The notes under the pieces were generated by a model. It was not told the DNA's origin. It ran no database searches and saw nothing but the letters and a program-made list of their open reading frames with translations. The position numbers and the translations under genes were made by a program. Below, one piece after another: positions 1 to 40,079 of a stretch of 40,079 bases of DNA. The first letter of the stretch is position 1; every line of letters begins with the position of its first letter. The DNA is from a virus. The DNA lies in the IMG/VR virus record IMGVR_UViG_3300032307_000142, positions 1 to 40,079 of that record; one strand, 5' to 3'.

Positions 1-123
1 ACCGCCACCGCCAGCACCACCTTCATTACCAGAAGGTGATCTGCCACCTCGGTACCCCTGAGATGTGCTGTTTGTATTTCCCCCACCAAGAGAGTTGTAC
101 ACAGCAGAGTATTCTTTAATACC
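1..123. repeat. Terminal direct repeat, left copy
   Basis: These bases are identical to 39957-40079. An exact end-to-end match inside a coding frame that continues across it is what a circular or circularly permuted genome looks like when assembled. It could also be a true 123-bp terminal repeat, but it lies inside a tail gene, which makes an assembly overlap more likely. The unit length is 39,956 bp. Confidence 0.95.
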
Positions 124-687
124 TAAAGCAGATCCGCCATAACCTTCTTTAGTAGAGCCACCACCAGATCCACCAGCGTTACCGCTGTGATCCAATCCAG
201 ATCCAGCGTATCCACCAGCTCCAGAACCACCACCAATAGCAATAATGTTTGATGTATAACCTAAGCCGTTGATACCGGCATTGGTTCCAGAAAGAAAACT
301 AGAGTTGCTTCCATTATTACCTTGAGTACCTAAGTAAGTATCTGCTGATGAAACACCAGCACCACCACCGCCAATAGTAATTGTATAACTTTGAAAAGCA
401 CCTAATGATTGAGATGCTTGATAGTTAACACCACCAGCACCACCACCGCCGCCGCCCTTTTCGTTTGCACGGTTTCCACCACTAGCTCCACCGCCAGCAA
501 TAACTAAAACATCAGCAGTTATGTTTTCAGTAGGCTTGAATGATCCATCACCAGTATATGTGTGGTAAACATATCCACCAGAAATTACAATAGTTCCACC
601 AATGGCTTTAATTTGCCCACCCAATAGATTAGGGTACTTAATTATCCCATCAGATATTTCTGATTTAGAAAATCTTGATATTGCCAT
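1..687 (-). CDS. Glycine-rich tail protein, N-terminal part (gene split by window ends)
   Basis: This is the first 229 codons of a gene that runs off the left edge and continues in the same frame from 40079 to 39627 once the 123-bp terminal repeat is collapsed. The whole protein would be 338 aa. It starts at ATG 687 with an upstream AAAGG. The N-terminus MAISRFSKSE resembles that of the neighbouring glycine-rich protein at 38692-39627 (MAIRRFSNAN). A short segment ending in TYTGDGSFKP is followed by VLVIAGGGASGG and long Gly-Gly/Ser/Asn runs. Proteins of this build are common as phage tail fibre tips or adhesins, where packed polyglycine helices display variable loops. The receptor-binding role is inferred from family and from its place after the tail fibre genes. 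Confidence 0.8.
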   Translation of the reverse strand, partial: MAISRFSKSEISDGIIKYPNLLGGQIKAIGGTIVISGGYVYHTYTGDGSFKPTENITADVLVIAGGGASGGNRANEKGGGGGGAGGVNYQASQSLGAFQSYTITIGGGGAGVSSADTYLGTQGNNGSNSSFLSGTNAGINGLGYTSNIIAIGGGSGAGGYAGSGLDHSGNAGGSGGGSTKEGYGGSALGIKEYSAVYNSLGGGNTNSTSQGYRGGRSPSGNEGGAGGGG

Positions 688-710
688 TATGGTAAAACCT
701 TTCGATTAAA

Positions 711-1034
711 TTAGTTTTCTGAACCAAATGCTGTAAATGTAAGATTTGCGTTTGATGCGTATGTACGAATTGCGTTAGTTGCTGCTAATGTAATTCCAAG
801 TGTTAGTGCTACAGAATCATTAGCTGCGATTGACACATCGTATGCAATGTAGTGATTATTTGCCAATGTTGTTGCTGCTGTTGGCTTTACTGCTAATCGA
901 TATGTTGCAGCAGATGCACCACGATTAGCTATTACGATTGAAGATACTACTGTTGAAGAAGAAGCCGGTACTGCATATAGACCTTCTTCAGTTGTTGCGG
1001 CAGCGGCAAGCTGACCAAGTACTTTATATGCCAT
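711..1034 (-). CDS. Small virion-associated protein of unknown function
   Basis: A 107-aa protein rich in Ala, Thr and Ser, starting at ATG 1034. The GGGAG ribosome binding site lies in the final codons (Met-Gly-Ala-stop) of the gene before it. It has no Cys, no membrane segment and an alternating pattern that suggests beta structure (for example SSIVIANRGASAATYRLAV). It sits between the tail fibre genes and the glycine-rich tail protein, so a small structural or fibre-decorating role is likely. The family is not recognised with certainty. Confidence 0.7.
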   Translation of the reverse strand: MAYKVLGQLAAAATTEEGLYAVPASSSTVVSSIVIANRGASAATYRLAVKPTAATTLANNHYIAYDVSIAANDSVALTLGITLAATNAIRTYASNANLTFTAFGSEN

Positions 1035-1036
1035 GT

Positions 1037-1240
1037 TTATGCTCCCATGAGTAGAAACGGATCTAAGCTACCAGAGCTAATCTCTGATGCTTTTGCCAAA
1101 GGATACCCTCCGGCTGTGGCACCATCGTGAACTACGAGGGTGTCCTTGGTGGTGTCGACTGTTATCTCACCAACCAAACCTGTAAATGTAGAGTGTTCTG
1201 AAGTAGTACCTCTACGGAGTTGAATTGCAAATGAACTCAC
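1037..1240 (-). CDS. Short tail fibre protein with Mtd-N-like domain
   Basis: A 67-aa protein starting at GTG 1240. The motif FAIQLRRGTTSEHSTFTG followed by VGEITVDTTKDTLVVHDG is characteristic of the small N-terminal domain of phage receptor-binding proteins named after the Bordetella phage major tropism determinant. That domain normally attaches or trimerises a fibre. Here almost nothing follows it except a short tail ending DPFLLMGA, so it is either a stand-alone fibre cap or adaptor or a reduced fibre. The start is supported by GGGAG seven bases upstream, inside the end of the 560-aa fibre gene. Confidence 0.8.
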   Translation of the reverse strand: MSSFAIQLRRGTTSEHSTFTGLVGEITVDTTKDTLVVHDGATAGGYPLAKASEISSGSLDPFLLMGA

Positions 1241-1241
1241 T

Positions 1242-2924
1242 TTATGCTCCCATCATCATAAATACATCTGGCAATGGATCTGTAGTAATTGTTGCCCAAG
1301 ATGCTGTTGAACCATTGGTAGTTAAATACTTTCCAGAGTTACCACTCTGAGATGGAAGACTTACTGGAGCTGCTGCCCAAGTGATTCCGTTGGCTGCAGT
1401 AGATGATGCAGTAAGAAGGAATCCATCGGTACCCACCGCTAGTCGAACTGCTGTGTCAGCAGCAGAAGCTACTATCAAGTCACCTTTAGCATCAAAGATT
1501 GTAGCCTGAATAGCACTAGCAGCAGCAGTCGCTGAATTTGCTGCTGATGTAGCAGATGTTGCAGCAGAATTAGCAGAAGTCAAAGCACTAGATGCTGAGG
1601 TTGATGCAGAACTAGCAGATGTAGCAGCTGCTGTTGCTGAGTTAGCAGCAGATGTGGCAGAGGTAGATGCCGATGTAGCACTTGTTGCTGCACTAGAAGC
1701 AGATGTCGCAGCCGATGCTGCGATAGTTGAGATGTTGATGTAAGTCGTTGTCGTTGTATCGGCAACCGTAATAGATCCCATGTCTCGGACGATGCCAGCA
1801 CCAGTCAAACCTATTACTGATGAGTAGGTTGAGAGGGCAGATGAGGCAGAAGTCGAAGCCGAGGATGCCGAGGTGGCAGCCGAGGTAGCAGATGTAGCTG
1901 CAGAGTTGGCTGAGGTCAGGGCTGAGGATGCACTTGTAGAGGCACTAGAGGCCGATGTAGCCGCTGAAGTGGCACTTGTGGCCGCAGATGAGGTCGAACC
2001 AAATACTGTGTCGATATAGGTCTTGTTGACTGCATCGGTTGAGTTTGTTGGGGTAGCAAGATCTATAATCTTATTGTTACCCATGGACAATGCACCGGTC
2101 ATAGAGTCGCCGGCCTTGGCCACCTTGGTACCGATAGATGTCGCTACAGTTGTTGAGAAGTTGGCATCATCGCCAAGGGCAGCCGCCAACTCATTAAGAG
2201 TATCAAGAGCCGCTGGAGCTGAATCGATTGTGTTTGCAATCTGTGTATCTACATAAGCCTTAGTAGCAGCATCTGTATTAGACGATGGAGTTCCCAGACC
2301 TGTGATCTTGTAGCTTCCGGCAGCAAGGTCGGAACCCAAGGTTCCGCTTGTGATTGTCTTAGATGTAAGGGTAGATGCCACACCATCAAGGGTGACTGTA
2401 CCTGTTGCGTTGGGTAGTGTGATTGTTCTATCTGATGTTGGATCAACTACTGTAAGTGTTGTTTCAAAAGCATCAGAAGTTGAACCCTCAAACTGGATGC
2501 CACCATTGGCAATTACTGCACCAGAAATAATCTTGTTAGTAAGAGTCTGTGCATCTGATGTACCGACTACATCACCAGTTACTCCGTGGACTCCAGCCTT
2601 AGTAGGATCTGCAGATGTTCCAGCGTGAGCTGAGAACTCGTTGAAGTCCTGACCTGAAACCACATGTCGGACTGTTGCACCGATTGAGTGGGAGATTGCT
2701 GTCGTTCCATCTTGTCCACGCTGAACCGTTGCTACGGTTCCAGAGACACCTGTAACCTTGATAAGTTCTTCTTTGTTTGTATCAGGATCGACAACAAGCG
2801 TGTATGGATAGTTGGATGGGAATCCGGTAACGAGGTCGAGGGTGATTGATTCGACAACGCTATCGACTGATGCAGCAAGGGAAGCTTGCTTAGCCGTTGA
2901 GGCGTAGTATCTATTTTGGGCCAT
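1242..2924 (-). CDS. Tail fibre protein with Ala/Ser/Thr heptad-like repeats
   Basis: A 560-aa fibre protein starting at ATG 2924. The N-terminal part (about 1-110) ends with a segment found in many phage fibres (AHAGTSADPTKAGVHGVTG). It is followed by TSDAQTLTNK and GLGTPSSNTDAATKAYVD motifs, also typical of fibre shafts. Residues about 305-375 and 400-475 are two long runs of Ala-Ala-Thr-Ser-type repeats, probably trimeric coiled coil, separated by about 35 residues of ordinary sequence. The C-terminal part has FDAKGDLIVASAADTAVRLA and VGTDGFLLTASS, a widespread fibre motif. The last residues, FMMMGA, encode the next gene's ribosome binding site. It is expected on the virion surface for host recognition. 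Confidence 0.88.
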   Translation of the reverse strand: MAQNRYYASTAKQASLAASVDSVVESITLDLVTGFPSNYPYTLVVDPDTNKEELIKVTGVSGTVATVQRGQDGTTAISHSIGATVRHVVSGQDFNEFSAHAGTSADPTKAGVHGVTGDVVGTSDAQTLTNKIISGAVIANGGIQFEGSTSDAFETTLTVVDPTSDRTITLPNATGTVTLDGVASTLTSKTITSGTLGSDLAAGSYKITGLGTPSSNTDAATKAYVDTQIANTIDSAPAALDTLNELAAALGDDANFSTTVATSIGTKVAKAGDSMTGALSMGNNKIIDLATPTNSTDAVNKTYIDTVFGSTSSAATSATSAATSASSASTSASSALTSANSAATSATSAATSASSASTSASSALSTYSSVIGLTGAGIVRDMGSITVADTTTTTYINISTIAASAATSASSAATSATSASTSATSAANSATAAATSASSASTSASSALTSANSAATSATSAANSATAAASAIQATIFDAKGDLIVASAADTAVRLAVGTDGFLLTASSTAANGITWAAAPVSLPSQSGNSGKYLTTNGSTASWATITTDPLPDVFMMMGA

Positions 2925-2927
2925 TGA

Positions 2928-3830
2928 TTACCTCGTGTAGTGGAGTTTAGGTGGATAGAGATCACGGAGTCCAGCAGCTTCTTGCTGAAGTCGCTGGGTG
3001 TAAAGACCGAGGAAGTAACGAGATGCAGCAGATCCAGAGCCAATAGGCTTTGATCTATCGAGCATGTCTGCTTCAACTGTAGTTGTAGGAACTCGTGCAG
3101 CATCGGCTCCGGCAAGAAGACGGGCAATAGTTCCGTAGGTAATTACATCTGTTGTGCTTGAAGGAAGACCAGTTACTGTCTCGTATACATCATTTGCTGC
3201 AGATAAAATTGTTGGTGCCTTGGCATATGTAACCTGTACTGTTCGTCCGGCATCGATGCCATCAAACAATAGAAGTGATTTGCCTGATGTAAAGGCTGTT
3301 GTGTTTGATGTCTTATCAAAGTCATATCTACGAACATCAAGCCATTCCTTGGATGAGCCAAGTGTCTGCCACTTAACTGCCAAGATGTACTCTGCTGCAG
3401 CAGGTAGATCGTATGAAACTACTGATGTGTTAAATGGAAATGTGTGTGTTGCAACGCCATAGAGTTCTGGGTATACAGCTTGGATGGTGTCGTTGATTGC
3501 CTGCTTGACCATAAAGCGTGGATACGCTGGAGCTACAGTTACCTTGGCTTGGTTAGCTGCAGTTGCCGCAGTAGTGCCACGGAAGGCACGACCCCATGGT
3601 GCAAGGTATACCTGCTTGGTGAGGTTATCTGTACGATCTACATACATCAACTCATCGCCAACTTCAATCAAGCCTCGACCCATCTGAGATGTTTCGTTAA
3701 CAACGAAGTCTGTAGCAGATGCTGTGATTCCACCAGACTGGTTGATCCAAGTAGCAGTCTCTTGCTGGGCCCCATAACCTTGGATCTGTCCAAGGACTCG
3801 TTCGATTAAACCGTTAAATGTTGTTGTCAT
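2928..3830 (-). CDS. Probable head-to-tail adaptor / tail tube protein
   Basis: I place the start at ATG 3830 (MTTTFNGLIERVLG). It gives an ATGA overlap with the preceding gene and a 300-aa product, and the longer in-frame extension would run into that gene. The protein has an N-terminal helical part, a beta-rich part and a segment YPRFMVKQAINDTIQAVYPELYG. That segment resembles the helical bundle of adaptor proteins of T7-like podoviruses (gp11 type), which bind under the portal. It lies after the capsid genes and before the fibres, which is the expected place. The family call is by resemblance and position, so the exact tail role is moderate in certainty. Confidence 0.65.
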   Translation of the reverse strand: MTTTFNGLIERVLGQIQGYGAQQETATWINQSGGITASATDFVVNETSQMGRGLIEVGDELMYVDRTDNLTKQVYLAPWGRAFRGTTAATAANQAKVTVAPAYPRFMVKQAINDTIQAVYPELYGVATHTFPFNTSVVSYDLPAAAEYILAVKWQTLGSSKEWLDVRRYDFDKTSNTTAFTSGKSLLLFDGIDAGRTVQVTYAKAPTILSAANDVYETVTGLPSSTTDVITYGTIARLLAGADAARVPTTTVEADMLDRSKPIGSGSAASRYFLGLYTQRLQQEAAGLRDLYPPKLHYTR

Positions 3831-4096
3831 GAAGACCTCGCTCTTAGGGCTGCAGCAGCAGCCTTGTCGGTAGTTCCACCAAGTTGATTGCAGACCCCAC
3901 GAAGGTCTTTCCAATTAGGACGGGTATTACCAGCTTTGACATTCAAGGCACCAACGAGGTCTAGTCCTGTAGTTCCAGCCCAAGTGTTAGCAGCTTGTGC
4001 TACACCTACATATGACTGAATCGCAGGATATGTACCACCGTTAGCAAGACGATTAAGTTCTGCCTTGAGTGTACTTCCATTAGTGCCTGTTGCCAT
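3827..4096 (-). CDS. Hypothetical small protein before the tail adaptor
   Basis: An 89-aa protein starting at ATG 4096, whose first base is shared with the stop of the preceding 54-aa gene (TAATG). It contains a motif WKDLRGVCNQLGGTTDKAAAAALRAR at its C-terminus and a Gly/Thr-rich start. It has no transmembrane segment and one Cys. It is translationally linked to both neighbours, so it is probably expressed with the tail adaptor. I do not recognise a family. Confidence 0.72.
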   Translation of the reverse strand: MATGTNGSTLKAELNRLANGGTYPAIQSYVGVAQAANTWAGTTGLDLVGALNVKAGNTRPNWKDLRGVCNQLGGTTDKAAAAALRARSS

Positions 4097-4260
4097 TACT
4101 TACCCTTCTTCTTTGCTACTGCTGCATTATCTACAAGGTTTGGATAAGGACGACCAGCAGCCTTGGCACGAGCCTTAGCCTGTGTCTTCTGTGCCGGTGT
4201 TAACTTCTTAGAAGTTTTCTTTGGATTCTTCTTATCCCAAAACGCTGTCTTCTTTTTCAC
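4096..4260 (-). CDS. Tiny lysine-rich protein (54 aa)
   Basis: GTG start at 4260 overlapping the stop of the 88-aa gene (GTGA), stop at 4096-4098 overlapping the next ATG (TAATG). The product is very basic: it starts VKKKTAFWDKKNPKKTSKK, has an Ala/Lys helix (TQAKARAKAAGRPYPN) and ends VAKKKGK. Exact nesting between two overlapping junctions supports it as a real gene despite its size. Such strongly positive proteins could bind DNA or the inner capsid surface, but that is inference. Confidence 0.75.
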   Translation of the reverse strand: MKKKTAFWDKKNPKKTSKKLTPAQKTQAKARAKAAGRPYPNLVDNAAVAKKKGK

Positions 4261-4523
4261 CACTTCACCTTATCTGCCCAATATGCCGCTGACATCTTGC
4301 CTTTGGCAATGTTCTTTGCATGACGAGCTTTGAATGATGCTTGTCTTGCTGTTGGCTTCTTATCGCCTGATACACCCTGCTGACCGAATCTAATTGTCTT
4401 AACCTTTGTACCTTCTTTGGCTACGACAACATGAGACTTCGTTGGGTGTGATGGAGTCCTCTTAGGTTTATTAAACCCGGAGACCCCTGCCTTCTTTAGA
4501 CGGGAGTCTTTCTTCTCAGCCAT
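4257..4523 (-). CDS. DUF6321-like basic protein
   Basis: An 88-aa, strongly basic protein. The features DSRLKKAGVSGFNKPKRTP, SHVVVAKEGTKVKTIRFGQQG and the C-terminus FKARHAKNIAKGKMSAAYWADKVKW match a small conserved family widespread in marine and freshwater phages (DUF6321 as I recall it). Its function is not established. It sits in a run of basic proteins between the protease-like gene and the tail adaptor. The invariant C-terminal block (ARHAKNIAKGKMSAAYWADK) hints at a specific binding site, perhaps for nucleic acid or capsid. Confidence 0.82.
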   Translation of the reverse strand: MAEKKDSRLKKAGVSGFNKPKRTPSHPTKSHVVVAKEGTKVKTIRFGQQGVSGDKKPTARQASFKARHAKNIAKGKMSAAYWADKVKW

Positions 4524-4658
4524 TTACTTCTTCTTACCCATTTTCTTAGGCATTGACTTCTTGCTAACCATCTTCTTGCCAGTCTTCTTTGCTTCCATTC
4601 TGGCTTCTTTCATACCCTTAGCTGAGTATGAGAATTCTTTCTTTCCGACCTTTGGCAT
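4524..4658 (-). CDS. Tiny lysine-rich protein (44 aa)
   Basis: ATG 4658, two bases after the stop of the protease-like gene, ending at 4524. The product begins MPKVGKKEFSYSAKGMKEA and ends SMPKKMGKKK, with roughly one third Lys. Similar tiny proteins occur in other phages near head genes as far as I can recall, with no known function. Its C-terminal Lys/Met/Gly repeats resemble the lysine-rich tail of the upstream protease-like protein. Confidence 0.75.
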   Translation of the reverse strand: MPKVGKKEFSYSAKGMKEARMEAKKTGKKMVSKKSMPKKMGKKK

Positions 4659-4660
4659 AA

Positions 4661-5380
4661 TTACTTACCCTTCTTCTTGGAGACAGCCTTCTTGACAGCC
4701 TTCTTCTTACCGTATTCCATCATGCGTTCTTTAGGGCCTTCCATCTTTTCATGCTTCTTCTTGGCGGCCATTGACTTGTACTTCTCACCCTTAGCTGACA
4801 TTTGGTTCTCCCTTTGTGTGATGACTTTGATTTTCCCACCGCTATTTATATCGAACGATATGGAAACTTCTATGCTCTTACGAGCTTCGTTTGCTGCTGC
4901 TCTTGTATTCGTTGGGGATATTGATGCTCTTGCTAACGAGCCAAGTGCATAGGATCCACCGGATCCAATACCGTAAATTCCACGGTCATCTCTTACCCAA
5001 GAAAAATCATTATCAATCTGGTAGATCCTACCTTTAACACATAGCAGGGCATCAAACCCTGCTTCTGCTTTAGGATCATTGTCTGCAGTCTTTGGTGCTG
5101 GGTCATACCCATAGTCTGCATAGGCTTGTCTTAACGATGGCAAGATGTCTGTCATCATAAACTTATCTAGGTTCACCCCTCGTGGGATCTTTGGCATATT
5201 CCAACTATGCAAAGCTATATCTCCGGCTATCACATCACCGGCAAAAGCAAATACAAACTCACCCTTTTCGACAACCTTATCCATACCGGTTGCCATAAAC
5301 TTCTGATCTCCAGCAACTATCAAAGACTCTGCAGCAATCAATCCCCAACCTTTACCTTGAATACCGATAATGGTTGTCAT
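4661..5380 (-). CDS. Proteasome/HslV-like Ntn hydrolase, candidate capsid maturation protease
   Basis: I choose ATG 5380, four bases after the previous stop, with AAGGGA upstream. The longer start would overlap the neighbour by 47 bases and would bury the active-site Thr. From this start the 239-aa protein begins M-TTIIGIQGKG, so removing Met would expose Thr2. Other proteasome-beta landmarks follow in order: AAES with Glu18 (for Asp17), Lys35 (for Lys33), FAFAGD, the YGIGSGGSYALGS loop at 136-148, and Asp177-Ile-Asn-Ser180-Gly-Gly. Residues 205-239 form a Lys-rich tail that proteasome subunits lack. Proteasome-like proteins have been annotated in environmental phages. No S14/S78-type prohead protease was recognised here, so a role in head maturation is a reasonable inference. 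Confidence 0.8.
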   Translation of the reverse strand: MTTIIGIQGKGWGLIAAESLIVAGDQKFMATGMDKVVEKGEFVFAFAGDVIAGDIALHSWNMPKIPRGVNLDKFMMTDILPSLRQAYADYGYDPAPKTADNDPKAEAGFDALLCVKGRIYQIDNDFSWVRDDRGIYGIGSGGSYALGSLARASISPTNTRAAANEARKSIEVSISFDINSGGKIKVITQRENQMSAKGEKYKSMAAKKKHEKMEGPKERMMEYGKKKAVKKAVSKKKGK

Positions 5381-5384
5381 TGGC

Positions 5385-5657
5385 TTATCCCTTAAATGAG
5401 TTATCGGTTGAGTCGAAGGCCTTACCAGCAAGTTGGCTAAGGTTCATTGCTGCTTGAATATCTTTCATGTTGGTTGTTGCTGGCTCTACACCCTGACGGA
5501 TTGCATCGCTATAAGCATTGAGTTCATTGTTGTAAGCCTTGGAACTCATAGTCTTGCGATTGTTAGCATCACCTGTACTTAGTTCTAGGTTAGATGCTCT
5601 TAAGCAAACTCCCCAGTTTTCGTGATCCTGAGTAGGACAACCCGTTCTACATGCCAT
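5385..5657 (-). CDS. Hypothetical head-region protein with CRTGCPTQDH start
   Basis: A 90-aa protein starting at ATG 5657, sharing one base with the stop of the upstream gene (TAATG). The first 20 residues, with Cys3, Cys7 and Cys18 (CRTGCPTQDHENWGVCLRA), look like a conserved metal-binding or disulfide motif. The rest is helical (YNNELNAYSDAIRQGVEP). The end of the gene contains the AAGGGA ribosome binding site for the protease-like gene. I recall similar sequences in uncultured actinophages, but no function. Confidence 0.75.
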   Translation of the reverse strand: MACRTGCPTQDHENWGVCLRASNLELSTGDANNRKTMSSKAYNNELNAYSDAIRQGVEPATTNMKDIQAAMNLSQLAGKAFDSTDNSFKG

Positions 5658-5962
5658 TAAATATCCACCAAAAATCCTGTGTGTGCAGTATCAGATAATG
5701 CTACTGCTTCTGATCTTGTCTTTGTGGGGAATCCTAATGAAGTCAACATTGCTGCTTCTGCGTTTGAAACATTGTGTGTCCTACCGCCAAGGTAGGCATA
5801 ATCTGCTGCATCGGTATCGTCCTGTGTTACTGCTCGTGATAACACGATAGATGATCCAGTAATAAGTACTGCTACACCTCTTGGAGAAACTACTCGCTTA
5901 AGAAGACTATCCTTCAAAGGCCATGCTTCCATCACCTGCGGTGGATAAAATTCAAATGCCAT
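5657..5962 (-). CDS. Hypothetical protein directly after the capsid gene
   Basis: A 101-aa protein starting at ATG 5962, preceded by a strong AAAGGAG. It has a beta-rich N-terminal part (GVAVLITGSSIVLSRAV) and a helical part with LGGRTHNVSNAEAAMLTSLGF. It is the first gene after the hairpin that follows the major capsid gene. Its position suggests a head decoration, completion or stopper protein, but the sequence alone does not show which. Confidence 0.72.
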   Translation of the reverse strand: MAFEFYPPQVMEAWPLKDSLLKRVVSPRGVAVLITGSSIVLSRAVTQDDTDAADYAYLGGRTHNVSNAEAAMLTSLGFPTKTRSEAVALSDTAHTGFLVDI

Positions 5963-5980
5963 TATTACTCCTTTGGTAGA

Positions 5981-6006
5981 GAGGGGGCAGGTTGCCCTAC
6001 CCCCTC
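5981..6006 (-). terminator. Strong hairpin after major capsid gene
   Basis: Seven-base perfect arms (5981-5987 and 6000-6006, GAGGGGG/CCCCCTC) enclose a 12-base loop and start 15 bases after the capsid stop. There is no U-run after it, so it is more likely a partial terminator or a 3'-end stabiliser that raises capsid mRNA over the downstream genes than a full stop. Confidence 0.55.
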
Positions 6007-6020
6007 AACTATGAATCTGA

Positions 6021-6944
6021 CTAGAGAGCAGATCCGCCTGTTTCTAGACGAACTACTGCATCGTCACGGAAGATTCCCCAACCGCCGAAGTACTTCCAGC
6101 CGATAGCTGACTTACGGCGTAGGTAGTCTGTCTGAGGTGATACGACTGTTGTTACATCGTAAACATTTGCCTCAAGAAGAGCTTCCTTACCAACTGCGAT
6201 TGCCTTGTAGACATTTGCAGATGATGCACCTTCGGTTGTACGAAGAACGCGGTTTGTCTGAACAACTTGGAATCCTTCAAGAACACCGATGGTGCCTGTA
6301 AGGATGTTACCCATGTTCTCAGTTGTGTACTTGTGGATGTCTACGAATCCGCCAGCACCTGTCTCGGCACGAAGGTCGAAAGCTTGGCGTGGGTGGATGA
6401 ATAGTGTGTACAAGTCACCTTGGCGTGGCTGAGCATTACCCTCAAGGAGTTCTGTCTGAGCCTTGCGTAGCATCGCTGTTGAAAGAACATCTGATGCTGT
6501 AAGTGTTGCTGTTGTTGTACGAGATCCACCGAACTTAACCTTTGTACCTGCAACAAGTGCATTGGCAACAAGGGTATCGATTGTGTCTGCTGCGTTATAC
6601 GCAAGTGCATCTGCAATCATTGTGTCGATAGATGAGAAAGAAGCAAGGTTAACCTTCTCTGTCTCTTCTAGTACATTTCCATACTCAGTAACAGTAACTG
6701 TTACCTGTGATGGGTTAGCCAATGCAACTGGAGTTACATCGGATGCTTCTGTCAAAGCTGTGGTTGCCTTGTCCAAGTTAGCGTAAACGCTGAACTTGAG
6801 TGAGGTTCCCGGGTTTGTTAGTGATACTGGGCGGAGATCTGCGATCTGACGCATGACTGGAAGTGAACGGAGTTGTGCCCGTACATATGTGTCATATGCA
6901 TTTTGAACGAGATTACCGAGACCAGAGATTTGTGTGGTTGCCAT
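6021..6944 (-). CDS. Major capsid protein, N4-gp56 family
   Basis: A 307-aa protein starting at ATG 6944 with AGAGGTG seven bases upstream. The order of motifs is that of the N4 gp56 group of HK97-fold capsid proteins: an N-terminal helix with RSLPVMRQIADLRPV; then GTSLKFSVYANLDKATTALTE; VTVTVTEYGNVLEETEKV; a helical spine with IDTMIADALAYNAADTID; LYTLFIHPRQAFDLRAE; and a C-terminal FGGWGIFRDDAVVRLET. It forms the icosahedral shell with the scaffold encoded just upstream. Its length is at the short end for the family, with no added surface domain visible. Confidence 0.92.
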   Translation of the reverse strand: MATTQISGLGNLVQNAYDTYVRAQLRSLPVMRQIADLRPVSLTNPGTSLKFSVYANLDKATTALTEASDVTPVALANPSQVTVTVTEYGNVLEETEKVNLASFSSIDTMIADALAYNAADTIDTLVANALVAGTKVKFGGSRTTTATLTASDVLSTAMLRKAQTELLEGNAQPRQGDLYTLFIHPRQAFDLRAETGAGGFVDIHKYTTENMGNILTGTIGVLEGFQVVQTNRVLRTTEGASSANVYKAIAVGKEALLEANVYDVTTVVSPQTDYLRRKSAIGWKYFGGWGIFRDDAVVRLETGGSAL

Positions 6945-6966
6945 TTAGCAACACCTCTTTCTTGGG

Positions 6967-7449
6967 TTAGTAACCGGCTTTACCAAGGTCTGTAAATAGT
7001 TGCTTCAATGCATCTGGGCCCTTAGCAGCAGCTTCATCCATTTGCTTCTGAATCATCTGTTGACGATCAGCAGGTAAGGATTGTTCTACCGTGGCTTGTG
7101 CCTTGTTGTAACTATCGAGAAAACCTTCTGGCAAGCCAGTAGGGGTCTGGGTTTGCTGGGCTGGAGCTGCACCAAAGATTGATGACTTTGCTTCTACCCA
7201 TGCTGACAACGATTCCTCCGTGAGGTCGATGTCCTGTGGAATGAACTCAGCGATTGCTGGATTCAACCCACGAGCTGTGAGGACTTCCGAAATAGTCCGT
7301 TCTCTTTTTTCTTTACGCAAGGTAGCAAGTTCTTCCTGAATTTCCTTCAGTTGCTTTTCTTTTGCCTTATTGGCTTTGCGTAGTTGCTTGATCGGATCGG
7401 TTTCGTATTCGTTATCGAAATCATCCTCGTATAGCTCTTCATTGGACAT
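6967..7449 (-). CDS. Scaffolding protein
   Basis: A 160-aa protein starting at ATG 7449, with AAAAGGGAG upstream, located directly before the capsid gene. It has a very acidic start (EELYEDDFDNEYETD), a charged coiled coil at about 20-52 (LRKANKAKEKQLKEIQEELATLRKEK kind of pattern), a small middle domain around LTARGLNPAIAEFIPQDID and a Gln/Ala-rich C-terminus. This layout matches phage assembly scaffolds, which organise the capsid protein and leave or are cleaved before DNA packaging. The call rests on layout and position. Confidence 0.8.
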   Translation of the reverse strand: MSNEELYEDDFDNEYETDPIKQLRKANKAKEKQLKEIQEELATLRKEKRERTISEVLTARGLNPAIAEFIPQDIDLTEESLSAWVEAKSSIFGAAPAQQTQTPTGLPEGFLDSYNKAQATVEQSLPADRQQMIQKQMDEAAAKGPDALKQLFTDLGKAGY

Positions 7450-7612
7450 GTGTCCTACTCCCTTTTCTATGGTTAGATCGCTGGCCTCAAGTCATTCGGG
7501 GAAATTGACTTGGCTCCAACTACCGTATGTACACACATTCAGAACCGGTCTCTCTGATGCGGAGTGGGTGCCGGGGTCTTGAACCCCGGAGATTGCCAAT
7601 CACCCGATAGAA
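7450..7612 (-). promoter_or_regulatory. Structured intergenic leader upstream of scaffold and capsid genes
   Basis: This is the longest noncoding gap in the structural genes. Two perfect hairpins are visible: 7571-7589 (CCGGGG, 7-base loop, CCCCGG) and 7488-7512 (CAAGTCA/TGACTTG, 11-base loop). The first is enclosed by GGGTG (7566-7570) and CACCC (7601-7605), giving a closed multi-branch fold. On the minus strand the hairpin reads GGGGTTCAAGACCCC, like a tRNA T-arm, but no D or anticodon arm is present. It could be an RNA processing site, a late promoter region or a partial terminator raising capsid output. No clear -35/-10 pair was found. Confidence 0.5.
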
Positions 7613-8962
7613 CTAACTGACTTGGCCAGTAGATCTCAATGCTCTTGTTCCAACGGCAGATGTTCCACCGAAGGCTGCTAGGCCTGTCTGACGGATACGA
7701 GTTGCCTGTGCTTGTGCTGCTGCATCGCCAAACTCTGCAGCGATTGCTTCCTTGGCTCCAAAGTTCTCGCCATAGATAGATGCGAGGTTTCCGGTAGTCT
7801 CAAGTGATCTTGCTGCCTGTGAGTAACGCTGACGATTCTGTTCATATGTGAATGAACCTGCACCGTACTGCTGACCTACTGTTGCATCCTCACGGCTTAA
7901 TCCAGCAATAAGAGCTGCTGCTGTATTCATGTTCTTACCAGCAATGTTCTCAAGGATCTTCTGGCCCTTATTAGGGTCTGCATAGTATGCAGTCAATGCT
8001 GCATCATCGATGCCGAATAGATCCTGCAGTTCCTTACGAACTACTGGATCCTTGGATGCTACGAAGTCTGCTGAAGCCTGAAGGGCTGAAGCAACATCTG
8101 CCTTAGAATAGTTATTCTTAAGGAATGTCTGGTAATCGGCAGGTGAATCGTAGAACCCTGCTGGCTGGTTGTAAGCCTGTAATACCTGCTGGTACTCATC
8201 TTCCATACCAATGATTGTTCGTTCGTCTAATGCCCTGAATCCCTTAGCAAGGCGATCCTCATTAACCTTTCCGAATCGTTCATAGTAAGACTTAGTATTG
8301 ATGAGTGCTAAATAGAATCCTTCACCTGTTGTAGGGATTTCATCAAACTTCTTACCAAATCTATCTACGCCTGTGCCTTGGTAGATGGCGGTGATTTCTT
8401 CACCAAGTTCCTTCATACCTGCATTGGCAAAGCGTTCCTTAGTAATTTCAAATGCTGACTTACGCTGTGCTGCTACTGCATCTGCTTTTGCTTTTTCGGC
8501 TGCAGCTGTTGCTGCCTTATTTGCTGCTTCAATTTGGGAAGTAATAGATGCTTGCATAGCAGCCATTTGCTTTTGAAAGTCTGCTGCTTGCTGAGCAAGT
8601 AATGCCTGAATTTGTTCCGCTGTCATACCTGTTGCAGGTGGTTCTTCTACGGGTGTTTCTGTAATAAGAGTAGGACTGGTTGCAGTAAAACCACCAGATA
8701 CAGGATCATATCTATAAGGTGCTGTTGGTTCTACAGTTTCGCCTTCGCCTGTCACATAGCCAGTTGCAGTACGAGTAGACCCTACTGGAATTGGGCCAGT
8801 AAACATTCTGGGTGCATCCGGGTTGACTGGAGTAAACATAGGTGTAACTGCTGCTGCAACCGGAGTAGCAGCAACTGGTGCCATTCCAAGTGTTTTTCTT
8901 TCTGCATTGGAAAGTGTCTGACCGCTTTGAAGCTTTCTTAACGCTTCTCTTGAATCTGCCAT
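7613..8962 (-). CDS. Large virion protein, candidate internal/ejection protein
   Basis: A 449-aa protein starting at ATG 8962 in a TAATG junction. The N-terminal 120 residues are Pro/Thr/Ala-rich and look disordered. Residues about 125-185 are an Ala/Gln/Lys-rich coiled coil (IQALLAQQAADFQKQMAAMQ). The remainder is helical with YERFGKVNEDRLAKGFRALDE and DLFGIDDAALTAYYADPNKGQKIL. The end is Gly/Ala-rich. Its place between portal and scaffold, next to other large helical proteins, suggests a protein packed inside the head and released at infection, as in T7-like phages. No enzymatic motif was seen. Confidence 0.68.
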   Translation of the reverse strand: MADSREALRKLQSGQTLSNAERKTLGMAPVAATPVAAAVTPMFTPVNPDAPRMFTGPIPVGSTRTATGYVTGEGETVEPTAPYRYDPVSGGFTATSPTLITETPVEEPPATGMTAEQIQALLAQQAADFQKQMAAMQASITSQIEAANKAATAAAEKAKADAVAAQRKSAFEITKERFANAGMKELGEEITAIYQGTGVDRFGKKFDEIPTTGEGFYLALINTKSYYERFGKVNEDRLAKGFRALDERTIIGMEDEYQQVLQAYNQPAGFYDSPADYQTFLKNNYSKADVASALQASADFVASKDPVVRKELQDLFGIDDAALTAYYADPNKGQKILENIAGKNMNTAAALIAGLSREDATVGQQYGAGSFTYEQNRQRYSQAARSLETTGNLASIYGENFGAKEAIAAEFGDAAAQAQATRIRQTGLAAFGGTSAVGTRALRSTGQVS

Positions 8963-10713
8963 TACCCGATTACTCCGAATCTACCCATGACATCTATTGT
9001 GATGCCGTCTAACCTTTGTCTAGCATTGGATGTGTACTGCCAACGGCTATCCTTGAAGAGTTCCTGTTCAAACTCCCACAATGGTTTAACTGCTGTTGTT
9101 GTCTTATCACCAGTTGTGGTAGTTGTACCCATCATGGCTTTACGAATTGTTGGATCCTCTAGATCTAGAGATCCTTCTGGCACCTCTAGAATTCGGCTGA
9201 CTGCACCGATGTAAGGACTTGCAATGGATAAGACTGACTCTCCATTGAGAATACGATCCTTGAAAGCCGGGAATAGTTTGATTGCCTGTTGACGAAGGTT
9301 TTCGTCAATAGCCTCTGTAGTTGTATCTCCAAGGTATGCGTTCTTACCAAGGTTAGATGCAGCCTCATCAGTAAGGTTAAGACCATACTGACGGTACTTC
9401 TGCTTAACCATTGCAACATTCTGACTGATAGCAGTCTGAACCTTTGGAAGAGATAGGTATCTATCTGAACGCTTTAATTTTTTATCGAAGTCTCCAAGAG
9501 ATGTAGAACTCTTAAAGATTGTCTGGAAGTTAGCATCATCGAGGCTGAACTGAGATGCTGCCATCTCAAAGCTAGTTGTGTATGTCTGGATGTAGTCACC
9601 GATAGCCAGAGCAAAGTCTTTGCCAGCCATCATCTGTCGTGCTACTTCTGGCTTAGTTGTCTGTAGTTGATACTCACTAATAGACTTCATACGGATGTCG
9701 TATGCAATTTCTTCTGCAGTCTTTACCTTGCCAAGGATTTGATCTCGATAAGAATCACGAGTAGCAGTATCTAACTTGATACCGTTGGCTAGTGCAGATG
9801 CACCGATGACTGCATAAGTTCTTTCGTTGACATCCTTGTACCAACTGGTATCACGAAGGTATGCCTCAACCTTAGCAGGAGTTGCATTTTGAATAGCAAA
9901 GGTAACAAGCTTGTCATAGATAGGCTTGTACTTGCCACTCTCAGCAGTCTTAAAGTATTCAATAAGGAACTTAGATCCAAATGTTCCAAGTCTTGCTTCT
10001 TGCTCTGCAGTTAACTTTCCGGCCTTAGCTGCTGCAGCAGCATCTGCTTTTGCTTTTGCTGCTGCTTTATCTGCTGCAATTTGTTCGGGAGTTTTACCTG
10101 CTACTGGCGGCTTTTGGCCATCAACTGGAGGTGTCTGTGGGCCACCTACAACTTTATCTTTTACAGCAGCACCAGCTGCTGTTGAAGTTCTACCTGCGTT
10201 ACCAGTTGCTTGGCTTGGGTTAGGGTAGTTCGGCATGTTGTCAGTTAAGTCAGGTATGCCATCACCATCTGAATCCTTGCCAGCAGTTGATTCAGTTGCT
10301 GTAGGGGTTTTAGGTGTTAGATTTCCCTGTGCATCTGTATCGTATTTACCTGCAGATAAGTCTGTTGATTCTTTAAGAAGTCTTTGCTGTTCAGCAATGG
10401 AAGTGTTGTAACGATTTACAAATGTTCTAAGGTCACGAGTTTGTGCAGCATTTGGCTTACCACCTTGATCGGTGATTGCACGGCTAATCATTCTGATCTG
10501 AACTAGGTCATCTTGAATGATTCTCTCAAGACCCTCTGCACGATCAGATGCAGATTTAGCCATAGCCTTTGCACGCTGTTCGATAGCGTTTGAAGCCTTT
10601 GCTCTTGCAGCTGCTGCCTTAGCAGCTTCACGAGCTGCCTTGTTTGTTGCTGCAGTTTTTGCAGCATCAGCAAGGAGCTTGTTAATATCTATAGTGCCTA
10701 CTGTCTCAGCCAT
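8962..10713 (-). CDS. Large virion protein with Ca-binding-like DSDGDGIPD motif
   Basis: A 583-aa protein starting at ATG 10713 in a TAATG junction with the 250-aa gene. Residues about 10-75 form an Ala/Lys coiled coil. Residues 147-155 read DSDGDGIPD, followed by DNMPNYPNP, the calcium-binding motif of thrombospondin type 3 repeats, here as a single copy. After a Pro/Lys/Ala linker, the C-terminal half is helical (YLRDTSWYKDVNERTYAVIG; ISEYQLQTTKPEVARQMMAG). It is most likely an internal or ejected virion protein made with its neighbours. The calcium site could stabilise folding on release, which is inference. Confidence 0.68.
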   Translation of the reverse strand: MAETVGTIDINKLLADAAKTAATNKAAREAAKAAAARAKASNAIEQRAKAMAKSASDRAEGLERIIQDDLVQIRMISRAITDQGGKPNAAQTRDLRTFVNRYNTSIAEQQRLLKESTDLSAGKYDTDAQGNLTPKTPTATESTAGKDSDGDGIPDLTDNMPNYPNPSQATGNAGRTSTAAGAAVKDKVVGGPQTPPVDGQKPPVAGKTPEQIAADKAAAKAKADAAAAAKAGKLTAEQEARLGTFGSKFLIEYFKTAESGKYKPIYDKLVTFAIQNATPAKVEAYLRDTSWYKDVNERTYAVIGASALANGIKLDTATRDSYRDQILGKVKTAEEIAYDIRMKSISEYQLQTTKPEVARQMMAGKDFALAIGDYIQTYTTSFEMAASQFSLDDANFQTIFKSSTSLGDFDKKLKRSDRYLSLPKVQTAISQNVAMVKQKYRQYGLNLTDEAASNLGKNAYLGDTTTEAIDENLRQQAIKLFPAFKDRILNGESVLSIASPYIGAVSRILEVPEGSLDLEDPTIRKAMMGTTTTTGDKTTTAVKPLWEFEQELFKDSRWQYTSNARQRLDGITIDVMGRFGVIG

Positions 10714-11465
10714 TATTGACCAGCCGCCAATCTAGCGATGATGTCGCCATATCCATTGAGTTGGTTGTTAACGGCTTCTGGAAGAAGCTTTTCGTCTGCC
10801 ATGATGTTCTGTTCAATAACCTGACCTTTGCCGGCCATATCTAATCCACCAGTTGTACGGGTAGAGAATGTGCTACCGGTCTGAGTTGTAGTTGAGATAG
10901 AAGGGCTTGCCTCTTCTGCTCGAGTTAAAGCTGCACGAAGACGATTCTTCTCACCCTCTGACATATCACGACCAAGTAATGTACGACCTGCTGTGTCAAT
11001 GATTGCATTGGCAGTCTGCGGATCTGATAAGTTGATTGACTTCTGTACCTGTGGGCCGCCACCTAACTTGCCACCCTTTTGATAGACCTGAGTCATCTCT
11101 TCCCATGAGTAACCACCTGCAGAGTTAGCCTCTTTCAGTAGATCAGCAAATGCTGCAGTATCTGCACTACTCCAGAACGAAGTCTGGAACTCTTGCTTGT
11201 TGGCATAAAGACCTGCCTGCAACATCAAAGTCTTGATGTAGTTCTGATCTTGAGGTGTCTTAAACTTTTCGTTTCTAATTGCTAGAACTTCAGCAGGTGT
11301 TCCGTTGTAAAGTGCTGTGAATAAACCACCACTAACAGTTACCTTCTTGCCACTTGCATCCATGGCCATCTGACCCGGACGGTAAACCTGAGTATTCTTC
11401 AACGGGTAGTTAACACTACTCGAGGAAGAGGCACCGGCTACCGGTGCAATAATCTCATTTGCCAT
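10713..11465 (-). CDS. Virion-region protein (250 aa), function unknown
   Basis: Starts at ATG 11465 and ends at 10713, each end in a TAATG overlap with its neighbour. The N-terminal part is low in structure (IIAPVAGASSSSSVNYPLKN). It is followed by a helical domain (FWSSADTAAFADLLKEANS, YSWEEMTQVYQKGG) and ANAIIDTAGRTLLGRDMSEGEKNRLRAALTRAEE. The C-terminus has DMAGKGQVIEQNIMADEKLLPEAVNNQLNG-like helices. It is obligately linked in translation to the giant and 583-aa proteins, so it is probably part of the same internal virion complex. No family is recognised. Confidence 0.66.
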   Translation of the reverse strand: MANEIIAPVAGASSSSSVNYPLKNTQVYRPGQMAMDASGKKVTVSGGLFTALYNGTPAEVLAIRNEKFKTPQDQNYIKTLMLQAGLYANKQEFQTSFWSSADTAAFADLLKEANSAGGYSWEEMTQVYQKGGKLGGGPQVQKSINLSDPQTANAIIDTAGRTLLGRDMSEGEKNRLRAALTRAEEASPSISTTTQTGSTFSTRTTGGLDMAGKGQVIEQNIMADEKLLPEAVNNQLNGYGDIIARLAAGQ

Positions 11466-14400
11466 TAGTTATTCCCTGTCTCGGTGGCGAATACACGCCA
11501 GTACATAACGCTGAATGATGGATACTGAGCAATAATTTTATACGCTGATTCGTCTAACCACTCAGCGACATTGCTTACTGACTTAGCAGTTAGTGTCTTA
11601 AATCCTGCAGCAGCTGCAGAATCCAATGCTGCCTTGCGATACTGCAAGAACTCAGCAAGACCCTTACCTGCTTCTGTTGCTGCAAACTTAGGCTCTGTTA
11701 CTGCTTGCTCTAGTTCCTTGACCAAAGTCTCACGAGGTACACCTGCAGAACGGAAGTCTGGCTGTCCACCGAAGTCATCATCCAATGCAGCCTTACGAGT
11801 CATATAGACCTCGTGGGCTAACTTAGGATCTTCGCCATCACGAATGGCGATAGCTTCATCAGATTGCAACTTAGCCTTACGGGCTGTGTATACATAACGA
11901 GCTGCTTCCATCTGCATCTCTGCTGGAGTCAACTTGAAACGCTTACCTGACTGTGCCTGCCACTTAGCAAACTCTTGTGAGTATTGTCCGCCGGGGAAGA
12001 AGAGGGCAAACGCATTTGCATACTTAGTAGCATCTGCACGGTTATTCTGGTAGAAGTTCCATGCTTCATCAGTAGGTTGGATACCACCACGGGATCCAGA
12101 TACCAATGCAAAGAGTGCTGAATCTCCGTACTTGTCTGCCCACTTAGCAACTGATAGTGCATAGTTGTCTGGGTTGTTGGCACGGATCTGCAAGAAGTCG
12201 TTGACCATCAAAGCCTGAACATGTAGCTCACCAGTCTTATCCTTAGCAAGGATCTGAGGTGCAATAGCACCGGGAGCAATGTTGGCTGTGATACCACGCC
12301 ATAGGGCGAGGACTCGGTTGAGTCTTCCGGCATCCTTAAGCAGTTCTTCTGTCTGAGTATTGTCCAATGGGAACTCACCGTACTTACCAGTAGTGGCAAG
12401 GTAGGTCATAATCGGACGAAGAGTAGAAAGATTCTTAGCCTCATAGTTATCCATTCCAAGGCCGAATAGAAGGCGTTGGGCCCATGCTGGGGTGAATGTC
12501 TCCACGATGCCTTGGGCTCCCGGCTCTGGGGCTCCAAACGGATATATGATGTCTCGTAGCTGATCTGCTATCCAGCCATTCTGATTCTGTACAAGCTTGC
12601 CTACAGTCAACTGCATGGCTGGGCCTACACCCGGTAACAATTCGTTACTGAAAGCCATGTTGAGTGACGGGATAGAAAGCGATGTAGGCATACCCGGAAC
12701 GCTAGTTCCCGATGTCAAAGAAAGCATGCCACCAAGAATGTCACCTGCTAGAGGAATTACCATGCGTGGATCACCGTAGGTTGGATCCTTGTAGATAAAG
12801 CCTTGGCTTGGGTCATCCCAGTTAGCGTTAGTCCACTCGTAGATTACGCCAGTCTCAGGATGTGTGAGGAACTCGAAAGCATTAGCTGCCTTGTATACAC
12901 GAGCCTTGCCCTGTAGACGGAATGTGTTAGCCACATCCTTTGTAATCAACTTAGACCAGACACCCATTGTGTTTGCCCATGCTGAGATAAATGGTGCTAC
13001 CAAACGCATTGCTGCTGCATACTGCTTCTGGCGAGTTGCATCGTAGAACAGTTTCTGGATTTCATCAGCCGCTAACTTCTGGGCGTAGTCGTCCATCTCT
13101 TTGAGTCCAATACCACGGTCATCAAGAGTCTTGACTCCCTCACGCATACGAACCAATGCTGGGTTAGGGAACGATGCTGGCTTACCAAAGAAGGTAGTGC
13201 CACGAAGTTCTTTCTCAGCTTGAGCCAATGCCTTCTCGGCATCAGTCTTGTTCATAAGGTTAATGTTCTCAGCGATCTTCTTCCAGTATTGCTGACGATA
13301 CTCAGGCCCTAGAGACATACGCTTTTCAACAGATGCTGAGTAACGGAAGAAGGCAGATGCTGCCTTATCCCAAGTTCCCTTGAGGATTGCTGCTTGCTGG
13401 AAATCTTCTGCTGGCAAACGAAGCTGACCGATTACACGGCTTACATCTTCTGTGTTTCGGTAATCGCTAAGTACACGACCTAGCCAAGCATCCTTAGATG
13501 TCTTACCTGCTGGATCAAAGCCAAGCTTACCTGTAAGTCTTTCACCCTTGGTAGTAACCATTGGGCCACCGGCGATATAGTTACGAATCTCTGGACGACC
13601 TACTGAGATTTCATCAACTGCCTTACCTGCTGTTTCTAGATAGAAACGAATAGCCTGCTTAGCAACTACTGGGTCATCTGACATCAATACACCACGGCTG
13701 GTCTCATCGACCTTGGCGATCTGAGCAATCAGATCCTTGCCACGCTTTGTTTCAACCAAGAAGTCTGTAATTATGTCTAGATAATTATCAGCAAGGGTTA
13801 ATCCCTGTGCCTTCTTAAGTTCAACAAATGCTACAGCTTCTGGGAATGTGTACTTGAATACACCGTTGATCTGAGTTCCCTTGAGAAGACCACCAGCAAC
13901 CAAGCGGCTGATCTGTGACTCACGATTGATAAGAATCGCATTAGCCCATGCACGGTTGAACTGGCGTTCTGTTGAGTCAACGAAACGCATACCAGTAGGC
14001 AATAGACCTGAACGAGATCCTGCACCAACACCTCGACCAATCTGACGATTCATCATCATGGCGTATCTGTCAGCATCAGCAAGTGCTGCACCTCTAAAGC
14101 CTGCAGAGTCTGACTGCTCAACCAAGTCACGGAATGATGTACCAAAGATGTTGTTATCAAAGCGTGAGAAGTTAGTTAAGTACTGACGAGCTGCAGAACC
14201 TTTAGGGTTTGCCATCATTGTTGCAATGAATTGCAATGGGTGTGAGAAGAGTGTTGCAGATCCTGTCAGGAACGATCTAATCTGCATATCAAGGATGTTA
14301 CGCTGGATGTATGAGATACGACCAACGAGAACAGTCTGCTTGAAGAATGAGTCAAAGGCTTCTGTGGTAAATGCTCGGAACTGCTGTGCTGTTTCATTCT

Positions 14401-17350
14401 TTGAAAGTATGCTTCTTGCGGATCCGGTAAGTTGCCGCATTGCGTTAATGTCTGGCCACTTGACAAAATTTGTAAGTTGAGAGTCAAGGAATGGATCCAA
14501 GGTAGAGAAAGTAAGCTTCTTACCATCGATAACCATTTCTGCTGTAGTCTCGCCGTCACGAATAGCATTGGCAAGGAAGTTGCGATGCATCTGCTGTTCA
14601 CGCTTGAACACTCGTGCTGCATCCTGAAGAAGTCGAGCCTGTTCCTCATTGAGCTTAGGTAACTGCTCTTTGACGATACCTTGGATAGTATCGATAAAAA
14701 TGTTGAATCGTTCTGATGATGTTGTTGAATCCATCATTCTCTTAGTCATCTCGACACGGAGTTTCTCAGAACCACCAAGGAATGGAACAGTATCGTTCAA
14801 CTGGCTTGTGAGTCTATCGACATCATCAAGATGGAGAAGTCCTTGGTCTGGTGCAAAGCGAGTAAGCGAAGCAAGCTTGCCTTCACGCAATACATCTACA
14901 GCCTTTTCTAGTGGACGAGATGTATAGAAGTTGTTAATCAACCCCCATGTAACACCAAGTTCACGAGGTGCATAGACACCCGGGTTGTGCTGAATTGCAC
15001 GACCAGCCTGTGCAGCCAAAGCAATCTTTGTGCCACGAGTAAGATCAAGTCCTACTTCACCAGCAAGGATTCCAAGTACTTCTAGCTCTGTCTTAGCAGC
15101 TGCAAGTTGCTTGGCTGTATTAACGCTGATGTTGCCATTCATTGCTCGCCATAGTTCGTAGTACTGCTTGTCGTCATAATGGTTAGCAATGAATCTTGCT
15201 ACATTCTGACCAAGCTTTCCGAACATAGCATCTGATGCTGCCTGAAAGTTAAGGATGTTCTTGCCATCGATATTGGTTAGACCAAAGAGTGCTTCTGTTG
15301 CTACCTGCTGGCGGCCACGAGTCTGCTCAAGTAGTGCCTTGGCTTCTGCCTGAGTCTTAGCATGATCTCTAACAAACTGAAGGTTTGATTGGTAAACAGC
15401 ATTAACACGATCATATTCAGCCTGAGCTGCAGCCTTAAGTTTACCTGTCTCTTCAATCTGCTTATCAATTTGTGCAATCTTTTCACGAGCAGTTAACTTA
15501 GGAGCCAACGCTGCTGCAGATAGATTCTCTACCTGCTGTGTAATTGCATCTGGTGTTGTAAAGGCTTGTGGCCCAACATCACGAATATCAGGAGATGCGA
15601 TGGCTGATTCACCACGCTTAGCAAATTCTGTAACACGAGCAGGGAATGGATCTACTGCACGAGGGAAGTATGCGAAACCTCCGCCACCTGCTTCACGAAC
15701 TGCACCGACATTCTCGAATCCATTGAATCCAAGCTTCTCGTATGCTGCATAAAGATTATCTGCAAGTCCGGCTCTCTGGGCCGCTGCAACAATCTCAGCA
15801 TGTGTAGCACCGGCTACATCGATCTCATCAATAACACTCTGGATAACATCATCTGATGCACCAGCTGCTGTTGCTTCATCGATAAACTTAGAACCAAGTT
15901 CGTTACCAAGGCGAGTAGCCTGTGGTGAATCTCCAGCCTTAACAAAGCCAGTCCACTTGATTAGGTTAGGTCTCTGCTTCTTTGCAACACGAACTACAAG
16001 TTCTTCGCCATTGCGGATACCCAATGCTGCTGGACGATCACCCTTCTTAAGACCTGCCTCACCAATGGTGTGGATAAGTCCGGGAGCAAGTTGCTCTTGT
16101 GTACCAAGCTTTGCAACATCGTCAATAAGGCTATCGAATGTAGGTGCTGCATCAAGGATACCTTGAACTTCTGCTGCACGAGTAGAGCTGTTCAACTCCA
16201 AGCGATACTGCATGAAGGTTTCTTCTGCTCGCTTCTCGCCAACAAGACGAGATGCTTCTTGATCTCCACGCTTTAATTCTGTAGCAAAAGTTTCACGGCG
16301 TTGGAAAAGTTCACCGAACTCAGCATCCATTTGATCGGCTGATGCTTTGGCACTATAGAGAACATCAGAGAGTCTTTCCATCTCTGGCATTAACTCTTCT
16401 ACATCTTGTGCATGCTTAAGGATGTCACCTTCGAGCATTTCGATATTGCCAGAGGCAATACGCTGTTCTGCACGATAGCCAGCAATCTCTTGTGCTTTAT
16501 CTTCAAACTCACGCCGTACTGCCTTAAGTGGTGCAGCCTTTGCTTCTGCTGCTCTTGCTGCAGCCTTTGGGCCAACACGAAGTGTGGCACCAAGCTTTCC
16601 AGATTCTTTAGAGATCTTGATAAGACCAACACCCGGAACATAGGTCAATGGGTCTGCTGCTAAGTTAAGAATGAATCCAGAGACTGCTTGGAATGTACGA
16701 GCTGCCTTTGTATCTGGATCTTCAAAGAGTGTCTGTGTAAGTCCTGAAGCATATGTCCAAGGAACATTGCCCTTCATCTTTGGGCCAGCAGCAATCTGCG
16801 ACTTAAGAAGAGCCTTACCTACTGCAGAGTTACGATCTACTCCAAGGAATCCTGTTCCGAGATCTACTTTGCCTGTAGTAACTAATGACTTTAATGCCTG
16901 ACCTGATTGAGTTTCATCCCATGTGTTGAACAAGGTTGGTACTCGACCAGCTGCAATGTTACGGAAAGATGATTCAAGCAACTCGAATGGAGTTGTAAGT
17001 GCCATGAACGCAGTACGAGTAAGAGGTGCAAGGAAGTCTGCAGGTGAACCCTTAGTGGTTTTACCTTGTTCTCTGATCTTAGCCGCTGCTTGAATAGCAG
17101 CATTGCGTTGTGTATCTAAGTAAGACTCAGAATCCAATGTCGCTGCTGCATTAGCAGTAGCACCGTATGGTGCAGCACCTGCTTTAGCCAACGCCAAAAC
17201 TGTGCCTGCACCTGCTGCTGGATATGTCTTAGCAAGTGTAGATACCTGCTTAGCAAATTGTGGGTTTAAGTATTTTGCTTCTTGGGCTTTACGCCAAGCA
17301 TCGTACTCTGGTGTTCCGGCTGTCGGAACTGCGAATGGATTCTCTGCCAC
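11465..17350 (-). CDS. Giant 1961-aa virion protein, candidate ejection protein
   Basis: Starts at GTG 17350, sharing one base with the upstream stop (TAGTG). At 1961 aa it takes nearly 15% of the genome. It has long charged helices and coiled coil in the first third (about 270-390 and 620-690), a beta-containing stretch around LGIRNGEELVVRVAKKQ, and a segment YEKLGFNGFENVGAVREAG that faintly recalls the end of ADP-ribosyltransferase-like domains of phage polyvalent proteins. Several hydrophobic stretches follow (for example LVAPFISAWANTMGVW; VIPLAGDILGGMLSL). There is no tail tube, tail chaperone or other long-tail gene, so it is unlikely to be a tape measure. A large internal protein that enters the cell with DNA is the better guess. 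Confidence 0.7.
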   Translation of the reverse strand: MAENPFAVPTAGTPEYDAWRKAQEAKYLNPQFAKQVSTLAKTYPAAGAGTVLALAKAGAAPYGATANAAATLDSESYLDTQRNAAIQAAAKIREQGKTTKGSPADFLAPLTRTAFMALTTPFELLESSFRNIAAGRVPTLFNTWDETQSGQALKSLVTTGKVDLGTGFLGVDRNSAVGKALLKSQIAAGPKMKGNVPWTYASGLTQTLFEDPDTKAARTFQAVSGFILNLAADPLTYVPGVGLIKISKESGKLGATLRVGPKAAARAAEAKAAPLKAVRREFEDKAQEIAGYRAEQRIASGNIEMLEGDILKHAQDVEELMPEMERLSDVLYSAKASADQMDAEFGELFQRRETFATELKRGDQEASRLVGEKRAEETFMQYRLELNSSTRAAEVQGILDAAPTFDSLIDDVAKLGTQEQLAPGLIHTIGEAGLKKGDRPAALGIRNGEELVVRVAKKQRPNLIKWTGFVKAGDSPQATRLGNELGSKFIDEATAAGASDDVIQSVIDEIDVAGATHAEIVAAAQRAGLADNLYAAYEKLGFNGFENVGAVREAGGGGFAYFPRAVDPFPARVTEFAKRGESAIASPDIRDVGPQAFTTPDAITQQVENLSAAALAPKLTAREKIAQIDKQIEETGKLKAAAQAEYDRVNAVYQSNLQFVRDHAKTQAEAKALLEQTRGRQQVATEALFGLTNIDGKNILNFQAASDAMFGKLGQNVARFIANHYDDKQYYELWRAMNGNISVNTAKQLAAAKTELEVLGILAGEVGLDLTRGTKIALAAQAGRAIQHNPGVYAPRELGVTWGLINNFYTSRPLEKAVDVLREGKLASLTRFAPDQGLLHLDDVDRLTSQLNDTVPFLGGSEKLRVEMTKRMMDSTTSSERFNIFIDTIQGIVKEQLPKLNEEQARLLQDAARVFKREQQMHRNFLANAIRDGETTAEMVIDGKKLTFSTLDPFLDSQLTNFVKWPDINAMRQLTGSARSILSKNETAQQFRAFTTEAFDSFFKQTVLVGRISYIQRNILDMQIRSFLTGSATLFSHPLQFIATMMANPKGSAARQYLTNFSRFDNNIFGTSFRDLVEQSDSAGFRGAALADADRYAMMMNRQIGRGVGAGSRSGLLPTGMRFVDSTERQFNRAWANAILINRESQISRLVAGGLLKGTQINGVFKYTFPEAVAFVELKKAQGLTLADNYLDIITDFLVETKRGKDLIAQIAKVDETSRGVLMSDDPVVAKQAIRFYLETAGKAVDEISVGRPEIRNYIAGGPMVTTKGERLTGKLGFDPAGKTSKDAWLGRVLSDYRNTEDVSRVIGQLRLPAEDFQQAAILKGTWDKAASAFFRYSASVEKRMSLGPEYRQQYWKKIAENINLMNKTDAEKALAQAEKELRGTTFFGKPASFPNPALVRMREGVKTLDDRGIGLKEMDDYAQKLAADEIQKLFYDATRQKQYAAAMRLVAPFISAWANTMGVWSKLITKDVANTFRLQGKARVYKAANAFEFLTHPETGVIYEWTNANWDDPSQGFIYKDPTYGDPRMVIPLAGDILGGMLSLTSGTSVPGMPTSLSIPSLNMAFSNELLPGVGPAMQLTVGKLVQNQNGWIADQLRDIIYPFGAPEPGAQGIVETFTPAWAQRLLFGLGMDNYEAKNLSTLRPIMTYLATTGKYGEFPLDNTQTEELLKDAGRLNRVLALWRGITANIAPGAIAPQILAKDKTGELHVQALMVNDFLQIRANNPDNYALSVAKWADKYGDSALFALVSGSRGGIQPTDEAWNFYQNNRADATKYANAFALFFPGGQYSQEFAKWQAQSGKRFKLTPAEMQMEAARYVYTARKAKLQSDEAIAIRDGEDPKLAHEVYMTRKAALDDDFGGQPDFRSAGVPRETLVKELEQAVTEPKFAATEAGKGLAEFLQYRKAALDSAAAAGFKTLTAKSVSNVAEWLDESAYKIIAQYPSFSVMYWRVFATETGNN

Positions 17351-17763
17351 TAAGCACGACCCTCTGCTTTAAGTCTTTGTGCAAGACGGGTCATATCAGG
17401 GTCAGGGAATCGAGAGGCAAGAGCCATGATGAGCTTTGCTGTTTCGTCCTGAGCCTGCGGTGGCATTGGGAGAATAGATGAATCACGACCTGCACCCCAG
17501 TCGGCACCTTCGGTAATCTCGATGTCGCGGTTAGGGTTTGGTTCTTCAAAGTTAGTACGAGGTGCTGGTGTTCCACCACCCATGGTTCCCATAGATACTG
17601 GTGTTCCCTCTGATGCAGCTAATGGTACCGCTGTTTGCATATTGTACATTTCTTGTCCTGCTCCGTACTGATCTGCAGGAATCTGCATTGCAGCCTGACG
17701 ACCTGTGTATCCGTCAGGTGTGGAGTAAACGCCGGGCCCTGAGACCTTAATGCCATCAGCCAT
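17350..17763 (-). CDS. Hypothetical protein before the giant virion gene
   Basis: I choose ATG 17763 (MADGIKVSGPGVYSTPDGYTG), with GGAG upstream and an 8-base overlap with the previous gene. It gives 137 aa. The first half is Gly/Pro/Gln-rich and probably flexible. The C-terminus (ETAKLIMALASRFPDPDMTRLAQRLKAEG) is a helical pair. The last base is shared with the GTG of the giant gene, which suggests coupled translation. A small internal head protein or chaperone for its neighbour is possible. No family is recognised. Confidence 0.7.
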   Translation of the reverse strand: MADGIKVSGPGVYSTPDGYTGRQAAMQIPADQYGAGQEMYNMQTAVPLAASEGTPVSMGTMGGGTPAPRTNFEEPNPNRDIEITEGADWGAGRDSSILPMPPQAQDETAKLIMALASRFPDPDMTRLAQRLKAEGRA

Positions 17764-17995
17764 TGTGCTTCTCCATCTTCTCAATATCTTTCATTAGTTC
17801 ATCATGTAAGTAAACTTTTTTCGCTTCGTTTACTCTATGTGAATGGATAATTCTTGCTACGCCATCAAAAAAATCTGCTACTGAATAACTTATATTAAAC
17901 ATCAAAGCAGTTACTGCATAGATGTAATCAATCTTTTTAGCAGGACGAGCTAGTGCAAAACGATCTTCTGCTTCATCAAAGCAATCTTTACACAT
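17756..17995 (-). CDS. Hypothetical protein with N-terminal CKDC motif
   Basis: A 79-aa protein starting at ATG 17995, with AGAGAGG upstream. It opens MCKDCFDEAEDRFALARPAKK, a Cys-x-x-Cys that could bind metal. It has a moderately hydrophobic stretch (YIYAVTALMFNISYSVADFF) and a charged helical end. The next gene starts within its last codons. I do not recognise it. Unlike most virion genes in this cluster, it may be a regulatory or accessory protein. Confidence 0.65.
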   Translation of the reverse strand: MCKDCFDEAEDRFALARPAKKIDYIYAVTALMFNISYSVADFFDGVARIIHSHRVNEAKKVYLHDELMKDIEKMEKHNG

Positions 17996-18012
17996 AGCTC
18001 GTCCTCTCTAAA

Positions 18013-18159
18013 TTACTTAGCCTTCTTGCCGCCTGCTGTTGCTGGCTTTCCTGGGCCACCAAGCTTTTGCATCCCTGCCTTGCCCTTTGGTGATTTGTTA
18101 TCCATTACTGGGCCCTTAACTAGAGCAGGAGCCACAGCACCTTTTTTTGTTCCGAACAT
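18013..18159 (-). CDS. Tiny basic Gly/Lys-rich protein (48 aa)
   Basis: ATG 18159 is preceded by a clear AAGGAG, and the frame closes at 18013. The product begins MFGTKKGAVAPALVKGPVMD and ends TAGGKKAK, very rich in Lys, Gly and Pro, with no hydrophobic core. The good ribosome binding site and tight fit between the portal and the 79-aa gene make it likely real. It belongs with the other lysine-rich micro-proteins of this phage in style, but sequence similarity to them is only compositional. Confidence 0.7.
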   Translation of the reverse strand: MFGTKKGAVAPALVKGPVMDNKSPKGKAGMQKLGGPGKPATAGGKKAK

Positions 18160-18176
18160 ATTGTTCTCCTTGTTTG

Positions 18177-19907
18177 TTAAGCGGCTCCACCTAGAGCTGC
18201 CATGAGTTGTGCCATTGCTGGCTGCCCACCACCGGGTTGGCCCTGTGGGGGAATAGAACCTGCAGCCGGGGCCGCTCCCGGAATCCCAGAAGGGGATTGC
18301 GAAGCACCGGGGGCCATCTCAGTCGCTGCAGGTTGTACCGGAGGCGTGAACGCTTTAGCGATAACACTCTCCAATGATTCACCTTTTTGACGACCTTCGA
18401 GGATCATTGCTAACTTAGCAACTGCATCTGATGGGTCTCCACCTTGTGATGCGATCATCGGGATCGTTGTAGCAAACTGTGAGATGGCAACACGAAGAGC
18501 ATCTCGCAACTCTTCTGTATCTACCTTCTGCTCTTCTTGTGTGACATTGATGTTGAATGGAAGATTACGGCGTAGGAAGTCACGGCTAATCAACTTATCT
18601 CCACGAAGCTGCAACCCAAAGATTGCTGCACGGTTTGGATCTAGTCCTGCCATGAGTCCGTACTGCACATCTACGGTGTAATCACCGTTGATTGCTGCAG
18701 ATGGTGTGTATGAAAGTTCATACGGTGTACCGTCATCGGATCCACGAATCTTCTTCTTGATATTTCCGAATACCTTCTCATCCATCTCGAATGAGATACC
18801 GATAAGGTTGATAAAGAATCGAGCAAATACTGACTGTGCTGCCTTTATCTGCGAATCGAATCCACCCATAAGGGCTTGAACACCACGACCGGTGACAATA
18901 GATGCATCGATCTGACCAGTACGGCCTTCCGGATAACGAGATCCCATGCGGAGTTCTCGCTCAAGCGACTGTGATTCAGCAAAGACTCCACCCGGAAGTT
19001 CGATAGGAACTCGGCGAATTCTTTCTGGAGTGTTAGATCGAAGCAAAGCATCTGGCCCAAGTGTGAATTCTTGGACATCTGGTGGGATAGCAATCGGTGC
19101 ATTGACTGACTTCTTAGCAGCTTCTAGCTGTAGAAGTGCAAATCGAGCCTTAGCCATCTGTACTGGGATGACATCATCGAACTGTCCTCGTACCATTCCA
19201 TCGACTGTAGGGCGTTCAGCCACTTCAGCAAGGATTTTACCCACCAAGTTAGGGGTATTTGACAGTACTGCGTTATCTAATTCTGGGATATAGATCGTAT
19301 CTTGGTTCTTATCGTGGTATCTAACTACTGAAACAGTAGCCTTTTGGTTACGATATTTACGATCAATCTGTGCTGAATACTCTGGATACTGAGCCTTTAG
19401 GCTATCTGTATCGATACCAGAGACTGAAGCTACTGAAATCAGGGAACCGAAACGATCCTTCTCGTAGTAGCAACCGAAGGGTGAAAGGATGCGTGTACGA
19501 GGGTTATTGGTTGCAAAGTCGTATTCAACTAGGGCTATCGCAAAGCCATAGGTGTAATAGTGATCTGCTGCCTGATACATCTGTAACTGCATGTCAGATA
19601 AAGCCATGTAGTGGTTAGCAATACGGGTACGGAGTTCTGCCTTACGGCGATCTGAGTCCTTCGTCATGTTGCTAGAAGAGCAGTTGATTGCAGGAAGGGG
19701 TGCAGTAACCTCTGATAGGTCACGAGCTGCAATATCAATCATGTTGGCGATGAGTGGCTTAGGATACTCATCTGAGAATTGACCGAAGAAGACATCTTCC
19801 AAGCGACCTTGGCGGACGGCAAGTACATCTGCCATCTTGCGGTCACGGTCAACATGAGAGGTCTTAAGTCTCTCTACCTTTGCCGTGATTTCTAGTACTG
19901 AAAGCAT
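18177..19907 (-). CDS. Portal protein
   Basis: I choose ATG 19907, with AAGGAG five bases upstream and eight bases after the terminase stop, giving 576 aa. The longer form would overlap the terminase by 28 bases. The start MLSVLEITAKVERLKTSH is followed by a domain with KPLIANMIDIAARDLSEVTAPLP, a stem-like helical part (RFALLQLEAAKKSVNAPIAIPP) and a C-terminal helical region. The tail (about 510-576) is Pro/Gly/Gln-rich. The size, order (terminase, portal) and fold pattern match podoviral portals that form the 12-subunit DNA channel at one capsid vertex. Confidence 0.82.
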   Translation of the reverse strand: MLSVLEITAKVERLKTSHVDRDRKMADVLAVRQGRLEDVFFGQFSDEYPKPLIANMIDIAARDLSEVTAPLPAINCSSSNMTKDSDRRKAELRTRIANHYMALSDMQLQMYQAADHYYTYGFAIALVEYDFATNNPRTRILSPFGCYYEKDRFGSLISVASVSGIDTDSLKAQYPEYSAQIDRKYRNQKATVSVVRYHDKNQDTIYIPELDNAVLSNTPNLVGKILAEVAERPTVDGMVRGQFDDVIPVQMAKARFALLQLEAAKKSVNAPIAIPPDVQEFTLGPDALLRSNTPERIRRVPIELPGGVFAESQSLERELRMGSRYPEGRTGQIDASIVTGRGVQALMGGFDSQIKAAQSVFARFFINLIGISFEMDEKVFGNIKKKIRGSDDGTPYELSYTPSAAINGDYTVDVQYGLMAGLDPNRAAIFGLQLRGDKLISRDFLRRNLPFNINVTQEEQKVDTEELRDALRVAISQFATTIPMIASQGGDPSDAVAKLAMILEGRQKGESLESVIAKAFTPPVQPAATEMAPGASQSPSGIPGAAPAAGSIPPQGQPGGGQPAMAQLMAALGGAA

Positions 19908-19915
19908 GTTACTCC

Positions 19916-21769
19916 TTATGAGATACGGCGATCTGCGGCCCATTCATCAAGATTGATGACTTGTCTTTTCGCAGCATCTGCTCGTGTTAAGAATTCGTTC
20001 TTTACGAACTTTCCACCGTACTCACCAAATTGGCATATCTCTCTGGCTCTGATTTCGCAGAACCACATAGCCATTACTAAGTCGGTTTTGTTCTTTGTTT
20101 CCGGAGACCAAGTGATTAACTGGTCAATCAGTAACCGAATACCTTCGGTTCTATCTGATGGAAGATGTAGCAGGTTATCTCGATGGTGTTTACCGCTAGA
20201 TTCCATAGTTCCGAATAGAGCAGCCATAGCTGCTACACCGAAACCGGTATCCCACTTGTTACGAGTGGTTGTGTGTTCCCGAAGAAGCACACCTCGGTTT
20301 GCCATCCATTGCCGTAGATTCTCATCTTGTGTCAGGTAGCCCTGAAATGCATTACGCTCCACGATCCATTCGGACGGGTTGTATTTTTCTGTCATTGTTG
20401 TGATGAGATCACGGATCTGCTGTGGCGATGGTCTAGTAATGGTAGCCGCATCCAAGATATATCTTTTCTTACGCCTACGGTCGATTGCCATTACTACGGC
20501 CGCCGTATCACCAACGATTGCTGGGTCAAGCCCGGCAACGATAGTGAGACCTTCTGTTGTTTCGGGATGACCCGGATTACCCGGAATCAATGGCCCGATC
20601 ATTCTCATGCGATCGATTGAACCTCGAACACACTCTTGAGAGAATACTGAATCTTCGTCTGTGTCAGCTTGCTGGTAAACCATCGACCAAGTTTTAGGAT
20701 CGAGGGCAGACCTACGCATGGAAAGGTTCTCACCATCCCAGCGAGGATACAAGCCGTTCTCGTCTGGCTCTTCATCGCTGCCCTGCCAAGGGCGGTCTGA
20801 TTTAGGCCAGAGAGTCTTCCAGTCCTTCTTGTCCTCTGCGAACTCTAGGACTGCTGGCATTGAAAGATAAGTCCATGGTGACTTCCCAGTTGGGTAGCGA
20901 TCACCGTTACGGAGTTCTCTGTACAAATCGATTGAGTCAACTCGGGTGCCGAGGACTAGAAGCTTGCCGGTAGGCCCGAGACGGGTAAGGACTTCCTGCT
21001 GAATCCAACGAATGTGTTTCTCATACTCATGAGCATTGCTCATAGTCACGCAGTCATCGAGGATGATGAGGTCGGCACGGGCACCGTAAACCTGACCACC
21101 GATACCCACCGCTTGGATAGTAGGGTCTTTCTGGTCTGAGTCACGGAGTTCGTCACCGAGATAAACTGTAGTTGCTTGCCAAGTAGCAGACTTGGACTTA
21201 AAGCCAGAACCAGCCGCATAAGCGAGCTGAAGCTTCTGCCAGCCCGGGTGGGTTAGTCGCTGTTTAATGGCGTAGATAAATTCCACGGCCTTTTGCTGAG
21301 ACTTGGATACGATCATGATACGGATGTTTGGATCCATACAGATACGGAATGTTGGGTAGTCAATCGAAGTAGTCATTGACTTGGCATGCTCAGGAGGAAC
21401 ATTTACTAGGACATACTGTGGGCGACCCTGTTCAAATGTCATAGACGGGTGCATCCAAGAAGGTTCATTACCTTCGAGTAGGTCAATAATGTTCTGCTGG
21501 TGAGGGAAGGTCTGAGAGTCTAGGTATTCTTTGCGGAACTCGTTGAATCCCATCGTGAGGGAATCCGCACTCTGTATTCTGCCCTTAGAAGTCCGGGCAG
21601 CTCTGACCTTATCTACCGTCTCCTTGAATTCTTTATCGGTCGAGCGATAGTAGTCAAACAGCTTGTAGCTGCGACCGACCTGCATCATCGCATCTTCGAC
21701 CGTACAGCCCTCTGTCAGAAGGCGTATGACCTTCGACTTGATCTTGGCTGTCTCTTCTCTTTTGCTCAT
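19916..21769 (-). CDS. terL: Terminase large subunit with N-terminal HTH-like extension
   Basis: A 617-aa DNA packaging motor starting at ATG 21769, with GAGAGGAAAC upstream. The ATPase has a deviant Walker A (VPPEHAKSMTTS, about 125-136), Walker B LIILDD (234-239) and a coupling motif KLLVLGTR (269-276). The C-terminal nuclease has Asp415 (GLDPAIVGD), Glu471 (WIVERNAF) and Asp563 (KTDLVMA), the metal-binding acids of the RNase H fold. Residues 1-60 (KVIRLLTEGCTVEDAMMQVGRS and following helices) look like a small helix-turn-helix of the type found in terminase small subunits. No separate small subunit was seen. Confidence 0.92.
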   Translation of the reverse strand: MSKREETAKIKSKVIRLLTEGCTVEDAMMQVGRSYKLFDYYRSTDKEFKETVDKVRAARTSKGRIQSADSLTMGFNEFRKEYLDSQTFPHQQNIIDLLEGNEPSWMHPSMTFEQGRPQYVLVNVPPEHAKSMTTSIDYPTFRICMDPNIRIMIVSKSQQKAVEFIYAIKQRLTHPGWQKLQLAYAAGSGFKSKSATWQATTVYLGDELRDSDQKDPTIQAVGIGGQVYGARADLIILDDCVTMSNAHEYEKHIRWIQQEVLTRLGPTGKLLVLGTRVDSIDLYRELRNGDRYPTGKSPWTYLSMPAVLEFAEDKKDWKTLWPKSDRPWQGSDEEPDENGLYPRWDGENLSMRRSALDPKTWSMVYQQADTDEDSVFSQECVRGSIDRMRMIGPLIPGNPGHPETTEGLTIVAGLDPAIVGDTAAVVMAIDRRRKKRYILDAATITRPSPQQIRDLITTMTEKYNPSEWIVERNAFQGYLTQDENLRQWMANRGVLLREHTTTRNKWDTGFGVAAMAALFGTMESSGKHHRDNLLHLPSDRTEGIRLLIDQLITWSPETKNKTDLVMAMWFCEIRAREICQFGEYGGKFVKNEFLTRADAAKRQVINLDEWAADRRIS

Positions 21770-22536
21770 TGTTTCCTCTCGCGGCTTCGCCGCGTGAAAG
21801 CGAAAGATTTTCTCATTGGGTTCGAGGGTTCGATTTAGAACAGACTACTGGGCAAATACTAGGCCCTATGGTCGCCTTCGCTCTCATAGGATCGCTCCGG
21901 CTCCCTAAGAGCCGGGTAGTAGTCGTCTATATTCCTTGTCGGAATATATCCTCCTACTATAGATAAGCCGGGAAATTGGGTGTTTATCCCGTACTCAACC
22001 CTGTGATGTAGGACACATACAGCTTATACGGTAAAAGTGCAGGTCAGAGTGCATGTCGCGGATCTAATTCCTATCAAAAAAATTTATTCAGGTACATATA
22101 TAGGGGCCCCCGCGTGGTTTATAGCACCCGGGTCATCTGTAAGGGGGGTGTGTCGGACAGGGTTTAGCCGATAACAGACATTATGTAAGCCTGATTTATA
22201 CCGATTTTCTGCAGACATGCAGGGCATGCGGTCGGTCGGTACTAGGTTCTTAATAAAGTTCGCCCCGTTAATAATCGCCTAGTAATACGGGCAGATAATC
22301 GGGGCATGAGTCGGGGGGCTTGAGTCATGACAGGGAGGGGGGCAGGGCATGACATGGGGCAGGGCTTGGGGTCTTGGGTCTTGTCCTTGGGTCTGGTCTG
22401 GTGCCTTGGGTCTTGGGGTCTTGTTGCGTTAATCGGTTTCGGGGGCTCTTGAAATGTGCAGATTTTGAGCGTGTTTTTTCCTGGGTCATCTCGCAGCTTC
22501 TTTTGTGATGTTGCGTAATTCCCTCGGTTTCGGTTC

Positions 22537-22566
22537 TTGATTCTCGGGGGGTTTTGCTTCACAATT
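22537..22566 (+). promoter_or_regulatory. Possible promoter for the plus-strand block
   Basis: TTGATT (22537-22542) and ACAATT (22561-22566) are separated by 18 bases, a sigma-70-like arrangement 47 bases before the first plus-strand start. The -10 match is weak and the hairpin at 22572-22585 follows at once, so this is tentative. Confidence 0.25.
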
Positions 22567-22586
22567 AGGGCAGGGCATAAGCCCTC

Positions 22587-22604
22587 ACTACCTAGAGAAA
22601 TGGA
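22587..22604 (+). repeat. Start-associated repeat, copy 1
   Basis: ACTACCTAGAGAAATGGA just before the DUF4192-like gene, preceded by the hairpin 22572-22585. The same core (ACCTAGAGAA(A)TGGA) lies before two other plus-strand genes. It includes an ATG (22600) opening an eight-codon frame that overlaps the real start at 22613. Confidence 0.75.
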
Positions 22605-22612
22605 TCCAAATC

Positions 22613-23089
22613 ATGACAACAGTTAAGACACAACTACCAACCAACCTAGAAGCCAAGACCGCTTTAGATTCTGCTGTTTGTGCTTTTCTAGATTCATCAC
22701 CGATTAACGAGACAGACATTCAAACCGCGTTTATTGGTATCGCTAACGGGATTCAAATCCGAGATTATGCTCTCGGTCTTGTTGGCTTAAAAATAAATGA
22801 TGATGCCGACCGTTTCCGCTTCTTAAATCTTTTCAATGTTGCAGGTGAGTCTGCACATTTCGAAGCAATTCGGGGGGCTTATTACTATGAAGCAGGTTTG
22901 AATGATGAAGCCATGAACACATTAAACAAGGCTCATGAACTAGACCCTAAAAACTCACTCACAACACTATTGAAGCGTGTTATCGGTAGCGGTTGGCCGT
23001 CTGCTGCTTTTGCTTCTATGCGAAATGAATTACACGCGAAAGTTGAAGCAGGAATAAAAGAAATTGAGGGCGATAAAGTCGGGGCTTAA
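22613..23089 (+). CDS. DUF4192-like protein
   Basis: A 158-aa protein starting at ATG 22613 behind start-associated repeat 1. The C-terminal half (EAIRGAYYYEAGLNDEAMNTLNKAHELDPKNS, then LLKRVIGSGWPSAAFASMRNE, read in pieces) has the helical-repeat pattern of the actinobacterial DUF4192 family, which is also present in actinophages. There is no known activity. As the first gene of the plus-strand block it is probably expressed early. It is followed by a hairpin at 23111-23134, so it forms its own cassette. The family call rests on pattern recognition and is moderate. Confidence 0.72.
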   Translation: MTTVKTQLPTNLEAKTALDSAVCAFLDSSPINETDIQTAFIGIANGIQIRDYALGLVGLKINDDADRFRFLNLFNVAGESAHFEAIRGAYYYEAGLNDEAMNTLNKAHELDPKNSLTTLLKRVIGSGWPSAAFASMRNELHAKVEAGIKEIEGDKVGA

Positions 23090-23110
23090 TCTCGCTTAAT
23101 CGTTAAGTGA

Positions 23111-23134
23111 GGGAGGGGGCTTCGGTTCCCTCCC
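23111..23134 (+). terminator. Hairpin terminator-like structure after the DUF4192-like gene
   Basis: GGGAGGG (23111-23117) pairs with CCCTCCC (23128-23134) around a ten-base loop containing TTCG, followed by a short T-containing stretch. It lies 22 bases after the stop and before start-associated repeat 2. Confidence 0.6.
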
Positions 23135-23170
23135 TTGCTTAATGCTTAAGGGTTTTCACCTTTTGCAGAA

Positions 23171-23190
23171 ATCAACCTAGAGAAATGGAA
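23171..23190 (+). repeat. Start-associated repeat, copy 2
   Basis: ATCAACCTAGAGAAATGGAA, nine bases from the next gene. Its internal ATG (23185) opens a five-codon frame (MEIKK) whose TGA overlaps the real ATG at 23199, an arrangement that would allow coupled re-initiation. Confidence 0.75.
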
Positions 23191-23198
23191 ATAAAAAA

Positions 23199-23537
23199 AT
23201 GATACAAGCCGAAAGAATAAAAGCACCGAAGCCCGCAGGGGCTCTTGCATGGTCGGCAGACCATGCCCCGACCTATTGCGAGGGCGTGAGTTCTCTTTAC
23301 TCATGGTCTAGCAATTATCAAGACATGGCACCGTTTCGAAAGTTTTTAGACCTTATCGGGTACACCTTAGAAGAGTTCGGTGAGTGCCTTGCGGATTGGT
23401 CTAACCCTGCCGACTCTCTCGGGTTTAAGGAAATCGGACACCTAGCCGAAGCCCTTACCGATTACGCTAACCGCCCTCATGATGTAACTAGTTTCATTCA
23501 AGAGCTTCTTTTAGTTGAGGGAGATTACGGGCTATGA
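23199..23537 (+). CDS. Hypothetical protein (112 aa)
   Basis: Starts at ATG 23199 in an ATGA overlap with a possible five-codon leader. It has an Ala/Pro-rich start, an aromatic stretch (GVSSLYSWSSNYQDMAPF), and a helical acidic C-terminal half (LEEFGECLADWSNPADSLGFKE). The stop overlaps the next ATG (ATGA). No membrane segment and no recognised family. A small early host-takeover protein is a fair guess from location only. Confidence 0.68.
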   Translation: MIQAERIKAPKPAGALAWSADHAPTYCEGVSSLYSWSSNYQDMAPFRKFLDLIGYTLEEFGECLADWSNPADSLGFKEIGHLAEALTDYANRPHDVTSFIQELLLVEGDYGL

Positions 23538-23695
23538 AATCACCTAACTATTACCGCGTGAGGTTCGCGGTTCGGGTTCTCTTTTGGGGTTCCCTTGTTG
23601 CCGGTCTTTTGTGGGTTGCCGGTTCTGTTTGGTGGACGGGTTCGGGCTATTGCTTCGGGTCAATGGTTGAGTGCGTACCGATTGGGGGCGAATAA
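23534..23695 (+). CDS. Small membrane protein (53 aa)
   Basis: ATG 23534 overlaps the upstream stop (ATGA). The product has a basic N-terminus (MKSPNYYRVRFAVRV), one strong transmembrane segment (LFWGSLVAGLLWVAGSVWW) and a short outer tail with two Cys (YCFGSMVEC). Topology would be N-in, C-out by the positive-inside rule. It could alter the membrane or block a second infection, but nothing in the sequence proves a role. Confidence 0.68.
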   Translation: MKSPNYYRVRFAVRVLFWGSLVAGLLWVAGSVWWTGSGYCFGSMVECVPIGGE

Positions 23696-23699
23696 ATAA

Positions 23700-23804
23700 A
23701 TGAAGATTCAAACCAAGGCACAATGCCCCGAATGTCTTCGGGTCTTCGACCTGCTAGACGATACCGACTCTCAAGAATGGGCGTATGGTCATGATTGCGA
23801 ATAA
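23700..23804 (+). CDS. Micro-protein with zinc-ribbon-like Cys/His (34 aa)
   Basis: ATG 23700 follows the previous stop by four bases. It contains CPEC near the N-terminus and HDC at the end, a possible four-ligand metal site in a very small acidic protein. It has few alternatives in this frame and fits the tight gene spacing. It overlaps the start of the next gene. Confidence 0.5.
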   Translation: MKIQTKAQCPECLRVFDLLDDTDSQEWAYGHDCE

Positions 23805-23967
23805 CGATTCGACTACAGCGGTAACAGCGATGGCAGAAGCGGTGTTAGCGATAGATTCGACCTGCTCTCAATGCGGTGACGATTACGATCTGATGACAGC
23901 GTTCACCGAACATAAAGTGTGCAGATTATGCACCCGAAATAATCACCGAAAGGCGGTGAGAAAATGA
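23785..23967 (+). CDS. Small zinc-finger protein (60 aa)
   Basis: Starts at ATG 23785, or at ATG 23791 two codons on. Neither has a clear ribosome binding site. The C-terminal half has Cys-x2-Cys (CSQCGDDYD) and a second Cys-x2-Cys (CRLCTRNNHRKAVRK) 19 residues later, a treble-clef-like zinc site followed by a basic tail. This could bind nucleic acid or a host protein. The stop overlaps the next start (ATGA). Confidence 0.65.
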   Translation: MVMIANNDSTTAVTAMAEAVLAIDSTCSQCGDDYDLMTAFTEHKVCRLCTRNNHRKAVRK

Positions 23968-24131
23968 CAGTTCATAAGACTTGGGTCGTGATTTATTCAA
24001 GCGACCCTATGGCAAACCATGATTTAGCGAAGCGACTAGAAGGCTTAGAATGGTGGATAACCGACCGAGATAACGCGACCGATAGCAAGACAGCGGTTCG
24101 CATGATTGACCTAACACAACTGAAAGATTGA
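23964..24131 (+). CDS. Hypothetical protein (55 aa)
   Basis: ATG 23964 overlaps the upstream TGA (ATGA). The product MTVHKTWVVIYSSDPMANHD continues with LAKRLEGLEWWITDRDNATD and a short beta/helix end. It is soluble, mixed in charge and of no recognised family. It is the last gene of its cassette, followed by hairpin 24142-24163. Confidence 0.62.
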   Translation: MTVHKTWVVIYSSDPMANHDLAKRLEGLEWWITDRDNATDSKTAVRMIDLTQLKD

Positions 24132-24141
24132 CGACATGGAG

Positions 24142-24163
24142 GGCATGAGTTTCGGCTCATGCC
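24142..24163 (+). terminator. Hairpin between plus-strand cassettes
   Basis: GGCATGAG (24142-24149) pairs perfectly with CTCATGCC (24156-24163) over a six-base loop, followed by TTTC. It ends the second cassette and comes before start-associated repeat 3. Confidence 0.6.
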
Positions 24164-24184
24164 TTTCATGATGTTCATCTCGGA

Positions 24185-24204
24185 CATCAACCTAGAGAAT
24201 GGAA
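24185..24204 (+). repeat. Start-associated repeat, copy 3
   Basis: ATCAACCTAGAGAATGGAAA, one A shorter than copies 1 and 2, six bases before ATG 24210. The internal ATG (24199) opens a six-codon frame that runs just past the real start. Confidence 0.75.
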
Positions 24205-24209
24205 AGTAA

Positions 24210-24548
24210 ATGGAAATAAAAGAAGCCGATTGGTTTCCAAACGATTATGTATTCCGCATGACACTTGAGCATGAAGGCGTGACTTACTACTGGCGAGGTG
24301 AGCAGGGTGAGTGGGGTACTGATGAAAGGTGGTTCGACTCAAGCGAGAACAAGATTGAAGAGCCTGAGTTTGCAGAAGACTTGGATCTGTTCGACCTATG
24401 CGACACCAACGCTAAGCCTTGGATTCCGTACCTATTGAGAGAAGAACTTGAGAAGGTGCAGAAGTTGCTTTGGGGTGGGTCTGAAACCGAGAACATTGAG
24501 GCACATAACATTGTTGCTTCTATGTTGAAAGAGAAGGTGAACTCATGA
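24210..24548 (+). CDS. Acidic hypothetical protein (112 aa)
   Basis: Starts at ATG 24210 behind start-associated repeat 3. It is very acidic (EEPEFAEDLDLFDLCDTNAK) with an aromatic N-terminal part (DWFPNDYVFRMTLEHEGVTYYW) and a C-terminal helix pair. Strong negative charge in a small early protein can indicate DNA mimicry (as in anti-restriction proteins) or simply a binding protein. This is only a suggestion. The stop overlaps the next ATG. Confidence 0.68.
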   Translation: MEIKEADWFPNDYVFRMTLEHEGVTYYWRGEQGEWGTDERWFDSSENKIEEPEFAEDLDLFDLCDTNAKPWIPYLLREELEKVQKLLWGGSETENIEAHNIVASMLKEKVNS

Positions 24549-24703
24549 GAGATTATGAATTGGTTCATGCCATTGAGCAGGTTATCGGTCGTGACGGTGA
24601 TGAACTGACTGACGGTGAGTGCTTAGATGAGATTGTAAAGCTCTTAATTGAATACAAGATGTTCAACTTTACAGCGATTGGAAACTCCTATGACCATGAA
24701 TAA
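24545..24703 (+). CDS. Acidic hypothetical protein (52 aa)
   Basis: ATG 24545 overlaps the upstream stop (ATGA). The product MRDYELVHAIEQVIGRDGDE continues into LTDGECLDEIVKLLIEYKMF, mostly helical and acidic. It ends at 24703, overlapping the beginning of the next gene by 14 bases. No recognised family. Confidence 0.62.
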   Translation: MRDYELVHAIEQVIGRDGDELTDGECLDEIVKLLIEYKMFNFTAIGNSYDHE

Positions 24704-25028
24704 ATACCATGTGACGATAGTCGAGAAGGTTATCCATGACTGTTATGTGGAGGCTGAAGACTTTCACTCTGCAGGTATGAAGGCGATTGAGTCTCGTGAC
24801 TCATGGACTGAGGACTTAGATGCTTACTCTGTTGAAACTGGTGAGATGTGTCTAGTTACTCCGAAGGTTGATGACTCAATTTCATGGGGTGAACTGGCAG
24901 AACTGACTCATGTCACGCAGGTTCAAGGATTCGGATTCTGTATGTGTGAGGACAACGAGGGTAACGAGAAGCCTTATTCGGATTGTCCTGAGCCGAGAGT
25001 TCGAGTGTTAAGGGAGGTTGAGTTATGA
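24690..25028 (+). CDS. Hypothetical protein (112 aa) with C-terminal Cys residues
   Basis: I choose ATG 24690 (MTMNKYHVTIVEKV), since upstream extension would be deep in the previous gene and starts at a poor codon. ATG 24696 is also possible. The N-terminal half alternates beta and helix (VTIVEKVIHDCYVEAEDFHSAG), resembling small phage proteins of DpnD/PcfM-like shape. The C-terminal part has CMCEDNEG and SDCPEP, possibly metal-binding. The stop overlaps the next ATG. Confidence 0.65.
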   Translation: MTMNKYHVTIVEKVIHDCYVEAEDFHSAGMKAIESRDSWTEDLDAYSVETGEMCLVTPKVDDSISWGELAELTHVTQVQGFGFCMCEDNEGNEKPYSDCPEPRVRVLREVEL

Positions 25029-25162
25029 CCTATGGCTGTGGTGCTTACACTTGCGTGACCTGTTACCCGTTCACCTATGGCTGTGAATGTGGCTATAGGT
25101 ATTCGGATCCGATTCCAAACGGGCAAGAGATTCCCGAATGTGACCATGAAGGGGGTCAATAG
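25025..25162 (+). CDS. Cysteine-rich micro-protein (45 aa)
   Basis: ATG 25025 overlaps the upstream TGA. Six Cys in 45 residues (positions 5, 10, 13, 20, 22, 39) with the repeat TYGCGAYTCVTC and TYGCECGY suggest a compact zinc-binding or disulfide-bonded fold. The last base of its stop is the first base of the next GTG, so translation is probably coupled. Function unknown. Confidence 0.6.
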   Translation: MTYGCGAYTCVTCYPFTYGCECGYRYSDPIPNGQEIPECDHEGGQ

Positions 25163-25287
25163 TGCCAGCCTTTGGACTGTTCGTATTGACCTTTTTCACC
25201 TTACCTAAAGGCATGAGTGAGGGTCAACCCTTGCTAGTATTTATACCAATAGCCGCATGGGTTTTAACTCTCATGCTGAAAGGATAA
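25162..25287 (+). CDS. Small two-span membrane protein (41 aa) before the Rpf-like gene
   Basis: GTG 25162 shares its G with the upstream TAG, and the frame closes at TAA 25287, two bases before the Rpf-like start. The product has two hydrophobic stretches (AFGLFVLTFFTLP and LLVFIPIAAWVLTLML) linked by a short loop. Its size and place before a muralytic enzyme resemble a holin-like or membrane partner, but this is inference. Confidence 0.55.
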   Translation: MPAFGLFVLTFFTLPKGMSEGQPLLVFIPIAAWVLTLMLKG

Positions 25288-25289
25288 TT

Positions 25290-25706
25290 ATGCGAAGCCG
25301 ATTAACCATTGGCTTGGTCTCATTGGGGTTAGTCTTCGGACTAGCCCCTTTGAGCCACGCCCCGATTGAGATTAGAACCGTAGTTGCTAACCCCGAGCCT
25401 GTCTTGGTGGAGATTCCGAAGTACGAGCTTGTACTTTCGGATCTTCCTTTGGCTTGGCAAAAACTTGCCATGTGTGAATCATCTGGTCGGCCTAATGCCG
25501 TAAGCGGCACCCGTAAGCAATTTCAGGGGCTATTCCAGATCGAGTATCCCCGGACTTGGGTTGCTCATGGTGGGCCGAAAGACCTACCGCCGAAAGCGGC
25601 ATCAGTAAAGGAACAATTCCATGTGGCATTAAGAATCTATGTTGATCGTTTCTCTAAGCCATGGCCATACTGTGGCAAGTTCTTGAAAGAAGAATATGGT
25701 AGGTAA
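25290..25706 (+). CDS. Secreted Rpf-like peptidoglycan hydrolase
   Basis: I choose ATG 25290 (MRSRLTIGLVSLG), with AAAGG upstream, giving 138 aa. Residues 1-24 are a clear signal peptide (basic start, hydrophobic core, SHA cleavage site). The domain at about 55-130 reads WQKLAMCESSGRPNAVSG with Glu63 as the likely catalytic acid. GLFQIEYPRTWVAHGG and VALRIYVDRFSKPWPYCG follow. This is the layout of resuscitation-promoting factor and lysozyme-like transglycosylases of Actinobacteria, including paired Cys. It would cut glycan chains outside the membrane. It is distinct from the CHAP endolysin and lies in the plus-strand block. Host-derived origin is plausible. Confidence 0.82.
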   Translation: MRSRLTIGLVSLGLVFGLAPLSHAPIEIRTVVANPEPVLVEIPKYELVLSDLPLAWQKLAMCESSGRPNAVSGTRKQFQGLFQIEYPRTWVAHGGPKDLPPKAASVKEQFHVALRIYVDRFSKPWPYCGKFLKEEYGR

Positions 25707-25736
25707 TGCCGTCAGCGGCATGCTATAGTAAAGCTA

Positions 25737-25782
25737 CTGAACCCCAACGAGACTCTAGGCTCCGAGGGGTTCAGTCTTTTCT
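25737..25782. terminator. Convergent terminator
   Basis: CTGAACCCC (25737-25745) pairs with GGGGTTCAG (25766-25774) over a 20-base loop, followed on the plus strand by TCTTTTCT. It lies between the plus-strand Rpf-like gene and the minus-strand FmdB gene and may work in both directions, better on plus. Confidence 0.8.
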
Positions 25783-25957
25783 ACTTATTATCTGTTGAGT
25801 AAAAGCCTGAAGCATTAAAGATAACAGCGTTGGCAGACCACACTCGTGCCATCTGATTACCACAATCACAACGAGGAACTGATTCCTCTTCCGTCATCTT
25901 CCGTTCAATGGTGACAGCGATGCCACATGTACTGCAACTGTATTCGTATGTAGCCAT
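25781..25957 (-). CDS. FmdB-type zinc ribbon protein
   Basis: A 58-aa protein starting at ATG 25957 in a TAATG junction. MATYEYSCSTCGIAV, then RCDCGNQMARVWSANAVIF and the end ASGFYSTDNK match the FmdB-family zinc ribbon (YEYxCxxCG, a second CxCG, GFYxTD end). Four Cys should bind one zinc ion. Family members are called putative regulators but the function is not well known. It is the last gene of the minus-strand replication operon. Confidence 0.85.
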   Translation of the reverse strand: MATYEYSCSTCGIAVTIERKMTEEESVPRCDCGNQMARVWSANAVIFNASGFYSTDNK

Positions 25958-26433
25958 TAGTTGTTATAGCTTCCTCTATATTTTCTTAACTTATCCTCGG
26001 GTACACAATAGATCTCTGGTCTCTTCCAGTCTGGCTTGTCGAGGAACTCTGGCACCATGGCATCAGCACCCCACATCCAACCCATGATCTCGTAGTTGGG
26101 CATGCCACCACGAACCAGTACGAACTTAGTTTGCGGATCAGCTCCGGGTCTAACCAGTAAGCGACCCTTCTCGTGCTTTGTAAACTTAACATCTATGTTC
26201 GGCTCAATATCTACGCCGCCTTGGCCGAAGGCTCCACCCCAGTACACCCCGAGGTTCTTTGCTACTGCTATCTCTGCACCACATCCATCTACATCAAGCA
26301 AAATGCGTTGCCATGGATCGAGATCACCAAGGCCACGCATCTGTTGGTTCTTCATCGTGGATACATATCGTTCTATCGCCGTGTTAACGGCCAATACAAC
26401 CTCGTATCTTTCGAGAGTTATCTTTAAGCCCAC
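25957..26433 (-). CDS. Possible PD-(D/E)XK-like phage protein
   Basis: A 158-aa protein from GTG 26433, with GGAGGG eight bases upstream, overlapping the sigma-like gene by 10 bases. A conserved series is visible: CGAEIAVAKNLGVYWGG, then EPNIDVKFTKHEKGRLLVRP, FVLVRGG and YEIMGWMWGADAMV. Glu in GAEIAVAK, Asp and Lys in IDVKFT resemble the E...D-x-K core of restriction-like nucleases. I have seen this type of protein in phages near replication genes. Nuclease activity is inferred, not shown. Confidence 0.62.
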   Translation of the reverse strand: MGLKITLERYEVVLAVNTAIERYVSTMKNQQMRGLGDLDPWQRILLDVDGCGAEIAVAKNLGVYWGGAFGQGGVDIEPNIDVKFTKHEKGRLLVRPGADPQTKFVLVRGGMPNYEIMGWMWGADAMVPEFLDKPDWKRPEIYCVPEDKLRKYRGSYNN

Positions 26434-27074
26434 GGACTTGGCCCTCCAAGATTGTCAATGATCTTGCGAAGGGCTACTTGAATCCTTCGATCGATGGTCG
26501 AGTCGGATACATTCCATGCAACTGCAATGTCGGACAGGATTAACGGATCCTTACCGTACCTCTGCTCAAGTAGTAACTGCTCATCATCAGTAATCAATTC
26601 GTATGCAGCTCTGACATCAATGACCATGCCCAAGACATTGCCACCCTCACTTGGTACTGGTGGCTTGCGTGGTGTGCCATCGTCTATCTGATTGACCAGT
26701 ACTGCACCTTGTGTCTCGAACTGCAGGGCTACCGGCAACAGCGTGGCTATAAGTGCCGTGTCATAGAAGAACTCATCACCCATCTGATAGCCAAGTTTGG
26801 CTGCCTTCTCTTTACGAGCAATCTTTTCTATGTGCCTACGGAATCGAGCCATGAGTTTTCGTGCAACCCACTTCGTCTCATCTTTTGAGACCTCGTATGC
26901 AGCATCTAAATCTTTCTCTAACTGTGGCCTTTGTAGCACATAGATCTGCAGCTCTTGGACTAGATCTTCCAGATCTACATAGCCCGAGAACCTACGGTGG
27001 ATGGCGTAAGCCGATGCCCGTACCAGATCTTGTACATGTGCCTCAGCTCTGTCCATCATCTCCCCATTGGTCAT
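26424..27074 (-). CDS. Sigma-70-like transcription factor
   Basis: A 216-aa protein from ATG 27074. In-frame ATGs five and six codons on are also possible. The N-terminal part (VRASAYAIHRRFSGYVDLEDLVQELQ) looks like sigma region 2 with its core-binding helix. The C-terminal part (LITDDEQLLLEQRYGKDP, then LSDIAVAWNVSDSTIDRRIQVALRKI) is a region-4 helix-turn-helix. The middle is charged and diverged. It probably redirects host RNA polymerase to late or middle phage promoters. Its place at the end of the early minus operon suits that. Region 2 is weak, so an activator with only HTH function is the alternative. Confidence 0.72.
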   Translation of the reverse strand: MTNGEMMDRAEAHVQDLVRASAYAIHRRFSGYVDLEDLVQELQIYVLQRPQLEKDLDAAYEVSKDETKWVARKLMARFRRHIEKIARKEKAAKLGYQMGDEFFYDTALIATLLPVALQFETQGAVLVNQIDDGTPRKPPVPSEGGNVLGMVIDVRAAYELITDDEQLLLEQRYGKDPLILSDIAVAWNVSDSTIDRRIQVALRKIIDNLGGPSPWA

Positions 27075-27171
27075 CCTCTATTTCAATTATCGCATCCATA
27101 ATGAAGCGTGTCACAAAGTACAAGGATGTAATTACAAGAAGTGGAATCAAAAAAAATGTAGCCTTCTTCAT
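27043..27171 (-). CDS. Small membrane-anchored protein (42 aa)
   Basis: ATG 27171 overlaps the upstream TGA (ATGA) and the frame ends at 27043, overlapping the sigma-like gene. The product MKKATFFLIPLLVITSLYFV has one N-terminal transmembrane segment, then a short acidic tail (EIEDDQWGDDGQS). Overlaps on both sides support it as a gene. Function is unknown; membrane attachment or inhibition of a host envelope protein is possible. Confidence 0.6.
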   Translation of the reverse strand: MKKATFFLIPLLVITSLYFVTRFIMDAIIEIEDDQWGDDGQS

Positions 27172-27581
27172 GCTTTATTCTCCGGCCACTTACCTCGCTG
27201 CACCATCATTGCAATGATGCAATAGTTGGCTAAGTCTTTGAATGAATCCTCAATGGATTCGTGTTGTGGTGTATTGCCTGAGTCCAGTAAGTTCTTCAAG
27301 CGTTCCCACTTGTCACCCATACGAACCATTAGTCCGTTGAGTGGGCCACCATAGGCATTGTTGATATTGCCCGGGCCATAGTCTCGCTGCTTTGAGATCA
27401 GTAGATTGCCAAGCTCATCGATAATATCCCATGAGTCAGCAATGAACTGATCCATCATCGGGTCTTTGGTAACTGCACCCGGATCCATAGGCCCGAAGGT
27501 GTTTGCTTTATCTCTAGGACTTGGATGCCTAATGATTCTATTGAATTCCTCATTAACTCCATGTCGCTCATATTCACTCAT
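27168..27581 (-). CDS. Nmad1/DUF1599 nucleotide-modification-associated protein
   Basis: A 137-aa protein from ATG 27581 overlapping the primase stop by 8 bases. The pattern KQRDYGPGNINNAYGGPLNG, VRMGDKWERLKNLLDSG and DSFKDLANYCIIAMMVQRGKWP is typical of nucleotide modification associated domain 1 (DUF1599), helical and MazG-like in outline. Members are found beside genes that alter phage DNA bases or handle nucleotides. Here no base-hypermodification enzyme was recognised, so it may act as a nucleotide pyrophosphohydrolase in precursor supply. Confidence 0.82.
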   Translation of the reverse strand: MSEYERHGVNEEFNRIIRHPSPRDKANTFGPMDPGAVTKDPMMDQFIADSWDIIDELGNLLISKQRDYGPGNINNAYGGPLNGLMVRMGDKWERLKNLLDSGNTPQHESIEDSFKDLANYCIIAMMVQRGKWPENKA

Positions 27582-28227
27582 TTATCCCTAACCTTTTCCG
27601 TAGTCCTTCGATACCTTCATCCATTACAACAGAGTTCACATCGCTACCCGGTGGGAGCGAGATTAGTTCTGCATGTTCTACTTCTTGCAATACTTTCTCT
27701 GCAAGTTCCATACCCGGGTTAGACCCGTCCTTCTTGTCATCGTTATCTGCTAGTACTAAGACTCGCTTGTATCCTCCAAAGAGTCTGTTGAAGTGTGGTC
27801 TCCACGCTTTTGCTCCCGGTACTCCGACACTCGGCAAGATCTGACTTGCAATAATACTGTCGAGTTCTCCTTCGCAGATAGCAATCGCATCTCCTGGCAA
27901 CTGCAGATCCACCGCATTGAAGAGTCGAGCTGGCTGGTGCATGGGTGCCATGTATCTCGGCCCCGGTAACTCGTCCACCCTACGAAACTTAAAACCAGCA
28001 ACCCCATGAACAACACGGTATGGAATAGAAAGCCATCCAATAAACTGTGCATGTGCAGGATCACAATCTACTGGCACGGTTCCGAGAAGATGAGCGTTTG
28101 CCAACTCCTTGCTGAACCCTCGTCCGTGAAGATAAGAGGCTGTCCTTTCGTCTATCTTTTGATTGTATGTCGATGCCAGATCCTTTAGCAATGTCAATCG
28201 CTCGTTCGATAGCAACACGAAATTCAA
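27574..28227 (-). CDS. Primase TOPRIM half (split primase)
   Basis: Up to 217 aa from TTG 28227, lying in a different frame from the zinc-finger half and overlapping it by 167 bases. RTASYLHGRGFSKELANAHLLG is the typical start of the catalytic part. Then come CEGELDSIIA with Glu119, VPGAKAW and VLVLADNDDKKDG with Asp161-x-Asp163, the metal-binding acids of TOPRIM, and PPGSDVNSVV. A GGAG eight bases before the TTG, or AGGAG nine bases before a nearby in-frame GTG, could give independent translation. Otherwise +1 frameshifting, or an assembly error, would join the halves. Confidence 0.8.
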   Translation of the reverse strand: MNFVLLSNERLTLLKDLASTYNQKIDERTASYLHGRGFSKELANAHLLGTVPVDCDPAHAQFIGWLSIPYRVVHGVAGFKFRRVDELPGPRYMAPMHQPARLFNAVDLQLPGDAIAICEGELDSIIASQILPSVGVPGAKAWRPHFNRLFGGYKRVLVLADNDDKKDGSNPGMELAEKVLQEVEHAELISLPPGSDVNSVVMDEGIEGLRKRLGINE

Positions 28228-28441
28228 CTCCTTCTCTCCACATTAGCAATGTATATGCATCTCCACCTATGCCACATGTGTGGCAATAGTAGAGTCCTGC
28301 TTTATCTCCATCGGTACTCATGACTGCTGATCTGTGTGCATCCTGATGGAAGCAACACTTGACCGGCTTCGAGTATCCATCTCTTACTTCTCCCCCGTAG
28401 TGACGGATAACTGCACGGAGAAGGTCAGCATCGGCAGCCAT
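28061..28441 (-). CDS. Primase zinc-binding half (split primase)
   Basis: A 126-aa protein from ATG 28441 in a TAATG junction. It has the CHC2-type zinc finger of DnaG-like primases: CCFHQDAHRSA with Cys29/30 and His32, then YYCHTCGIGGDAYTL with Cys53 and Cys56, and a helical end RVAIERAIDIAKG. After about residue 85 the sequence turns into Arg/Ser-rich out-of-frame-like text that has no family resemblance. The true functional part therefore probably ends there and continues in the +1 frame as the TOPRIM half. Confidence 0.8.
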   Translation of the reverse strand: MAADADLLRAVIRHYGGEVRDGYSKPVKCCFHQDAHRSAVMSTDGDKAGLYYCHTCGIGGDAYTLLMWREGVEFRVAIERAIDIAKGSGIDIQSKDRRKDSLLSSRTRVQQGVGKRSSSRNRASRL

Positions 28442-28641
28442 TAGAATCGCTGTGCTGTCTTCTTAACTCTCTGATTCTTTTTGAGTGCAGCTAAGTCACG
28501 CATGTACTGCTCGTGAGCTGCGATCTCCAATCGCATGCGGCGATCTTCTAGTCGTGCCTGTACATGGTAGTAAAAACTTTCAGCAAAGAAATACAGGGCT
28601 ACACCTGCTGTTACTGTCAGTAGATTACTTAATGTATTCAT
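28441..28641 (-). CDS. Small membrane-anchored protein (66 aa)
   Basis: ATG 28641 overlaps the upstream TGA (ATGA) and its own stop overlaps the primase ATG (TAATG). An N-terminal transmembrane segment (LLTVTAGVALYFFAESFYYHV) is followed by a long charged helix (ARLEDRRMRLEIAAHEQYMR) and a basic end. It lies inside the replication operon, so tethering of replication to the membrane is one idea. There is no recognised family. Confidence 0.66.
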   Translation of the reverse strand: MNTLSNLLTVTAGVALYFFAESFYYHVQARLEDRRMRLEIAAHEQYMRDLAALKKNQRVKKTAQRF

Positions 28642-29000
28642 TCTATTACCTCCATAAATGTGTCGAGTTCCAGTATTACAAATGCTTTACCAACGCCATG
28701 CTGTCTTCGTTTAGCAATGACTATAGGTATCGCTGGCCCTGATGACTTGCGTTTCTTAATCCAGTTCTGTGCTTCCAGTACTGCTTCCTTCATCCATTGT
28801 CCGGGTAAGAAACCTTTGGTGTTCTTTGCTTCAACGACATAGAACTTCTTGTCTTTGAAGAACCATAGGTCTCCCTCGTCATTGGTTCCGCTGAGTCGTA
28901 AGCGTTCTGCTACGAGTTCCTTGTCTCTGAAGTACTCGACAAGCTCTACTTCCCATCCAGAACCCTTGCGTTTATTTGCCCTCGATTGCTTGGAGTCCAA
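28638..29000 (-). CDS. Hjc-like Holliday junction / PD-(D/E)XK nuclease
   Basis: A 120-aa protein from TTG 29000, with GGGGGTG seven bases upstream, overlapping the helicase by 29 bases. No later in-frame start keeps the active site. KGSGWEVELVEYFRDKE gives the first Glu, then SGTNDEGDLWFF with Asp44, and FYVVEAKNTKGF with Glu57-x-Lys59. This is the E...D...ExK core of archaeal-type resolvases and related phage nucleases. It would resolve branched DNA before packaging. The neighbouring helicase and primase support a role in replication or recombination. Confidence 0.76.
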   Translation of the reverse strand: MDSKQSRANKRKGSGWEVELVEYFRDKELVAERLRLSGTNDEGDLWFFKDKKFYVVEAKNTKGFLPGQWMKEAVLEAQNWIKKRKSSGPAIPIVIAKRRQHGVGKAFVILELDTFMEVIE

Positions 29001-29826
29001 CGAAATTCACCCCCGGTCTTACATCTGCTCGACCCTGTGCATCTTGGTCTGCTATCTGTACTCTCGATGGATCGATAAGCAAGGTCGCATACTGTGATGC
29101 ATCGGCTGAGTGTTCACCGAATCTATTCTTAACTGCAGCAACTCTGAACTGTCCATACTCCGGATCCATTGCGATGGATAGGATCATGGACGGAAGCTGA
29201 GATGCCTTGCCAAGTATTGCTCTTCGTGGTGCAGGAAACTTTGGATCTCCAGTACCGGCTTCCGACATATGAGTAAGTGCAAGTACACAAGCACCAGTCT
29301 TACGAGCCACATGGTGCAGCTCTGACATGATGGCACGGATACCCGACCACTCTTCACCTGCTACCGAGATACAATTCATTAGGTTATCCACAACAATCAA
29401 TGCAGGTGCCATGCCATAGACCTCGCCATAAGCAAGGATCTCCAGTTCAATAGCATCAATGTCTGGCGATGGATCAAATACCCACTTAATGTGAGATGCC
29501 TTCTCCGCCAGCAAGATGTCAAAGTAATGAGGATCTGCATCTAAGTATGTCTCTACTTGGTGCTGTGCTAATCCAGTCAGACCTGCAACTGTACGGAACA
29601 TCTGTGTGATGGGGTCGGTATCCGCCGAGAAGTAAAGGGTTGGTACCCCCGACCTCAAGGCGTATACCAACGCCATCAAGCTCTTACCTGAGTTCGGTTG
29701 TCCAGCGATAAGACACAACTGTGACTGACGGAATCGCATAGACATCCGCTTCATGCCCTCCCATGTATCAGGTAAAGGCTTAGCAGAAGAGTTGGTGCTG
29801 TGTACTGCTTGTAACAAGTTAAGCAC
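28972..29826 (-). CDS. DnaB-like replicative helicase / RecA-fold ATPase
   Basis: A 284-aa protein from GTG 29826, with AGAGGTGG upstream. Walker A is AGQPNSGKS (41-49), Walker B ALIVVDNL (142-149). VLALTHMSEAGTGD has the DnaB-family position of the arginine/histidine sensor region. The C-terminus has VAAVKNRFGEHS, like the KNR motif of DnaB/gp4 helicases. It lacks the DnaB N-terminal domain, so it is a single RecA-fold protein. It could be the replication helicase working with the split primase, or a RadA/UvsX-like recombination factor. Its length is short for a helicase. Confidence 0.82.
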   Translation of the reverse strand: MLNLLQAVHSTNSSAKPLPDTWEGMKRMSMRFRQSQLCLIAGQPNSGKSLMALVYALRSGVPTLYFSADTDPITQMFRTVAGLTGLAQHQVETYLDADPHYFDILLAEKASHIKWVFDPSPDIDAIELEILAYGEVYGMAPALIVVDNLMNCISVAGEEWSGIRAIMSELHHVARKTGACVLALTHMSEAGTGDPKFPAPRRAILGKASQLPSMILSIAMDPEYGQFRVAAVKNRFGEHSADASQYATLLIDPSRVQIADQDAQGRADVRPGVNFVGLQAIEGK

Positions 29827-30130
29827 TTAGCGACCACCTCTCGTGAATTTTTATATCGAATTGTTTTCGTATCTTGTGTCTATCTGCAGCGGTTGAACCA
29901 CCCCAGTAGTAATACCTTTCATTGTGTAATGCCCAGTTGAAACAGTCCTTTAGTAATGGGCATCCGTTGCATGCTTTGAATAAGATCTCATCGTATTCGT
30001 GAGTCAGATCATCACAATAAAAATCATTTCCGATTGTCGAGCATGGCTCGCTTCCGGTGTAAGCCGGATACTGTGGATCAGCACCCGGCTCCACCAGCTT
30101 GGCTAAGAAGCGTTGGCTCTGAAGTCGCAT
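29819..30130 (-). CDS. WhiB-family iron-sulfur transcription regulator
   Basis: I choose ATG 30130 (103 aa), because the longer form begins at a TTG deeper in the upstream gene. The Cys arrangement is C30, C39, then ACNGCPLLKDC (C54-x2-C57-x5-C63), followed by YYYWGGSTAADRHKIRKQ. The WGG turn and basic tail are WhiB hallmarks. WhiB proteins bind a 4Fe-4S cluster and the host primary sigma factor. They are limited to Actinobacteria and their phages. The usual first Cys context (ELFFP) is changed to NDFYCDD, so one cluster ligand assignment is uncertain. Confidence 0.86.
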   Translation of the reverse strand: MRLQSQRFLAKLVEPGADPQYPAYTGSEPCSTIGNDFYCDDLTHEYDEILFKACNGCPLLKDCFNWALHNERYYYWGGSTAADRHKIRKQFDIKIHERWSLSA

Positions 30131-30522
30131 TGCTGGCCCTGTGGACGAGAGCAAGCATAGAAGGCACGGTATGGCTTCTGTGTTGACTTCGATATTCCGG
30201 CAGGTACGAGCTTTGCTGATTCCCCATGCTTACATACAGGGCCACCTGTTGGTGCTGCTGCAGGTGGTGGTGTACCCCAAGCATCTGCTGGTGGAGTAAT
30301 GACTTGTGCATTGAATGACTGTGTAATCTGATTGGTAGTCATTGGTTGTGATGCTGGTGCTGATGCAAATGCAGAAGCCATTGCTTGAAGCAAGTGTTCT
30401 GCACCTGATGCATCGAGTGCTTCGTTTAACTTATTTGCGAAGCCTTGGTATGAGGCATCTGCGATTACAAAGATTGTTCCATCAGGAGTCTTTGTTGATA
30501 CTTGAAAGCCTAGTTCGGCCAT
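30103..30522 (-). CDS. Small protein with C-terminal zinc finger
   Basis: I choose ATG 30522, with AAGGGTG six to seven bases upstream; a GTG three codons earlier lies inside that site. It gives 139 aa. The N-terminal part (FQVSTKTPDGTIFVIADASYQGF) is a small mixed domain. A Pro/Ala/Gln linker follows. Residues about 100-135 carry Cys-x-His (CKHGESAKLVP) and FYACSRPQGQQCDF, a CHCC zinc-binding module found in actinophage replication-region proteins. It could be a single-strand or recombination accessory protein with the adjacent nuclease. Confidence 0.7.
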   Translation of the reverse strand: MAELGFQVSTKTPDGTIFVIADASYQGFANKLNEALDASGAEHLLQAMASAFASAPASQPMTTNQITQSFNAQVITPPADAWGTPPPAAAPTGGPVCKHGESAKLVPAGISKSTQKPYRAFYACSRPQGQQCDFRANAS

Positions 30523-30523
30523 C

Positions 30524-31483
30524 TTATTCACCCTTCGCTAGTTTGATATTGAGTCGAGTCGATTCTTTGCCCGGCTCTTTCTTCGGGATAAAGCCGAGAA
30601 GTTTCTCGACTTCCTTTTCATCTATGGACTGACGACCAGCGACTACTGTCCAACTAAGTTCAACGCCGCTGGCCGTCCTGCCCGTTACACCTTCAAAGGT
30701 AGTTCGTAATGAATCACGCTTGTCGGTTAGTTCATCGATCTGCTCACCTAATTGCAAGAATAGAAGAGCATTTGAGTCCACCTCCGGATCATCAATGATG
30801 ATGTCCGATGGCTTAATAAGTTCTTTTTTTATACCAACGCATCCTAACTCACCAGATGAGTCGTAGTACTTGCAGTAGAACTTACAGTAACTGGCATCCT
30901 TTTCCGGATCAGGTGCAATCGATGACTTCTTAATCTCTTCCAACCAAGCTAATGCTTCTTCTCCGATTGTAGGATCATAAGCTTCTGAGTGGATCTTCAC
31001 ATCCCTCTCATCACCATCTCTTGCGATGGCTACCAAGTTAACCGTCTTAGGATTCCCCAATCCAGACTTCTCAAGTAGGTAGCCATATGTCTGCACTTGC
31101 CAGCGTTGCTGCTTTGATGGGAAGTAACTAAGGTTCTTAATCTTAGATGTCTTCCAATCTACAACAGCACCAGTTTCGGGAATCCATAAATCGATATGAG
31201 CTTTCATACCGTTGTATTCCACTTCGCTTTCAACAACATACTTTTCACCCGAAGGATCAGCAAGAGCCAATGCTTCCTCGATGGTTGCATGGATTGCAGT
31301 TCCCATAATCGCTGCGAGTTTTAGTTCGTTGTCATTGGTTTCGATCTGAGCGTTCAGGCGATACCAAACTTTTCTACGGCAGCCACCAAGTTCTGATGGG
31401 CCCACCTGTGTCTGTACTGAGCGAGACCGAGTAGCATCCTTGGCTCGTAGTACTTCAATGAGAAGTTCTTTTGGATCAATCAT
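30524..31483 (-). CDS. RecB/Cas4-like PD-(D/E)XK exonuclease with Fe-S-type cysteines
   Basis: A 319-aa protein from ATG 31483 overlapping the glycosyltransferase by 8 bases. LGGCRRKVWY carries Cys35. GTAIHATIEEA has the motif His65. AHIDLW gives Asp98 and VVDWKTSK Asp109-x-Lys111, then QVQTYGYLL, the QxxxY motif of the RecB family. Cys200, Cys204 and Cys215 (YCKFYCKYYDSSGELGC) with Cys35 fit the 4Fe-4S cluster of Cas4 and AddB. The C-terminal 90 residues are helical and may bind a partner. No other CRISPR gene is present, so it is a recombination or end-processing exonuclease. Confidence 0.85.
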   Translation of the reverse strand: MIDPKELLIEVLRAKDATRSRSVQTQVGPSELGGCRRKVWYRLNAQIETNDNELKLAAIMGTAIHATIEEALALADPSGEKYVVESEVEYNGMKAHIDLWIPETGAVVDWKTSKIKNLSYFPSKQQRWQVQTYGYLLEKSGLGNPKTVNLVAIARDGDERDVKIHSEAYDPTIGEEALAWLEEIKKSSIAPDPEKDASYCKFYCKYYDSSGELGCVGIKKELIKPSDIIIDDPEVDSNALLFLQLGEQIDELTDKRDSLRTTFEGVTGRTASGVELSWTVVAGRQSIDEKEVEKLLGFIPKKEPGKESTRLNIKLAKGE

Positions 31484-32213
31484 TCTTTACTGCCTCTGCT
31501 TCTCTTAAATCTTGTTCCTTCTTAACAGTAGACCAGAACAATGCGTAATAATCTAGGTCGTACTGAATAGTCTTCATGTGTGTAACGATGGCACCAGTAT
31601 GTGCATATGCTTGAACACCTGCTTCTTTCAAGCGATTGAAGAAGATAATATCTTCGCCAATAAATTTCTCTTCTGTTAGATCAACTTCATGGAAGAAGCT
31701 CTTATCAGGATGCTTCTCTCTCATCTTAGGGATGATTGACTTGTGCATCAATAGACATCCGAATCCTGCAGAATCAATCTCAATAACTTGTGGTTCCGGT
31801 AGTGGATGAATGAACTCAAGTTCATACTCAGTCCGGCCTTTGTAAAAGATTGCTGGCATAGGTACTGGTAGTGAACCTGCATGGTCTTTCCATACAAAGT
31901 ATACACCCGATACAACAGGCCTTGATACCTTGTCTGCTGTATCCCATAGCAGTTTGAGAACTTCTTTGGTCATGACTACATCTGAGTCAACCCATAGGAT
32001 CCAATCAGTCTTAGCGTTGTCTGCCCATAGGTTAAACAACTCCATACGCTGGCGAGAGATCTGATTACCCTTGACTCTCATTGCATTATTGATTGGTACA
32101 CCAACTGTGTGTGCCATCAATGTTGTGTAAACAAGTCCTTCTGTGAACTTGCCATCGGTGACACCGTTATCACACCAAGCTAGTGATAGTGTCTCTTTAT
32201 TGCTGTGTGGCAT
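31476..32213 (-). CDS. GT-A glycosyltransferase-like protein
   Basis: A 245-aa protein from ATG 32213, with GAAGGG upstream. LSLAWCDNGVTDGKFTEG opens a Rossmann-like fold. WILWVDSDVV holds Asp76-Ser-Asp78, the DxD metal/nucleotide-sugar motif. Further on come EIDSAGFGCLLMHKSI and FIGEDIIFFNRLKEAG, the acceptor side of family-2-like enzymes. It could glycosylate phage DNA, virion proteins or host surface sugar. Its place beside nuclease genes makes DNA or anti-receptor modification possible, but the substrate cannot be read from sequence. Confidence 0.78.
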   Translation of the reverse strand: MPHSNKETLSLAWCDNGVTDGKFTEGLVYTTLMAHTVGVPINNAMRVKGNQISRQRMELFNLWADNAKTDWILWVDSDVVMTKEVLKLLWDTADKVSRPVVSGVYFVWKDHAGSLPVPMPAIFYKGRTEYELEFIHPLPEPQVIEIDSAGFGCLLMHKSIIPKMREKHPDKSFFHEVDLTEEKFIGEDIIFFNRLKEAGVQAYAHTGAIVTHMKTIQYDLDYYALFWSTVKKEQDLREAEAVKND

Positions 32214-32562
32214 TGGTTAACCCTTCTATGTAATCCTTCGCAAGATCGTAGACACCTGCTTTGTCTTGTCCTTCTGGTCTCCAGAGAATCAAGACTCCCG
32301 GTAGTGTTAAGTTTTTTTCTTCTGGCAATGGAATCAATCTGATAAATGAATCTGCAATCAGTCCATTCTCGTGCATCCAGTCAACCAAGTCAACCTTTGC
32401 AGCAGAATATCTTTCTGACTCATGGGCATGATCCCACCAGACGGTGGCCCCACCGTTGATGTTATACAAGAACCCCATAGTCCAAGGATGTGGACGGAAT
32501 GACTTGTCCGAGAACTCAGACATCTGTGCATAGATGGTCTCAACTTCTACTAGCTTCGTCAT
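32197..32562 (-). CDS. Hypothetical first protein of the early minus operon
   Basis: A 121-aa protein from ATG 32562, overlapping the glycosyltransferase by 17 bases. Motifs: FRPHPWTMGFLYNINGGATV, WWDHAHESERYSAAKVDLVD, IPLPEEKNLTLPGVLILWRP. It has a compact mixed alpha/beta outline without membrane segments. As the first gene after the long noncoding region 32563-32766, it is likely the leading early gene on this strand. I do not recognise it. Confidence 0.72.
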   Translation of the reverse strand: MTKLVEVETIYAQMSEFSDKSFRPHPWTMGFLYNINGGATVWWDHAHESERYSAAKVDLVDWMHENGLIADSFIRLIPLPEEKNLTLPGVLILWRPEGQDKAGVYDLAKDYIEGLTNATQQ

Positions 32563-32766
32563 GGCTTAAGTGTTGCACCCCCCACCGACACTATCCGTTC
32601 ATTTAGTAAACATGGGAGTGTCGTGCTATTGTCCGCCTACCTCGAAAGAGGTGGGGCAGAAACTTCAAGGCGACACTATACGGTGTAGCACCCAACCACC
32701 ATAATTTTTATGGGGGGTAGGGGGGGCATTTCTTAAAGCTCTTCTGCCGGTGTAGTTTTAGGCAAC
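32563..32766. promoter_or_regulatory. Repeat-dense noncoding region before the early minus operon
   Basis: It contains CGACACTATCCG (32586-32597) and a near copy CGACACTATACG (32671-32682), with the inverted core AGTGTCG at 32617-32623. A second motif, TGTxGCACCC..CCACC, lies beside each direct copy but in reversed order. There is also a hairpin ACCTC-GAAA-GAGGT (32639-32652), a palindrome CCATAA-TTT-TTATGG (32699-32713) and a G-run (32711-32729). This looks like multiple binding sites for a regulator, a small structured RNA or an origin. It is expected to hold the early promoter reading left; TATAGT in the repeat is a possible -10. Confidence 0.6.
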
Positions 32767-32794
32767 AAAAAAGAGGGCCCCGGTTAAGGGGCCC
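32767..32794 (-). terminator. Rho-independent terminator at end of late operon
   Basis: GGGCCCC (32775-32781) and GGGGCCC (32788-32794) pair perfectly over six bases, followed on the minus strand by TCTTTTTT. It lies 20 bases beyond the stop of the 70-aa membrane gene and closes the late transcription unit. Confidence 0.92.
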
Positions 32795-32813
32795 ATCTAG
32801 TTTGCAGACTTGG

Positions 32814-33026
32814 TTAGTCTAGATCTTCAACATCTTCTGGCTCTGTGAATAGAGCTGCTACTGTCTTACCGTTCTCAACCTTCTGGGCTGTGAATGAAAG
32901 ACCTGTTGCTGCTGCAATTACACCGAGAACCAATTCGACTGGTAGATCTGGAACATAGACAATCACTAATGCAACGATTGCCTGAATGACTCCTGCCCAT
33001 GCGGCAGGTGCTTTTCCGAACTTCAT
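32814..33026 (-). CDS. Two-span membrane protein, holin candidate (70 aa)
   Basis: ATG 33026 has AAGGAG five bases upstream. Two hydrophobic segments (WAGVIQAIVALVIVYVP and LVLGVIAAATGLSFTAQ) separated by a short turn and an acidic C-terminus (EPEDVEDLD) follow. It is directly downstream of the endolysin and last before the terminator. This build fits class II holins of actinophages. It competes for that role with the 79-aa and 56-aa membrane proteins on the other side of the endolysin. Confidence 0.7.
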   Translation of the reverse strand: MKFGKAPAAWAGVIQAIVALVIVYVPDLPVELVLGVIAAATGLSFTAQKVENGKTVAALFTEPEDVEDLD

Positions 33027-33035
33027 ATTATCTCC

Positions 33036-33545
33036 TTATGATTTGAAGACTGGCTTACCAAAACCAACAATAGTCACAACCTGTGACTTGCGTAGCTTGG
33101 ATCCATTCTTCTTCTTATAGGCACGAATCTTTAGGCATACCTGCCCACCGTTTCGCTGATCGCCCTTTTTATCTGGGGCGGTATTGCCCTCGATGCAAGT
33201 CACGGTTCCATCGCCATTGTCTTTCACAACAATGCCGACATGTGAGATGCGGTCTACCCCATCGTTGGGGAAGTCAAAGAAAACAATGTCGCCGGGTAGA
33301 GGAATTGCTTCTTCTGCCTTTTCCCATTGCCCCTTCTTCATAAACGCAGTTGCACCGGCAACTGTTGATACGCAGTTAGGGATCTTCAATGCTACCTCGT
33401 TGGCACACCAGTTAACGAATGAGCCACACCATGGCAAAAAGTTTGCCTTAGTAAAAGCTCCATACTTAGTTTCGTTATCCTTTGGCCCCTCGATCACACC
33501 GAGTTCACCCTTGGCTACTGCGATAAAGTCTAAACGCTGACCCAT
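33036..33545 (-). CDS. CHAP-domain endolysin
   Basis: A 169-aa protein from ATG 33545. FLPWCGSFVNWCANE gives the catalytic Cys40. LPGDIVFFDF and RISHVGIVVKDNGDG give His102. CIEGNTAP provides the usual third acid. These are the CHAP amidase/endopeptidase signature. There is no signal peptide, so it needs a holin to reach the wall, and there are no obvious C-terminal binding repeats; the basic end KKKNGSKLRKS may help binding. It cuts peptidoglycan peptide bonds to release phage. Confidence 0.9.
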   Translation of the reverse strand: MGQRLDFIAVAKGELGVIEGPKDNETKYGAFTKANFLPWCGSFVNWCANEVALKIPNCVSTVAGATAFMKKGQWEKAEEAIPLPGDIVFFDFPNDGVDRISHVGIVVKDNGDGTVTCIEGNTAPDKKGDQRNGGQVCLKIRAYKKKNGSKLRKSQVVTIVGFGKPVFKS

Positions 33546-33547
33546 AA

Positions 33548-33787
33548 TTAACTCGCTTTCTTATCTACCTTGGCAAAGGCTTCATTGATTTCATCTGCTG
33601 TGAGTGATCCATCTGCTAGATAGAATCGGGCTAAGGCTTCGAGTACTCGAGCTGCACCCAATGCACCAGCAAGGACTGCTGCCTGCCAGACCTCGATACC
33701 CACAAGGGAACCGGCACCGATCACACCGAGAGATTCCGCTGCAATAACTGCAAGGATTCTCATCATGACATTCTTAAATGTATCCAT
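33548..33787 (-). CDS. Holin-like membrane protein (79 aa)
   Basis: ATG 33787 lies in a TAATG junction with the 56-aa gene. FKNVMMRILAVIAAESLGVIG and GSLVGIEVWQAAVLAGALGAARVLEALARF are amphipathic/hydrophobic helices, followed by a charged end (TADEINEAFAKVDKK). This sequence type recurs beside endolysins in actinophages. It stops two bases before the endolysin start, which supports the holin call. Which of the membrane proteins here triggers lysis cannot be told from sequence. Confidence 0.78.
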   Translation of the reverse strand: MDTFKNVMMRILAVIAAESLGVIGAGSLVGIEVWQAAVLAGALGAARVLEALARFYLADGSLTADEINEAFAKVDKKAS

Positions 33788-33957
33788 TACTTGTCTTCTT
33801 TCTTGATTGTGTTACGAGTAGCATCGATCATGATTGCAATAGCAATGGCATATGTGACGATGGTTCTTGCACTACCCTCGAGAACAACCCATGCCACGAA
33901 CATGCCGAGCAATGTGTATGTCTGGTCGAGGATTGCACCGATGAACTTTTTAATCAT
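33787..33957 (-). CDS. Small two-span membrane protein (56 aa), holin/antiholin candidate
   Basis: ATG 33957 overlaps the stop of the proline-rich gene (ATGA), with AGGAGG five bases upstream inside that gene's last codons. The product [20 protein letters not shown] then has [12 protein letters not shown] and [15 protein letters not shown] as two membrane spans and a charged end ([10 protein letters not shown]). The stop shares a base with the next ATG. It is probably part of the lysis set with the neighbouring holin-like protein. Confidence 0.75.
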
Positions 33958-35507
33958 AGGTTCCTCCTATAAGCTGCTGCAGCTGCGGCTGATGCCGCTG
34001 CTTGGGTTGCGATGTTGCCAGCGATTACCGCTGCAACAATTACATCTTCGGCTTCTTCTCTTGCTTCAGGTGACATATCGGCACCGACATTGGCTAGTGC
34101 CATAAGAGCTTGAGCAGGGTCTGTAAAGATTGCTGCTACTAGATCTGCTGGATTACCCAACACTTCTAGTGCAATCACCACTTCAGCTGTAAGGATCACA
34201 CCATTCTCCAGTTGTACTGGAGTCTGTGGATCTAATGATTCTAAGTCCGTGTCTTCCGTGATTACCACTACTTCAGGTGTAACATTTTCTTCATGAGTAT
34301 TTGGTTCAGGTTCAGGAAGGACTTCAGCTTCAGGCTGTGGTACAGGCTCTGGCTCGACTTCAGGGGTTGGCTCAGTTGGAACTGGTTCCTCCATAACTGG
34401 AGGTTCTGGCTCTGGAAGAGGGTCAACCGGTAATGGTTCAGGGTCAGGAACAGGTTCAGGCAAAGGCTCTGGATCAGGAATTACTTCAGGTTCTGGAGCT
34501 TCTGGTTCAGGCTCTGGAGCAGGTGGTTCGGGTAACGGCTCTGGAGATGGAGCAGGTTCGGGAGCAGGTACTGGAACTGGCTCTGGCTGTGGGGCTGGTA
34601 CAGGTTCCGGCTGAGGAACGGGTACTGGCTGCGGTACCGGACTTGGTTGAGGATCAGGAGCTACAGGTACCGGAGTCGGCTCAATGGGCTGCGGAGCAGG
34701 TGTTGGAGCAGTTTGCTCTGGAACGACAGGCGTTGGTTGAGGTTGAGGCTCAGGTTGAGGTGTTGGAGCCGGGGATGGCTCCGGTGTTACAGGAACTGGA
34801 GCAGGCTCAGGAGTCGGCTCAGGATTTACAGGAGCCGGAGTTGGTTCAGGCTCTGTTGCCGGTTCATTAACAGGTGTATTATTTGTGCTACCGGAAGGGG
34901 TAGAAGATGACGGTTGATTTGTTGACTGAGCAGTTGAAGTCTCAGTTGTTGGAGTTGCAGTTTCGTTTGTACTCGGAGCAACAGTTGCTGTTGCAGTATC
35001 GGGAGAAGGCTCTATTGTCGGAGTCGGTTCCGGAGTGGGCTGACTTGAGGGTTGCTCGGTTGGAGTCGGAGTTGGTGAAGGTGAAGGACTCGTTGTTGCG
35101 GTTGAAGTATCTTGAGGTTGAGGCGAGGTCTCTGGAGTCGGCTCTACTGTCGGACTAGGGGATGGTGATGGAGTTGGTTCAGGGGTTGTTGTTGGCTCTG
35201 GTGTTGGTGTCGGTGATACGCCGTTATAGTAACCCAAAGAAGAATTGGAAAGATCGTCACTAACATAAGTATTAAAGCCTTGTGCATAACCACCTTCGCA
35301 GAATAGGCGAGGGATGTATCCTCTGTCTGCAAAGAATTGATTAGAGTTATCCCAACCAATCTGGAATGATTGCTGAGTTCCATCTGACTTACCGCATACA
35401 ACATTGGCATTACCCTGAGCTGCATTAGCAGATGGCATTAGCCAGAACGATGTACCTCCGATTAAAAATACTATGGCTACTAGGTTGTAAACCTTTTTCT
35501 TATCCAT
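33954..35507 (-). CDS. Secreted proline-rich repeat protein in the lysis region
   Basis: A 517-aa protein from ATG 35507. [18 protein letters not shown] then a hydrophobic core and ANA site form a signal peptide (1-29). Residues 30-90 are a small domain with two Cys ([18 protein letters not shown]). Residues about 95-405 are Pro/Thr/Glu/Ser repeats ([16 protein letters not shown]), likely an extended wall-spanning rod. The C-terminal 110 residues are helical, with [20 protein letters not shown] and [21 protein letters not shown]. No LPxTG sorting signal is visible. Export to the wall or cell surface is clear from layout. Function is unknown. Confidence 0.8.
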
Positions 35508-36082
35508 ACTTGTGGGCCAGTCCTTATCAAGTCGATGTGATCTTTCATGAGGGTGACAAATAGATCAATAGATGGCTTAGGTCTTAGATGCATAGGCAAT
35601 TCATCGCCCCATTCGTAATCATCAAATGCCATGATTCCGCCGGGCTTTAACGCTTTCCAAGATAGTGAAGCATCTTTGAATACTGCATCAGCAGTATGAT
35701 CTCCGTCAATGTAGATGAAATCAAAGACTTCTTTTTCATCTGCAGTAATTAAATAATTTTGACTCATCATCTTAACTTTGATGACATTGGGGCAGTTGCC
35801 CACCTTGGAGTCGTAAACCTTTTCTACATCAGAGAAGTCCATCTCATGATGGGCTATCTCGTCAGACCCTTGCCAAGTATCAACATCCGTAAGGATGGAG
35901 CTTGGGTGGGTGAGTATGTTATTGACCAGCCATAGACTGGCATCACCTGTGAAGGCACCTATCTGTAAGAACTTAAGGTTTTCTTTATCTTTGAACTCAG
36001 CTAATAGATCCTTGAAGTATCCCTCTGCCCAGATTGAAAACCAGTTAGGGTAATTACTTTCGCTTGGATGTGATGATGTCAT
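35480..36082 (-). CDS. SAM-dependent methyltransferase (class I)
   Basis: A 200-aa protein from ATG 36082, overlapping both neighbours by about 28 bases. [18 protein letters not shown] is the SAM-binding motif [21 protein letters not shown] is motif II with the DGDH seen in Methyltransf_24 enzymes, then [16 protein letters not shown]. This subgroup typically methylates sugars or small molecules rather than DNA. With the glycosyltransferase it might modify a surface glycan or virion protein. The target cannot be deduced. Confidence 0.82.
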
Positions 36083-36254
36083 AGATCAAGTCTACCTTTA
36101 TTTGTAGGGCATTGACCTGATCTTTGAGACTAGACCCACCATTGGTCTTAAGCTCTTTAAGATAGTGGATAACCATCCATCGAATACCGGTGGCAAAGCC
36201 AGCGATGATTGCAAAGATAGATACTGTAAATGCTGCCCAGTCCATTGCCGACAT
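36054..36254 (-). CDS. Small membrane protein with coiled-coil tail (66 aa)
   Basis: ATG 36254 shares one base with the 665-aa gene's stop (TAATG); ATG 36245 is an alternative. One transmembrane segment (AAFTVSIFAIIAGFATGIRWMV) is followed by a helical coiled coil ([20 protein letters not shown]) and a basic end. Similar single-span proteins with coiled tails appear in actinophage lysis and tail regions. It may be a holin-like or spanin-like factor. Confidence 0.7.
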   Translation of the reverse strand: MSAMDWAAFTVSIFAIIAGFATGIRWMVIHYLKELKTNGGSSLKDQVNALQIKVDLIYDIITSKRK

Positions 36255-38251
36255 TAGACTACCGTTCTCATAGTGATTGTAATGATCCCGCCAAAGTTAT
36301 CTTCATTGCTTGAAGATGGTGTAAAGCGACTAAAAGAAATCTCTTCAATGGATGCATCGAAGTTCTCTAGAGAGTTAAAGTCTTGAACAAGTACCGTGGC
36401 ACCCATAGATTCAATCTGCTCGAGTGCAGATAAGCGTAGTCTTGCACCACCTTTAACGCCGAACTTCATGTTACGGCGGTCGGCTTCAAAGTCATAACAC
36501 ATCAGCGGAAGCTGGATAAGGCGAGATCTACTAGGGCTAGGGATAGCCTTGATTGCATAGCCCTTGAGTACACCACCTGTGGTGTTGTTAGCTGTTGACT
36601 TGTACAGTACGAAAGTTATCTGACCATTAACTTGAGTGCTTGAGTATGCACTTTCTAGCCCAAAGTCTGAATTGTATGAATTGTTCTGGGTAAGGGTAGC
36701 AATCTGTGTACGACCTTCATTGGAATCTGCATAGACTTCAATGTTTCCCTGAAGGGTATCGGTCTCAATACGGACACGCTTCCATGCCTTCTTCTCAAGG
36801 GTACCCCAGTTTACGATACCGGTAGTAAGTGTTCCTTCATCTACTAGATCTGTAGCATGCTGTATCCACACACCAGATGCAGAGATACCCATAAAGATCT
36901 GTGCTGTTGATGGAAAGACACCGAGTGAGTTGACTGCCCCGGTAGTACCAACGGCAGATATATCTGTGGCATATGGATACGATCCATTTTCTAGCAAGTC
37001 GCCAAGATAGATGCGGTATGTACCAGATGCACCGGATATGCCAGCCTTAACTCCAGCCCATATGTAAGAGTCACGAGCTGTAAAGCAAGTGACTGGATCT
37101 GTAGTTGTAAAAATAAGTGGGCCATAGACAATGGTTGCATCGTCAGCAATGGCTGCAATACGAACACCACGGCTAGTGCCGATGGCTAAGAATGTTCCAA
37201 GGTATCCAAAGATTGCATGGACTACCTCACCACGAGGGATGTCTGCTACTGATACTGCAGCACCCAAAGCACCTGTGTTATCTGGTTGAATTCTAAAGAT
37301 TGCAGACTTGTCTCCGGCATAACCAGATACATAGATAGCACCACGACCTTCAGCAATATCAGACCAACGCCAGCCGATAGGAACAGTCGTTGTGTTGGCT
37401 ACAGGTGTGACAGTTGAAAGGTTGGTAGATGATCCATGGCTTGCGAATGGAAGCTCATATACTGCAGCAATAGGGGTTGTGCCAGTTACATAACTAATAC
37501 CAAGCATAAAGCGGTTCTTTACATACTTGATAGAAGCAGATGTAGCGTTGGCTGTGTTGATTGTGTAGTGATCGTGCAGAGTTGGACTTGCTGCTGTTAG
37601 ATCATAATCAAAGATTTTTGTGGCAGTAACGATGACAAGAGATGTTCCGTCTGTCTCAGCTGCAAGGATTTCACTAGATAGGGTAGATCCAAGGACAAGG
37701 GATGTAGATGTTCCGTTTGCTGCCACTCTTGCTACACGAACTGCTGATCCACCGGCTGCTGCACAATCGATGGCTAGTACATAGTCAACTCCAACGATAG
37801 TCGCTGGGAGTGCAAGGGTACGGTTAGATGTAGATCCAGATGCTGGATAAAGTTTAGTTGTCTTCTTAAGTAAAGAGATCTGGCCCAATGTCCATGGGTC
37901 AATGCCTGAGCTTGTGAAGTAACGGAATCGTAGTTGATCCGGGTTTCCTTCTAGTGCTTCCTGAAACTGCATGCCTTGTCCTAAGTGAAAGGATGTCTGG
38001 CTTCGTGTCCATAGACCTGAGTCAAGAGTCTGCTCACCCGGTTCACGAGCCTGATCCACACGCTCATACTTCCATCGGGCAGTTGATCTACGGTATGGAG
38101 TTTCATCTGTGATGTTGTAGATGAATGGCAGACCAGCAATAGCCACATCGAAAGAGTATGTGTTTGGATCGTAGTACTGAGAGCTTCGACCGGTAAGGTC
38201 GAGGATAACTGTCTCGGTAATGTCTGGTGACTTTGAACCCTTTAGTACCAC
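36254..38251 (-). CDS. Large tail protein, candidate nozzle/hub with beta-propeller-like repeats
   Basis: A 665-aa protein from GTG 38251, with AAGGAG five bases upstream. The N-terminal 110 residues (ETVILDLTGRSSQYYDPNTY; YERVDQAREPGEQTLDSGLW) are followed by repeated beta segments of about 40-50 residues (VVHAIFGYLGTFLAIGTSRG; DSYIWAGVKAG) reminiscent of a beta-propeller such as the T7 tail nozzle. The C-terminal domain has MCYDFEADRRNMKFGVKGGARLRL-type beta structure (read in short pieces). It is well placed to be the main tail protein under the adaptor. Exact role is by analogy. Confidence 0.66.
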   Translation of the reverse strand: MVLKGSKSPDITETVILDLTGRSSQYYDPNTYSFDVAIAGLPFIYNITDETPYRRSTARWKYERVDQAREPGEQTLDSGLWTRSQTSFHLGQGMQFQEALEGNPDQLRFRYFTSSGIDPWTLGQISLLKKTTKLYPASGSTSNRTLALPATIVGVDYVLAIDCAAAGGSAVRVARVAANGTSTSLVLGSTLSSEILAAETDGTSLVIVTATKIFDYDLTAASPTLHDHYTINTANATSASIKYVKNRFMLGISYVTGTTPIAAVYELPFASHGSSTNLSTVTPVANTTTVPIGWRWSDIAEGRGAIYVSGYAGDKSAIFRIQPDNTGALGAAVSVADIPRGEVVHAIFGYLGTFLAIGTSRGVRIAAIADDATIVYGPLIFTTTDPVTCFTARDSYIWAGVKAGISGASGTYRIYLGDLLENGSYPYATDISAVGTTGAVNSLGVFPSTAQIFMGISASGVWIQHATDLVDEGTLTTGIVNWGTLEKKAWKRVRIETDTLQGNIEVYADSNEGRTQIATLTQNNSYNSDFGLESAYSSTQVNGQITFVLYKSTANNTTGGVLKGYAIKAIPSPSRSRLIQLPLMCYDFEADRRNMKFGVKGGARLRLSALEQIESMGATVLVQDFNSLENFDASIEEISFSRFTPSSSNEDNFGGIITITMRTVV

Positions 38252-38270
38252 TATGACTCCTTATTGTTGG

Positions 38271-38302
38271 CATAAAAATAAGAGCAGTTTTAAGCCATGC
38301 TC
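38271..38302 (-). terminator. Weak terminator-like hairpin before the 665-aa tail gene
   Basis: GAGCA (38282-38286) pairs with TGCTC (38298-38302) over an 11-base loop; on the minus strand it is followed by TTATTTTTATG. The short stem suggests partial termination between the fibre-related gene and the tail gene. Confidence 0.45.
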
Positions 38303-38316
38303 AGGGCTGTAAAGAT

Positions 38317-38682
38317 TTACTTAAATACTGTTTCAGTCCAAGACTGTGATGGTTCATCCCATCGATAGTCTTTGCCATCTTCAGGTCGTGATACTGGGCT
38401 ATTCCATTCAAGTGTTTCTGTATTTAGAGTCCAAGATGGGTATGGCTTTGCTTGAATAAAAGCATCATGCTCTGGGCTATATGTATATCCAATTCCAGCA
38501 TGGCGTTTTCTGAATGAACCATTATATGAAGATTGTTTCCAATATGGATGTCCATGAAGTTCTGTTAGGAAATCAATACCAGCTTGTTCTGATTCGTTTC
38601 CATCAACTGTAATAACTTCATTGTTTACTACATGAATAGCAAGAACATTATTATTCTCATCTAGTTTTGCAAAGTGTGCCAT
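38317..38682 (-). CDS. Tail-fibre-associated small protein (121 aa)
   Basis: ATG 38682 has AAGGAG five bases upstream. MAHFAKLDENNNVLAIHVVN, then TELHGHPYWKQSSYNGSFRK, RHAGIGYTYSPEHDAFIQAKPYPSW and YRWDEPSQSW form a sequence pattern widely seen in phages of aquatic bacteria, often beside fibre genes. Its role is not firmly known; fibre assembly factor or fibre tip are the usual suggestions. Its location right after the two glycine-rich proteins supports this. Confidence 0.76.
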   Translation of the reverse strand: MAHFAKLDENNNVLAIHVVNNEVITVDGNESEQAGIDFLTELHGHPYWKQSSYNGSFRKRHAGIGYTYSPEHDAFIQAKPYPSWTLNTETLEWNSPVSRPEDGKDYRWDEPSQSWTETVFK

Positions 38683-38691
38683 TGTTTCTCC

Positions 38692-39627
38692 TTATAGTGT
38701 GATGGAACCATCACCGTTAAATTTGTAAACTCTATATCCTGTTGGATTAGTTACAGTAGGTGATCCAGTTGTTGCTGTTGCAACAGCAAAAGAATCTGCG
38801 TATCGAATAATTATTACGCCGGAGCCACCTGCACCATTTGTTCTTGTGCCGTTGCATCCAGCAGCACCTCCACCACCACCAGTATTAGCAGTACCTGAAG
38901 TTCCATCAGCAGCTCTAGCACCTCCTGCACCGCCTCCACCTGAACCTCCAGAGCCAGGAGTAGATGTATCGGCTCCACCACCTCCACCTCCACCACCTGC
39001 ATATGTAACAGATGAACCAGTTATAGAAGATGATGCACCGGCTCCACCATTACCAGAAACAGTATTTGATGGGAAAGTTCCGCCAATATTTCCACCAGCT
39101 CCACCAGCACCACCGCCACCGCCAGAAGCTGCTGCTGTAGCAAGAGTGGCAACTGCACTTCCGCCGTTGTAACCTTGTCCAGAAATTCCTAGACCCGGTA
39201 ATGATCCTTGGACACCAGAGTCAGATACTCCTCCTCCACCAGAACCTCCGGTTCCTGCTGCGAATTCATCATTACATCCACCACATCCACCACCAATAGC
39301 ATGGACATATGTATAACTACCTAATGAAATTTTAGAGTCGCTTCCAAAATTTCCACGAAGTGAACTACTTCCAGTAGTTACTGAAGCACCACCACCACCT
39401 ACTGTAATTGTGACAGCAATACCAACAGGAAGTTCTAGTGTTCCGGTTAAAAATCCACCAGCACCACCACCGCTTGCCGTACCAGAGTTATTAGCGGCAC
39501 CGTTTCCACCTGCACCACCACCAGCAACAACTAAATAATCTACTGTTCTAGTTGCGTTATTGGTTCCTAGCTTGCTCCAAGCAGCAGTAGTTTTTACATT
39601 AGCATTAGAAAATCTACGAATAGCCAT
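38692..39627 (-). CDS. Glycine-rich tail protein, paralogue 2
   Basis: A 311-aa protein from ATG 39627, sharing one base with the stop of the 338-aa paralogue (TAATG). MAIRRFSNANVK opens like the paralogue. VDYLVVAGGGAGGNG begins a long glycine-rich domain with TVGGGGAS, AIGGGCGGCND and GGGGGGGG stretches. GSGVIIIRYAD closes it. The C-terminus GYRVYKFNGDGSITL repeats the GDGS motif that in the paralogue stands before its glycine domain. It is likely a polyglycine-type adhesin at the tail tip. Two Cys in GGGCGGCND are unusual for such a domain. Confidence 0.82.
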   Translation of the reverse strand: MAIRRFSNANVKTTAAWSKLGTNNATRTVDYLVVAGGGAGGNGAANNSGTASGGGAGGFLTGTLELPVGIAVTITVGGGGASVTTGSSSLRGNFGSDSKISLGSYTYVHAIGGGCGGCNDEFAAGTGGSGGGGVSDSGVQGSLPGLGISGQGYNGGSAVATLATAAASGGGGGAGGAGGNIGGTFPSNTVSGNGGAGASSSITGSSVTYAGGGGGGGGADTSTPGSGGSGGGGAGGARAADGTSGTANTGGGGGAAGCNGTRTNGAGGSGVIIIRYADSFAVATATTGSPTVTNPTGYRVYKFNGDGSITL

Positions 39628-40079
39628 TAAAGTGCATACCTCACAATCACAATACCTGAGCCGCCGTTGCCACCCACTCTTACTGAAGTTGTAGTACCGG
39701 GGCCACCACCACCACCACCAGTATTAGCAGTAGCATTATTTGCACCAGATCCATTATTTCCGCCACTAGCTCCGCCACCACTTCCACCTGTGCCACCCGA
39801 ACCTGAATAAGCACCTCCGCCACCACCACCTGCGTAATAGTAAGTTCCACTTACATTTTGTCCAGTACTAGTAGCAGCACCCCAAGATGAATATGTTGAT
39901 GTTCCAATGCCACCGTTACCGCCAGCATTTGTTCCATCAGCACCAACAGCAGCAGCACCGCCACCGCCAGCACCACCTTCATTACCAGAAGGTGATCTGC
40001 CACCTCGGTACCCCTGAGATGTGCTGTTTGTATTTCCCCCACCAAGAGAGTTGTACACAGCAGAGTATTCTTTAATACC
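39627..40079 (-). CDS. Glycine-rich tail protein, C-terminal part (gene split by window ends)
   Basis: This is the 3' part of the 338-aa gene whose start is at 687. Bases 39957-40079 duplicate 1-123. The frame is open from the right edge to the stop at 39627-39629. It consists of glycine-rich loops (GGRSPSGNEGGAGGGG; YYYAGGGGGGAYSG) and ends GGSGIVIVRYAL, the same closing motif as in paralogue 2. An apparent ATG-less or internal start near 40058 is an artefact of the break and should not be used. Confidence 0.8.
   Translation of the reverse strand, partial: GIKEYSAVYNSLGGGNTNSTSQGYRGGRSPSGNEGGAGGGGAAAVGADGTNAGGNGGIGTSTYSSWGAATSTGQNVSGTYYYAGGGGGGAYSGSGGTGGSGGGASGGNNGSGANNATANTGGGGGGPGTTTSVRVGGNGGSGIVIVRYAL
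39957..40079. repeat. Terminal direct repeat, right copy
   Basis: Identical over 123 bases to the left end. When collapsed, the reading frame of the glycine-rich tail gene continues without interruption, which confirms that the two ends join. Confidence 0.95.

Follow-up and report, generated by a model that had tools for sequence, protein, structure and literature searches.

How does a virus make a DnaG-type primase when the two halves of the enzyme lie in different reading frames? The window analysed here is the whole of the virus record IMGVR_UViG_3300032307_000142 (40,079 bases, positions 1 to 40,079). An earlier note on this DNA had described a CHC2 zinc half and a TOPRIM half in overlapping frames, offset by +1 over 167 bases, and had offered a two-subunit primase, a programmed frameshift or an assembly error as explanations. 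We find both ORFs where the note had placed them. The TOPRIM frame is +1 relative to gene 1 and is open over 28227..27574 on the minus strand. It encodes 217 aa if translation begins at TTG 28227, which gives the overlap of 167 bases, and the overlap is 158 bases if translation begins at GTG 28218 (Table 1). We consider it highly probable that this DnaG-type primase is made as two polypeptides from overlapping genes, with gene 2 initiated independently at GTG 28218 and the subunits presumably acting in trans.

Table 1. Features of the split primase locus and its neighbours, in positions of the window.
Feature	Position	Strand	Evidence
Gene 1, zinc-binding subunit, CHC2 zinc ribbon, 126 aa, ATG start	28061..28441	-	Pfam, PHROG, AF2 model, alignment to 1d0q and 2au3
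Gene 2, catalytic subunit, primase RNA-polymerase domain with TOPRIM, 214 aa from GTG 28218	27574..28218	-	PHROG, invariant residues, AF2, VIA
Shine-Dalgarno AGAGAAGGAG, within gene 1, nine bases upstream of GTG 28218	28228..28237	-	Anti-Shine-Dalgarno duplex energy, Gly codon bias
Gene 2 start codon GTG	28216..28218	-	58/58 relatives; substitution change point
Dual-coding stretch, codons 75-93 of the zinc (ZN) frame	28163..28218	-	Both synonymous-type rates low; helix in each subunit
TCA AAA GAT AGA, proposed +1 slip site	28151..28162	-	Variable in relatives; function unsupported
RusA-like / PDDEXK Holliday-junction resolvase (neighbour)	28638..29000	-	PHROG 244, 1.5e-22
DnaB-like replicative helicase (neighbour)	28972..29826	-	Pfam DnaB_C, 1.4e-7; PHROG 243, 9e-65

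The family identity of both proteins is clear. Residues 10-93 of gene 1 match Pfam Zn_ribbon_DnaG PF01807 (3.2e-9, above the gathering cut-off), and the protein matches the PHROG 360 DNA primase family with 2.4e-17. The zinc ligands C29, H32, C53 and C56 are invariant among 16 divergent proteins. Gene 2 matches PHROG 849 / 47 DNA primase, with 1.5e-26 for the PHROG DNA primase families, and reaches 9.4e-6 against Toprim_3, where its 26.4 bits are slightly below the 27.2-bit cut-off. The TOPRIM acidic residues E116-G-E118, D158 and D160 are invariant. The Pfam DNAG_N profile gave nothing above threshold across the whole record. The locus thus carries the CHC2 zinc ligands and a TOPRIM fold with conserved acidic residues, as a DnaG-type primase does, but its zinc and catalytic domains are encoded by two ORFs in different frames and not in one polypeptide.

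Whether the split is conserved among relatives, a check proposed in the earlier note, can be answered directly. Scans of viral contigs provided 58 distinct full-length sequences with TOPRIM proteins that are 71-100% identical, and all 58 share the frame offset and a first ORF of 126 codons. A wider scan with a profile from cultured phages, which also covered bacterial genomes, yielded 178 loci with both parts visible; some of them share a contig, and they comprise 136 distinct overlap sequences. The +1 overlap is found in 173 of the 178 loci and an intact in-frame fusion in none. Relatives of the TOPRIM protein occur in 1,453 phage records, and among the matches listed most fall under one or two genes named DNA primase. 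In cultured phages of five actinobacterial genera both genes are annotated as DNA primase. The 15 regions examined closely, from phages of Mycobacterium, Gordonia, Rhodococcus, Streptomyces and Cutibacterium, have the +1 geometry with the exception of Streptomyces phage Loofah. The two-gene annotation is therefore already widespread in actinophages, and the window is a further example. No cultured member of the window's own clade was found among the relatives; this clade is metagenomic.

The window resembles the named actinophage pairs in several respects. Mycobacterium phages Journey13 (gp54/53) and PetiteSangsue (gp55/54), Rhodococcus phage Erik (gp49/48), Streptomyces phage WRightOn (gp62/61) and Cutibacterium phage P106C (gp32/31) have a CHC2 ORF followed by an overlapping +1 TOPRIM ORF, as the window has. 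In the actinophages, the zinc ribbon of gene 1 ends in an E-[GE]-V motif whose codons typically double as a Shine-Dalgarno, with the gene 2 start directly behind it, and the gene 2 start of the window likewise follows an internal Shine-Dalgarno at this position. A stop in the second frame often immediately precedes the Shine-Dalgarno and start in these phages, for example GAGGAGGTGAGTT ATG in PetiteSangsue. A DnaB-like helicase and a resolvase or endonuclease VII are close by in both, and several Streptomyces and Cutibacterium phages likewise have a resolvase annotated beside their split primase. The pairs differ from the window in their catalytic proteins, which are 26-41% identical, and in their start codons, which are TTG, ATG or GTG.

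The start of gene 2 is well defined. Its context in the window is AGAGAAGGAG TTGAATTTC GTG, and nowhere else in gene 1 is pairing with the 16S tail as strong as for the start at 28218 (-11.9 kcal/mol). The Shine-Dalgarno of gene 1 itself is weak, with -1.1 kcal/mol. For the 136 distinct overlap loci the mean pairing energy of the best candidate start is -10.0 vs -3.4 at controls, a contrast that is somewhat inflated because the candidate is the best of a few in-frame starts per locus. The Gly codon within the Shine-Dalgarno is GGG in 47 of 58 relatives and GGA in 11, while elsewhere, in the non-overlapping part of gene 1, GGG accounts for 33 of 466 Gly codons. The earlier note had allowed for a separate TTG or GTG start within the overlap. 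The GTG at 28218 holds, with the best Shine-Dalgarno and presence in 58/58 close relatives. TTG 28227 is rejected as a start, as it abuts the Shine-Dalgarno and its codon is TAG, a stop, in 17/58 relatives and TGG in 27/58, that is, one or the other in 44/58.

The substitution pattern locates the point from which the second frame is under selection. Parsimony was used to map substitutions on a tree. Before the GTG, third positions of the ZN frame account for 377 of 503 changes, compared with 11 of 60 in ZN codons 75-93 (Fisher p 1e-17; many relatives are close, and p-values are indicative). After the GTG, substitutions shift to the third positions of the TOPRIM frame. The best single change point lies at ZN codons 75/76, which is the GTG, and a change point at the slip codon 94 is worse by 34.5 log-likelihood units. 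We conclude that translation of the second frame begins at the GTG and not at the slip. Codons 75-93 show constraint on the zinc frame as well, since substitutions that leave the TOPRIM protein unchanged and alter the ZN protein occur at 1.76 per opportunity there vs 4.76 in the TOPRIM-only part. The same rate is 3.33 in codons 94-126, which indicates weak zinc-frame constraint. A second clade agrees with this pattern but has a blunter edge, as its change point falls anywhere between 0 and +9 codons relative to the start and a position at +19 is worse by 44 units. Two further features of gene 1 were considered. Its conserved stop was set aside as support for the gene, because the conserved D-C-D of gene 2 dictates the TGA. 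The absence of stops from its tail has P = 0.05 in the window and 0.07-0.66 in other phages, and is not decisive alone.

Structure models give a complete domain for each protein. The AF2 model of the 214-aa gene 2 protein has a mean pLDDT of 94.3 and a pTM of 0.89, and opens with a helix at residues 5-20. In VIA it matches 2au3 (Z 20.7) and 5guj (Z 20.3) over essentially its full length, with its first residues placed at the onset of the DnaG catalytic domain (5guj 112-366, 2au3 99-347). Gene 1 is modelled with confidence up to about residue 90, with the last helix at 74-88, and its basic tail (91-126) is disordered and of low confidence. This model aligns to 1d0q and 2au3 and covers residues 9-100 of the latter, the Aquifex DnaG. 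With coverage of 9-100 and 99-347, the two models tile the zinc and catalytic domains of DnaG with no gap between them. According to the models, the nucleotides of codons 75-93 would be read in one frame as the final zinc-domain helix and in the other as the opening helix of the catalytic domain. The earlier note had seen the resemblance of frame 2 to primases appear only near KIDERTASYLHGRG. It begins about 20 residues earlier, directly after GTG 28218, where frame 1 still encodes the last zinc-domain helix. A +1 slip at TCA AAA GAT would enter frame 2 at about residue 21 and drop helix 5-20.

Several relatives have separated the two genes. In Loofah (L120) and in the Streptomyces prophage L225 the genes do not overlap, and gene 2 follows the gene 1 stop with its own Shine-Dalgarno and TTG. 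In L182 and L183, two contigs from one sample, a homing endonuclease ORF separates the zinc gene from an intact catalytic gene. This ORF (L182:1433-2011, also in L183) has the first ~32 residues of the catalytic subunit fused to a zinc-loop/His-Me/HNH homing-endonuclease-like domain; the full catalytic gene downstream has its own intact N-terminus, which is thus present twice. The loci of Loofah, L225, L182 and L183 are unable to make a fused primase by a single slip. A different arrangement is seen in L227:1605-2531 from Streptomyces sp. TSRI0281, a broken prophage copy with a stop within the zinc ribbon, where an apparent deletion puts the remaining zinc ribbon in frame with the catalytic part.

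These results bear on the other ways in which the locus could be read. A programmed +1 frameshift at TCA AAA GAT (28162-28154) would produce a fused primase beside an unshifted 126-aa short form, and enzyme halves in overlapping frames with a conserved +1 relation are the geometry that it requires. The TCA AAA GAT AGA highlighted by the earlier note is indeed present, but a role in slippage is contradicted on several counts. Constraint on frame 2 starts at the GTG, ~20 codons before the slip, and the motif is variable, with ten versions of codons 93-97 among 58 sequences; L070 reads CCA TCA CAA GGC, in the version CCA TCA CAA GGC GAA. There is no stop codon at the slip to pause ribosomes. The fusion would delete a catalytic helix that aligns to solved DnaG, and it is beyond the reach of the relatives with separated genes. 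We regard this explanation as improbable. A combination in which two separate proteins and a minor frameshift fusion are both in use is conceivable inasmuch as some frameshift genes also retain internal starts. It fares no better than the frameshift itself, as a conserved slip motif is absent from the 58 relatives and the separated genes show that the fusion is dispensable in those lineages.

Even less room is left for the two readings that treat the split as damage. Decay of the primase, with a degenerative split and priming of replication by the host DnaG, would fit a host that would possess DnaG and the one broken prophage copy. It is very unlikely given the strong purifying selection on both frames and the invariant zinc ligands and TOPRIM acidic residues, and nearly all relatives found keep both genes. 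That a missing or extra base has broken an intact single-gene primase during sequencing or assembly, an error that IMG/VR-type virus records do contain, is refuted by the identical offset and ORF length of the 58 distinct full-length relatives from many samples and by the same layout in cultured, deposited phage genomes; we assign it next to no probability. Of the options in the earlier note, the two-subunit primase is the one supported by the conserved layout, the GTG with its Shine-Dalgarno, the constraint, the models and the separated relatives.

With two overlapping genes and an independent start, two proteins would be made from one message. Gene 1 would provide the zinc-binding domain for template recognition and gene 2 the complete RNA-polymerase (TOPRIM) domain. 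Translation of gene 2 would occur by independent internal initiation at GTG 28218 in the +1 frame, from a Shine-Dalgarno embedded in gene 1. Some 20 codons would be dual-coding, so that the same nucleotides specify the last zinc helix and the first catalytic helix. Both proteins would then accumulate, form one primase and dock on the helicase, and at the fork the subunits would work in trans together with the phage DnaB-like helicase encoded next to them. Corn et al. reportedly found in 2005 that primer synthesis is regulated in trans between DnaG subunits. The helicase of the window (28972-29826) has 284 aa, and only the C-terminal ATPase domain is matched by Pfam and PHROG. This phage DnaB-like helicase appears to lack the N-terminal domain on which a primase usually docks.

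Compared with bacterial DnaG, which combines zinc-binding, RNA-polymerase and helicase-interacting domains, the window shares the zinc and catalytic folds. It differs in having two polypeptides with no covalent linker, and neither protein ends in a helicase-interacting C-terminal domain. The primase-helicase gp4 of T7 has a small catalytic domain of similar fold to gene 2 (VIA Z 16.4 to 1nui), and T7 gene 4, like the window, has an internal start that is served by a ribosome-binding site of its own (PMC12593628). In T7 gp4, however, zinc, catalytic and helicase parts are fused, whereas the window has three genes, and the T7 internal start leads to a colinear truncated form, whereas the internal start of the window is out of frame. 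The T4 primase gp61 is separate from the helicase, as in the window. A helix-turn-helix motif after its zinc ribbon binds helicase (PMC10359460), at a position comparable to that of the dual-coded helix of the window. Work on T4 has addressed what the zinc domain, the catalytic domain and the linker do, and the linker was proposed to help set or limit primer length (PMC10359460). T4 gp61 is one chain with this linker, in contrast to the window, which has none.

Beyond the window, we think it likely that a large group of actinophages has an obligate two-polypeptide DnaG-type primase whose zinc-binding and catalytic domains lack a covalent link, with a lasting +1 dual-coding overlap in which ~20 codons specify a structural helix of each subunit. 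Primer site and length would then be set wholly by trans assembly on the helicase. With subunits that are started independently, as the evidence indicates, these phages offer a natural way to test whether the zinc and catalytic domains of a primase have to be covalently linked. A literature search, in which few subscription journals were covered, found no paper on gene 2 expression or on the dual-coding overlap. The results also call for a correction of annotations, as several records begin the second gene 100 or more bases late. In StrongArm (L114), Asten (L119), Ibantik (L122) and phiHau3 (L126) the annotated start of the second primase lies ~110 to 195 bases downstream of the onset of conserved catalytic sequence, and the deposited second-gene proteins of these four phages probably lack the N-terminal helix.

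The zinc subunit shows further variation at its C-terminal side. In Cutibacterium phages L121 and L124 the gene 1 frame past the gene 2 start is unlike the zinc domain, and subunit 1 seems to have lost its dual-coded helix. The motif [YF]-[VIQR]-P-x-W-[KR]-[KR] recurs at the C-terminal end of zinc subunits, within their disordered tail, for example in L178, L180, L196, L202, L222-L225 and L120. It may be a binding motif, and it is retained in Loofah and L225 despite their non-overlapping genes. In the window's clade the zinc subunit ends in SRL instead. Elsewhere in the window, a 517-aa ORF at 33954-35507 is rich in Pro, Glu and Pro-Thr repeats, has no Pfam match and adjoins a methyltransferase-like ORF at 35480-36082.
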